Assembly: GCA_903874275.1 (NCBI GenBank)
Contig: CAIQRS010000216.1
Span: 1-39,656, forward strand
Direction of reading: 5' to 3'
DNA length: 39,656 nucleotides
Source of the DNA: an uncultured Anaeromyxobacter sp.
GTDB taxonomy: Bacteria > Myxococcota > Myxococcia > Myxococcales > Anaeromyxobacteraceae
Shown: positions 1-39,656 of the stretch, piece after piece
How positions within the stretch are numbered: position 1 is the first letter of the stretch
Layout: every line of letters starts with the position of its first letter
Position numbers and translations under genes: made by a program
Notes under the pieces: model-generated
Databases searched by the model: none
Told to the model about the DNA's origin: nothing
The model's input: only the letters and a program-made list of their open reading frames with translations

Positions 1-591
1 GCGGTCGCCTTCCCCTCCCTCCTCCGCCAGCGCCCGAGGGCCCACCTCGCCGCCGCCACGGCCGAGCTCCAGTCGCTCGTGCACGGCGCGAGGCAGCAGG
101 CGCTGGCCACCGGGCACGACGTCTGGGTGGTCGTCTTCCCGGAGTACGTGAGCAGCGAGGGCACCGGACGGGTGGTCGTTTACGAGGACGGGAACTACAA
201 CTTCGCCACGACCAACGCGCCCGACGTGGACCTCGACCGGATGGTCCCCGGCGCCCCGGCCAGCGGCACCCTGAGCCGGGTCGTCACCACCTTCGACCTG
301 CCCGCCGGGGTGACCTTCGGCACGGATGGCAGCGGGCCGTCGACCCTGCCCGCTCCCCTCGCCGGAATCGACCTCACCCTGGGGTGCTCCTTCTGCGGCA
401 CCCTCACCGACCACCGCGGCGCGATCCGCTTCGACAGCCGGGGGCGGGCCACGTTCTACGGACGCACCGGGGTGCCGCTCGTCACCACCGGAGCGGCCTT
501 GAACCTCACGGCTTCGCCCAACGTCCAGGGGCAGCGCACGTTGGTCGTCACCCCCATCACCGGAACGGTCCGGCTGCTCGTGAACGGATAG
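1..591 (+). CDS. fimT: GspH/FimT-like minor pseudopilin (5' end cut)
   Basis: The reading frame is open from the first base, so the gene begins upstream of the window and the N-terminal prepilin signal (G-F-T-L-x-E) is missing. The visible 196 residues start inside the long N-terminal helix (LRQRPRAHLAAATAELQSLV) and run into a beta-rich globular part ending in TPITGTVRLLVNG, the usual layout of GspH/FimT/FimU pseudopilins. These are low-abundance pilins that help prime type IV pilus assembly in the inner membrane. Two cysteines (CSFCGTL) near residue 127 may form a local disulfide. It is the first visible gene of the pilV-pilW-pilX-pilY1 operon, 11 bases before pilV. The assignment to FimT rather than FimU is by position and general fold only. 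Confidence 0.7.
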   Translation, partial: AVAFPSLLRQRPRAHLAAATAELQSLVHGARQQALATGHDVWVVVFPEYVSSEGTGRVVVYEDGNYNFATTNAPDVDLDRMVPGAPASGTLSRVVTTFDLPAGVTFGTDGSGPSTLPAPLAGIDLTLGCSFCGTLTDHRGAIRFDSRGRATFYGRTGVPLVTTGAALNLTASPNVQGQRTLVVTPITGTVRLLVNG

Positions 592-602
592 GGGCGACGA
601 CC

Positions 603-1139
603 ATGCGAACCCGGCAGACGCGCGGCTTCACCCTCCTCGAGACCGTCCTCGCCATGGCGATCCTGCTCATCGGGGCCACCGGCATGGTCGGGCTCCACAT
701 GCAGGGGCTGCGGATGGAGGGGGACGCCCGGCGCATCACCCGCGCCACCGCCATCGCGCAGGACCTCATGGACCAGATCTCCACCTGGCCCTGGGCCGAC
801 CCGCGGCTGGGAACCGCAACCGCGGTCGAGACCACGATGCTCGACACGCTGGGGGACCCCACCTTCGCCTTCGAGCACAGCACCACCCCGACGGCGAGCT
901 TCTCCGACGCCGGCGGCGCCCTCACGCAGGGGAGCACCACCTGGAACGGCATCCCGCTCTCCGACACCCAGGCCCAGGGCTACGAGCGCTACTGGAACGT
1001 GGCCTACGCGGACGACTCCAACGCCAACGGGGTTCCCGACGCCGCCCGGATCGCGGTGATCGTGCGCTACCCGGCGGGCGTGGGCTACCGCCGCGTGGTC
1101 CTTCTGGGATCCAAGCTCAATCCCGCGGAGGCCCGATGA
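603..1139 (+). CDS. pilV: Type IV pilus minor pilin PilV
   Basis: This 178-residue protein starts with a short basic leader and the prepilin signature R-G-F-T-L-L-E-T-V-L-A (residues 6-16), followed by a hydrophobic helix (MAILLIGATGMVGLHMQGL). PilD-type peptidase would cut after the glycine, and the conserved +5 glutamate is present. PilV-type minor pilins typically read 'GFTLLEVLVA..LLIGLLGLAGLQ', which this closely matches. The globular part contains the motif DLMDQISTWPWADPR seen in the place of the usual 'RADEMAERMRANP' segment. It would act in the inner-membrane priming complex with PilW, PilX and PilY1. Its stop overlaps the pilW start as ATGA, suggesting translational coupling. Confidence 0.85.
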   Translation: MRTRQTRGFTLLETVLAMAILLIGATGMVGLHMQGLRMEGDARRITRATAIAQDLMDQISTWPWADPRLGTATAVETTMLDTLGDPTFAFEHSTTPTASFSDAGGALTQGSTTWNGIPLSDTQAQGYERYWNVAYADDSNANGVPDAARIAVIVRYPAGVGYRRVVLLGSKLNPAEAR

Positions 1140-2398
1140 CACGCCCGAAGAACGCAGGTGGGTTCTCGCTCGTCGAGCTGCTCATCGCCGTGGCCGTCAG
1201 CCTGCTCGTGATCGCCGGCGCCGTGGCCCTCCTCACCTCCCAGCAGCGCATCTTCCAGGTCAGCTCCGCCGACCGGGCCCTGCAGGAGACCGGGCGGATC
1301 GCCCTCGAGGAGCTGACCTCCAACCTCCGGATGGCCGGCTACGGCATCGACCCGTCCTACGCCTTCGACTTCGGCCCGCAACCGACAACCCGGCAGGACC
1401 GGGCCCCCGCCAACGCCGACCTGAGCGCCGCCTCGACCTTCCCGAGCTGCACCGCCATCGACTGCCGCGACTCGATCGCCGGCTCCGACGAGATCGTCTT
1501 CCGGTACCGCAACCCGTCGTTCGTCCGCTCGCTGGCCGAGGCGCCGACCGGCGGGACCAGCATCACCATCGCCGGACCGCTTCGCACTCCGCTCTTCCAG
1601 GGGCAGATCCTCCAGGTGATGTGCTTCGCGGGCGACATGATCTGGGCCTACGTCACCGTGGGCGTCACCGCGCCGATCACCGACTCCGACACGGTCGAGA
1701 TCACCCTCGCAGGGGGGAACGGCGACGTCTTCCCCTTCCAGAACGGCTACCTCGCGAACGTGTGCTTCGGCGCCGTCGCGCCCCGCAATGCGAACCCCGT
1801 CACGTTCGCGAACGCCGCCAAGGTCTACAAGGTGGACCAGTTCCGCTACTTCGTGGAGCGCTACGACGAGGCCGGCGCGGTCGTCACCGACATCGCCACC
1901 GCGGCACGCCCCTACCTCATGCTCGACCAGGGGCTCCTGAATGGCGGGGCACCCGTCCTGAACGTGGTGGCGCCCAACGTCGAGGACCTCCAGTTCGCCT
2001 ACGTGTTCCCCAACTCCGCGGCGGCCAACCAGCTCATCGGCGCCACGGCGAACACCCCGATCGGCGCCGGCGACTCGGGCATCTACCTCGACCTCCCGGG
2101 TGGCCCCCCGTCCTTCTCCGACGAGGCCGGGTCCGCTCCGCGGCTCACCCAGCACCCCGGGAACATCCGCGCGGTCGCGGCCAGCATCGTGGTGCGCTCC
2201 CCGGCGCAGGACCCCACGGTCTTCGATTCCGCGATCCCGGCGGCCGCCAACCGCCCCACCCTCACAGGCCCGATCGGCTTCCGGCGACAGGCGTTCCAGA
2301 CCACCGCGGCGACCCGCAACCTCGACGCCCGGGGCCCGTACTTCCCCACCTACTCCACCACCGCCGGCGCCGACCACCTGAACGTCAGTGGCGGCTAG
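1136..2398 (+). CDS. pilW: Type IV pilus minor pilin PilW
   Basis: A 420-residue protein with a prepilin N-terminus (G-G-F-S-L-V-E-L-L-I-A, residues about 8-18) and a single hydrophobic helix, then SQQRIFQVSSADRALQETGR and an amphipathic stretch ending LTSNLRMAGYG, which is the typical PilW continuation. At 420 residues it is longer than most PilW proteins (about 250-350). The globular domain holds paired cysteines (CTAIDC) near residue 106. It sits between pilV, whose stop it overlaps (ATGA), and pilX, nine bases downstream. Its expected role is as a minor pilin of the priming complex that recruits PilY1 to the pilus tip. Confidence 0.85.
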   Translation: MTRPKNAGGFSLVELLIAVAVSLLVIAGAVALLTSQQRIFQVSSADRALQETGRIALEELTSNLRMAGYGIDPSYAFDFGPQPTTRQDRAPANADLSAASTFPSCTAIDCRDSIAGSDEIVFRYRNPSFVRSLAEAPTGGTSITIAGPLRTPLFQGQILQVMCFAGDMIWAYVTVGVTAPITDSDTVEITLAGGNGDVFPFQNGYLANVCFGAVAPRNANPVTFANAAKVYKVDQFRYFVERYDEAGAVVTDIATAARPYLMLDQGLLNGGAPVLNVVAPNVEDLQFAYVFPNSAAANQLIGATANTPIGAGDSGIYLDLPGGPPSFSDEAGSAPRLTQHPGNIRAVAASIVVRSPAQDPTVFDSAIPAAANRPTLTGPIGFRRQAFQTTAATRNLDARGPYFPTYSTTAGADHLNVSGG

Positions 2399-2407
2399 AG
2401 AGGCTCC

Positions 2408-2893
2408 ATGTCTCCCACCCACGACCGCGGAAGTGCCCTGCTCACGGCGGTGATCGTCGTGCTCGCCGTCACCATCATCGGCGTCGGCATCATCAGCTTC
2501 GCGTCCCGCGAGATCGCCGGGGCGACGGCCGGCGCCCAGCGCCAGGGGCTCGTGGCCTGCGCCGAGTCGGCACGTCAGTTGCTTCTCAGCCGCTTCCACG
2601 CCGTGGGCGTCGTGCCCACCGCGGTCGATCCGTTGAACGTCACGCTCGACGGCGCCGGGGGTCGCGTCGCAGCGGTGGGCGGCCACGTGGACCAGGCCGT
2701 CGATACCGTACAGGTGAGCCAGGTCCGGTTCCTGCCCGACAACGCCTTCGGTCCCACGTCGCGGGTACGCGACATCACCAACACCGTCTCGCTCATCGGG
2801 CAAGGCGGAAAGCCGCTGCGCGTGGTCGTCCACTGCGTGGACGGTGGAGGCCGCCAGCTCGAGGTCGAGTTCGGCGTCCGGTTCGGTCTCTAG
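2408..2893 (+). CDS. pilX: PilX-like minor pilin
   Basis: A 161-residue protein whose N-terminus (DRGSALLTAVIVVLAVTIIG) fits the PilX N-terminal pattern, R-G-x-A-L-L followed by a hydrophobic helix, without the strict glutamate at +5 that other pilins carry. Two cysteines are present (residues 39 and 144) that could form a disulfide. Position between pilW and pilY1 supports the name, because PilX and PilY1 are neighbours in most type IV pilus minor-pilin operons. The gene ends 8 bases before pilY1, and its TAG stop overlaps the pilY1 Shine-Dalgarno sequence. Confidence 0.72.
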   Translation: MSPTHDRGSALLTAVIVVLAVTIIGVGIISFASREIAGATAGAQRQGLVACAESARQLLLSRFHAVGVVPTAVDPLNVTLDGAGGRVAAVGGHVDQAVDTVQVSQVRFLPDNAFGPTSRVRDITNTVSLIGQGGKPLRVVVHCVDGGGRQLEVEFGVRFGL

Positions 2894-2897
2894 GAGG
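2892..2897 (+). promoter_or_regulatory. Strong ribosome binding site of pilY1
   Basis: The sequence AGGAGG lies four bases before the ATG at 2902 and overlaps the TAG stop of pilX (2891-2893). It fixes the pilY1 start: the frame is open far upstream (from 1621), but only this ATG is followed by a signal peptide. Confidence 0.7.
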
Positions 2898-2901
2898 CGT
2901 C

Positions 2902-5900
2902 ATGCGACTCACCCAAAAGGCAACTCTCTGGCTGTCCGCCCTGGTCCTCTCCGCTGGGCTCCTTCCGATGCGGAGCGACGGCGATTCCGCCCAGTGCCGG
3001 AACGTCACCACGTCCCTGTCGGCCCAGGTGAACGACCCGGTGGCCGGCGACGAGGCCTTCTTCAAGCTGCCCTCCGGGCCGTCGAACGTGATGCTGCTGC
3101 TCGACAACTCGGGGTCGATGCGGGCCCTGCCCCAGTGCGACAACTTCGACGAGAACGACTTCACGAACACCAGCACCTCCTCGGCCTGCAGCGCGCCGCC
3201 GCTCACCGCCCCGGCCGCGAGCAGGTTCCCCTCCTCGGGCAACACGGTCGGATCCTTCCTCGTCCGCGGCACCTGCTACCCGGCCACCGACACCGGCATC
3301 ACCAGCGGGGAGCGGAACGCGGGCGCGGCCTGGATGGAGGGCATCACGCCGACCGACGCGCTGCCGGACCCGGGCCACACCGCCACCTCGCTCATGAACG
3401 ACTCGCCTCCCTGGACCAGGTGTCCGGGCAACGACAACACCTGCCTCTTCGACAAGAACGCCTACTACAAGTACGGGAGCTGGACCTCGACCGCGTCGGC
3501 GAACAGCGCCACGCGGATCGCGTCGGACACCGACGCCTCGCTGATCGGGGGGTGCAAGTACAGCGTCAGCACCCCCGCCGGCGACAAGATCCTGGACATG
3601 GGACCCCACGGCTGCTCGACCTGCATGAGCACGCGCGGCTTCTACTTCTTCAACATCCGGTATGCGACGTCGGTGAGCAGCGGCGCGGTCACCGCGTCGA
3701 GCACCGTCCGTGACCACCGCTTCAAGGGAACCTTCCTGAACGCCAACCCGCCCAAGTACGTCACCTCGCGCTTCGTGGTGAAGGACATCGCCTGGATCGG
3801 CACCGCCTCCAAGCCGGCCGACGAGATCCGGCTCGGCCTCACCATCCTCAAGGCCTCCACGCCGGCCGGCGGCACGCTGGTCGTCCCGCTCGGGCCCGAC
3901 CGCGCCAACGCCTTCCCCTACCTGGCCTCGAGCTTCGCGCCGGTCCGCCAGGCCATCATCGACGCGGTGAACGGCGTGAAGCTCGACGGGACCGCAGCGC
4001 CCGGCGCCTTCAAGCCCTACGACAACACGACGCCGATCGGGTCGGCCCTGTTCAACATCGGCCAGTACTTCGCCGAGACCGGCTTCTACGCCAAGACGAC
4101 CACGTCGATGCAGGACTGCCTCCGCTCCTGCTCGCCGAGAGGGAGCTATCCGAGCAACTGCAAGGACCAGTGCAGGAGGATCAGCGGGAGCAACCGGTGC
4201 ACGAGCACCACCCAGTGCGAGGTGACCACCCCGGTGCTCGGCGGGAGCGGGCCCTACTCCGGCACCTGGGTGAACTCCACCTTCGACGAGACGGACGCGG
4301 GCACCGTGGGCGCGAGCTGGGCCCGGACGGGGAACGACTCGAACGGGGATCCGCTCCAGTGCACCATCTGCTGGGGCTGCCAGAAGAACTCGGTGGTCGT
4401 CATCAGCGACGGCATGCCCAACACCGAGATCACCTTCCCGACCCAGATCACCGGCGACACCGCCATCAACGCCGAGTACGCCATCGCCTGCGGCACGGGC
4501 GACACCTGCGACGGCGCCGTGGCGCCCAAGGTGGCCGCGTGGCTCAACCGAGCCGAGCTCCGTCCCACCCTCGGCCAGGGAGCGAAGCACGCGCTCACCT
4601 TCCACACCGTGGGCTTCTTCGACCCCGCCGGCTTCAACACCACGCTCGCCTCCGCGGGGCAGACCCTCGAAGCCATCGCGTCCATGGGCAAGGGGACGTC
4701 GGCCTTCGCCACCAACAAGGACGAGATCCTGGCGAAGGTCTGGGCGGCGGTGAACACCGCCACGCCCAAGGAAACCTCCTTCAGCGCGGCCAGCGCCAAC
4801 TCGCTCCAGACCATCCAGACCGCGGCCTCCGACGCCTACCTCACCCGCTTCCTGCCCTCGGACATCGACCCCGCCTGGGAGGGGCATCTCTTCCAGGGGG
4901 CGCTCTTCGACGAGTTCCTGAACGGCTGCGACCCGACCCTGGCGCCCGACGCGTCGGCCCAGCCCACCGTGCTGTGTCCGTCGGCCTCCCCGGCGAAGTA
5001 CATCAAGGCCAGCTTCGGCTACAGCTTGAACAGCGACGGGATCACCGCCCGCTGCGACGGCGTCTACCTCATCGACCAGGACTGCGACATCGTCTCGGAG
5101 GACCCCACCACCGGGTTCTTCGTGAAGAAGTCGGACGGCGTGACGGCCGCCAGGTTCCCCTGGGACGCCGGCGAGGTGCTCTCCAACGCCGCGAAGGCCG
5201 GCTACAAGGGCGCCAGCGACCGCAAGATCTTCACCTGGATCGGCGGGGTGAAGGTGGACCTCACCACGGCCAACGTCGCGACCCTGAAGCCCTACCTGAA
5301 CATCGACACGACGTGGTGCACGGCCCTCCTCACCGACGTGAAGGTCACGAGCACCGACCCGACCACGGCCTGCGCGAACCAGATCATCAACTTCGTCCGA
5401 GGCTGGGACGTGATGGACTTCGACGGCGACGGCTGCGGCGGTCCCGGGCGAAGCACCAACGAGGCCTCGTGCACCGACGAGGCCGACGGCGAGGAGCGCA
5501 ACCGCGCCGACGATTCCCGCACCATCCAGCGCTTCTGGAAGCTGGGGGACATCTTCCATTCGTCCCCGGCGGTGGTGACCGCGCCCATCGACTCCATCCG
5601 CTGCGACACCGGTTACGAGAAGCAGTGCGTCGCCACCTTGCGAAGCCCGGCGGCGCTTCCCTTCCAGACCAGCAACCCCGCCGGCGCGTACGACGGCCTC
5701 GGCAGCGTTCGGGTGGACGCCTACGAGAAGTACCGGCTCGACAACCGGCAGCGGCGGCGCGTGATCCTGGTGGGCGCGAACGACGGCATGCTCCACGCCT
5801 TCGACGGAGGGACGCCGGGGAACTGCGACGGCTCCTCGAAGACGTGCACGGGGGACGGCGTGTGCTGCTACTCGGCCGGGAGCGGCACCGGAACGGAGCT

Positions 5901-7884
5901 CTGGGCGTTCATCCCGCCGGACCTCCTGCCGCGGCTCAAGGACATGCTCCGCGCCCACCAGTACATGGTGGACGGGTCGGTGATGGTCCGCGACGTCTGG
6001 GTGGATGGGGGAGCGAACGGCGCTGGCACGAAGAACCACGTGAAGGAGGCCGACGAGTTCCACACCGTTGCCATCTTCGGGGAGCGCTCCGGAGGCACCC
6101 AGTACACCGCTCTCGACGTCACCACGCCCGACGACTACACGAAGGTGAAGATGCTCTGGACCTTCCCCCAGCCCCTGTCCGTGGACTCGTTCTACATGGG
6201 GCAGTCCTGGGCCGACTTCGCCCCGCGCCCTCCCCCCATCGGGCCGGTCCGCATCGCCGACGCCACCGACTCCCGGGGCTGGGCGGAGCAGTGGATCGTC
6301 ATGATCAACGGCGGGTACGACCCTGCCATGACCCGTGGACGGGCGGTCTTCATGGTGGACGCCTGGACCGGCGGGACGCTCTGGCGCTACACCGACGACA
6401 CCTTCAAGACCCAGCTCGGCATCAGCGGCTCCGGGACCAGCATGTTCCCCGTGGCCGCCGGGATCGCCCTGCTCGACATCGGCGAGCCCTCCAGCCAGAC
6501 CTTCGACACCGACGGCTTCTTCGACACGGCCACCTGGGGTGACCTGGGCGGCAACCTCTTCGTGGCCCGGTTCTGGGCGCCGGGGACCCGTGCCCAGGCC
6601 GCACCGTTCCTGGTCGACAACTGGTACGCGGCGCGAACCTTCGAGGAGCGGCGCCAGACCAACAACAGCCAGGTGGCCTCCGGGCGCAGTGAGTTCTACT
6701 ACATGACCTCGAACGCCTTCGAGCCCAACACCCGGTCGCTCCGCACCTTCGTCGGGAGCGGGAACCGCGAGCGGCTGATGCAGCAGGGAACGGCCTGCGG
6801 GCCGGACAACCTCCTCTCCTGCTGCCAGTCCGGGTGCGCGGTCTCGTCCACCACCACCGACAACATGGGCGCCTGCAGCGTGACCAACACCTTCGAATGC
6901 ACCAGCGCGGGCGTCATGACCCAGACCCCCACCACCTCCTCCAGCTCGACCTGCGGCACCGCCGCGGTCTGCACCGCCCCGACGAAGACCGTGTCGCTCA
7001 ACCTCAACTGCGGGTCGGGGAGGACCTCCTCCGCCACCGGGACGATCACCTGCAACGGGGACGGCGTGTGCGCGACCTTCTCTCCGGTCGGCACCGGCAA
7101 GGACCTGACGCCGACCAGCACCAGCGTCTCCCCAAACCGCTTCTACGGCATCTGGTCCTACGGAGGGATCGGCACCAAGGTCTTCACCGACCAGGCAAGC
7201 GCTCGGGTCTTCGACGCCAACCGGTTCACCGACACGACCTACTCCGGGACTTGCAACGGGACGCGGGGCAACAGCTGCAGCCTGGTCGAGACGACCGCCG
7301 CCAGGGCGACCTTCGTGAGCGACCCGCGGATGCCAACGATCACCTGCGCGGGGGGCACGGTGGGCTCGGTCTGCACCGCGCAGAGCACCGACCCGGGCTG
7401 GTTCTTCGAGTACGGCAAGGCCTGCCCGTCGAGGGAGGCGTGCGCGGATTCGACCTGGACCGACGAGAAGACCGGCTCCGGCTCTTCCGTCGTGCTGGGC
7501 TGCGCGGTCTGGAGCGGGCTCCGGCCGTACGGGAAGTCGTCGGGAGGCGACCCCTGCACCGACCTGGCCACGCCGATCACCTACGGCTACCTCTCCGACT
7601 ACGTCAGCGGCGCACCCTCCGCCACCTGCGGGTACGTCGACGGCACCACTCTCTACAGGGCCACGCAGCGCTCGACGACGGCGCCCCCCAGTTCCCCGCT
7701 CGTGCGCGTGACCGTGAACGCCGCCGGAAAGGTGTCCTACTCCACCCTGCAGCTCGACTCGGGCGCCCCACCCGCCAACAAGCAGATCGGCACGCGCAAC
7801 GACCTCTTCGAGCCGGTCTACTGGCTGGAGGTCCCCCGCGACCTCCACAACTGCCGCCACACCGCCACCGGCGCCTGCGAATGA
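2902..7884 (+). CDS. pilY1: PilY1-family pilus tip adhesin/assembly factor
   Basis: A 1660-residue secreted protein. Residues 1-30 form a signal peptide (basic start, hydrophobic LWLSALVLSAGLL). A von Willebrand A-like module begins at VMLLLDNSGSM (residues 63-73) and carries the MIDAS-type D68-x-S70-x-S72 metal site. Near residue 838 an EF-hand-like calcium loop DFDGDGCGG is visible. The C-terminal PilY1 beta-propeller starts at VILVGANDGMLHAFDGG (about residue 953), the hallmark of the family. By hand count there are 56 cysteines, concentrated in inserts at about 406-435 and 1297-1395. PilY1 proteins prime pilus assembly, sit at the pilus tip and bind calcium or surfaces; PilY1 needs the minor pilins encoded just upstream. 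At 1660 residues it is longer than the Pseudomonas protein (about 1160). It ends 37 bases from the convergent pilR. Confidence 0.9.
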   Translation: MRLTQKATLWLSALVLSAGLLPMRSDGDSAQCRNVTTSLSAQVNDPVAGDEAFFKLPSGPSNVMLLLDNSGSMRALPQCDNFDENDFTNTSTSSACSAPPLTAPAASRFPSSGNTVGSFLVRGTCYPATDTGITSGERNAGAAWMEGITPTDALPDPGHTATSLMNDSPPWTRCPGNDNTCLFDKNAYYKYGSWTSTASANSATRIASDTDASLIGGCKYSVSTPAGDKILDMGPHGCSTCMSTRGFYFFNIRYATSVSSGAVTASSTVRDHRFKGTFLNANPPKYVTSRFVVKDIAWIGTASKPADEIRLGLTILKASTPAGGTLVVPLGPDRANAFPYLASSFAPVRQAIIDAVNGVKLDGTAAPGAFKPYDNTTPIGSALFNIGQYFAETGFYAKTTTSMQDCLRSCSPRGSYPSNCKDQCRRISGSNRCTSTTQCEVTTPVLGGSGPYSGTWVNSTFDETDAGTVGASWARTGNDSNGDPLQCTICWGCQKNSVVVISDGMPNTEITFPTQITGDTAINAEYAIACGTGDTCDGAVAPKVAAWLNRAELRPTLGQGAKHALTFHTVGFFDPAGFNTTLASAGQTLEAIASMGKGTSAFATNKDEILAKVWAAVNTATPKETSFSAASANSLQTIQTAASDAYLTRFLPSDIDPAWEGHLFQGALFDEFLNGCDPTLAPDASAQPTVLCPSASPAKYIKASFGYSLNSDGITARCDGVYLIDQDCDIVSEDPTTGFFVKKSDGVTAARFPWDAGEVLSNAAKAGYKGASDRKIFTWIGGVKVDLTTANVATLKPYLNIDTTWCTALLTDVKVTSTDPTTACANQIINFVRGWDVMDFDGDGCGGPGRSTNEASCTDEADGEERNRADDSRTIQRFWKLGDIFHSSPAVVTAPIDSIRCDTGYEKQCVATLRSPAALPFQTSNPAGAYDGLGSVRVDAYEKYRLDNRQRRRVILVGANDGMLHAFDGGTPGNCDGSSKTCTGDGVCCYSAGSGTGTELWAFIPPDLLPRLKDMLRAHQYMVDGSVMVRDVWVDGGANGAGTKNHVKEADEFHTVAIFGERSGGTQYTALDVTTPDDYTKVKMLWTFPQPLSVDSFYMGQSWADFAPRPPPIGPVRIADATDSRGWAEQWIVMINGGYDPAMTRGRAVFMVDAWTGGTLWRYTDDTFKTQLGISGSGTSMFPVAAGIALLDIGEPSSQTFDTDGFFDTATWGDLGGNLFVARFWAPGTRAQAAPFLVDNWYAARTFEERRQTNNSQVASGRSEFYYMTSNAFEPNTRSLRTFVGSGNRERLMQQGTACGPDNLLSCCQSGCAVSSTTTDNMGACSVTNTFECTSAGVMTQTPTTSSSSTCGTAAVCTAPTKTVSLNLNCGSGRTSSATGTITCNGDGVCATFSPVGTGKDLTPTSTSVSPNRFYGIWSYGGIGTKVFTDQASARVFDANRFTDTTYSGTCNGTRGNSCSLVETTAARATFVSDPRMPTITCAGGTVGSVCTAQSTDPGWFFEYGKACPSREACADSTWTDEKTGSGSSVVLGCAVWSGLRPYGKSSGGDPCTDLATPITYGYLSDYVSGAPSATCGYVDGTTLYRATQRSTTAPPSSPLVRVTVNAAGKVSYSTLQLDSGAPPANKQIGTRNDLFEPVYWLEVPRDLHNCRHTATGACE

Positions 7885-7894
7885 CGGACGGGTG

Positions 7895-7920
7895 CGGCCG
7901 CGGGACACCCCCCGCGGCTG
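7895..7920. terminator. Bidirectional terminator between pilY1 and pilR
   Basis: A perfect 8-bp inverted repeat, GCCGCGGG (7897-7904) and CCCGCGGC (7911-7918), with a 6-base loop; the stem extends by a G-T and a C-G pair to 7895/7920. It fills the gap between two convergent operons. There is no clear T-run, so it may be a strong hairpin or Rho-assisted terminator serving both strands. Confidence 0.6.
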
Positions 7921-9294
7921 CTACCCCCCCTCGCCGATGCCGAACTTGGCCAGGCGGTAGCGCAGCGACCGGAAGGTGAGTGCGAGCAGCTTGGCCGCCT
8001 CGGTCTTGTTGCCACCCGTGCGCTCGAGCGCCTGCTCGAGCGCGCGCCGCTCCAGCGCGTCGAGGTGGGCCTGCAGGTCGATGCCGGAGGTGGGGATCTC
8101 GGCCGGGGCGCCGCGCAGCTCGGCGCCGCGAACCCCGGGTGGCAGCGCCTCGGGCCCGATGATGCTGTCGTCGGAGAGCGTGGCGGCCCGCTCCACCACG
8201 TTGGCGAGCTCGCGGATGTTCCCTGGCCACGGCCAGGCGAGCAGGAGCTCCAGCGCCTCGGGGGAGAAGGCCGCCTCGCCCCTCCCCAGCTCGGCGGTGA
8301 ACCGCCGCAGGAAGAAGTCGAGGAAGGCGGGGATGTCGCCCTGCCGCTCCCGCAGGGGCGGCATGCGCAGCTGGATCACGTTCAACCGGTAGAAGAGATC
8401 CTCGCGGAAGCGCCCGGCCTTCACCTCGGCCTCGAGCGCCCGGTTGGTGGCGGCGATGACGCGGGCCGAGAAGGCGATGTCGGCGCTGCCCCCCACCCTC
8501 CGGGTGCGCCGCTCCTGGAGGGCCCGCAGGAGCTTCACCTGCACGTGCAGCGGCAGGTCCCCGACCTCGTCGAGGAAGAGCGTTCCCGACCCGGCCACCT
8601 CGAACAGGCCGGGCTTGTCCTCCACCGCGCCGGTGAAGCTTCCCTTCTCATGGCCGAAGAGCTCGCTCTCGATGAGCCCCTCGGGGATGGCGCCGCAGTT
8701 GATGGCCACGAAGGGCTGGTCGCGCCGGTCGCTGTGGCCGTGGATGGAGCGCGCCACCACCTCCTTGCCGGTGCCGCTCTCGCCGGTGACCAGCACGGTG
8801 GTCCGCGTGGGCGCGAGCTTCTCGACCAGCTGCCGCACCTCCCGGATGGGCGGCGAGTCGCCCAGGATCTCCTCCGACCCGACGCGTCGCGCCCCCACCT
8901 GGTGCCGGAGCAGCCGGTTCTCGGCGAGCAGCGCCCGGTGCTCCAGCGCCTTCTCCAGGACCAGCCGGAGCTCCTCCACCTTGAAGGGCTTCAGCACGTA
9001 GTCGTGGGCCCCCAGCTTCATGGCCTGCACGGCGTTCTCGGCGGTGGCGAAGGCGGTCATGATGACCACCTCGGTCCGGGGCGACTCCGCCTTCACTGCG
9101 CGCAGCAGGTCGAGCCCCGACTCGCGCCCCAGGCGCAGGTCGCTCACCACCAGGTCGGGGTCGCTCTCCCGGAACTTCTCGAGCGCGCCGGCCACGTCGC
9201 CTGCGGTGAGCACTGCGTGCCCCTGCTTCGCGAGCAGGATTTGAAGGAACTCCCGCATGGAGAGTTCGTCGTCCACCACCAGGATGCGCGCCAT
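7921..9294 (-). CDS. pilR: Sigma-54 response regulator PilR
   Basis: A 457-residue NtrC-type activator. The receiver domain (1-120) has the acidic pair D8/D9, phospho-acceptor D52 and K102. The AAA+ domain shows Walker A GESGTGK (171-177), the sigma-54 contact loop as GSFTGA (218-223, instead of the usual GAFTGA), and Walker B TLFLDEVGD (238-246). A Fis-type helix-turn-helix lies at the C-terminus (NKTEAAKLLALTFRSLRYRL). In type IV pilus systems PilR, phosphorylated by PilS, activates sigma-54-dependent pilA transcription. The start ATG is at 9294, eight bases after the pilS stop; the frame stays open upstream through pilS, but the receiver domain starts here. It is the last gene of the pilBTCSR operon. 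Confidence 0.93.
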   Translation of the reverse strand: MARILVVDDELSMREFLQILLAKQGHAVLTAGDVAGALEKFRESDPDLVVSDLRLGRESGLDLLRAVKAESPRTEVVIMTAFATAENAVQAMKLGAHDYVLKPFKVEELRLVLEKALEHRALLAENRLLRHQVGARRVGSEEILGDSPPIREVRQLVEKLAPTRTTVLVTGESGTGKEVVARSIHGHSDRRDQPFVAINCGAIPEGLIESELFGHEKGSFTGAVEDKPGLFEVAGSGTLFLDEVGDLPLHVQVKLLRALQERRTRRVGGSADIAFSARVIAATNRALEAEVKAGRFREDLFYRLNVIQLRMPPLRERQGDIPAFLDFFLRRFTAELGRGEAAFSPEALELLLAWPWPGNIRELANVVERAATLSDDSIIGPEALPPGVRGAELRGAPAEIPTSGIDLQAHLDALERRALEQALERTGGNKTEAAKLLALTFRSLRYRLAKFGIGEGG

Positions 9295-9302
9295 GCCCTC
9301 TC

Positions 9303-10868
9303 CTAACCTTCCGGCGGCAGCCGGACCACGAAGCGTGCGCCGCCGTCGCCCCCGGGGCCCGCGACGATGGTGCCGTGGTGGGCGTCCACCACCCGCTGGA
9401 CGGTGGCCAGCCCCAGCCCGCTGCCGCGCTCCTTGGTCGTGAAGAACGGGGTGAAGAGGCGCGGGAGGTCCTGCGCCGGGATGCCGGCGCCGTCGTCCTC
9501 CACCTCGAGCCGTGCCCAGCCGTCCTCGTCCATGCCCGTCCGCACCGTCACCCGCCCCCGGTCCCGGCTGGCCGCGTTGTGCCAGCGCGCCGCGTGGGCG
9601 GCGTTGGCGAGCAGGTTCCAGAGCACCTGCCGCATGAGGTCGGAGTCGCACCTGCAGCCCGCCGGGGCGAGCTCCCGCTCGACCCGGATGGAGGCCGCCG
9701 CCGGGTCGTTGGCGAAGACCTCCAGGGTGTCCGACGCCAGCCGGGCCAGGTCGGTGTGGCCGCGGCGCGGGACCGCCGGGCGCGCGTACTCCAGGAAGCG
9801 GGTGACCAGCTCGTTCAGTCGCGAGGCCTCGCGGGTGACGATGTCCATGAGCCGCGCCTCGTCGGGGGCCAGCTCGAGGCCGGTGCGCAGGAGCTCGATC
9901 GAACCGGACATTGCAGCCACCGGGTTGCGCAGCTCGTGGGCCAGGCCGGCCGCCACCCGGCCGATGTCGGCGAGCCGCTCGCTGCGCTGAACCCGCTCCT
10001 CCATGGCCCGGAGCCCGGAGAGGTCCTGGAAGATGACGGCGCGGCCGATGGGCTTGCCGTCGCGGCCGCGCAGCGCGAAGTGGGTGTAGCCGAGGCGCAG
10101 CCGCTCCCCCCGGACGTTCTCGAAGTCGGTCTCGTCGCGACCGGTCTGCTCCTGCATGCCGGAGAACCAGCGCGAGGCGGGCTGGCCGCGCACCTCGTCG
10201 GCATGGAGGCCGGTGATCTGCTCGCCGGCGCGGTTCAGGAAGGTGACGCGGTCGGCGGCGTCGAGGGTGACGAGCCCGGCCGCCACCGACTGGACGATGG
10301 CCTCCTGCAGCGCGGTGACCGCCTCCAGGTCGGACTCGCGTGCCTCGAGCCTTTCGCCGGTGCTGCGGAGTTGCTCGGCGAGGTAGGTGGCCAGCGCCGC
10401 GGTGGCGAAGAAGGCGCCGGCGTGGGCGAAGAGCGACAGGACGGCGGGCCGCCCCGGCGCCAGCAGGACGATGACCGACACGTAGGTGGCGACCGAGAGA
10501 ACGAGCGCGCCGACAGCGCCGACCCGGAAGAGCAGGATCGCCCCCTCCACGATGGCCAGCGAGTACATGAAGACGAAGACGCTGTCGTTCCAGCCGGTGA
10601 TGGCCACCACCGCCGTGGCGATGGCCACGTCGGCGGCGATCTGGGCCCAGGCGAGGCCCGTCAGCCACCGCCCCGAGGCCAGCCAGGCCGCGAAGGCCAA
10701 CGACGCCACGAAGGTCGCGAGAACGATGCCGTAGAGGGCGGTGGCCAGCGCCGGCGCGGCCCCGCCCGCCTCGACCTGCCAGAAGGCGGTCCCACCCAGC
10801 AGGACCGTGTCGAGCACGAGCCGGAAGAGGATGACCCAGGCGAGCTTGCGCCTCGCCGGATCGGTCAT
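9303..10868 (-). CDS. pilS: Sensor histidine kinase PilS
   Basis: A 521-residue membrane kinase. Six hydrophobic helices span about residues 9-168, as in PilS of Pseudomonas and Myxococcus. A PAS domain follows (about 182-290, with FLNRAGEQITG), then the H-box GLAHELRNP with H311 as the phospho-acceptor, and the ATP-binding domain with N-box NLLANAAHA, DDGAGIP, FTPFFTTK and GSGLGLA. It phosphorylates PilR, whose gene follows after eight bases. In Pseudomonas PilS senses the major pilin in the membrane. The ATG at 10868 was chosen because it precedes the first transmembrane helix and lies 17 bases after the pilC stop. Confidence 0.92.
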   Translation of the reverse strand: MTDPARRKLAWVILFRLVLDTVLLGGTAFWQVEAGGAAPALATALYGIVLATFVASLAFAAWLASGRWLTGLAWAQIAADVAIATAVVAITGWNDSVFVFMYSLAIVEGAILLFRVGAVGALVLSVATYVSVIVLLAPGRPAVLSLFAHAGAFFATAALATYLAEQLRSTGERLEARESDLEAVTALQEAIVQSVAAGLVTLDAADRVTFLNRAGEQITGLHADEVRGQPASRWFSGMQEQTGRDETDFENVRGERLRLGYTHFALRGRDGKPIGRAVIFQDLSGLRAMEERVQRSERLADIGRVAAGLAHELRNPVAAMSGSIELLRTGLELAPDEARLMDIVTREASRLNELVTRFLEYARPAVPRRGHTDLARLASDTLEVFANDPAAASIRVERELAPAGCRCDSDLMRQVLWNLLANAAHAARWHNAASRDRGRVTVRTGMDEDGWARLEVEDDGAGIPAQDLPRLFTPFFTTKERGSGLGLATVQRVVDAHHGTIVAGPGGDGGARFVVRLPPEG

Positions 10869-10885
10869 CCAGCCGGACGCCACGG

Positions 10886-12148
10886 CTACTTGATGTTCCC
10901 GGCGATGCTGAAGATGGGGAGGTACATGGCGACCAGGAACCCGCCCACCACCCCGCCCAGGAAGACCATCATGATGGGCTCGATCATGCTGGTGAGAGCG
11001 CCCACCGCCACGTCCACCTCGTCGTCGTAGAAGTCGGCGATCTTGGCGAGCATCTGGTCCATGGCGCCGGTGGCCTCGCCCACCCCGATCATCTGCACCA
11101 CCATGGGCGGGAACACCTTGGTGTCGGCGAGCGGCCCGGCGATGTTCTTCCCCTCGGCGATGCGCAGCCGGACGGTGAGGATGGCTCGCTCGATCACCCT
11201 GTTCCCGGAGGACTTGGCGACGATCTCGAGCGCGTCGAGGATGGGGACGCCGGAGGAGAGCATGGTGCCGAGCGTCCGGGTGAAGCGGGCCACGGCGATC
11301 TTGCGGATCAGCGCCCCGAAGACCGGGACCTTGAGCACGAAGGCGTCCCAGTGGGCCCTGCCGCTCTTCGTTCCCACCCAGGTCCGCCACGCCACGGCCA
11401 GCGCGACCGGGACCCCGAAGAGGAGGTACCAGTAGCTCGTCATGAAATGGGACAGATCGATGAGGAACTGGGTGGGCGCCGGCATGGCGCCGCCGAAGTC
11501 CTTGAACATCTTCTCGAAGGTGGGGGTGACGAACATGAGCAGCACGACGGTGACGCCCACCGCCACGGTGAGCACGATGCCCGGGTAGACCATGGCGCCC
11601 TTCACGCGCCGCTTCAGCTTCTCGTTCTTCTCGATGTAGGCGCCGAGCCTCTGCAGGATGGTGTCGAGCATGCCGCCGATCTCGCCGGCGCGGACCAGCT
11701 GGGTGAAGAGCTCGTCGAAGACCTTGGGGTGGACCGACAGCGCGTCGGCGAAGGTGGAGCCCGACTCGACCCGCAGCTTCACGTCGGTGAGCACGCGCCG
11801 GAACTCGCGGTTGTCGGCCTGGGTGGCGATGATCTCGAGCCCCTGCACCAGCGGCAGGCCAGCGTCGATCATCACCGAGAACTGCCGGGTGAAGACCAGC
11901 AGGTCCTTGGTGGTGACCCCGCCCGTCCCGGGGATCTTGAGGTGGATCTCCCTGGGCTTCCTCTTCACCTTGGTGGGGTCGAGCCCCATCTGCGTGAGAC
12001 GGGCCTTCACCGCGGCGTCGTCGGCGGCCTCCATCTCGCCGGCCCGCACCTCGCCCTGCCGGGTCTTGGCCTCCCACTTCCACACCGGGAGCTTGCGCAC
12101 CGCCGGCGCGTTCTTGGTCCCGATCTTGGTCGCTGCCGCCTGTGCCAT
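10886..12148 (-). CDS. pilC: Type IV pilus inner-membrane platform protein PilC
   Basis: A 420-residue GspF/PilC-family protein with two repeated T2SSF cytoplasmic domains (around 80-200 and 285-405) and three transmembrane helices (near 178, 228 and 385). The motif FTRQFSVMIDAGLPLVQGLEI and the second-half motif RFTRTLGTMLSSGVPILDALEI are the paired signature of the family. PilC links the PilB and PilT motors to the assembling pilus. The length is almost that of Myxococcus PilC. The gene is separated by 82 bases from pilT, the widest gap in the operon, and lies 17 bases before pilS. Confidence 0.95.
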   Translation of the reverse strand: MAQAAATKIGTKNAPAVRKLPVWKWEAKTRQGEVRAGEMEAADDAAVKARLTQMGLDPTKVKRKPREIHLKIPGTGGVTTKDLLVFTRQFSVMIDAGLPLVQGLEIIATQADNREFRRVLTDVKLRVESGSTFADALSVHPKVFDELFTQLVRAGEIGGMLDTILQRLGAYIEKNEKLKRRVKGAMVYPGIVLTVAVGVTVVLLMFVTPTFEKMFKDFGGAMPAPTQFLIDLSHFMTSYWYLLFGVPVALAVAWRTWVGTKSGRAHWDAFVLKVPVFGALIRKIAVARFTRTLGTMLSSGVPILDALEIVAKSSGNRVIERAILTVRLRIAEGKNIAGPLADTKVFPPMVVQMIGVGEATGAMDQMLAKIADFYDDEVDVAVGALTSMIEPIMMVFLGGVVGGFLVAMYLPIFSIAGNIK

Positions 12149-12230
12149 GAGCCCCTCGCTCCCGGATCCCGTCCCACGAGTCTAGGACAGGGACCGTCCC
12201 GCGTCGATCCTCACATCCGCCTACCGTTGA

Positions 12231-13328
12231 CTACCGCTGCGGCGGCGCAGTGGTCCGCACTCCCGTCCCGCTGGTCAGCATGTTCTTCAGCTCGTCGGCG
12301 TCGCTGGACCGGCCCAGGGCCTCGTCCACCGTGATGAGCCGCTTCTGCACCAGCGAGGCCAGGCTCTGGTTGAAGGTCTGCATCCCGAACTTGGTCTGCC
12401 CGATCTGCATCTGGGAGTAAACCTGGTGGACCTTGTCCTCGCGGATGAGGTTCCGGATGGCCGGGTTGGGCACCATGACCTCGAGAGCCAGGACGCGCCC
12501 GGGGCCGCCCGATCGGGGCAGGAGGTTCTGGGTGAGGACCCCCTCGAGCACGAAGGAGAGCTGGGCCCGGACTTGCGGCTGCTGGTAGGGCGGGAAGACG
12601 TCGAGGATGCGGTTGATGGTCTGCACGCAGCTGTTGGTGTGCAGGGTCGCGAAGGCCAGGTGGCCGGTCTCGGAGACCACCAGCGCCGCCTCGATGGTCT
12701 CCAGATCGCGCATCTCGCCGATGAGCACGACGTCCGGGTCCTGGCGCAGGATGTACTTGAGCGCCTTCTTGAAGGACTGGGTGTCGGCCCCCACCTCGCG
12801 CTGGTTCACCAGGCAGTTCTTGTGGGGGTGGAGGTACTCGATGGGGTCCTCGATGGTGATGATGTGCTCGTGACGGTCGGTGTTGACCTTGTCGATGATC
12901 GAGGCCAGCGTCGTGGACTTTCCCGAGCCGGTGGGGCCGGTGACCAGCACCAGCCCGCGCGGCTTCTTGGCGAGCTCCGTCACCACCGGGGGGAGCCCCA
13001 GCTCCGCGAAGGAGAGGATCTTGAAGGGGATGGTGCGGAAGGCCCCGGCCACCGCGCCGCGCTGCAGGAAGACGTTGGCGCGGAAGCGGGAGAGCGACTT
13101 CACCCCGAAGGAGAGGTCGAGCTCGGTCTCCTCCTCGAAGCGGTGCTTCTGGGCGTCGGTGAGGATCGAGTAGCAGAGCTGCTTCGTCTCCACCGGGCTG
13201 AGGGGATTGGTCTTGAGGGGCACCAGCTTGCCGTCGATGCGGAGCTGCGGCGGCGAGCCGGTGGTGATGTGCAGGTCGCTCGCGCCCTTCTCGACCATCG
13301 CCTTGAGCAGTTGATGAAGGTTGGCCAC
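12231..13328 (-). CDS. pilT: Pilus retraction ATPase PilT
   Basis: A 365-residue hexameric secretion ATPase. Visible are the N-terminal PAS-like domain (ASDLHITTGSPPQLRIDG), Walker A GPTGSGKS (131-138), the Asp box (TIEDPIEYLH), Walker B (VVLIGEMRDLETI), the His box (GHLAFATLHTN) and the retraction motif AIRNLIRE, which distinguishes PilT from PilB. PilT depolymerises pili and powers twitching motility. The start is 10 bases after the pilB stop, so the two motors are co-transcribed. Confidence 0.96.
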   Translation of the reverse strand: MANLHQLLKAMVEKGASDLHITTGSPPQLRIDGKLVPLKTNPLSPVETKQLCYSILTDAQKHRFEEETELDLSFGVKSLSRFRANVFLQRGAVAGAFRTIPFKILSFAELGLPPVVTELAKKPRGLVLVTGPTGSGKSTTLASIIDKVNTDRHEHIITIEDPIEYLHPHKNCLVNQREVGADTQSFKKALKYILRQDPDVVLIGEMRDLETIEAALVVSETGHLAFATLHTNSCVQTINRILDVFPPYQQPQVRAQLSFVLEGVLTQNLLPRSGGPGRVLALEVMVPNPAIRNLIREDKVHQVYSQMQIGQTKFGMQTFNQSLASLVQKRLITVDEALGRSSDADELKNMLTSGTGVRTTAPPQR

Positions 13329-13338
13329 GATCGTCCTC

Positions 13339-15042
<1,704 letters not shown>

Positions 15043-15085
15043 GTGGTCACTCTCTCCCGGGATCGAGCACGCTGGAAGAAATTCG

Positions 15086-15115
15086 ACGGTAGCACCGCGT
15101 TTCCGGGGGGGTCAA
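15086..15115 (-). promoter_or_regulatory. Predicted sigma-70-type promoter of pilBTCSR
   Basis: On the minus strand, TTGACC (15115-15110) is followed after 18 bases by TACCGT (15091-15086), which carries the extended -10 TG (TGC-TACCGT). A start site near 15079 would leave a leader of about 37 bases before pilB. The -35 box overlaps the 3' arm and loop of the preceding ribF terminator-like hairpin. No sigma-54 (-24/-12) motif was recognised here. Confidence 0.45.
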
Positions 15116-15142
15116 GGAACGATGGGGCGCAACCCCCCGGAA
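15101..15142 (-). terminator. Hairpin downstream of ribF
   Basis: A perfect 10-bp inverted repeat, TTCCGGGGGG (15101-15110) and CCCCCCGGAA (15133-15142), separated by 22 bases. It lies 27 bases after the ribF stop and before pilB, so it probably ends the nucleoside-salvage transcript. There is no T-run, and the loop is long for a classical intrinsic terminator. Confidence 0.45.
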
Positions 15143-15168
15143 TCCGGCCGGCTTTCGTGCGCGCCCGG

Positions 15169-16140
15169 TCACCGGTCGCGGAAGCGCGCCAGGAGTTCCC
15201 GGGCCGCGCCGGCGTCTGCGCCGATCTGGGAGCGGAGCGCCTCGAGCGACGGGAAGCGCTTCTCGGGTCGGATGCGCCCGACGAACTCGACCCGGACGCG
15301 CTCCCCGTAGAGGTCGCTGCCGTCGTGGCCGAGGAGGTGCGCCTCGAGCCCCACCGGGCCCGACTCCTCGACGGTGGGCTTCACGCCGACGTTGCAGACC
15401 GCGTCGAGGGCCCGTGCCCCCGCTGCGTGGGACACCCCGTCGGGGCGCAGCCCCACACCGACCCGGGCCCGGGCCGCGTAGACGCCCAGGGCGGGGAGGA
15501 GCCCCTCCGGGCGCAGGTTGGCCGTGGCAAATCCAAGGGTCCGCCCGCGCCCCGCCCCCCGCTCCACCACCGCCTCGACGTCGTGCGCCCTCCCGAGCAG
15601 GACCGCGGCGCCCTCGACGTTCCCCTCGAGCAGGAACTCCCGGACCTTGGTGGAACTCACGGTGAGGCCGTCGGCGGTGACCGGCTGGATGACCGAGAGC
15701 CCGATGCCGCAGGCGAGCAGGATCTCCCGGAGGGCGTCCACCCGGGCCCGCTCGTGACCCGCCGTGAAATCGTACCCCACCACCACGTCGGCCGCTCCCA
15801 GGCGGGCGCACAGGTCGCGCCTCACGAACTCGGCGGCCGGGGTGGCCGCGTAGGCCATGTCGAAGGGAAGCACCACCGCCGCGTCCATGCCCGCCTCCTC
15901 GAGGAGTTCGAGCTTCCGGGCCGGCGGGGTGATGGCCGGGGGCGCCATGCGGGGGCGCAGCACCCGTGCCGGGTGCGGCTCGAAGGTGAGCGCGACCGAG
16001 GGCGCCCGGTGGGTGGCGGCGCGGGCCCGCGCGGTCTCGAGGAGCCGGAGGTGGCCCAGGTGCACGCCGTCGAAGTTGCCGATGGCGACCGCGCAGCCGC
16101 GCAGGGCGGTGGCGCCGTCCAGGCCGTGGAAGACCCTCAC
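15169..16140 (-). CDS. ribF: Bifunctional riboflavin kinase/FAD synthetase RibF
   Basis: A 323-residue protein converting riboflavin to FMN and FMN to FAD. The N-terminal nucleotidyltransferase domain has [10 protein letters not shown] (21-30) and [33 protein letters not shown] leads into the riboflavin kinase domain with [11 protein letters not shown], where the usual proline of GFPTANL is alanine. The start is the GTG at 16140, which overlaps the cytidine deaminase stop (GTGA); the frame is open further upstream but lacks family similarity there. Length fits the family (about 310). It is the last gene of the nucleoside-salvage operon. Confidence 0.92.
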
Positions 16141-16556
16141 GGCCGCCCCTTCGCGGGCCGCGCTCCGCCGAGCTGCGCCGCGCCGAAGGCCCGGGGGAGG
16201 AGCGCCCCCAGCGTGGTCTCGACGCGGGACCCGCGGGCCCCGGCCAGCGTCACCGGGAGTCCGGGTCCGGCGAACTCGGCCAGGGTCTGCAGGCACATCC
16301 CGCAGGGGGGCGTGGGCGGGACGGTCCCGCTGGCCACGGCCAGGGACTCGAGGGTGCGCCTCCCGGCCAGGACCGCCGCCAGCACCGCGGCGCGCTCGGC
16401 GCAGACGGTCAGCCCGTAGCTGGCGTTCTCCACGTTGGCCCCCTCGAAGACCCGGCCCCCGGCGCGCAGCGCGGCTCCGACCCGGAAGCCCGAGTAGGGG
16501 GCGTAGGCGCGTCGGCGCGCCGCCCGGGCGGCCGGCGTGAGGTCGCGGGCCTTCAC
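16137..16556 (-). CDS. cdd: Cytidine deaminase
   Basis: A 139-residue homotetrameric-type cytidine deaminase, converting (deoxy)cytidine to (deoxy)uridine. Motifs: substrate-site [14 protein letters not shown] (18-30), zinc site and catalytic glutamate [15 protein letters not shown] (C52, E54), and second zinc site PPCGMCLQ (C85, C88). The GTG start at 16556 overlaps the upstream stop as GTGA, and its own stop overlaps the ribF GTG in the same way. The C-terminal tail (ARPAKGRP) is short and basic. Uridine made here can be cleaved by the pyrimidine phosphorylase of the same operon. Confidence 0.92.
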
Positions 16557-16846
16557 GCCTCCTCCAGGAACTTCTCCACGGCCGCCCGGCTCGCCCCGTC
16601 CATGCCGTCGAGCCGCGCGTGGGCCAGGAAGGCGTCGCCGTTCCGGTCCACCCGGAGCACCTCCCCGCCGGCCCGGGTCTCGACGCCGGCGCCCGGGAGC
16701 AGGAAGCGCAGCTCGAGCCGCCGCGCCGGTGGATGACTCATGGTGAAGTGCATTCCGTCCCCGTCGAGCCAGCCCTTCCACTCCTCGAAGGAGCCCCCGG
16801 CGGCGGGGTCGCGGACCAGCACGTGGAAGCGGCGCTCCCCGGTCAC
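16553..16846 (-). CDS. Small PilZ-like protein of unknown role
   Basis: A 97-residue protein that I do not recognise with certainty. Its pattern of short beta strands and a final helix ([72 protein letters not shown]) resembles a PilZ fold: a 'LxFxLP' strand, a 'GEVxRV' strand, a 'AxARLxGMD' strand, and a C-terminal helix. The canonical c-di-GMP residues R-x-x-x-R and D/N-x-S-x-x-G are not evident. It is locked between purine nucleoside phosphorylase and cytidine deaminase by GTGA overlaps on both sides, so it is co-translated with nucleoside-salvage enzymes. An alternative reading is an unrelated small beta-barrel. Confidence 0.55.
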
Positions 16847-17679
16847 GGCGCCGCCTCCGCGGCCCATGCCGGCACGAGCCGCTCGAGCCGCTCCACCGCG
16901 CCGGCCCCGGCCCGGAGCACCTCCTCGTGCGAGAGCGGCTGCGCCGAGAGCCCGGCCGCCAGGTTGGTCACGACGGAGAGCGCCGCCACCCGGACGCCGG
17001 CGTGGCGGGCCGCGATCACCTCGAGGACGGTGGACATGCCCACCAGGTCGGCGCCCAGGGTCCGGAGCATGCGGATCTCGGCCGGGGTCTCGTAGCTCGG
17101 GCCGGCCAGGCCGGCGTAGATCCCCTGCCGCAGCCCGACACCCAGGCGCGCGGCGCAGGCGTCGAGCAGGGCGCCCAGCCGGGCGTCGTAGGGCTCGCCC
17201 ATGTCCGGGAAGCGCACGCCCAGCCGCTCGTCGTTGGGCCCGGTGAGCGGGTTCGCGCCGGTGAGGTTCAGGTGGTCGGTGATGCGGACGAGCTCGCCGG
17301 GCGCCAGCGCCGCGTTCACGGCGCCGGCCGCGTTGGTGAGGAGCAGCGAGCGGACGCCGAACCAGGCCAGGAGGCGGACCCCGAAGGCCACGGTGCCGGC
17401 CGATGCTCCCTCGTAGAGGTGGGAACGGCCCTGGAGCACGGCCACGGGCGTGGATCCCAGCTTCCCCACCACGAGCCGCCCGGCGTGACCCGGCACGGTG
17501 GGTGCGGGGAACTCGGGGATCTCCTCGTAGGGGATGGAGACCCGCTCCTCGATCCGCTCGGCCAGGGCTCCCAGCCCGGAGCCCAGGACCATCCCCACCA
17601 CCGGGCGGTACTCGGTGCGACCGCGGATCCAGGCCCGCGCGTACTCCAGGCGGGTGTGCAGCTCGACGGTCCGGTTCAT
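16843..17679 (-). CDS. punA: Purine nucleoside phosphorylase (trimeric type)
   Basis: A 278-residue enzyme that splits inosine, guanosine and deoxy forms into base and (deoxy)ribose-1-phosphate. Family motifs: [11 protein letters not shown] (phosphate loop), [52 protein letters not shown] and VTNLAAG, giving the purine-binding Glu, Met and Asn of the PNP/MTAP class II family. Length is as expected. The ATG start overlaps the upstream stop (ATGA), and the stop overlaps the GTG of the next gene (GTGA). Confidence 0.93.
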
Positions 17680-18998
17680 GCCTCCCCCTTCTCGATCCTC
17701 TCCAGGACGAGCGGCCCCGGCGACGCGGGCCCGGCCCCGATCCGGAAGGCCCCGCGCAGGCGCGCCGCGACGGCGTCGGGCGGCTCGAGCGGCCTCTCCC
17801 CCACGTGCATCGCCGCGAGCGGCTCGCCCGCCTCCACCCGGTCCCCCACCCTCTTCCACAGCTCGATCCCGGCGGCCGGATCGACGGCGTCCTCGACGCG
17901 CGACCGCCCCGCCCCGAGCGCCATGGCGGCCAGACCGACCGCCTCGGCGTCCACGGCCTCGACCACTCCGGTGGCCGGGGCGACGACGTCCACCACCCGC
18001 ACCGCGCGCGGCAGCCGGTCGGGCTCGACGAGCGCCCGCGGGTCGCCTCCCTGGGCCTCGACGATCTCGCAGAGCTTGCGGAACCCGCGCCCGTCGGCGA
18101 TGGCCTGCTCGACGAGCCCGCGCGCCTCGGCGTTCGTCGCCGCCACGCGCCCGAGGAGCAGCATCTCCGCCCCGAGCACCACGGTGAGCTCGCGCAGGTC
18201 GGGCGGCCCGCCGCCGTGGAGGAGGTGGAGGATCTCCTTCACCTCCAGTGCGTTGCCGACGGCCCGGCCCAGGGGCTGGTCCATGTCGGTGACCAGCGCC
18301 ACCACCTCCTTGCCCATTCCGCGGCCGATGCCCACCAGCGTGCGGGCCAGCGCCAGCGCGTCGGGCAGGCGCTTCATGAAGGCGCCGCTGCCGACCTTGA
18401 CGTCGAGCACCAGGCCGTCGATCCCCTCGGCCAGCTTCTTCGACATGATCGAGCCGGCGATGAGGGGGATCGACTCGACGGTGGCGGTGAGGTCGCGCAG
18501 CGCGTAGAGCTTGCGGTCGGCGGGGGCGATGCGGTCGGTCTGGCCGACCAGGCAGGCGCCCACCGAGGCCGTGAGCTCGCGGAACCGCGCCACCGGCAGA
18601 TGGATCCGGAAGCCGGGGATCGACTCGAGCTTGTCGAGCGTGCCACCGGTGTGGCCGAGCCCCCGGCCGCTCACCATGGGAACCTTGACCCCGCAGGCCG
18701 CCACCAGCGGCGCCAGCGCCAGCGAGGTCTTGTCCCCCACCCCTCCGGTGGAGTGCTTGTCGATCTTCGGGCCGGGGATGTCGGAGAGGTCGAGCACGTC
18801 CCCGGAGTGGAGCATGGCCGCGGTCATGGCCTGGAGCTCCGGCTCGCTCATGCCCCGGAAGAAGACCGCCATGCAGAAGGCGGCCATCTGGTAGTCGGGC
18901 ACGCTCCCCTCGGCGTAGCGGGTCACGAGCTCCGCGATCGCCTCCGGCGGCACGGGGCGTCCGTCGCGCTTGCGGTGGATGACCTCGTAGGGGCGCAC
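17676..18998 (-). CDS. deoA: Pyrimidine-nucleoside (thymidine) phosphorylase
   Basis: A 440-residue enzyme of the thymidine/pyrimidine-nucleoside phosphorylase family, cleaving thymidine or uridine with phosphate. Motifs: phosphate and potassium site DKHSTGGVGDKTS (80-92) and the family signature SGRGLGHTGGTLDKLE (110-125). The C-terminal alpha/beta lobe is present. It leads the operon deoA-punA-(PilZ-like)-cdd-ribF. The start is a GTG at 18998. On the minus strand TAGCCG lies exactly six bases before it, which suggests that the transcript may begin at or next to the start codon. Whether it prefers thymidine only (DeoA) or also uridine (Pdp) cannot be told. Confidence 0.92.
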   Translation of the reverse strand: MRPYEVIHRKRDGRPVPPEAIAELVTRYAEGSVPDYQMAAFCMAVFFRGMSEPELQAMTAAMLHSGDVLDLSDIPGPKIDKHSTGGVGDKTSLALAPLVAACGVKVPMVSGRGLGHTGGTLDKLESIPGFRIHLPVARFRELTASVGACLVGQTDRIAPADRKLYALRDLTATVESIPLIAGSIMSKKLAEGIDGLVLDVKVGSGAFMKRLPDALALARTLVGIGRGMGKEVVALVTDMDQPLGRAVGNALEVKEILHLLHGGGPPDLRELTVVLGAEMLLLGRVAATNAEARGLVEQAIADGRGFRKLCEIVEAQGGDPRALVEPDRLPRAVRVVDVVAPATGVVEAVDAEAVGLAAMALGAGRSRVEDAVDPAAGIELWKRVGDRVEAGEPLAAMHVGERPLEPPDAVAARLRGAFRIGAGPASPGPLVLERIEKGEA

Positions 18999-19074
18999 GC
19001 CCCACGGCTAGCACACGCACCGGGGAGCGGCAATTCGACCCTGGCCGGGGTCGATGCGGTATGGTTCCGGGGCG

Positions 19075-19767
19075 GTGAAGGTCCTGGTCTGCTGCGCGAA
19101 CGAGATCGTCGGCGACGCCGTCGCGGTGGCGCTGTCGAAGGCGGGGCACCAGTCGGTGGCCTCCTCGGATCCCCTGCAGCTCGCGTCGAACCTGGCCGGG
19201 GCGGAGGCGCTGGTGGTGGACGCCAAGGACGGGCGGCGGGCCATCGCCCTGCTTCGCGACCGGGGCTTCGCCGGGCGGGCGCTGGTCACGGGGGTGGCTT
19301 CCGTGGAGGAGCTGGCCCAGCTCTCCACCCGGTGCGGCGCCGACGGGCCCCTCGGCCTCGATCCCCTCGAGGAGCTCCCCCAGCGGTTCGCCGCGGCGCT
19401 GGTGGCGCGCCGGCGGGTGCTCATCGTGGACGACAACGAGATCGTGGCCCGGTTCCTCACCCGGGACCTCGCCGGGAAGGGGTTCGAGGTGCTCTACGCT
19501 GCCGACGCCGAGGCGGCCACGGCGATCCTCACCCGGCGGGAGACCCGCCCCGACCTGATCCTCCTCGACGTGAAGATGCCCCGCATCGACGGGCCGCAGT
19601 TCTGCCGCTTCGTGAAGGGCAACGAGCGCTTCCGGGGCATCAAGGTGATCCTCTGCACCGGCGCGGCACGGGAGACGGTGGAGCAGCTCGCGGCCGACTG
19701 CGGAGCCGACGGGTTCCTCTTCAAGGACGAGTTTCTCGGGAAGTGGGTCGCCGAGCACGCTCAGTAG
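19075..19767 (+). CDS. Tandem-receiver response regulator
   Basis: A 230-residue protein made of two CheY-like domains. The N-terminal one (1-110) is degenerate: it starts VKVLVCCANE without the acidic pair, keeps an aspartate in ALVVDAKDG, and lacks the conserved lysine. The C-terminal one (113-230) is complete, with D119/D120, phospho-acceptor D165 (LILLDVKMP), T195 and K217 (FLFKDEF). No output domain follows. It would relay or buffer phosphoryl groups in the cytoplasm. The GTG at 19075 was chosen over an ATG at 19054 because the receiver fold begins here; TATGGT ends nine bases before it. The 3' end overlaps the convergent lipoprotein gene by 7 bases. No kinase is adjacent. Confidence 0.8.
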   Translation: MKVLVCCANEIVGDAVAVALSKAGHQSVASSDPLQLASNLAGAEALVVDAKDGRRAIALLRDRGFAGRALVTGVASVEELAQLSTRCGADGPLGLDPLEELPQRFAAALVARRRVLIVDDNEIVARFLTRDLAGKGFEVLYAADAEAATAILTRRETRPDLILLDVKMPRIDGPQFCRFVKGNERFRGIKVILCTGAARETVEQLAADCGADGFLFKDEFLGKWVAEHAQ

Positions 19768-21413
19768 GGCCTTCGCGGGCAGCTGGCCGGCGGCGTGTTC
19801 CCGTTGCAGGCCCCGGGGGTCCCGGGCCCGGCGCCAGCACAGGCGAAGTTGCTGGTCGCGTCCTCCCCCTCGGGCAGGATCCGCTCGACCGATCGGCCGG
19901 TGCAGCGCAGGGAGGGGGCCGCCCAGCCGAACCCGGAGACCACGGCCCCGGCCGGCGACTCGAGCGCGATGGCCGGGGCCCGGTCGTCGGCGAGCCCCCC
20001 GGCGAGCGAGGTGGCGCCGCAGTGGAAGAGGGGAACTCCCGCCGGCAGCGGGTAGCGCCCGTCCCAGCCTCCCCCCACGACGAGGCCGTGGCCTCCGGGA
20101 GGGATGGCGCCCCCCTTCGGCTCGAGGGTGCAGCGGCTGACCGCGCCGCTGGCGCTCCGCTTGGCGAGCTTCCAGCCGGCGAGGTCGGCGTCGCCGCTGC
20201 CCAGGTTGGCGACTTCCACGTATTCCCCGCCGGCTTGCGGGGAGGCCGCGTCGGCCAGCACCTCGGTGACGACGGGGCGCGCCGCGGCGGAGCCGGTGAC
20301 CGCGATCATCCAGGGACCGGGCGCGGCGGCGTTGCCGGCCAGGTCCTCGGCCAGGAGTCGGACCTTCACTCGCCGTCCAGGGCAGAGGCCGGACGCCGTG
20401 ACCGCGGCCGGGCAGCGGGTGGGGGCGCCGCAGGGGTCGTGCCCGGGGCAGGGCACGAACTCCCCCCAGGCGACGAGGCTCCCCGGGACGTCGGGGAGCG
20501 ACCCGCAGCCCTCGCCGAGCCGCTCCACCGCCACCTCGACCCCGAGGCGGGTCACCTCCGAGGCGTCGGCGGCCAGGGAGATGGCGGTGTCGGCCGGGAG
20601 GACCCGCACCGAGGCCACGGCGACCTCGGGCGCCCGGTCGTCGCGGCAGGAGGCCGCCAGGATGGGCGGCAGCGGGGGCGGACGGTTCCCTCCCACGTCG
20701 CGGACCCCGTCGAGCAGGGGGGCGAAGGGACCGGAGGGGAGCGGCCCGTCGAGGGCCAGGGCGAGGACGTCGGGGGAGACGGTCCGGGCCCGGCCCGCGA
20801 CGCCCTTCACCGAGAGCGAACCGGTGACGGCCTCCGAGAACCCGATGCGGATCTCCCTGAGGTTCGACGGGGCCGGGCCGTGGGGAGGCGTGATCCACCG
20901 CGCCGCCGGCGGGAGCCTGTCCGGCATGGGGCCGGTGCGGAAGGTGGTGGCGAAGGCGCGCTTCCGCCCGGTGGGGTCCATGACGGCGCGGCCGCTCACG
21001 CTGCGGATTCCGGTGCCGACCACGACGGCGTAGGTGCCCAGGGGCTGGAGCGGCGCCTCCGGGACGACCTCGGCCGCGGCGCCCCCCTCGGCGAGCACGA
21101 CGCGGGCCGGGACCACCGCCACGCCCGGTCCGATGCCGGTGGCGGAGGCCGCCGCGGTGGCCGCCGACTTCGCGTCCGCCTCGGTGGCCAGCGCCAGGAA
21201 GCGTCCGTCCTCGACCCCGGACGGCTCGACCGGCTCGCTGAACCGGACCGAGATCCCGGGGGCGTCGGGGGCGATCCCCTCCCCTTCCGGCGCCACCGAC
21301 GTCACGCGCGGCGCGGGGTCGGGCTCGGATGGGCCACAGGCGGCCAGCGTCCCGGCAGCCAGCGCCGTCGTGGCCAGCGCGACGGCGGCGAGGGTGGTTG
21401 CGCGCTTCTTCAC
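19761..21413 (-). CDS. Lipoprotein with Ig-like and lamin-tail domains
   Basis: A 550-residue surface lipoprotein. The signal peptide ends in the lipobox LAAC with C26. Two Ig-like SbsA/Big_5-type domains are suggested by VTSVAPEGEGIAPDAPGISV followed by RFSEPV, and by ITPPHGPAPSNLREIRIGFSEAV. A further domain with paired cysteines (CPGHDPCGAPTRCP) follows, and the C-terminus has a lamin-tail domain (VVTEVLAD, GGEYVEVANLGSGDADLAGWKL) that ends in a cysteine-rich tail (CNGN..SCPRRPY). The GTG start at 21413 has a GGAGGAG site upstream and overlaps the stop of the gene before it (GTGA). Lamin-tail domains are common on extracellular proteins and nucleases; no nuclease motif is seen. Function unknown. 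Confidence 0.75.
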   Translation of the reverse strand: MKKRATTLAAVALATTALAAGTLAACGPSEPDPAPRVTSVAPEGEGIAPDAPGISVRFSEPVEPSGVEDGRFLALATEADAKSAATAAASATGIGPGVAVVPARVVLAEGGAAAEVVPEAPLQPLGTYAVVVGTGIRSVSGRAVMDPTGRKRAFATTFRTGPMPDRLPPAARWITPPHGPAPSNLREIRIGFSEAVTGSLSVKGVAGRARTVSPDVLALALDGPLPSGPFAPLLDGVRDVGGNRPPPLPPILAASCRDDRAPEVAVASVRVLPADTAISLAADASEVTRLGVEVAVERLGEGCGSLPDVPGSLVAWGEFVPCPGHDPCGAPTRCPAAVTASGLCPGRRVKVRLLAEDLAGNAAAPGPWMIAVTGSAAARPVVTEVLADAASPQAGGEYVEVANLGSGDADLAGWKLAKRSASGAVSRCTLEPKGGAIPPGGHGLVVGGGWDGRYPLPAGVPLFHCGATSLAGGLADDRAPAIALESPAGAVVSGFGWAAPSLRCTGRSVERILPEGEDATSNFACAGAGPGTPGACNGNTPPASCPRRPY

Positions 21414-22042
21414 GGTCTCCTCCTTCCGGAGAACAGTCCCCCGGTGAGCTCGTCGAGCTCGGCTGTGATCTCGTCGATCTGGTTCTCCCGCTCGGCGCGC
21501 CCCGTGGCCTCGCGCGGCGGGTCGAGCGCCAGCTGGACGAGCAGCCGGCGCCGCTGGAAGTAGAGCTTGGTGGCGCGGCGGACCCGCTCGGCGCGCCGGT
21601 CGATGAGGCGGGAGGCCGTCCAGGCGGCCGCCGGCTCGTCGCGGGAGAAGACCAGCTGGTCGAGGTCCCAGCTCAGGCGGACCCCGAACTGGGTGGACGG
21701 GTTCAGGCGCAGGTAGTCGGACTCGACCGTGCCGGTGACACCCACCACCCGCGTGTCCCGCTCGGTGCGGCTGGCGTCGAGGGAGACGCGGGGCAGCCAG
21801 TGGGCGCTGCGGGGGCGGGCCACCCAGGCGCGCAGGCGGTCCGGGTCGATGCCGTCGTGGTCGGCAGCGGCCCGCTGCACCTCGGCGACGGGTGGGTCGG
21901 CGGCGGCGACCACGGAGAGGACCCGCTGGCCGTCGAGCCGCGCCAGGGCGGCAGGATCGGCTGCGGGCGGCCCTGGGTGCGACGGCGGCGGCGAGAGGGC
22001 CGCCGGCGGGGCGGCGAGGAGGAGGGCGAGGAGGAGGCGCAC
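21410..22042 (-). CDS. Exported protein of unknown function, TolC-like segment
   Basis: A 210-residue protein starting at GTG 22042 with a hydrophobic signal (VRLLLALLLAAPPAALS). The middle has an outer-membrane-like strand pattern (FGVRLSWDLDQLVFSRDE), and the C-terminal third is helical and rich in arginine and leucine (RATKLYFQRRRLLVQLALDPP, then AERENQIDEITAELDELTG). This combination resembles the helical and strand pieces of TolC-type proteins, but it is much too short to be one. The frame is open to 22141 with no similarity there, so the start is uncertain. It is coupled by GTGA to the downstream lipoprotein, so the two probably act together in the envelope. Confidence 0.6.
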   Translation of the reverse strand: MRLLLALLLAAPPAALSPPPSHPGPPAADPAALARLDGQRVLSVVAAADPPVAEVQRAAADHDGIDPDRLRAWVARPRSAHWLPRVSLDASRTERDTRVVGVTGTVESDYLRLNPSTQFGVRLSWDLDQLVFSRDEPAAAWTASRLIDRRAERVRRATKLYFQRRRLLVQLALDPPREATGRAERENQIDEITAELDELTGGLFSGRRRP

Positions 22043-22236
22043 GGGCGGGGCAGGAGCACGTGGCGGGCCAGCGGCGTCGCCGGTCTCCAGGCCGTTCCTC
22101 GGCGCCGACCGGGCCGCGCCGCGGACCTGGGGTCGCGTCACGAACTCCTGGCCGGGCCGCCCTCGCGCGAACTGCTTGATCCGCTTTCGCCTCCGGGCGA
22201 TCTTCCCGCCCGTCGTTCCACAGCCGGGAGGTTCTC
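22043..22236. other. Divergent intergenic region, 194 bases
   Basis: This is the divergent gap between the exported-protein gene (minus) and the DUF4337-like gene (plus). It probably holds promoters for both. I see no convincing -35/-10 pair, no RNA gene and no repeat. The minus-strand frame of the exported protein stays open to 22141, so its start may lie further upstream than chosen. Confidence 0.4.
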
Positions 22237-22761
22237 GTGGCGGAGCAGAAGGAGAAGTGGATCCAGTGGGTGGCGCTCACCACCACCATCCTGGCGGTCA
22301 GCGCGGCCATCAGCTCGCTGAAGGGCGCCAACTTCGCCACGCAGGTCCAGCTCAAGAACACGCAGGAGGCGAACCGCTGGGCCTACTACCAGGCGAAGAG
22401 CCTGAAGCAGAACCTGGCCGAGTTGGAGCGGGAGCACATGGGGGTGCTGGCGCTGGAGGCCCGCACGCCCGAGGGGCGCGGCCAGGCCGAGAAGGCGCTC
22501 CACCGCGCCACCGGGGAGGCGCAGCGCTACGAGACGGAGAAGCGGGAGATCAAGATCGAGGCGGAGAAGCTCGCCACCGAGCAGGCCGAGCTGAAACGGC
22601 ACGGGGGCTCGTTCGGCCTGGCCGTGATGCTGCTGCAGATCGCCATCATGATGTCGTCGGTGGGCGCGCTCATCAAGAAGCCAGTCATGTGGTACGTCGG
22701 GCTCCTGTTCGGCGCGGGCGGGCTGGGGTACATGGCGAACGGCCTGTGGGGGTGGTTCTAG
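22237..22761 (+). CDS. DUF4337-like membrane protein
   Basis: A 174-residue protein with one N-terminal membrane helix (WIQWVALTTTILAVSAAISS), a soluble charged helical middle (about 30-120, with KNTQEANRWAYYQAKSLKQN), and two C-terminal helices (FGLAVMLLQIAIMMSSVGAL and MWYVGLLFGAGGLGYMANGL). This layout, with 'WAYYQAKS' after the first helix, fits the DUF4337 family of unknown function. The GTG start has GGGAG upstream. The stop is followed at once by a perfect 7-bp hairpin. Confidence 0.75.
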   Translation: MAEQKEKWIQWVALTTTILAVSAAISSLKGANFATQVQLKNTQEANRWAYYQAKSLKQNLAELEREHMGVLALEARTPEGRGQAEKALHRATGEAQRYETEKREIKIEAEKLATEQAELKRHGGSFGLAVMLLQIAIMMSSVGALIKKPVMWYVGLLFGAGGLGYMANGLWGWF

Positions 22762-22777
22762 GTCCGCGGCGCGGACC
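22761..22777 (+). terminator. Hairpin after the DUF4337-like gene
   Basis: Perfect inverted repeat GGTCCGC (22761-22767), loop GGC, GCGGACC (22771-22777). It begins at the last base of the DUF4337-like stop codon. There is no T-run. It may be a terminator, or the first member of the hairpin-rich stretch that continues to 22985. Confidence 0.4.
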
Positions 22778-22794
22778 GTCGGGCAGATCACACC

Positions 22795-22985
22795 AAGGAG
22801 GGGTTCACATGGTGAACCGCGACAGGGATGTCGCGTTTCGTCCGGGCGAAACTCCCCCGAGCCGCCCGGTGCGGGAGGCAGGCCAGCCGCCAGGCGGGGA
22901 GGAGGTGAGCGGGCGGTACGCGGGGAACCCGGTCGTGGGCCAGACCTGCTCCGTCTACTGCGTAGACGTCGCTGTATGAGGCGAC
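22795..22985 (+). other. Hairpin-dense region, candidate structured RNA
   Basis: Three perfect hairpins abut without a spare base: stem GGTTCAC/GTGAACC with loop ATG (22802-22818), stem GCGACA/TGTCGC with GNRA-type loop GGGA (22819-22834), and stem GTTTCG/CGAAAC with loop TCCGGG (22835-22852). A fourth, CGTCTAC/GTAGACG with loop TGC (22952-22968), and a weaker GTCGC/GCGAC (22968-22985) close the region; the middle is very G+C-rich with several possible pairings. An excellent Shine-Dalgarno (AAGGAGG, 22795-22801) precedes the first hairpin, whose loop is an ATG. This could be a structured RNA, a translational switch for a small peptide, or a DNA binding site. I cannot match it to a known RNA family. 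Confidence 0.55.
22809..22979 (+). CDS. Possible 56-residue peptide gene
   Basis: AAGGAGG at 22795-22801, eight bases before ATG 22809, is one of the best ribosome binding sites in the window. The frame encodes 56 residues: a charged, proline-rich N-terminal part ([27 protein letters not shown]) and a short C-terminus with two cysteines and Ser/Thr ([13 protein letters not shown]). That leader-plus-small-core outline is reminiscent of ribosomally made, modified peptides, but no modification enzyme is nearby. Against it being coding, third-position GC (about 82%) is lower than in neighbouring genes, and the sequence is dominated by inverted repeats. It overlaps the convergent cysteine desulfurase by 25 bases. 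Confidence 0.35.
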
Positions 22986-24130
22986 ATCTCCCTCAGCTTG
23001 GTCGCCTTCTCGACGACCAGCCGCGCCGCGTGGTCCACCTCCTCCTCGGTGTTGAAGCGGCCGAGGCCGAAGCGGATGGAGGAGTGGGCGAGCTCGTCGG
23101 AAACCCCCATGGCCCGCAGGACGTACGACGGCTCGAGCGATGCCGAGGTGCACGCCGACCCGCTGCTCACCGCCACGTCCCTCATGGCGATCATGAGCGC
23201 CTCCCCCTCCACGTGGGCAAAGCTCAGGTTCAGGTTCCCGGGCAGCCGCCGTTCGAGGCTTCCGTTCACCGTCACCCGATCGAGCCCGGCCAGGATGGCC
23301 CGGCGCAGCCGCTCCCGCAGCGCCAGGATGCGCGGCGCCTCTGCGGGCATCTCCTCGCGCGCCAGCGCAGCCGCCCTCCCGAACCCCACGATGCCGGGCA
23401 CGTTGAGCGTCCCGGAGCGGTAGCCGCGCTCGTGCCCTCCCCCGTCGATCTGCCCGAGGAGCCGCGCCCGGGGGCGGCGCCGCACGTAGAGCGCCCCCAC
23501 TCCCTTCGGCCCGTACATCTTGTGCGCCGAGAGCGAGACCAGGTCGGCGCTGGCCGCCTCCACGTCGAAGGGGATCCGCCCCAGCGACTGCACCGCGTCG
23601 GTGTGGAAGAGGACCCCCTTCTCGCGGGTGATCCGCCCGATCTCCTCCACGGGAAGCACCGTCCCCACCTCGTTGTTGGCGTGCATCACCGAGACCAGCA
23701 CGGTGTCGGGGCGGATGGCGGCGCGCACCGCCTCGGGGTCCACGAGGCCCTCCCGGCTCACCGGCAGCACGGTCACCTCGAACCCCTCGCGCGCCAGTGC
23801 CGCCATCGGGTCGAGCACGGCCTTGTGCTCGATGGCGGTGGTGACCAGGTGGCGCCCCTTCGCGGCGTGGAAGCGGGCCACCCCCTTCACGGCCAGGTTG
23901 TCCGACTCGGTGGCGCCGCTCGTCCAGACGATCTCGCGGGCGGTCGCGCCGATGAGACGCGCCACCTCCTCGCGCGCCTCCTCGACCGCCTCCTCGGCCT
24001 TCCAGCCGAAGGAGTGGCTCTTCGAGGCGGCGTTTCCGAAACGTTCCGTGAAGTACGGGAGCATGCCCTCGAGGACGCGCGGGTCGACCTGCGTCGTCGA
24101 GTGGCAGTCCATGTAGATGGGGAGCTTCAT
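22955..24130 (-). CDS. iscS: Cysteine desulfurase (IscS/NifS type)
   Basis: A 391-residue PLP enzyme that takes sulfur from cysteine for Fe-S cluster and thio-cofactor synthesis. Visible: N-terminal [21 protein letters not shown], substrate histidine region [13 protein letters not shown] lysine K204 in [24 protein letters not shown], and the sulfur-accepting loop [21 protein letters not shown] with C327. The 'SSGSACTS' loop and overall length indicate the class I IscS/NifS group. No iscR, iscU or other cluster-assembly gene is next to it. A -10-like TATAGA (24153-24148) lies 17 bases before the ATG. The final codons are inside a perfect inverted repeat (22952-22968). Confidence 0.93.
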
Positions 24131-24184
24131 TGCGTTCCGGCCTGGGTTCTATAACGAAGGTTTCCCCCGGGCCACAGGGTGGTT

Positions 24185-25573
24185 ATGTTCAAGGGACACA
24201 TGCGGATCCTCACCCGAATCCTGGTCGCGGCCCTCACCGTCGCCGCCGTGGCCTGGCTGCCCGACCTGGCGGCCAGCGGCTCCACCGGTGCGACCACCGA
24301 CCTCGGGCTCGGCACGCTGCTCGCCGAGGGGTCCTTCCTCGCCTACGTGGTGGCCTTCGGCGGCGGCGTCCTCACCAGCCTCACCCCCTGCGTCTACCCG
24401 CTCATCCCCATCACCGTCTCCATCTTCGGGGCCCGCGAGGCCTCGTCCCGTCGCCACGCCATGGCGCTCTCCGGGCTCTACGTTCTCGGCATCGCCATCA
24501 CGTACTCGGCGCTGGGCGTGGGCGCGGCCCTCACCGGCAAGGCCTTCGGCAGCGTGATGCAGAACCCGCTCGTGATCGGCGGGGTCGCGCTGGTCTTCGC
24601 CACCATGGCCGCATCCATGTTCGGCGCCTTCGAGCTGCAGCTCCCCCCCTCGGTGCAGGCCCGGCTGCAGGCCGTGGGCGGGGCGGGCTACCTGGGCGCG
24701 CTCGGGATGGGGCTCGTCGCCGGCGTCATCGCCGCGCCTTGCACGGGGCCGGTGCTGGCCGCCGCGCTCGCCTTCGTGGCCACCAAGGGCTCGGTGGCCT
24801 TCGGCGTGGGCATCATGTTCGCCTACGCCATGGGGCTCGGCCTCCTCTTCTTCCTCATCGGCGCCTTCTCGGTGTCGCTCCCCAAGAGCGGTCCCTGGAT
24901 GGACACCGTGAAGAGCGTCTTCGGCGTGGCGCTTCTCGCCGCCGCCGGCGTCTTCCTGAAGGACTCGCTGCCGGCCCTGCAGCCCATCTTCCTCGCCTCC
25001 CGAACCGCCGCCCTGGCCGCGGCCGGCCTGGCCGGAGCGGGCGTGCTTCTCGGCGCCTTCAGCGGGAGCTTCCACGGCCCGGCCCTGCACAAGCTCGCCA
25101 AGGGGGCGGGCGTGGCGCTCGTGGTGGGCGGGATCGTCTACGCCTCGGGCGCCGCCTCGGCGCGAGCCCGCGTCCGGGGCGAGCACCTCGCCTGGCACTT
25201 CCACCAGGACGAGATGGCCGCCATCGCCCAGGCCCGCGCCCAGGGCAAGCCGGTCATCATCGACTTCTGGGCCGACTGGTGCACCGCCTGCAAGGAGCTC
25301 GACAAGACCGCCTGGGCCGACCCGCGCGTGCAGGCGGCGGCGGGGCGCTTCGTCACCCTCAAGATGGACGGCACCCACGACACCGACGCCTTCCAGAAGG
25401 TCTTCGACAAGTACGCCGTGGTGGGCATGCCCACGGTGGTCTTCATCGACTCGGCGGGGCGCGAGGTCCCCCAGCGCATCACCGGGGCCGTCGAGGCCGA
25501 GGAGATGCTCAAGTACCTCGAGTCGGTGGACCGGACCTGCAGCCCGGCGATCGCCTGCGTCACCCGCTGGTAG
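24185..25573 (+). CDS. DsbD-type thiol:disulfide interchange protein (no alpha domain)
   Basis: A 462-residue membrane protein carrying electrons from the cytoplasm to the periplasm. After an N-terminal hydrophobic segment, the DsbD/CcdA-type transmembrane domain has the paired cysteines in LTPCVYPLIPIT (C69) and AAPCTGPVLAAAL (C186). The C-terminal thioredoxin domain follows, with DFWADWCTACKELDKTAW (C366, C369) and the cis-proline motif VGMPTVVF. The N-terminal immunoglobulin-like alpha domain of E. coli DsbD is absent. Partners could be DsbC- or CcmG-like proteins elsewhere. Possible starts are ATG 24185 (used), GTG 24179 and ATG 24200. It is divergent from iscS with about 54 bases between. 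Confidence 0.85.
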   Translation: MFKGHMRILTRILVAALTVAAVAWLPDLAASGSTGATTDLGLGTLLAEGSFLAYVVAFGGGVLTSLTPCVYPLIPITVSIFGAREASSRRHAMALSGLYVLGIAITYSALGVGAALTGKAFGSVMQNPLVIGGVALVFATMAASMFGAFELQLPPSVQARLQAVGGAGYLGALGMGLVAGVIAAPCTGPVLAAALAFVATKGSVAFGVGIMFAYAMGLGLLFFLIGAFSVSLPKSGPWMDTVKSVFGVALLAAAGVFLKDSLPALQPIFLASRTAALAAAGLAGAGVLLGAFSGSFHGPALHKLAKGAGVALVVGGIVYASGAASARARVRGEHLAWHFHQDEMAAIAQARAQGKPVIIDFWADWCTACKELDKTAWADPRVQAAAGRFVTLKMDGTHDTDAFQKVFDKYAVVGMPTVVFIDSAGREVPQRITGAVEAEEMLKYLESVDRTCSPAIACVTRW

Positions 25574-25594
25574 CCGGCCCGGCTCCCGGCCCGA

Positions 25595-26227
25595 CTAGAA
25601 GACCTTCCAGGTGACCACGGCCACGATCTCGCCCAGGAGCTTCTCGTCCAGGCCCGGGATCCTCGCGCTCCCCGTGGCCCAGCGGACCCACAGCCCCGCC
25701 CTCGCACCGAGGGTGACGTCCCTGGCCACCGGCACCTCGTAGGCCAGGCCCAGGCGCGGGACGAACCCGAGCCCCATGTCGCGCTGCATGGCCCACTCGA
25801 GCCCGAGGTCGAGCGTGACGCTCACCAGGCCCGGGCCCGCCGACGCGGTCCATCCCACTCCGGGCGCGACCAGGAGCCCCAGGTTGGAGCGGTTCTCGGG
25901 GTAGATCCAGGTCGCGCCGAAGTCGAACCATGGCCCGGCCACGAGCCGGAATCCGGCCCGGCTCCCGGCGTCCCCGGCCAGTTCCCGCCGCCACACCAGC
26001 CCGAGCACCATCTCCCCGGTGGTCCATCCCAGTCCCACGGTCCCGCCCAGGTCGTTCCACTCGTCGAGCCCCTGGGCGTAGGTGAGCGCCACCCCCGGAT
26101 AGCCGGCCTCGGTCAGCCAGGCGGCGCCCCCCGGCCCGAGCGCTCCCGCGCCCACCAGCGTGACCGGGGCCTGGGGAGAGGGGGCGGCGGCGAGGGCGAG
26201 GGCGAGCAGCGCGGTGGCGAGGGTCAT
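25595..26227 (-). CDS. Outer-membrane beta-barrel-like protein
   Basis: A 210-residue exported protein. Signal peptide at 1-18 (MTLATALLALALAAAPSPQA), then alternating strands rich in G, W, L and V (GTVGLGWTTGEMVLGLVWRRE; GFRLVAGPWFDFGATWIYPE; VSVTLDLGLEWAMQ; LGARAGLWVRWA) and a C-terminal strand ending in phenylalanine (EIVAVVTWKVF), the typical signal for BAM-mediated insertion. The family is not recognised and no catalytic motif is seen. It is convergent with the DsbD-like gene 21 bases away and divergent from tRNA-Leu. Confidence 0.65.
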   Translation of the reverse strand: MTLATALLALALAAAPSPQAPVTLVGAGALGPGGAAWLTEAGYPGVALTYAQGLDEWNDLGGTVGLGWTTGEMVLGLVWRRELAGDAGSRAGFRLVAGPWFDFGATWIYPENRSNLGLLVAPGVGWTASAGPGLVSVTLDLGLEWAMQRDMGLGFVPRLGLAYEVPVARDVTLGARAGLWVRWATGSARIPGLDEKLLGEIVAVVTWKVF

Positions 26228-26258
26228 GGGGCTGGCATCCTAGCCGCTCCGAATGGCG

Positions 26259-26288
26259 TTGACACCGGGCCGCTCCCCCCGCTAGAGA
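26259..26288 (+). promoter_or_regulatory. Possible promoter of tRNA-Leu
   Basis: A perfect -35 box TTGACA (26259-26264) lies upstream of the tRNA. The best -10 is TAGAGA at 26283-26288 (18-base spacer), which matches the consensus poorly. The position, 13 bases before the tRNA 5' end, is right for a tRNA promoter. Confidence 0.45.
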
Positions 26289-26301
26289 GGGGCCCACCTC
26301 C

Positions 26302-26388
26302 GCCCAGGTGGCGAAATTGGTAGACGCACTAGATTCAGGGTCTAGCGGCTGAAAGGCCATGGAGGTTCGAGTCCTCTCCTGGGCACCA
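26302..26388 (+). tRNA. tRNA-Leu (anticodon CAG)
   Basis: A class II tRNA with acceptor stem GCCCAGG/CCTGGGC, discriminator A and encoded CCA (26386-26388). The D-arm region is GGCGAAATTGGTAGACGC. The anticodon stem CTAGA/TCTAG encloses the loop TTCAGGG with anticodon CAG at 26336-26338. A long variable arm (CGGCTGAAAGGCCATG) and the T-loop GTTCGAGTC follow. The long variable arm and the acceptor fit leucine. It reads CUG, expected to be a dominant leucine codon in this GC-rich genome. Confidence 0.96.
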
Positions 26389-26395
26389 TGATTCC

Positions 26396-26420
26396 GGGGC
26401 GGCCGTTGACCGGCCGCCCC
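26396..26420 (+). terminator. Terminator hairpin of tRNA-Leu
   Basis: Perfect 10-bp inverted repeat GGGGCGGCCG (26396-26405) and CGGCCGCCCC (26411-26420) with loop TTGAC, starting eight bases after the tRNA CCA. It is followed by GAGTTGCATATTC, not a T-run. The loop and the first base of the 3' arm also spell TTGACC, a possible -35 box for argC. Confidence 0.6.
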
Positions 26421-26442
26421 GAGTTGCATATTCATGCAACTC
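26406..26442 (+). promoter_or_regulatory. Candidate argC promoter with ArgR operator (ARG box)
   Basis: A perfect 9-bp inverted repeat, GAGTTGCAT (26421-26429) and ATGCAACTC (26434-26442), separated by ATTC, ends one base before the argC ATG. Its T-rich core TTGCATATTCATGCAA resembles the pseudo-palindromic ARG boxes bound by ArgR. A possible promoter is TTGACC (26406-26411), 17 bases, TATTCA (26429-26434). The operator would cover the -10 box and the start site, giving simple repression by the ArgR encoded at the end of this operon. The AT-rich palindrome stands out sharply from its GC-rich surroundings. Confidence 0.6.
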
Positions 26443-26443
26443 C

Positions 26444-27484
26444 ATGGATACGCGCACCGTCGCCGTCGTCGGGGCATCCGGCTACTCCGGCCTCGAGCTC
26501 ACCCGCATCGTCGCCCGCCACCCCGGCCTCCGGCTCGCGTCGGTCTACTCGGACCGCTGGGCGGACGAGTCGGCCGGCTCGCGGCTCCCACTCCCCGCCC
26601 AGGCCGCAGCGCTGCGCTACCTGCCGCAGGCCCAGGCGCCCGCGCTCTCCGCCGACGTGGCCTTCCTGGCGACGCCGGCCGAGGTCTCGCTGGCGCTCGG
26701 CCCGGCGCTGCACGCCCGGGGCGTCGCCGTGGTGGACCTCTCGGGCGCCTTCCGGCTCCACGACCCCGCCGCCTACCCGACCTGGTACGGCTTCGAGCAC
26801 ACCGCGGTCCCGCTCCTCGCCCAGGCCCGCTACGGCCTGCCCGAGCTCGACCGGGCGGCGTTGCGCGGGGCCACCTTCGTCACCAACCCAGGATGCTACG
26901 CCACCGCCATCGCGCTGGCGCTCGCGCCGCTGGTCCGCTCCGGCCTGGCCGCCCGGGAGGGCATCGCCGTCTCGGCCATGAGCGGCGTCTCCGGCGCGGG
27001 GCGGAAGGCCAGCGAGGACTACTCCTTCTGCGAGGTGGACGAGGACCTGCGCGCCTACCGCATCGGTCGCCACCAGCACGTCCCGGAGATCGAGCAGACG
27101 GTGGCGCGCTTCGCCGGGGGGGTGGGCCCCATCTCCTTCACGCCCCATCTCGTCCCCCTGCGGCGCGGCATCCTGGCCACCTGCGCGCTCCGGGCCGCCC
27201 CGGGCGCCACCGCCGCCGCCCTGCGCGACGCCCTCGAGAAGGCCTACGGCTCCGAGCCCTTCGTCCGGATCATGAACCCCGACCGGGTGGCGGTGAAGGA
27301 CGTGGCCCGCACCAACCGCTGCCACATGGGCGCCACGCTCGACGAGCGCACCGGACTCGTCATCGCCGTCTCGGCCATCGACAACCTGGTGAAGGGGGCC
27401 GCCGGGCAGGCGGTCCAGGCCTTCAACGCGACCCAGGGCTGGGACGAGACCCTCGGTCTCGACCTCCCGGGAGGCCAGGCGTGA
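26444..27484 (+). CDS. argC: N-acetyl-gamma-glutamyl-phosphate reductase ArgC
   Basis: A 346-residue NADPH-dependent enzyme for the third step of arginine synthesis. The Rossmann start VAVVGASGYSGLELTRI (6-22) and the catalytic cysteine C151 in VTNPGCYATAIALAL are plain; HQHVPEIEQT and TPHLVPLRRGI are family motifs. Length is typical. The ATG at 26444 follows the ARG-box palindrome by one base and has no clear Shine-Dalgarno, so the mRNA may have a very short leader. Its stop overlaps the argJ-argB start as GTGA. Confidence 0.95.
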   Translation: MDTRTVAVVGASGYSGLELTRIVARHPGLRLASVYSDRWADESAGSRLPLPAQAAALRYLPQAQAPALSADVAFLATPAEVSLALGPALHARGVAVVDLSGAFRLHDPAAYPTWYGFEHTAVPLLAQARYGLPELDRAALRGATFVTNPGCYATAIALALAPLVRSGLAAREGIAVSAMSGVSGAGRKASEDYSFCEVDEDLRAYRIGRHQHVPEIEQTVARFAGGVGPISFTPHLVPLRRGILATCALRAAPGATAAALRDALEKAYGSEPFVRIMNPDRVAVKDVARTNRCHMGATLDERTGLVIAVSAIDNLVKGAAGQAVQAFNATQGWDETLGLDLPGGQA

Positions 27485-29577
27485 AGATCCCCAAGGGGTT
27501 CCGGTTCTCTGGCGTCGCGGCGGGGCTGAAGCCGCAGCGGCGCGACGTGGCGCTGGTGGTCTCCGACGTGCCGGCCGCCGCCGCCGGCCTCTTCACGGTG
27601 AACAAGGCCGCGGCCGCCCCGGTGGCCGACGCGCGCGACCGGGTCCCCGCCGAGGGCATGCGCGCGGTCCTCGTGAACAGCGGCAACGCCAACGCGCTCA
27701 CCGGCCCGCGCGGCCTGGAGGACGTGGCCACCCTGCGCGGCGCGGTGGCCGACGCGCTGGGCGTGCAGAAGCGCGCCGTGCTCACCGCCTCCACCGGCGT
27801 CATCGGGGTGCGGATGCCGGCCCAGAAGATCCTCGACGCCATCCCCTCGCTGGTGGAGCAGCTGGGCGCGCGGGCCGACTTCGCCGCCGAGGCCATCATG
27901 ACCACCGACACCCGCCCCAAGATGGCGGCGCGCGAGGTGGTGGTGGGGGGGAAGGCCGCCACCGTGGCCTGCATCGCCAAGGGCTCGGGGATGCTGGCGC
28001 CGCAGCTCGCCACCATGATCTGCGTGGTGGTGACCGACGTCTCGGTGACCCCCAAGGTCCTCCAGGAGGTGCTGGGACGGGCGGTGAAGTGCACCTTCGA
28101 GATGCTCACCGTGGACGGCGACATGTCCACCAACGACTCGCTGGTCGCCCTGGCCAACGGCCTGGCCGGGAACGCGCGCATCTCCGAGCCCGGGCCCGAC
28201 CAGGAGGTCCTGGAGACCGCCATCACCGACCTCTTCCGGGAGATGACCCGGGCCATGGCCTCCGACGGCGAGGGGGCCTCCAAGCTCCTCGAGGTGGTGG
28301 TGACCGGCGCCCCCACCGACGCCTCCGCCCGCGACGTGGCCCGCTCCATCGCCAATTCACCGCTGGTCAAGGCGGCCCTCTTCGGCGCCGACCCCAACTG
28401 GGGACGGGTGCTGGCCACGGTGGGCGCGCGGGCCGGGACCCGCGGCTGGCTCATCGACCCCTTCAAGGCCCGGGTCCTGCTCCAGGGCGTGGCGGTCTTC
28501 TCGGGCGGGGCCCCCACCGAGTTCGACCGGGAGGCCCTGAAGGCGCGCATGCGCGAGCCCGCCATCGACCTGCGGGTCGAGCTGGCCGACGGGGACGTCA
28601 CCGCGACCGCCTGGGGCTGCGACCTCTCCTACGACTACGTCAAGATCAACGCCGACTACGCCTCGCAGATCGTGCAGAAGCCCGACGGCGGCGTGGCCCG
28701 CGAGGACCACGTGGCCAACTACTCGCCGGCCTTCAAGCGGGCGTTGCTGGCCGAGGCGCTCAAGTACATCGCCGCCTTCTCCGGGCAGGTGGCGGTCATC
28801 AAGTACGGCGGCGCCGCCATGGTGAAGGAGTCGCTCAAGGAGGCCTTCGCCGAGGACGTGGCGCTGCTGAAGTCGGTGGGGCTGAAGCCGGTGGTGGTGC
28901 ACGGCGGCGCCCAGGAGGTGACCCGGACCATGGAGCGGCTGGGCGAGCGCTCCGAGTTCGTGGACGGCCTGCGCATCACCGACGCCACCTCGCTGCCGGT
29001 GGTGGAGATGGTGCTCACCGGCAAGGTGAACCAGGAGCTGGTGGCGCTCCTCAACGCCCGCAACGCCTCGGCGGTGGGGCTCTCCGGCAAGGACGGCCAG
29101 CTCCTGCGGGCCCGCAAGATCGTGCACGAGAGCGGCCGCGACCTGGGGCACGTCGGCGAGGTGGTCGAGGTGAACAAGGACTTCCTGAAGATGCTCCTCA
29201 AGTCCGGGTACGTGCCGGTCATCTCCCCCATCGGCAGCGGCGAGGACGGACGCGGACTATCGGTGAATGCCGACGACGTGGCCGCGGCGGTGGCGGCGGC
29301 GCTGGGGGCGAAGAAGCTCATCTACCTGACCGACGTGCCCGGCATCCTCGAGTCGGCGCCCGACGGCGGCATGGTCCGCCAGATCTCCGGCCCGGATCTG
29401 GAGAAGCGCGTCGAGGCCGGCGCCATCACCGGCGGCATGAAGCACAAGGCCCGCGCCATCCTGCGGGCGCTCGCCGGGGGCGTGGAGCGGGTCCACGTCC
29501 TCGACGGCCGCGTCCCCCACACCGTCATCGCCGAGCTCTTCACCGACCGCGGCGTGGGAACCCTGATCTACAAGTGA
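27481..29577 (+). CDS. argJB: ArgJ-ArgB fusion: ornithine acetyltransferase / acetylglutamate kinase
   Basis: One continuous 698-residue frame encodes two arginine enzymes. Residues 1-393 are ArgJ (glutamate N-acetyltransferase/ornithine acetyltransferase): STGVIGV, AKGSGMLAPQLATMI with the self-cleavage site A177-T178 and nucleophile T178, TVDGDMSTND, and the usual ArgJ end DLSYDYVKINADY. A linker of about 20 residues leads to ArgB (about 415-698), N-acetylglutamate kinase: EALKYIAAFSGQVAVIKYGG (K441), EFVDGLRITD, VGLSGKDG and NADDVAAAVA. The helix before the kinase core resembles that of arginine-sensitive ArgB. The usual HGGGPQ loop reads HGGAQE (474-479). If ArgJ self-cleaves, products would be about 177 residues and a 521-residue beta-ArgB chain. 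GTGA overlaps link it to argC and argR. Confidence 0.93.
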   Translation: MKIPKGFRFSGVAAGLKPQRRDVALVVSDVPAAAAGLFTVNKAAAAPVADARDRVPAEGMRAVLVNSGNANALTGPRGLEDVATLRGAVADALGVQKRAVLTASTGVIGVRMPAQKILDAIPSLVEQLGARADFAAEAIMTTDTRPKMAAREVVVGGKAATVACIAKGSGMLAPQLATMICVVVTDVSVTPKVLQEVLGRAVKCTFEMLTVDGDMSTNDSLVALANGLAGNARISEPGPDQEVLETAITDLFREMTRAMASDGEGASKLLEVVVTGAPTDASARDVARSIANSPLVKAALFGADPNWGRVLATVGARAGTRGWLIDPFKARVLLQGVAVFSGGAPTEFDREALKARMREPAIDLRVELADGDVTATAWGCDLSYDYVKINADYASQIVQKPDGGVAREDHVANYSPAFKRALLAEALKYIAAFSGQVAVIKYGGAAMVKESLKEAFAEDVALLKSVGLKPVVVHGGAQEVTRTMERLGERSEFVDGLRITDATSLPVVEMVLTGKVNQELVALLNARNASAVGLSGKDGQLLRARKIVHESGRDLGHVGEVVEVNKDFLKMLLKSGYVPVISPIGSGEDGRGLSVNADDVAAAVAAALGAKKLIYLTDVPGILESAPDGGMVRQISGPDLEKRVEAGAITGGMKHKARAILRALAGGVERVHVLDGRVPHTVIAELFTDRGVGTLIYK

Positions 29578-30041
29578 GCGCCCGGGACGCCAGCCGGCGC
29601 CGCGACGCCGTGGCGCGCATCCTGCGGGCCGGACGGGTGTCCACGCAGGAGGAGCTGCTGGACGGGCTGCGCCGCCAGGGAATCCGGGCCACCCAGGCCA
29701 CCCTCTCCCGCGACCTGGCCCGCCTCTCGGCCCGCCGGGTCTCCCGCCCGGAGGGCTCCTTCTACGAGATCGGCGACGGTGCGCCGGCCGCCGTCGCCGC
29801 CGCCGTGGCCGGGCTGGTGTCGGCGGTGGCCACCAACGGCTCGCTGGTCGTGATCCGGACCCTGCCGGGCAGCGCGCCGGCGGTGGCCCGCGCCATCGAC
29901 CTGGCCCGCCTCCCCGGGGTCCTCGGCACCATCGCCGGCGACGACACGGTCTTCGTGGCTCCCTCGCGCGGCCGCGGCGCGGGCGCGCTCTCGGGGAGGC
30001 TTTCGGGGCTCTTCGAGGGGGCGCGCGCGGCGAGGTCCTAG
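29574..30041 (+). CDS. argR: Arginine repressor ArgR
   Basis: A 155-residue regulator. The N-terminal winged helix carries the recognition motif IRATQATLSRDLARL (37-51), and the C-terminal oligomerisation and arginine-binding domain has GTIAGDDTVFV (118-128). ArgR hexamers bind arginine and repress arginine genes. The GTG start overlaps the argJ-argB stop (GTGA), so repressor and enzymes share one mRNA; with the palindrome before argC this predicts autoregulation. The 3' end overlaps the convergent flavoprotein gene by four bases. The C-terminal tail (SRGRGAGALSGRL, SGLFEGARAARS) is typical. Confidence 0.92.
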   Translation: MSARDASRRRDAVARILRAGRVSTQEELLDGLRRQGIRATQATLSRDLARLSARRVSRPEGSFYEIGDGAPAAVAAAVAGLVSAVATNGSLVVIRTLPGSAPAVARAIDLARLPGVLGTIAGDDTVFVAPSRGRGAGALSGRLSGLFEGARAARS

Positions 30042-31252
30042 GCCGCGGAGACCCGCGCCCACTGCCCGATCGAGCGCTGCACGCAGTCCTCGATGGCGAG
30101 CCCCTCGAAGTAGTTCCCGGTCAGCGCCAGCCTCGTCCCCTCGAGCATCCGGTCGATCTCGGCGATGGTGCGGTCGTGCCCGAGAACCGGGGACGGGAGC
30201 AGGGTCATCCGGCGGGTGACCTCCTCGAAGTCGCCCTGCTCCACCTGGAGGATCTGGGCGATGCGGGCCCGGCGCTCGTCGTCGGTCTTCCCGGTCTTGA
30301 AGTGGAAGGCGAAGGCGCGCCAGTCCGGGTCGGGAACCGGATCGCGCGTCACCGCCGACCAGAAGAGGTCGTCGGCCGGGACCAGGAAGGCCATCTCCGG
30401 GAGCTTCACCTTCTCGCGGCGGACCACGACGCCGACCGACTCGGTGGCCGCCATCCCGACGCGGGCCAGCTCGGACGAGAGGTCGGGGAAGTCGGCGCGC
30501 AGCATCGCCGAGGCCATCGACGGAGGGACCGCCACCGACACCACCGGCGCCTGGAACGATCGCCCGTCGGCGAGCCGGACCTCGTACCCGCCGCCGACCG
30601 TCCTCACCTCGCGCACGATCGCGCCCGTCAGGGTCTCGACGCCGGGGCTCCCCGCCGCGGCCGCGATCACCGAGGAGAGGCCGCCGTCGAGCGTGAAGCT
30701 CTTCACCACGTCCTTGCGCCGCGGACGCTTCTTGAAGAGTGAGCCCGGCCCCGCGGCGGGGAAGGAGTCCACGCTCTGCGAGGGCACGGCCGAGAGGAAG
30801 GGGGCGAGGATGCGCGAGTAGTTCCTCTTGCCCACCACCCCGGAGTACCAGCCGCAGGTGGTGGCCCCCTCCTTCGATGCGCGCATGCCGCGGAAGACGT
30901 TGCGCAGCAGCTCCGCCTTGTCGAAGCGCATCAGCACCGAGATGGGGCCGAGCATGTCGATGGCGCCGCCTCGGAGGAAGGCGAAGCGCTTGCGGGCCTC
31001 GCCGCGCGGGAGGATCCGGTCGCGCAGGCCGGTGCCCTCGATGATCTCGAGCAGGCCGGCGTAGGAGTTGTAGCAGGTGTGGGCGCCCAGCTCGTACCAG
31101 TAGCCGGCCGGGGTCCGCCGGGAGTCGAGGCAGCCGCCCAGCCGCTCGCTCCCCTCCAGGACCAGCGCCTTCCGGCCCGAACGGGCCGCGTGCCAGGCGA
31201 AGGAGAGACCGCTCACCCCTCCCCCGACGACGACGACATCCCTGGATTCCAT
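30038..31252 (-). CDS. FAD-dependent protoporphyrinogen oxidase-like protein
   Basis: A 404-residue flavoprotein of the amine-oxidase fold. The N-terminal FAD motif VVVVGGGVSGLSFAWHAA (residues 6-23) and LEGSERLGGCLDS are clear. The C-terminal LTGNYFEGLAIEDCVQRS parallels the FAD-contact motif of HemG/HemY-type protoporphyrinogen oxidases (GNY..G..I.DCI). It is shorter than typical HemY proteins (about 450-470), and the central substrate region is divergent, so another FAD-dependent dehydrogenase is possible. The ATG at 31252 has GGAGG upstream; the open frame upstream is not similar to the family. No other haem gene is adjacent. Confidence 0.7.
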   Translation of the reverse strand: MESRDVVVVGGGVSGLSFAWHAARSGRKALVLEGSERLGGCLDSRRTPAGYWYELGAHTCYNSYAGLLEIIEGTGLRDRILPRGEARKRFAFLRGGAIDMLGPISVLMRFDKAELLRNVFRGMRASKEGATTCGWYSGVVGKRNYSRILAPFLSAVPSQSVDSFPAAGPGSLFKKRPRRKDVVKSFTLDGGLSSVIAAAAGSPGVETLTGAIVREVRTVGGGYEVRLADGRSFQAPVVSVAVPPSMASAMLRADFPDLSSELARVGMAATESVGVVVRREKVKLPEMAFLVPADDLFWSAVTRDPVPDPDWRAFAFHFKTGKTDDERRARIAQILQVEQGDFEEVTRRMTLLPSPVLGHDRTIAEIDRMLEGTRLALTGNYFEGLAIEDCVQRSIGQWARVSAA

Positions 31253-31357
31253 CTGGGCTTTCCGACCTCCACGCGTCCCTCGACGCGGCCGAGGAGCGTC
31301 GCATGGCGCGCCGCGGCACGCCAGGGGTTTCCCTTTCTCCGGGGCGTCGGATCGCGC

Positions 31358-31386
31358 TTTCACAGCCCGCTTCCTTGGGCTACAAC
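31358..31386 (+). promoter_or_regulatory. Possible promoter of the hydroxyacid dehydrogenase
   Basis: TTTCAC (31358-31363), 17 bases, TACAAC (31381-31386). The -10-like box ends nine bases before the ATG at 31396, so the mRNA would have almost no leader. The -35 match is weak. Confidence 0.3.
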
Positions 31387-31395
31387 GGTCGGACC

Positions 31396-32277
31396 ATGAA
31401 GATTGGCTTCCTTGGAACGGGGACCATGGGTGCGCCCATGGCCAACAACCTTCGCAAGTCCGGCCACACCGTCACCGTCTGGAACCGCACCGCGTCGAGG
31501 TCGGAGCCGCTGGTGAAGAAGGGCGCGAAGGGCGCCGCGACTCCATGCGAGGCGGCCACCAGCCAGGACCTGGTCTTCCTGTGCCTCTCCGACGAGAAGG
31601 CGGTGGACGCGGTCCTCGACGGCCCGGGCGGCGCGCTGGCCGGCCTGGGCAAGGGCGCCGTGCTCGTCGACGTCTCCACCGCCGGCGTGCGCAGCGCCAA
31701 GTCGGTCGAGGAGCGGGTCCGCTCCCGCGGCGCCTTCTTCGTGGCGGCTCCCCTGCTCGGCTCCAGGACCGCCGCCGAGAAGGCCCAGCTCACCATCGTC
31801 GCCGGCGGCCCCGCCGAGGCCCGCGAGAAGGCCCGTCCGGCGCTGCGCGCCATCTCGGCGCGGGTGATCGAGCTCGACAACGCCCGGGACGCCGCCCTCA
31901 TGAAGCTGGTGGTGAACTCCGTGGGTGGCGCGATGATGGCGGCTTACGCCGAGGGGCTGGCGCTGGGCGCCTCGGGTGGCCTCGACGTCGCCAAGGTGGT
32001 CGAGACGCTGCAGGCCTCCAGCTTCCACTCCCCGTTCTTCCTGATGAAGGGGGAGCAGATCCTGGCCCGCGACTGGACGCCCCGCTTCGCCATCGCGCTC
32101 GCCGAGAAGGACCAGCGGCTGGCGCAGGAGGCGGCCTCGGACCAGGGAGCGAAGGTGCCGGTGAGCGCCGCGGTGCGCAGCCTCTTCGGCGACGCCATCG
32201 CCGCCGGCCACGGCTCGAACGACATGTGCGCGGTCGCCGATCTCTACTTCGGCTGGGCGGGTCTCCCGAAGAAGTAG
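31396..32277 (+). CDS. NAD(P)-dependent beta-hydroxyacid dehydrogenase
   Basis: A 293-residue enzyme of the 3-hydroxyisobutyrate dehydrogenase/glyoxylate-succinic semialdehyde reductase family. N-terminal coenzyme motif KIGFLGTGTMGAPMANNLRK; N31-R32 after the second strand (VWNRT) favours NADPH. Substrate loop AAPLLGSRTAAEKAQL and catalytic lysine K170 in AALMKLVVNSVGG; C-terminal EKDQRLAQEAA. The motif around 118-130 is closest to glyoxylate/succinic semialdehyde reductases (APVSGSKKPAEDGQL type), but the exact substrate is uncertain. It stands alone between a divergent flavoprotein and a convergent receiver gene. Confidence 0.83.
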   Translation: MKIGFLGTGTMGAPMANNLRKSGHTVTVWNRTASRSEPLVKKGAKGAATPCEAATSQDLVFLCLSDEKAVDAVLDGPGGALAGLGKGAVLVDVSTAGVRSAKSVEERVRSRGAFFVAAPLLGSRTAAEKAQLTIVAGGPAEAREKARPALRAISARVIELDNARDAALMKLVVNSVGGAMMAAYAEGLALGASGGLDVAKVVETLQASSFHSPFFLMKGEQILARDWTPRFAIALAEKDQRLAQEAASDQGAKVPVSAAVRSLFGDAIAAGHGSNDMCAVADLYFGWAGLPKK

Positions 32278-32294
32278 GCGCCTTGGCGGTGTCT

Positions 32295-32666
32295 CTAGTT
32301 CGCCAGCGCGTCCCTCACCGTCTTCCACAGGTCCTCGAGGTGGAAGGGCTTCCGCACGAAGCCGGCCGGCACGAGCCCGGTGGGAAGCAGCTTCTCCCTG
32401 ACCTCGTCGGGCGGCGTCGCCGACACGAAGAGCACCTTCGGGCACCGGTCGCCCAGCTGGTGCTTCATGGCGTCGAAGAAGGCGACTCCGTCCATCCCAG
32501 GCATCCGATAGTCCACGAGCGCGAGGTCGGGCGGGTGCAGGCGCGCGAGCTCGAGTGCGACCAGCGGGTCCGAGGCGCCTTCCGCCTCGTGGCCGAGCTT
32601 CTGGACCCCGACCTGCAGGGCCCTCCGAACGATCTCCACGTCATCGACGATCAGGACTCTCGCCAC
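32295..32666 (-). CDS. Single-domain response regulator (CheY-like)
   Basis: A 123-residue receiver with acidic pair D8/D9, phospho-acceptor D52 in LALVDYRMPG, S82 in the Thr/Ser position (LFVSAT), and K106 in FVRKPF. There is no output domain. The GTG start has GAGGTGAG upstream. It is alone, 17 bases from the convergent dehydrogenase and 150 bases from the WYL genes, so its partner kinase is not evident. An AT-richer stretch (32706-32745) upstream could hold its promoter. Confidence 0.87.
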   Translation of the reverse strand: MARVLIVDDVEIVRRALQVGVQKLGHEAEGASDPLVALELARLHPPDLALVDYRMPGMDGVAFFDAMKHQLGDRCPKVLFVSATPPDEVREKLLPTGLVPAGFVRKPFHLEDLWKTVRDALAN

Positions 32667-32815
32667 GGCTCACCTCACCCCTTGGAGTGTGCTCGGCCCG
32701 TGCCGACAAAAAGCTGAGGAACTTCGGTGTACTTGATTGGGTCGTCCCGCACCCTGGGGTCATCCGTCTGCCCGGTAGTGCACCCATCGGGGCGCTTACC
32801 CCGGGGCCGGGACCG

Positions 32816-33781
32816 TCAGGGATACCGGGCCAGGGCCCGCCGGACCGCCTCGCCGAAGTGGCGGCGGGCCGACGGGGGACCGAGCACCTCGGCGTCCCCT
32901 CCGAACGACAGGGCGAAGCGCGTGGCCCACTCGTCGCTCACGCCGGGGACCTCGACCTCCGCCCCGCCCTTCCGGTCGCGCTTCACGACCCGCCACTGCC
33001 CGGGCCGGGCCAGCGCCCAGGCCGCGGCGAGCGGTCCGAGCCGCAGGCGGACCGGGGGGCCGCTGGCCTCCGAGAAGAGGCGGCCCCGGGCCAGCTCGGC
33101 GTCGGTGGGAGGCTCGAAGCGCTTCTCGTCCACGGCGCACTCGCGGATGCGGTCGAGCCGGAAGGGGAGCGCCTTGCCGCGCCCCTCGTCGTGCCCCCAC
33201 AGGTACCAGTGGCCGAGCCGCTGGGCCAGCGTGTACGGGTGCACGACCCGCTCGCTCTCCTCGCCGCGGGTGGCGGTGAAGTAGCGGATGCGAAGGGCGC
33301 GGCGGGCGGCGATGGCCTGCTCGATGCGGCCGAGGAGCGAATCCTTGGCCGGGGGCGACCCGGCGAAGATGCAGGCGAGCAGCTCCTCGAAGATGGCGCG
33401 CCGGTCGCGCGGGACCGCCTCGCGCAGGGCGCGGACCACCCGCTCCGTCCCCTCCCCTCCCAGCGCGCGGGCTGCCGCGGCCAGCGCCGCCGCCTCACTT
33501 TCAGTGAATCTGGGCGGGCGGGAGAAGCTCTGGTGGAGTGCCACGTGGACCCGGTCCCCCTCGACGTAGAGATCGAGGAAGTCGTCGGGCGCGAACGGGG
33601 GGCAGCCCACCCCGAGCAGGAAGTCGAGGTCCTCGAGGATCTGCTTCTCCGGGACGCCGCACTTGCGGGCCAGTTCCCGCACCGGAACGCCGGGGTGGCG
33701 GACCGCGTAGGGCACGAGGAAGAGCACCCGCCGCAGCCGGTCCCGGGCGTCGGCCTTGACCGGGGCGGCCTTGCGGGTCAC
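32816..33781 (-). CDS. WYL-domain transcriptional regulator (second of pair)
   Basis: A 321-residue regulator. N-terminal helix-turn-helix of the PafC/DeoR-like type (HPGVPVRELARKCGVPEKQILEDLDFLLGVGCPPF), a linker rich in alanine and leucine, then a WYL domain (about 155-225) with ALRIRYFTATRGEESERVVHPYTL and the name-giving HWYLWGHDEGR..PFRLDRI, and a C-terminal WCX-type extension. WYL domains sense ligands such as single-stranded DNA. GTG start, overlapping the first WYL gene's stop (GTGA). The pair resembles the PafB-PafC arrangement, a DNA-damage regulator in actinobacteria; equivalence here is inference. Confidence 0.83.
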   Translation of the reverse strand: MTRKAAPVKADARDRLRRVLFLVPYAVRHPGVPVRELARKCGVPEKQILEDLDFLLGVGCPPFAPDDFLDLYVEGDRVHVALHQSFSRPPRFTESEAAALAAAARALGGEGTERVVRALREAVPRDRRAIFEELLACIFAGSPPAKDSLLGRIEQAIAARRALRIRYFTATRGEESERVVHPYTLAQRLGHWYLWGHDEGRGKALPFRLDRIRECAVDEKRFEPPTDAELARGRLFSEASGPPVRLRLGPLAAAWALARPGQWRVVKRDRKGGAEVEVPGVSDEWATRFALSFGGDAEVLGPPSARRHFGEAVRRALARYP

Positions 33782-34791
33782 GAGACCCTCCGGGCCAGGG
33801 ACGCCAGCACCTTGCGGGCCCGCTCGCGCAGCGGACGGGGCGCCAGGATCTCGGCCCGATCGCCGAGGGAGAGCACGTGGCGCAGGAAGGCCTCCTGGTT
33901 GGTGGCCATCACCTCGGCCACCGCCCGTCCGTCGGACTCCTTCCAGGTGGCCCGCGGCCCGAAGGAGTCGCGCTCCTCGGGGCTGGCCGGGCCGTCGAGC
34001 CGCACCCGGCAGCGCACCGGGGCGTGGACGCCGAACTCCCAGGATTCGCGGGTGGCGAGCTCGGCCAGCGAGAAGCCCTTCCGGGGCTCGAAGTCGGGGG
34101 TCCGCGGCGCCGCCGGGTTCACCGTGAGCGAAACGATCCGCCCCAGGTGGAAGCTGCGGATGTCCTGGCGCAGCATGCAGAACCCGGCCACGAACCAGGC
34201 CCCGCCCCGCTGGTAGAGGCCGTAGGGCTCCACGTCACGCTCGGTGCGGGCCTGCCGCTCGGCGCCGGCGTAGACCAGGTGCACCCGCTTCTTGCCGGCC
34301 ACCGCGGTGGAGAGCGCCTCGAGCCGCGCCGAGGACTCGGCCCGGGAGCCCGGGTCCGCATCGTCGGCCGAGAGCTGGAGCGAGGCCACGGCCGCCACCT
34401 CCGAGGCGCCCGGTGCGCGCGCCGCGAAGGAGAGCTTGTTCATGGCGTGGGCCAGGTCGCGCGCGTACGGGAAGGCGCGCTGGGCCAGCGCCGCCGAGCC
34501 GGCCAGGTAGAGGAGCGCCAGGTCCTCGGGGGGCAGCTTGAGGTCGGGGAGGTAGAAGTCCTCCTTGTCCACCAGGTAGCCGGCCGAGAGGTCCTCGTCG
34601 CCCCCCACCCATCGGACCGGGACCCCCAGCTCGAGAAGCTCGGCCTTGTCCCGCTCGAACTTGCGGATGGCCGCCTCGCCGCTGCCGCCGTAGTCCTCGG
34701 GGAACTGCTCCTGGATCTCGCGCCAGGAGACCGGCTCCGATGCGCGCAGCAGGAGGGCCGCCAGGTCGAGGAGTCGCTCCGCCTTCTGCAT
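33778..34791 (-). CDS. WYL-domain transcriptional regulator (first of pair)
   Basis: A 337-residue regulator with an N-terminal winged-helix region (AERLLDLAALLLRASEPVSWREIQEQFPEDYGG, then AIRKFERDKAELLELGVPVRW) typical of PafB-like proteins, and a WYL domain (about 160-225) with KKRVHLVYAGAERQARTERDVEPYGLYQ. The signature triplet is degenerate (GAWFVAG), followed by SFHLGRI. The C-terminal extension resembles WCX domains. It precedes and overlaps (GTGA) the second WYL gene. Such pairs often act as heterodimers or on the same operators. What they control cannot be read from the neighbourhood. Confidence 0.83.
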   Translation of the reverse strand: MQKAERLLDLAALLLRASEPVSWREIQEQFPEDYGGSGEAAIRKFERDKAELLELGVPVRWVGGDEDLSAGYLVDKEDFYLPDLKLPPEDLALLYLAGSAALAQRAFPYARDLAHAMNKLSFAARAPGASEVAAVASLQLSADDADPGSRAESSARLEALSTAVAGKKRVHLVYAGAERQARTERDVEPYGLYQRGGAWFVAGFCMLRQDIRSFHLGRIVSLTVNPAAPRTPDFEPRKGFSLAELATRESWEFGVHAPVRCRVRLDGPASPEERDSFGPRATWKESDGRAVAEVMATNQEAFLRHVLSLGDRAEILAPRPLRERARKVLASLARRVS

Positions 34792-34814
34792 GGGGCGAAG
34801 GCCTTCCCTTGGCG

Positions 34815-35717
34815 CTACTCGCCCGCGGGCGGGGACGCCGGGGGCGCCTCGGCCGGAGCGGGGGGCGGGGCGGCTGGAGCCGGAGCAGCAGTCGGTGCGG
34901 AGGCCGGGGCGCCCGCGGCCTCCTGGGCCTTCCGCTCCTCGCGGGCGGCCTGGCGGACGGCGTCGATGAGCTCCTCGTGCTCCTTGCGGAGCGCGTCGTG
35001 GCGCCGCTTCAGCTCCAGGTAGCGGTCCTTGGCGATGTCGAGCTCGCCCTTCTGCACCATGTAGACGCGCTTGTCGGTCTCGAGCCGTCCCTTGGCGGCC
35101 TTGAGGTCGCGCTCCATCTCGGCCGCCTTCTTGCGGACGTCGGCGAGCTTGGCCTCGGCCTTGTCGGCCCGGTCCTTGTCGGCGGCCAGCTGCGCCTCGT
35201 CGGGGACGGATGGGGGCGGGGGAGGCGAAAGCGGTTCTGCGGCGGCTTGAGCCGCCTGGAGAGCCTGGGCCCGGGCCTTCTCGACGGCTGCCGCCGCCTC
35301 GGCCCGTCCGCGCTCCAGCTCCCGGACTGCGCTGGCCGCCTGGGCCTCGAGGCTGCGGGCCCGCTCCGCCGCGGAGGAGGCCTCGGCCCGCGCGTCGGCG
35401 AGCCTCGTCGAGAGCTTCTCGATCTCCTCGCGCAGCGCCGGGGCGCCGGCGGCCTTCTTCACCGACTCGGCCTGATCGAAGGCCTTCTTCTTGGCCTCCT
35501 TCAGCTGATCGCGGAACTGGGCGGCCTCGTCGCGCCGCTCCTTCGCCTCGATCCGGAGGGCGGCGGCCTCCTTCGTGACGCTGGCCGCCTGCTCCTCGAG
35601 CTTGCGGAGCGCCTCCTCCTTGCTGGCCAGCTGGCCGCTCGAGGTCCGGTGGGAGGCGAAGAAGTAGACAGCCGCGAGGACGGCGGCGAGGGAGATGAAG
35701 AGGAGGAGGCCGGTCAT
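34815..35717 (-). CDS. Membrane-anchored coiled-coil protein
   Basis: A 300-residue protein with one N-terminal membrane helix (GLLLFISLAAVLAAVYFFA), then about 230 residues of charged, alanine-rich coiled coil in two blocks (about 30-165 and 175-265) split by the proline segment PLSPPPPPSVP, and a low-complexity Ala/Pro tail. Similar proteins are often labelled TolA-like, but no TolA C-terminal domain is present. Coding composition is alanine-driven, so similarity searches will be noisy. It is divergent from the sensor kinase; on the minus strand TTGCCA (35756-35751), 18 bases, TAGCTT (35732-35727) is a plausible promoter ending nine bases before its ATG, with no Shine-Dalgarno. Confidence 0.7.
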   Translation of the reverse strand: MTGLLLFISLAAVLAAVYFFASHRTSSGQLASKEEALRKLEEQAASVTKEAAALRIEAKERRDEAAQFRDQLKEAKKKAFDQAESVKKAAGAPALREEIEKLSTRLADARAEASSAAERARSLEAQAASAVRELERGRAEAAAAVEKARAQALQAAQAAAEPLSPPPPPSVPDEAQLAADKDRADKAEAKLADVRKKAAEMERDLKAAKGRLETDKRVYMVQKGELDIAKDRYLELKRRHDALRKEHEELIDAVRQAAREERKAQEAAGAPASAPTAAPAPAAPPPAPAEAPPASPPAGE

Positions 35718-35726
35718 GGGGGGACG

Positions 35727-35780
35727 AAGCTATCGCCGGGGCCGACCTCTTGGCAAGGCGGACCGGCGACGGGTTACATT
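35727..35780. promoter_or_regulatory. Overlapping divergent promoters
   Basis: Minus strand: TTGCCA (35756-35751) and TAGCTT (35732-35727), spacer 18, toward the coiled-coil gene. Plus strand: TTGGCA (35750-35755) and TACATT (35775-35780), spacer 19, toward the sensor kinase whose TTG start is six bases further. The two -35 boxes overlap on the near-palindrome TTGGCAA. Confidence 0.4.
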
Positions 35781-35786
35781 CCCGCC

Positions 35787-37313
35787 TTGCGCAGCGTCGC
35801 CACCAAGATCTTCCTCGCCTTCGGGGTGTCGCTCCTCGCCTTCGCCCTGGTCTCGGCCTTCGGGATCGCCCGGCTCCACGACCTGGGCCGGAAGCTCCGG
35901 CTCCTCTCGGAGGGGTACCTCCCCCTCACCCGGATCGCCGCCCAGATCGACGTGAAGGACTGGGTGGCCACCCGGGTCCTGGACGCCAGCGTGCTCGACC
36001 CGGCCTCCCGCCGCGCGCTCGTCCCGCTGGCCCGGGCCCGGTTCCCCTCGCTGGTGCGGGAGAAGATCGCCGAGGGGCGCGCTGTGGCCGGGCGGGCCAG
36101 GGGTGTGGCCTCGGGCGAGGAGGCCGCCTTTCTCGCCGAGGTGGTTGGGCGGCTCGACTCCCTCGACGCCGCCTGGTCCCGTTACGACGCCGCCGCCCGC
36201 GCGCTCCTCGACGCGGCCGAGGCCGGGGAGGCCCCGTCGGAGCCGGGCATCCAGGCCGCCCGGACCATGGAGAAGGCGCTCGCGGTGGACGTGAAACTGC
36301 TTCAGGCCGCGCTGGAGAGCCACACCAGCGAGCTCGTCCTCGCCGCCGGCCGGGAGGAGTCGCGAACGGCGCTCTCCATCGTCATCTACGCGCTGCTGGC
36401 CCTCTTCGTGGGCATCGGGGCGGCGCTCATCTCGCAGCGGCTCCTCGCCCCCATCCGGACCCTCACCGAGGGGGTGAAGGGGGTGGCTTCCGGCGACCTC
36501 ACCCGGCAGGTCGAGGTCCGGGGGAGCGACGAGCTTGGCGTCCTGGCCCGCGAGTTCAACGCCATGGCGGCCTCGCTGGACCGGCAGCGGCAGGAGTTGC
36601 TCCTTGCCGAGCGGCTGGCCGCGGTGGGGCGGATCTCGGCCCACATCACCCACGAGATCCGCAACCCGCTGAACTCCCTCGGGCTGAACGCCGAGCTGCT
36701 CGCCGAGGAGATCGAGCCGGGGGCGTCCACCGAGGCCCGCGCGCTCCTCTCCGCCATCACCCGCGAGGTGGACCGGCTGAACGCGGTCGCCGAGGAGTAC
36801 CTGCGCTTCGCCCGGCTCCCCCGCCCGGTGATGGCCCGCGAGGAGCTGAACGAGATCCTCCGGGGGCTCGTGGACTTCGTCGCCCCGGAGATGGCCGCCG
36901 CCGGGGTGGCGGTGACGCGCGACCTCTCTCCGGGTCTCCCGGCGGTCTGGGCCGACGAGGGGCAACTGCGGGCGGTGTTCCTGAACCTCCTCCGCAACAG
37001 CCGGGAGGCCATGCCCGCCGGGGGGACGGTCGCCGTCCGGACCGCCCGTTCCGCGGACGGTGGCGCCGAGGTGACGGTGTCGGACACCGGATCGGGCATC
37101 CCCGCGGAACAACTGGAGAGAATCTTCGATCCGTTCTTTTCCACGAAGTCGGGAGGAACCGGTCTCGGCCTGGCGTTCACCTTGCAAGTCGTCAAGGAAC
37201 ACGGCGGGACAATCCGATGCCACAGCGAGGTGAGCCGAGGAACCACTTTCTCGGTATGCATCCCGCCTGCGCCAGCGGACGTCGCCGGCAGCGAGGAGAC
37301 GGTGAAAGCGTGA
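35787..37313 (+). CDS. Membrane sensor histidine kinase (HAMP)
   Basis: A 508-residue sensor: transmembrane helix 1 (8-28), a periplasmic helical sensor region (about 30-195), transmembrane helix 2 (196-216), HAMP linker (217-270, ending LGVLAREFNAMAASL), H-box ITHEIRNPLNSLG with H289, and the ATPase part with NLLRNSREA, DTGSGIPAEQLERIFDPFFSTK and GGTGLGLAF. The helical sensor is of the four-helix-bundle kind. The proposed TTG start (35787) follows a -10-like TACATT by six bases, with no Shine-Dalgarno; the frame remains open upstream. Its stop overlaps the upstream GTG option of the M16 protease (GTGA). No response regulator is adjacent. Confidence 0.88.
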   Translation: MRSVATKIFLAFGVSLLAFALVSAFGIARLHDLGRKLRLLSEGYLPLTRIAAQIDVKDWVATRVLDASVLDPASRRALVPLARARFPSLVREKIAEGRAVAGRARGVASGEEAAFLAEVVGRLDSLDAAWSRYDAAARALLDAAEAGEAPSEPGIQAARTMEKALAVDVKLLQAALESHTSELVLAAGREESRTALSIVIYALLALFVGIGAALISQRLLAPIRTLTEGVKGVASGDLTRQVEVRGSDELGVLAREFNAMAASLDRQRQELLLAERLAAVGRISAHITHEIRNPLNSLGLNAELLAEEIEPGASTEARALLSAITREVDRLNAVAEEYLRFARLPRPVMAREELNEILRGLVDFVAPEMAAAGVAVTRDLSPGLPAVWADEGQLRAVFLNLLRNSREAMPAGGTVAVRTARSADGGAEVTVSDTGSGIPAEQLERIFDPFFSTKSGGTGLGLAFTLQVVKEHGGTIRCHSEVSRGTTFSVCIPPAPADVAGSEETVKA

Positions 37314-37369
37314 AGCCGACGAAGCCGAGGTCGCGGCGGTTCCGGGATCCCCTGAGGGGCCGCTCTCCC

Positions 37370-38671
37370 ATGGCGGAGGGCCCTTTCCTCTTGGGGCAGC
37401 GAGCCCGGTTCGCCAACGGCGCCCGGGTGGTGGTGGCGCGGACGCCCGGCCTCCACTCGGCCATGCTGGCGCTCTACGTCCGGGTGGGGTCTCGCCACGA
37501 GGAGCCCGAGGCGAACGGAGTCAGCCACTTCGTCGAGCACCTGCTGTTCCGCGGCAGCCGCGGCTACCCGGACAGCCGCGCCATGAACGCGGCGGTCGAG
37601 GCGGCGGGCGGGAGCATGAACGCCATGACCGCGCGCGACCACACCTGCTTCTACACGTCGCTCCACCCGGCGGGGCTCGGGACCGGCATCGACGTCATCG
37701 CCGACCTGGTCAGCCACCCGCTGCTGCGCGAGATCGAGGTGGAGCGGCAGGTGATCCTGGAGGAGATCCTCGACGAGGTGGACTCGCGCGGCCGCGACGT
37801 CGACCCCGACAACCTGGTGAAGCGCACCGCCTACCCCGGCCACGGCCTGGGGCAGAAGATCGCCGGCTCCCGGGGCAGCATCCGCGGACTGGACGAGGGC
37901 GCCCTCCGCGCCCACCACGCACGCCACTACACCGGCGCCAACGTGGTGCTGGTGGCCGCCGGACCGGTCTCCTTCGAGGAGGTGGTCGAGCTCGCCGCGC
38001 CTCGGCTCGGGGCGCTTCCCCGGGGCATCGTCCGGCCTGACGCCCCGCCGCCGGCCTGGCCGGCCGGTCCCACGCTGCGGGCCGTCGAGCACGACGACGC
38101 CCAGGTCGAGTTCTCCCTGGCCTTCCCCGCCGTCCCCGAGCGGCACCGCGATCACGCCGCGGCGCTGGTCGTGAGGCGCCTCCTCGACGACGGGCTCTCC
38201 TCCCGCCTCCCCTTCGAGGTGGTGGAGCGGCACGGTCTCGCCTACTCGATCCACGCCAGCCTGGAGACCTTCGAGGACGGGGGGCTCTTCACCTTCGAAG
38301 GGGCCTGCACGCCCTCGCGGCTCGAGCGGGTGAGCAGCGAGATCTTCCGGGTCGCCGCCGGGCTCTGGGACGGGGTGATTCCCGCCGACGAGCTGGCGCG
38401 CGTGAAGGAGCGGCACCGCATGTCCCTCACCTTCGCCCTCGACAACCCGTCGGAGCTGGTGGGCTGGTTCGGGACCGGGGAGCTCTTCGGGACCGACGAG
38501 ACGCTGGAGGAGCGCTGCCGCCGGGTCGAGCGGGTGACCGCGGCCGACGTCCGGCGGGTGGCCCGGTCCATGTTCCAGCGGCGCCACCTGGTGGCGGTCG
38601 CGGTGGGGCCGGATGCCCGGTCGCTCCGGCGGGCGCTGGCCCGTGCGGCCGCTGCCTCGCCGCTCGCCTGA
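37370..38671 (+). CDS. M16-family zinc metalloprotease
   Basis: A 433-residue M16B peptidase (pitrilysin/processing-peptidase family). The inverted zinc motif HFVEH is at residues 53-57, with E56 catalytic, and the third ligand is probably E131 in ERQVILEEI. The C-terminal half-domain has the substrate motif DDGLSSRLPFEVVERHGLAYSI. It would cleave unfolded or short peptides; location is uncertain because no signal peptide is visible. Two starts are possible: GTG 37310, overlapping the kinase stop (GTGA) and adding 20 very basic residues, or ATG 37370, with GAGGGG upstream, used here. It is in one unit with the sensor kinase. Confidence 0.88.
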   Translation: MAEGPFLLGQRARFANGARVVVARTPGLHSAMLALYVRVGSRHEEPEANGVSHFVEHLLFRGSRGYPDSRAMNAAVEAAGGSMNAMTARDHTCFYTSLHPAGLGTGIDVIADLVSHPLLREIEVERQVILEEILDEVDSRGRDVDPDNLVKRTAYPGHGLGQKIAGSRGSIRGLDEGALRAHHARHYTGANVVLVAAGPVSFEEVVELAAPRLGALPRGIVRPDAPPPAWPAGPTLRAVEHDDAQVEFSLAFPAVPERHRDHAAALVVRRLLDDGLSSRLPFEVVERHGLAYSIHASLETFEDGGLFTFEGACTPSRLERVSSEIFRVAAGLWDGVIPADELARVKERHRMSLTFALDNPSELVGWFGTGELFGTDETLEERCRRVERVTAADVRRVARSMFQRRHLVAVAVGPDARSLRRALARAAAASPLA

Positions 38672-38714
38672 TCCCGGCTGTCGCCGGGGCGGGCAACTCG
38701 GGTAGGATCCGGCG

Positions 38715-39131
38715 ATGGAAGCTTCCCGGCTCGAGTGGACGGCGGCGCTCGTCACCGGGATCGGCGAGATCGACGAGCAGCACCAGGAGCTCTTCCGGTG
38801 CGTGGCCCGCGTCCGGGACGCGGCCTTCGCCGACGACGGGACGGAGATCGACCGCACGCTCGCCTTCCTTCGGGAGTACGTGGAGTTCCACTTCCAGGCC
38901 GAGGAGCGGTTCATGGCCGAGAATCGCTTCCCGGATCTGGCCAGGCACCGGGAGGAGCACGTCACGATGCTGGAGGCGGTCCTGGAGCTCGAGACCGACC
39001 ACCGGCGCCGCGGGAACGCGGCGAACCCACTGGTCCGCGTCGAGCGGTTCCTCGCCGACTGGCTGCGGACGCACATCGGGGTCACCGACGTGGCCATGGC
39101 GCGGTTCGTCCGGCGGGCGCGCCCCCGCTGA
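38715..39131 (+). CDS. Bacteriohemerythrin
   Basis: A 138-residue four-helix di-iron protein. All seven expected ligands are visible: H23 (EIDEQHQEL), H59 and E63 (EFHFQAEE), H78 and H82 (HREEH), H120 and D125 (HIGVTD). Hemerythrins reversibly bind oxygen, and in bacteria serve oxygen sensing, delivery or protection, fitting a microaerophilic or facultative lifestyle. TAGGAT lies six bases before the ATG and could be a -10 box of a leaderless transcript or a weak AGGA ribosome site. Confidence 0.92.
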   Translation: MEASRLEWTAALVTGIGEIDEQHQELFRCVARVRDAAFADDGTEIDRTLAFLREYVEFHFQAEERFMAENRFPDLARHREEHVTMLEAVLELETDHRRRGNAANPLVRVERFLADWLRTHIGVTDVAMARFVRRARPR

Positions 39132-39152
39132 TCTCTGGTAGCCTCGGGAACG

Positions 39153-39455
39153 ATGGCAGGCTTCGTCGAGCTCGCAGTGCGCCGGATGCGCGAGGACCGC
39201 GGATTCAGCCGCAACAGGCACTTCCTCGCGCTGTCGTCGCCGGAGGGAAGGCGGGCGGTCAGGATCGCCAGACATCTGCGATCGATCGAGAGCGACCTGG
39301 AGGCGGGCTGGCCGGCCCGGGTCGAGGCGAGGGACGGGAGGGTGCGGGTGTCCGTCGACTACCGGGGAGGGAACCGGGAAGCGTGGCTCAGCCCGGCGGA
39401 GTACCGGATGCTGCTCTCGAATCCGATCGTGAGGGCGGCGCTGGGAGAGGAGTAG
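39153..39455 (+). CDS. Small protein of unknown function
   Basis: A 100-residue basic, soluble protein that I do not recognise. N-terminal half is helical and arginine-rich (VELAVRRMREDRGFSRNRHF; AVRIARHLRSIESDLEAG); the second half suggests a short beta hairpin (ARVEARDGRVRVSVDYRGGNREAWLS) followed by a helix (PAEYRMLLSNPIVRAAL). Codon use matches its neighbours. It follows the hemerythrin by 21 bases; TAGCCT (39139-39144) is a possible -10 box. Confidence 0.65.
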   Translation: MAGFVELAVRRMREDRGFSRNRHFLALSSPEGRRAVRIARHLRSIESDLEAGWPARVEARDGRVRVSVDYRGGNREAWLSPAEYRMLLSNPIVRAALGEE

Positions 39456-39458
39456 CCG

Positions 39459-39512
39459 GGGTTCGGGTTCGGGTTCGGGTTCGGGTTCGGGTTCGGGTTC
39501 GGGTTCGGGTTC
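39459..39512. repeat. Tandem repeat (GGGTTC) x 9
   Basis: Nine exact copies of the hexamer GGGTTC, beginning three bases after the stop of the last gene. No copy differs. It is a pure microsatellite-like array, probably variable in copy number. Confidence 0.97.
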
Positions 39513-39562
39513 GGAGATGGATGCCCGTGCAGCGCACGTGTATCACTATTCGTGAATTATTG
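39513..39562. other. Low-GC spacer between two hexamer arrays
   Basis: Fifty bases of about 50% GC, with the right half (GTGTATCACTATTCGTGAATT) markedly AT-rich for this genome. It contains the small hairpin CGTGC-AGC-GCACG (39524-39536) and ATTC-GT-GAAT (39548-39557). It may hold a promoter or binding site; no gene is visible. Confidence 0.4.
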
Positions 39563-39656
39563 CCGACTCCGACTCCGACTCCGACTCCGACTCCGACTCC
39601 GACTCCGACTCCGACTCCGACTCCGACTCCGACTCCGACTCCGACTCCGACTCCGA
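39563..39656. repeat. Tandem repeat (CCGACT) x 15.7, reaching the window end
   Basis: Fifteen full copies and four further bases of CCGACT, all exact, run to the last base, so the full length is unknown. The sequence probably stops here because assembly failed in the repeat, although the window may simply be cut at this point. Confidence 0.97.

Follow-up and report, generated by a model that had tools for sequence, protein, structure and literature searches.

A triple hairpin in an Anaeromyxobacter genome as a probable copy of a dispersed palindromic DNA repeat within the remnant of an HNH cassette

Three abutting hairpins in the window

In an uncultured Anaeromyxobacter sp., the ribosome-site-like sequence AAGGAGG (22795-22801, plus strand, read directly) is immediately followed by a hairpin exposing an ATG in its loop and by two further hairpins, raising the question of whether this spot represents a translational switch, a structured RNA or a DNA element. 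The window analyzed comprises 39,656 bases and corresponds to contig 216 of the organism's genome (G000, 5.07 Mb in 285 contigs). Exactly at the coordinates given in the initial annotation, three touching perfect hairpins take up all 51 bases between 22802 and 22852 of the plus strand. Hairpin 1, GGTTCAC-ATG-GTGAACC (22802-22818), and hairpin 2, GCGACA-GGGA-TGTCGC (22819-22834), belong to a repeat, here termed B, and are deduced from the sequence itself, the alignment of B copies, covariation and the DNA fold. Hairpin 3, GTTTCG-TCCGGG-CGAAAC (22835-22852), is a palindrome, termed C, that also follows B at other loci and is found in the linkers of HNH genes.

When scanning the window for chains of three abutting perfect hairpins (stem of at least 6, loop of 3-8), the window gave one place and 40 dinucleotide-preserving shuffles gave none, and allowing gaps of up to 3 did not change this, which confirms the earlier claim of a structure beyond chance. 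Single hairpins, on the other hand, amount to 156 versus a shuffle mean of 165.4 and are thus at chance level, so that the chain alone is unusual. While this single-hairpin frequency suits a chance origin in hairpin-rich sequence of a high-GC genome, the probability of such an origin is practically nil, as the chain is absent from all 40 shuffles and 17 further aligned B copies occur across three genomes, a recurrence already refuting chance. Folded as DNA, the 51 nt adopt exactly the three hairpins at -17.3 kcal/mol (z -5.3), with none of 200 shuffles being as good. The three hairpins also form in a 67-nt RNA (z -2.4, 5 of 200 shuffles), whereas the minimum-energy fold of the 225-nt segment 22761-22985 as RNA prefers other pairings and loses all three (z -1.8, 9 of 200). 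A T-run 3' of the hairpins is not present. In line with the initial statement that no known RNA family has this outline, Rfam 15 gave nothing above the gathering cut-off at the hairpins (M23 RNA at 19.6 bits versus a cut-off of 41.2), the sole match in the rest of the window being a tRNA elsewhere.

Repeat B and its copies

The 225-nt segment is a mosaic of four units, A (22761-22788), B (22789-22834), C (22829-22896) and D (22895-22975). Searching G000 with the entire segment resulted in at least 27 places, the window included (40 of 126 candidates scored), each matching different sub-parts. Repeat B was defined as a head, CACACCAAGGAGG (22789-22801, plus strand), plus hairpins 1 and 2, and a covariance model (R1) was trained on 10 of the 12 copies in G000. 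At E-values of 7e-7 or better, R1 detects at least 12 copies in G000, at least 5 in G001 and at least 1 in G002, two genomes from the genus of G000, and none in G003; as about 150 candidates were scored in each of the 41 genomes searched, these copy numbers are minima. Outside the genus, R1 matches reach E-values of 1e-4 to 8e-3 in ten genomes and are taken as chance, the sequence having been viewed for two of them. Hence, the structure does recur in relatives, namely in two congeners, and from the three options initially offered it is the DNA element that gains substance, in the form of a dispersed repeat family.

The sequence of hairpin 1 differs between copies and species. In 10 of the 12 G000 copies, it reads GGTTCACATGG(N)TGAACC, its variant at C268, or GGTTCAACTGG(C)TGAACC, while all five G001 copies show GGTTC(T/C)GCCGGC(A/G)GAAC, with GGTTCTGCCGGCAGAACC among the variants in G001. 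The diverged G000 copies C165b and C43 bear palindromes of their own and the GGAGTGG head also seen in G001 and G002. Palindrome C directly follows B as a third hairpin in four of the 12 own copies (window, C276, C87 and C169). Across all 18 copies, 91.7% of cells in the B stems as named are paired, compared to 20-47% when partners are slid by 1-3 columns. Seven cells are changed on both sides, five of them at the last pair before the hairpin 1 loop (AU 11, UA 2, UG 2, GC 1, unpaired 2). In shuffles of the alignment, the covariation score was reached in 5 of 500 and the paired percentage in 4 of 500, the number of doubly changed pairs in 288 of 500. Pairing often fails at two of the 13 positions named, of which one is at the hairpin 1 loop and the other at the hairpin 2 foot; for one pair 8 of 14 sequences are unpaired, for the other 6 of 17. 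The palindrome of B is thus retained, the covariation being modest. The compensatory changes proposed as a check on the stems are accordingly found in part: among the 10 training copies of G000 there is no two-sided change in stems 1 and 2, but a few occur between species.

The combination of AAGGAGG and loop ATG had been regarded as a possible translational switch, in which a ribosome site and the loop-1 ATG start a 56-aa protein (22809-22979) gated by the hairpins. The Shine-Dalgarno-like AAGGAGG indeed ends seven bases 5' of the ATG, the ORF is open to 22979 with units C and D remaining in the HNH frame, and the copies at C165a and C276 likewise read MVNRDT. However, an ATG is missing from loop 1 in 10 of the 18 B copies, and the other eight begin with MVNR (three), MAEP (three), MDEP (one) or MWLN (one), with open frames whose length ranges from 16 to at least 70 codons. 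The MVN, MAE and MDE frames are offset by inserted bases, their downstream peptides differ, and no common frame results; hence, the loop ATG is not a translation start. As for the supposed ribosome site, all 18 copies have GAG(G/T)GGTTC without variation and 16 of them have AAGGAG, even where B lies antisense inside open HNH genes, as is the case at C268 (G000), C49 (G002) and C137 (G001); AAGGAGG thus corresponds to the conserved head of the repeat. Given this evidence, a switch of translation is highly improbable. A small peptide, MVNRDRD..CVDVAV, was also considered and dropped, unit D being the HNH C-terminus. More generally, caution is called for, as what looks like a ribosome site plus ATG can in fact belong to a DNA repeat and form its conserved head.

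Several copies permit a view on gain and surroundings. At C103, B and an A-like hairpin are contained in net 232-268 extra nt compared to the aligned site in G001, G002 and G003, with no clean target duplication visible. The copies at C169 and at C133 of G001 lie at the same place according to one flank, next to presumably nuoI-like ORFs, the other flank being without match, and each shows the hairpin 1 type of its own genome (L068 1495-1575; L089 1499-1554), which points to gene conversion or to several insertions at a single spot. Near four copies (L062, L066, L070 and L071), a multi-copy family shares 0.4-1.2 kb at about 75-86% identity; by eye, it looks like Ser/Thr kinases. At L069 (about 1434-1505), a second short repeat adjoins B, with many matches in G001, G002 and G003 at 82-98%. 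An origin from plasmids or phages was rejected, as the 225-nt segment has no match in the plasmid and phage sequence sets.

From its position, B might be an exapted RNA, forming a structured mRNA 3' end that protects or terminates the transcripts of convergent neighbors. Two convergent genes flank the copy in the window, the one at C276 begins about 20 nt past the stop of an ORF which we take to be enoyl-CoA hydratase-like, and some 30 nt separate the end of the copy at C169 from that of its nuoI-like ORF, while REPs of other bacteria are mostly located downstream of genes, according to the part of PMC3733652 consulted. Against this stand the missing T-run, the loss of the three hairpins from the minimum-energy fold of the 225-nt RNA, the lack of two-sided changes within the own genome and the three copies inside HNH genes. 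Exaptation as RNA is therefore unlikely, albeit compatible with an identity of the triple hairpin as a copy of repeat B.

HNH cassettes and the site beside iscS

The other units of the mosaic are shared with a multi-copy gene of about 320 codons encoding an HNH domain (PF01844, 27.6 bits versus a cut-off of 21.4) and, in its N-terminal part, a stretch weakly matching DUF222 (20 bits, below the cut-off of 24.4). G000 harbors 28 matches to this gene, 18 of them long, and 19 of 24 genomes of the family show at least one match at 1e-30. Unit A (22761-22788, plus strand), consisting of the hairpin GGTCCGCG-G-CGCGGACC (22761-22777) and the tail GTCGGGCAGAT, marks HNH cassettes at their 5' end: matches of 25-28 nt stand 5' of the HNH ORFs at C32, C135 and C89, another is found at C267, and a perfect A-type hairpin precedes the ATG by 231-251 nt in 6 of the 18 own HNH genes, with imperfect A-like sequence discernible by eye before others. 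Unit C (22829-22896, plus strand), made up of the palindrome followed by CTCCCCCGAGCCGCCCGG and further sequence in the HNH reading frame, is common to HNH sequence and has matches of 79% and 82% in the linkers of two HNH ORFs, C89 and C65, respectively. Its closest match (89%), however, is outside the linker, 5' of the C89 HNH ORF and beside an A unit, where this C-like stretch is perhaps itself a remnant. Unit D (22895-22975, plus strand), finally, is the 3' end of the cassette, encoding the HNH C-terminus, as deduced from sequence matches and from the iscS junction of congeners. Pieces of HNH cassettes, for which 16 of the 18 own cassettes were used in the scan (L044 and L047 left out), lie within 400 nt of 8 of the 18 B copies, two of these pieces being weak (31 nt at C103 and 28 nt at C142), while no recognizable piece was found within this distance for the other 10. 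In a different context, five HNH genes are cut at the same codon in the HNH domain, after ILC or its equivalent, as observed at L033, L038, L044, L047 and L048, which contain HNH 3' parts, and at L010 and L023. The cutting sequence is palindromic, TTATGCCGC...GCGGCATAA, and runs to the contig ends, as if it were a mobile element inserting site-specifically in HNH genes.

In the window, the mosaic is located between a gene for a 174-aa DUF4337 protein (22237-22761, plus strand; PF14235, 157.6 bits) and, convergent with it, a cysteine desulfurase gene (22955-24130, minus strand; PF00266, 286 bits) which we take to be iscS-type. The first G of unit A also serves as the final base of the TAG codon that closes the DUF4337 gene, and the palindrome of unit D, GTCTACTGCGTAGAC (22953-22967), gives on its other strand the last codons and stop of iscS, of which the last six codons plus stop lie inside unit D. 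The iscS genes of the window, G002 and G003 share a Pro codon followed by seven residues and the stop. At the orthologous site of G003, an HNH gene is present between iscS and the DUF4337 gene, its 5' part with unit A missing, and in G002 an HNH gene directly follows iscS and is cut by the contig end. G001 has no HNH gene at this place, for which loss or replacement is assumed, but shows a different palindrome of the same type, TTTCGCCTGGGCGAAAC. Since G002 and G003 have an HNH gene at the same iscS junction, and since unit A corresponds to the 5' end of HNH cassettes, unit D to their 3' end and unit C to HNH linkers, the 215 nt from 22761 to 22975 are best read, on these sequence comparisons, as a miniature remnant of an HNH cassette with B in its middle. 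Taken together, the triple hairpin is very probably one copy of the genus-restricted dispersed palindromic DNA repeat B joined to palindrome C, inside the 215-nt remnant of a multi-copy DUF222-like/HNH cassette once residing between the DUF4337 gene and iscS. At this site, its present effect is probably a structured 3' end between convergent genes plus the iscS stop and little else. With respect to the neighboring gene, iscS in this genus ends soon after the residues MSP (window 22955-22990; L113-L117, L119), the proteins of G004, G005 and G006 being about 20 residues longer; in the latter three genomes, a presumably iscU-like gene follows iscS at once, and the insertion may have cut the isc operon.

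The link between palindromes and HNH genes extends beyond this site. For the linker analysis, 40 HNH loci were taken, leaving out L184, L185 and L202, which are without ORF, and combined with the 18 own and 3 further ones to 58 genes. A first rule for delimiting the linker missed 26 of the 58, with 12 of its 32 linkers at p < 0.05, whereas the second rule skipped 12, of which 11 were measured by the first rule and one (L108) by neither. With the second rule, perfect palindromes with arms of at least 8 bp were found in 21 of 46 HNH linkers (ten genomes), compared to none of 46 equally long N-terminal stretches and 4 of 46 just after the linker; 21 of the 46 linkers beat codon shuffles at p < 0.05. 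Adding the 11 linkers measured under the slightly different rule, three of them with such arms, results in 24 of 57, although HNH copies within one genome are related and these counts are thus not independent. Eleven genes of G022, three linkers of G002 and gene L197 of G007 have no 8-bp arm and were all counted. The palindromes vary by genus, for example, GGTTCAACTGTTGAACC-type sequences in G006, G017 and G019 and CGGACTTCGCCGGCGAAGTCCG in five G007 copies.

Palindrome C is present in the HNH linkers of C65 and C41, and hairpin 3 of the window codes for FRPGET in the HNH frame, with FRPDET, IRPGEL and VHPGEL in relatives, including several matched changes in both arms. In the set of 13 distinct hairpin 3 sequences, 84.6% of positions are paired versus 78.0% in shuffles (13 of 1000), and the two-sided changes were reached by 99 of 1000 shuffles; the alignment therefore suggests a modest signal of paired change. 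A further palindrome, E, was followed by a pattern for its tail, modeled after GTCCTACCGGTAGGAC, GTCCAACCGGTTGGAC and others, which matches 18 times in G000, 6 times in G001, not in G002 and 3 times in G003, compared to no match for the pattern read backwards. HNH coding sequence lies within 400 nt of 12 of these 27 matches and is not near the other 15; at least three (L159, L160 and L167) have no palindrome before the tail, and by eye palindrome E often starts with CGTCC. On contig 161 of G000, six E copies (L152, L154, L161, L162, L163 and L169) are assembled within about 10.5 kb, with no HNH coding sequence within 400 nt. A 400-kb sample of G006 contains the linker palindrome GTTCAAC(N)GTTGAAC six times, five times within HNH matches and once 47 nt beyond the end of such a match, where the long open frame probably continues. 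An equally long sample of G007 has ACTTCGCCGGCGAAGT once, in an HNH gene, and the looser pattern GGTTCA-N2-8-TGAACC twice outside the HNH matches listed. Judged from these 400-kb samples of two other genera, free palindrome copies seem to be a feature of the window's genus.

B could also be neutral debris, that is, palindromes left from decayed HNH cassettes and kept by template-switch correction between their arms, not by selection or movement. The copies in the window, at C109 and at C87 are located in deletion derivatives of HNH cassettes, and in both genera sampled the own linker palindromes were seen in HNH genes only. Pointing in the opposite direction, 10 of the 18 B copies are without an HNH piece within 400 nt, the C103 copy resides in DNA gained versus three congeners, and the copies at C169 and at C133 of G001 share their place by one flank while each bears the hairpin 1 of its own genome. 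Debris is rather unlikely but, like exaptation, compatible with the assignment to repeat B.

Known repeat systems and possible ways of spreading

Bacteria commonly carry small palindromic repeats, and for REPs the usually proposed engine is a RAYT transposase. A single match to Y1_Tnp was found in each of G000, G001 and G002 (C245, C7 and C128; L112, L111 and L110), and this IS200-like gene, bearing an HPH motif by eye, is at a conserved chromosomal place with the same neighbors in the three species and is apparently not mobile. Against a cut-off of 23 bits, the protein of G000 reaches 23.0 in the genome search and 21.9 in hmmscan. At an E-value of 0.001, Y1_Tnp is present in G000-G002 and absent from G003, the same pattern as for B, while at 0.01 weak matches are obtained in 22 of the 24 family genomes, G003 included. 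No B copy lies within 1.5 kb on either side of the Y1_Tnp loci of G000-G002, the best R1 score being 8.5 bits with filters off. The head of B contains GGAG, known as a REP head, which was the reason for considering a RAYT-driven REP. Among the words of the portions of PMC2817692 and PMC3733652 covered, none begins with GGAG, which may still sit inside longer sequences. According to the accessible part of PMC2817692, RAYT genes invariably stand between two inverted REPs, and REP copy numbers usually exceed 100 per genome, although some REPs have tens of copies. As in the REP/RAYT systems described there and the GTAG family of PMC3733652, as far as these sources were available, the palindromes in Anaeromyxobacter are short and dispersed, have a conserved 5' head, lie near gene 3' ends and sometimes inside genes, give neighbors TAG stops by their ends, and keep the palindrome while the sequence differs. 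B deviates from these systems in its head, AGGAG(G/T)GG instead of GT(A/G)G, in its low number of at least 12 copies in G000, in being a composite of two to three abutting hairpins, and in a Y1 gene at one conserved place that is not flanked by B. Owing to the latter and to the weak Y1 matches throughout the family, an assignment as RAYT-driven REP was left unproven.

Other known elements show partial resemblance. The presence of palindromes both within open protein genes and between genes is reminiscent of the Rickettsia palindromic elements and the CGTC-tagged repeats, as treated in the available part of PMC3733652; unlike in Rickettsia, the hosts here are one multi-copy HNH family, the palindromes are placed in the interdomain linker and B is inserted antisense. 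Like MITEs, the element is small and non-coding and goes back to a larger cassette with a gene, of which the remnant in the window keeps both ends; in contrast to MITEs, the ends A and D appear, by inspection, to be different hairpins and not mutual terminal inverted repeats. The cassette gene itself resembles the DUF222/HNH repeat genes, presumably of the 13E12 type, in being multi-copy with an N-terminal DUF222-like stretch and a C-terminal HNH domain, but differs by a DUF222 score below the cut-off and by palindromic linkers and A/D hairpin ends, features of DUF222/HNH genes not found in print. Likewise, no earlier description of these repeats was found in the literature covered, most subscription journals lying outside this coverage. 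The best reading is hence that repeat B is an HNH-linked dispersed bacterial palindromic repeat, of which the kind is known and the HNH-linked form is new.

Regarding its mode of action, we infer with roughly even confidence that B is a non-autonomous, REP-like element which acts as DNA and has no role in translation. Its hairpins, extruded or single-stranded, would then be the substrate of whatever copies or inserts B. It is also conceivable, though rather improbable, that the linker palindrome of the HNH endonuclease is its own recognition or copying signal. Through cutting or hairpin-primed gene conversion, the nuclease would in that case spread such hairpins both along with its gene and in free form, as in B, without any transposase. 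If such a self-tagged nuclease exists, the coupling of codon choices within the linker (CGT..GAC, CGC..GGC and CAC..GGT) would reflect a constraint at the DNA level. In any case, a set of palindromes in Anaeromyxobacteraceae-like genomes shares sequences with the linker of a multi-copy HNH gene and, in one genus, is found free between genes; provided that the nuclease recognizes these palindromes, repeats of this type would have a further route of spreading.

What the first reader, a model, noticed from the sequence alone, without database searches (positions are those of the whole stretch)
27481..29577. ArgJ and ArgB fused into one 698-residue polypeptide
ArgJ and ArgB are normally separate proteins. 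Here the frame continues through the usual ArgJ end (DYVKINADY) into a full ArgB without stop. ArgJ normally cleaves itself before a threonine (here T178), so the mature form would be an ArgJ alpha chain and a hybrid ArgJ-beta/ArgB chain. This would join the first-step/fifth-step acetyl recycling to the second-step kinase, and tie a heterotetramer-forming enzyme to a hexamer-forming one.
Basis: partly seen in the sequence, partly recalled or inferred. Interest (0 to 1): 0.62.

Follow-up and report, generated by a model that had tools for sequence, protein, structure and literature searches.

The report
Arginine enzyme fused to arginine sensor
Two arginine-making enzymes, ArgJ and ArgB, were joined once, long ago, into a single protein in myxobacteria-like bacteria, and the ArgB half has since tended to lose its kinase site while always keeping its arginine-binding site, so it probably serves as a built-in arginine sensor for ArgJ.

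Summary
The 698-codon ArgJ-ArgB frame is real. All 22 other fusions recovered from the window's family (6 genera, 72-93% identity) span the junction in one open frame, and 82 fusions were read across Myxococcota. Both halves form single clades (SH-aLRT 99 and 100), so it is one ancient fusion. Elsewhere argJ and argB are adjacent, separate genes in the same order.

In 80 of 82 fusions the arginine-binding site is complete; the other two are a contig-cut and a frameshifted copy. The kinase/N-acetylglutamate site ranges from 11/11 residues (20 fusions) down to 1/11, with at least 8-9 changes of state on the tree. All 23 window-family fusions carry G45A and N158S (E. coli numbering), which none of 43 stand-alone NAGKs has. 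Of 51 genomes scored, none of the 35 with a degenerate site lacks a separate NAGK; two unscored assemblies do. The window genome's separate NAGK has no arginine site.

Best reading: an ArgJ carrying an arginine-sensing amino-acid-kinase domain, resembling ArgA (NAGS) in design but built on the unrelated ArgJ fold. Kinase activity of the window's own copy is uncertain. Arginine control of ArgJ is inferred, not shown. I found no published description.

The parts
26444..27484 (+). argC, first gene of the operon; its stop overlaps the fusion start (GTGA)
   Evidence: TIGR01850 371 bits, cut-off 233.6
27481..29577 (+). argJ-argB fusion, 698 aa, GTG start
27481..28011 (+). ArgJ alpha chain (residues 1-177), by homology
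   Evidence: aligned to solved alpha chains 1vra_A, 3it4_A
28012..28014 (+). T178, ArgJ self-cleavage nucleophile
   Evidence: solved beta chains begin at this residue; kept as Thr, or as Ser in 12 listed fusions of one clade
28012..28665 (+). ArgJ beta part (residues 178-395), ending at the Ser that is the C-terminus of stand-alone ArgJ
28666..28725 (+). inter-domain linker (residues 396-415)
   Evidence: alignment of 60 fusions; low-confidence stretch of the AF2 model at 384-408
28735..28782 (+). N-terminal helix of arginine-sensitive NAGK type, with Y429 (= T. maritima Y15, codon 28765-28767)
28723..29574 (+). ArgB (amino-acid kinase) half, residues 415-698
   Evidence: phmmer best to arginine-sensitive NAGKs 2rd5, 2buf, 2bty; Foldseek 2buf TM 0.89 by target length
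28909..28911 (+). A477 in place of the Gly equivalent to E. coli G45
   Evidence: 23/23 family fusions A; 43/43 stand-alone NAGKs G
29260..29262 (+). S594 in place of the NAG-binding Asn equivalent to E. coli N158
   Evidence: 23/23 family fusions S; 43/43 stand-alone NAGKs N
29314..29316 (+). K612, arginine-site lysine (T. maritima K196)
29533..29562 (+). arginine-site loop ELFTDRGVGT
   Evidence: motif as defined in PMC3236213 and PMC4490483; complete
29574..30041 (+). argR-like arginine repressor gene, overlapping the fusion stop (GTGA)
   Evidence: TIGR01529 110.8 bits, E 5e-32, below its cut-off of 130

Best explanation
The protein is an ornithine acetyltransferase (ArgJ) carrying, at its C-terminus, an amino-acid-kinase domain derived from an arginine-sensitive ArgB. 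The two neighbouring genes argJ-argB lost the stop between them once, in an ancestor within Myxococcota (shown by trees and outgroup gene order). The precursor probably cleaves itself before T178, leaving an alpha chain and a beta-linker-ArgB chain (inferred from homology). At first the fusion did both jobs, as it still appears to in lineages where it is the only ArgJ and the only NAGK. Later, in several lineages, a separate NAGK made the fused kinase activity dispensable; that activity was altered or lost, while the arginine site and N-helix were kept under selection (shown as sequence patterns). The retained function is most likely to bind arginine, and perhaps to assemble a ring, and to transmit feedback inhibition to ArgJ, as the catalytically silent kinase domain of ArgA does for its acetyltransferase (inferred). 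In the window's own family the kinase pocket carries G45A and N158S, so N-acetylglutamate kinase activity is probably impaired, but it may persist.
For: Single origin: ArgJ-half tree, all 65 fusions one clade, SH-aLRT 99; ArgB-half tree, 28 fusions one clade, SH-aLRT 100. Outside Myxococcota argJ and argB are adjacent and separate, same order. Arginine site 9/9 in 80 of 82 fusions while the kinase site spans 11 down to 1 of 11. In 29 kinase-dead fusions, arginine-site columns are retained at 99.5%, other conserved columns at 72%, kinase columns at 31%; over 13 chosen lineages, arginine versus other columns permutation p = 0.014. Dead ArgB halves evolve under purifying selection, dN/dS 0.06-0.60, similar to their ArgJ halves. 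Among 51 scored genomes a separate NAGK is absent only where the fused site is intact: degenerate/has 35, degenerate/none 0, intact/has 8, intact/none 8. The fusion is the sole ArgJ although the kinase is dead in G086, G122, G126, G127, G085, G144. The window genome's separate NAGK has the kinase residues but no N-helix or arginine site. No two-domain ArgA above cut-off in 28 genomes. A dead ArgB half (L185) still folds as this domain; its best PDB match is T. maritima NAGK with arginine bound, 2bty.
Against: No biochemistry shows arginine binding to, or inhibition of, any fused ArgJ. The window family keeps K8, G44, R66, D162 and K217, which a pure sensor would not need, and its ArgB half is at least as conserved as the ArgJ half, so the kinase could be active. 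The relative placement of the two domains is undetermined (pTM 0.56). The separate-NAGK association rests on few independent changes: 7 independent pairs, none contrary, not significant. Two unscored degenerate assemblies, G050 (98% complete) and G134 (85%), show no separate NAGK. Kinase-column retention is circular because the dead set was chosen by it. Several Polyangia with a dead fusion have an arginine-sensitive separate NAGK, so control there need not sit in the fusion.
Confidence: 0.6

Rival explanations
1. Plain bifunctional enzyme: both halves are catalytically active in the window's organism, and the fusion couples acetyl recycling to the arginine-controlled kinase step; G45A and N158S are tolerated or tune the site.
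For: 9 of 11 scored kinase residues kept in all 23 family members and strong purifying selection; TIGR00761 above cut-off; argC lies in the same operon; sister lineages without any other NAGK must use the fused kinase.
Against: G45 and N158 are invariant in 43 stand-alone NAGKs, and PMC4490483 cites loss of R66, N158 and K217 as removing NAGK activity in an Azospirillum NAGS; a complete separate NAGK beside a second argC is present in the family.
Confidence: 0.33
2. The fused kinase in the window's family has shifted to another acyl-amino-acid substrate, with the pocket changes G45A and N158S marking a new specificity.
For: Catalytic lysines are kept while only substrate-pocket residues changed, and identically, in six genera.
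Against: No neighbouring gene points to another pathway: the operon is argC-argJB-argR.
Confidence: 0.05
3. Assembly or frameshift artefact joining two genes.
For: The window lies in a 285-contig draft genome.
Against: 82 fusions, including single-contig genomes and the isolates Anaeromyxobacter soli, Archangium violaceum and Polyangium fumosum.
Confidence: 0.01

Closest known systems
ArgJ, ornithine acetyltransferase (PF01960; TIGR00120; PDB 1vz6, 1vra, 3it4)
   Same: Full ArgJ domain with oxyanion T-G, K-G-S-G, A|T cleavage site, catalytic Glu and C-terminal NADY
   Different: Normally ends at NADY-R-S/T; here a linker and an ArgB domain follow
Arginine-sensitive NAGK, ArgB (PDB 2buf, 2bty)
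   Same: N-helix, arginine-site Tyr and Lys, E-L-F-T-x-x-G-x-G-T loop, overall fold
   Different: Fused behind ArgJ; G45A and N158S in the window family; kinase site lost in other lineages
ArgA/NAGS, amino-acid-kinase domain plus acetyltransferase (TIGR01890; PDB 2r8v, 3d2p)
   Same: A largely non-catalytic, arginine-binding kinase domain joined to the enzyme that makes N-acetylglutamate
   Different: The acetyltransferase is ArgJ, not GNAT, and the sensor is C-terminal; independent origin; TIGR01890 cut-off not met
Other arginine-pathway fusions: bifunctional NAGS/K, yeast ARG5,6 (NAGK-ArgC), ArgH(A), and the NAGS-ArgC gene of Haliangium ochraceum
   Same: Joined arginine-pathway steps (PMC3236213, PMC3329491, PMC1382215, PMC4490483)
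   Different: None joins ArgJ to ArgB

Membership tests
ArgJ (ornithine acetyltransferase) | Profile match above curated cut-off | tested here: met
   NF003802 453.9 against 351; TIGR00120 415.9 against 298
ArgJ (ornithine acetyltransferase) | Catalytic residues and A-T self-cleavage site | tested here: met
   T105, G106, K167, T178, E264, N390 aligned to G. stearothermophilus OAT
ArgJ (ornithine acetyltransferase) | Self-cleavage into two chains and acetyl transfer | not testable with these tools
   needs expressed protein
NAGK (ArgB) | Profile match above curated cut-off | tested here: met
   TIGR00761 247.3 against 151.3 for the window; the kinase-dead L185 half scores 120.5, below it
NAGK (ArgB) | ATP and NAG site residues (E. 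coli K8, G11, G44, G45, G64, R66, N158, D162, D181, G213, K217) | tested here: not met
   9 of 11 in the window; G45A and N158S
NAGK (ArgB) | Phosphorylates N-acetylglutamate | not testable with these tools
   enzyme assay needed
Arginine-sensitive AAK domain | N-helix Tyr, Lys196 and E-L-F-T-x-x-G-x-G-T loop | tested here: met
   9/9 in the window and in 80 of 82 fusions, allowing Phe in the second and Ser in the last loop position
Arginine-sensitive AAK domain | Hexameric ring and arginine binding | not testable with these tools
   needs size measurement and a binding assay
ArgA (NAGS) | AAK domain followed by GNAT domain, TIGR01890 above cut-off | tested here: not met
   147 bits against 202.85, and no GNAT domain in the protein

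The most novel reading that the evidence does not exclude
A regulatory amino-acid-kinase domain has been recruited a second time to put a glutamate-acetylating enzyme under arginine feedback: Myxococcota turned a fused, once active ArgB into an arginine sensor of ArgJ, repeatedly discarding kinase activity, in parallel with ArgA. The surviving kinase-competent, altered and dead members show the steps of that transition.
Probability: 0.55. Interest if true: 0.75.

Novelty: new variant of a known kind. Interest (0 to 1): 0.6.

Why it matters
In cyclic arginine pathways NAGK is usually described as the main feedback target, and ArgJ is not usually described as controlled by arginine. A lineage-wide ArgJ with a built-in arginine site would move the control point. 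It would also parallel how ArgA acquired its silent kinase domain, with possible intermediates still alive. Kinase-dead members score below the NCBI ArgB cut-off, so the domain is easily overlooked, and a plain 'ArgJ-ArgB' label would wrongly imply NAGK activity.

Tried and rejected
Artefact: rejected by the conserved junction. Independent second fusion in family f17, suspected from 43% ArgJ but 58% ArgB identity: rejected, since both halves fall inside the fusion clades. Classical ArgA as feedback target in these genomes: none above cut-off in 28 genomes; isolated acetyltransferase-domain hits were not followed. Apparent fusions in Bacillota, Spirochaetota and Fusobacteriota: adjacent separate genes. 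Literature searches for an ArgJ-ArgB fusion, for arginine inhibition of ArgJ and for a pseudokinase of this fold found nothing on it; the key review PMC1847373 is not held, so absence from the literature is not proven. The domain arrangement could not be read from the model (pTM 0.56).

Full report
WHAT IS THERE. The frame at 27481-29577 is open for 698 residues and carries a complete ArgJ (residues 9-395) followed by a complete amino-acid-kinase domain (437-675). It sits between argC (26444-27484) and an argR-like gene (29574-30041); both joints are GTGA overlaps. The ArgJ residues needed for catalysis and self-cleavage are present, including T178 at the start of the beta chain. Stand-alone ArgJ ends at NADY-R-S/T; in the fusion the chain runs on from that residue (S395) through a linker of about 20 residues (396-415) into the N-helix typical of arginine-sensitive NAGKs. 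An AlphaFold2 model gives two confident domains and a low-confidence joint (mean pLDDT 83.6, pTM 0.56, low at 384-408). Foldseek matches are ornithine acetyltransferase 1vz8 and arginine-inhibitable NAGK 2buf. Domain orientation and oligomer are not resolved.

HOW WIDESPREAD, AND HOW OLD. In the window's order about 78 of 145 genomes hold the fusion, contig-cut copies counted (my tally). In the window's own family it is 23 of 24 genomes; the missing one is a 74%-complete draft. A scan of one genome per species for GTDB r220 returned 80 loci. The 42 fused ones carry Myxococcota titles, or are unclassified or 'Proteobacteria' MAG titles, one of which is identical to a locus already placed in this phylum; isolates include Anaeromyxobacter soli, Archangium violaceum and Polyangium fumosum. 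The Bacillota, Spirochaetota and Fusobacteriota hits have argJ and argB as adjacent separate genes in the same order. Trees of the ArgJ half (65 fusions, SH-aLRT 99) and of the ArgB half (28 fusions, SH-aLRT 100) each put all fusions in one clade. One fusion event, by loss of the stop between neighbours, explains this. Many large-genome Myxococcaceae show only a separate ArgB; the three tested have no ArgJ at all, and PMC1865377 reports the linear pathway for Myxococcus xanthus.

THE ARGB HALF IS NOT ALWAYS A KINASE. I scored 11 residues of the ATP/NAG site (E. coli numbering; most named in PMC3236213, with G45 and D162 added from the NAGK literature as I know it) and 9 features of the arginine site (N-helix Tyr, Lys196, and the E-L-F-T-x-x-G-x-G-T loop of PMC3236213 and PMC4490483; Phe accepted in the second and Ser in the last loop position). 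Across 82 fusions the arginine site scores 9/9 in 80; the other two are a contig-cut and a frameshifted copy. The kinase site scores 11 in 20, 10 in one, 9 in 27, and 8 down to 1 in the rest. In one Myxococcaceae clade the P-loop glycine is Arg, G44 is Glu and the R66 segment is deleted. In 29 kinase-dead fusions, arginine-site columns are retained at 99.5%, other columns conserved in kinase-intact proteins at 72%, kinase columns at 31%. The last figure is partly circular because kinase score defined the set; the first comparison is not. With one representative from each of 13 chosen lineages, arginine versus other columns gives permutation p = 0.014. The dead halves are under purifying selection (dN/dS 0.06-0.60, close to their ArgJ halves). 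A model of one (L185, pLDDT 84, pTM 0.84) keeps the fold and N-helix; its best PDB match is T. maritima NAGK with arginine bound.

THE WINDOW'S OWN FAMILY. All 23 fusions carry G45A and N158S and keep the other nine residues. Both positions are invariant in 43 stand-alone NAGKs. The genome has a separate NAGK (L003; TIGR00761 183 bits, cut-off 151) with the kinase residues (10 of 11, D181S) but neither N-helix nor arginine site. A second argC lies about 1.5 kb upstream of it on the same strand. So the fused copy is the only arginine-site-bearing kinase domain found by these searches, and no classical ArgA is above cut-off. Whether the fused kinase still works cannot be settled from sequence: the catalytic lysines are kept, which argues for activity; the substrate-pocket changes argue against.

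SEPARATE NAGK. Of 51 fusion genomes scored for both traits, those without a separate NAGK (8) all have an 11/11 fused site; the 35 with a changed site all have a separate NAGK; 8 have both (Fisher p = 2e-5, not corrected for kinship). On the tree the kinase state changes at least 9 times; 7 independent pairs never go the contrary way but are too few for significance. Two degenerate assemblies outside that table, G050 and G134, show no separate NAGK. In six searched genomes the fusion is the only ArgJ although its kinase is dead, so there the ArgJ half must serve the pathway if it is cyclic.

MECHANISM. Shown: fusion, single origin, retention of the arginine site, repeated change or loss of the kinase site. 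Inferred: self-cleavage, ring assembly, and arginine inhibition of ArgJ through the fused domain. The design resembles ArgA, whose kinase-like domain binds arginine and controls the acetyltransferase (PMC4490483), but the acetyltransferase fold, domain order and origin differ. In lineages with an intact site and no other NAGK the fusion is most simply a bifunctional enzyme whose kinase is arginine-controlled.

LIMITS. No experiment was available. The taxon survey uses one genome per species and some drafts. Literature access was restricted to open-licence papers.

Noticed in passing
L002:105-1307 (own genome, G000:C113): A second, very divergent stand-alone ArgJ (branch length about 2.2 in the ArgJ tree), below the ArgJ equivalog cut-offs but with all catalytic residues; no arginine genes were recognised among the few neighbours checked in a relative. 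Role unknown.
   Followed up: partly
G000:C173:11224-12258 and 13774-14589; L141, L142: A second argC beside the arginine-insensitive NAGK, with an M20 peptidase next to the pair in two relatives; in the window genome about 1.5 kb separates argC2 and NAGK2. It looks like a second acetylated-glutamate pathway block.
   Followed up: partly
L054-L057, L059, L060, L064, L065, L184, L185, L192, L195: One clade of kinase-dead fusions has Ser instead of the otherwise invariant Thr178 nucleophile of ArgJ; those genomes checked also have a normal stand-alone ArgJ.
   Followed up: no
L188:395-397: A Polyangiaceae draft has an in-frame stop inside the fusion linker (GGLV*RDNRL) with the linker otherwise recognisable: recent re-splitting or a sequence error.
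   Followed up: no
L066 (G073:C66): A genome with two fusions; the second copy is more degenerate, with NSDHGS at the ArgJ end and 5 of 11 kinase residues.
   Followed up: no
L061 (G039:C4): Fusion interrupted by a frameshift in the ArgB half; both pieces are otherwise well conserved, so probably an assembly error or a recent mutation.
   Followed up: no
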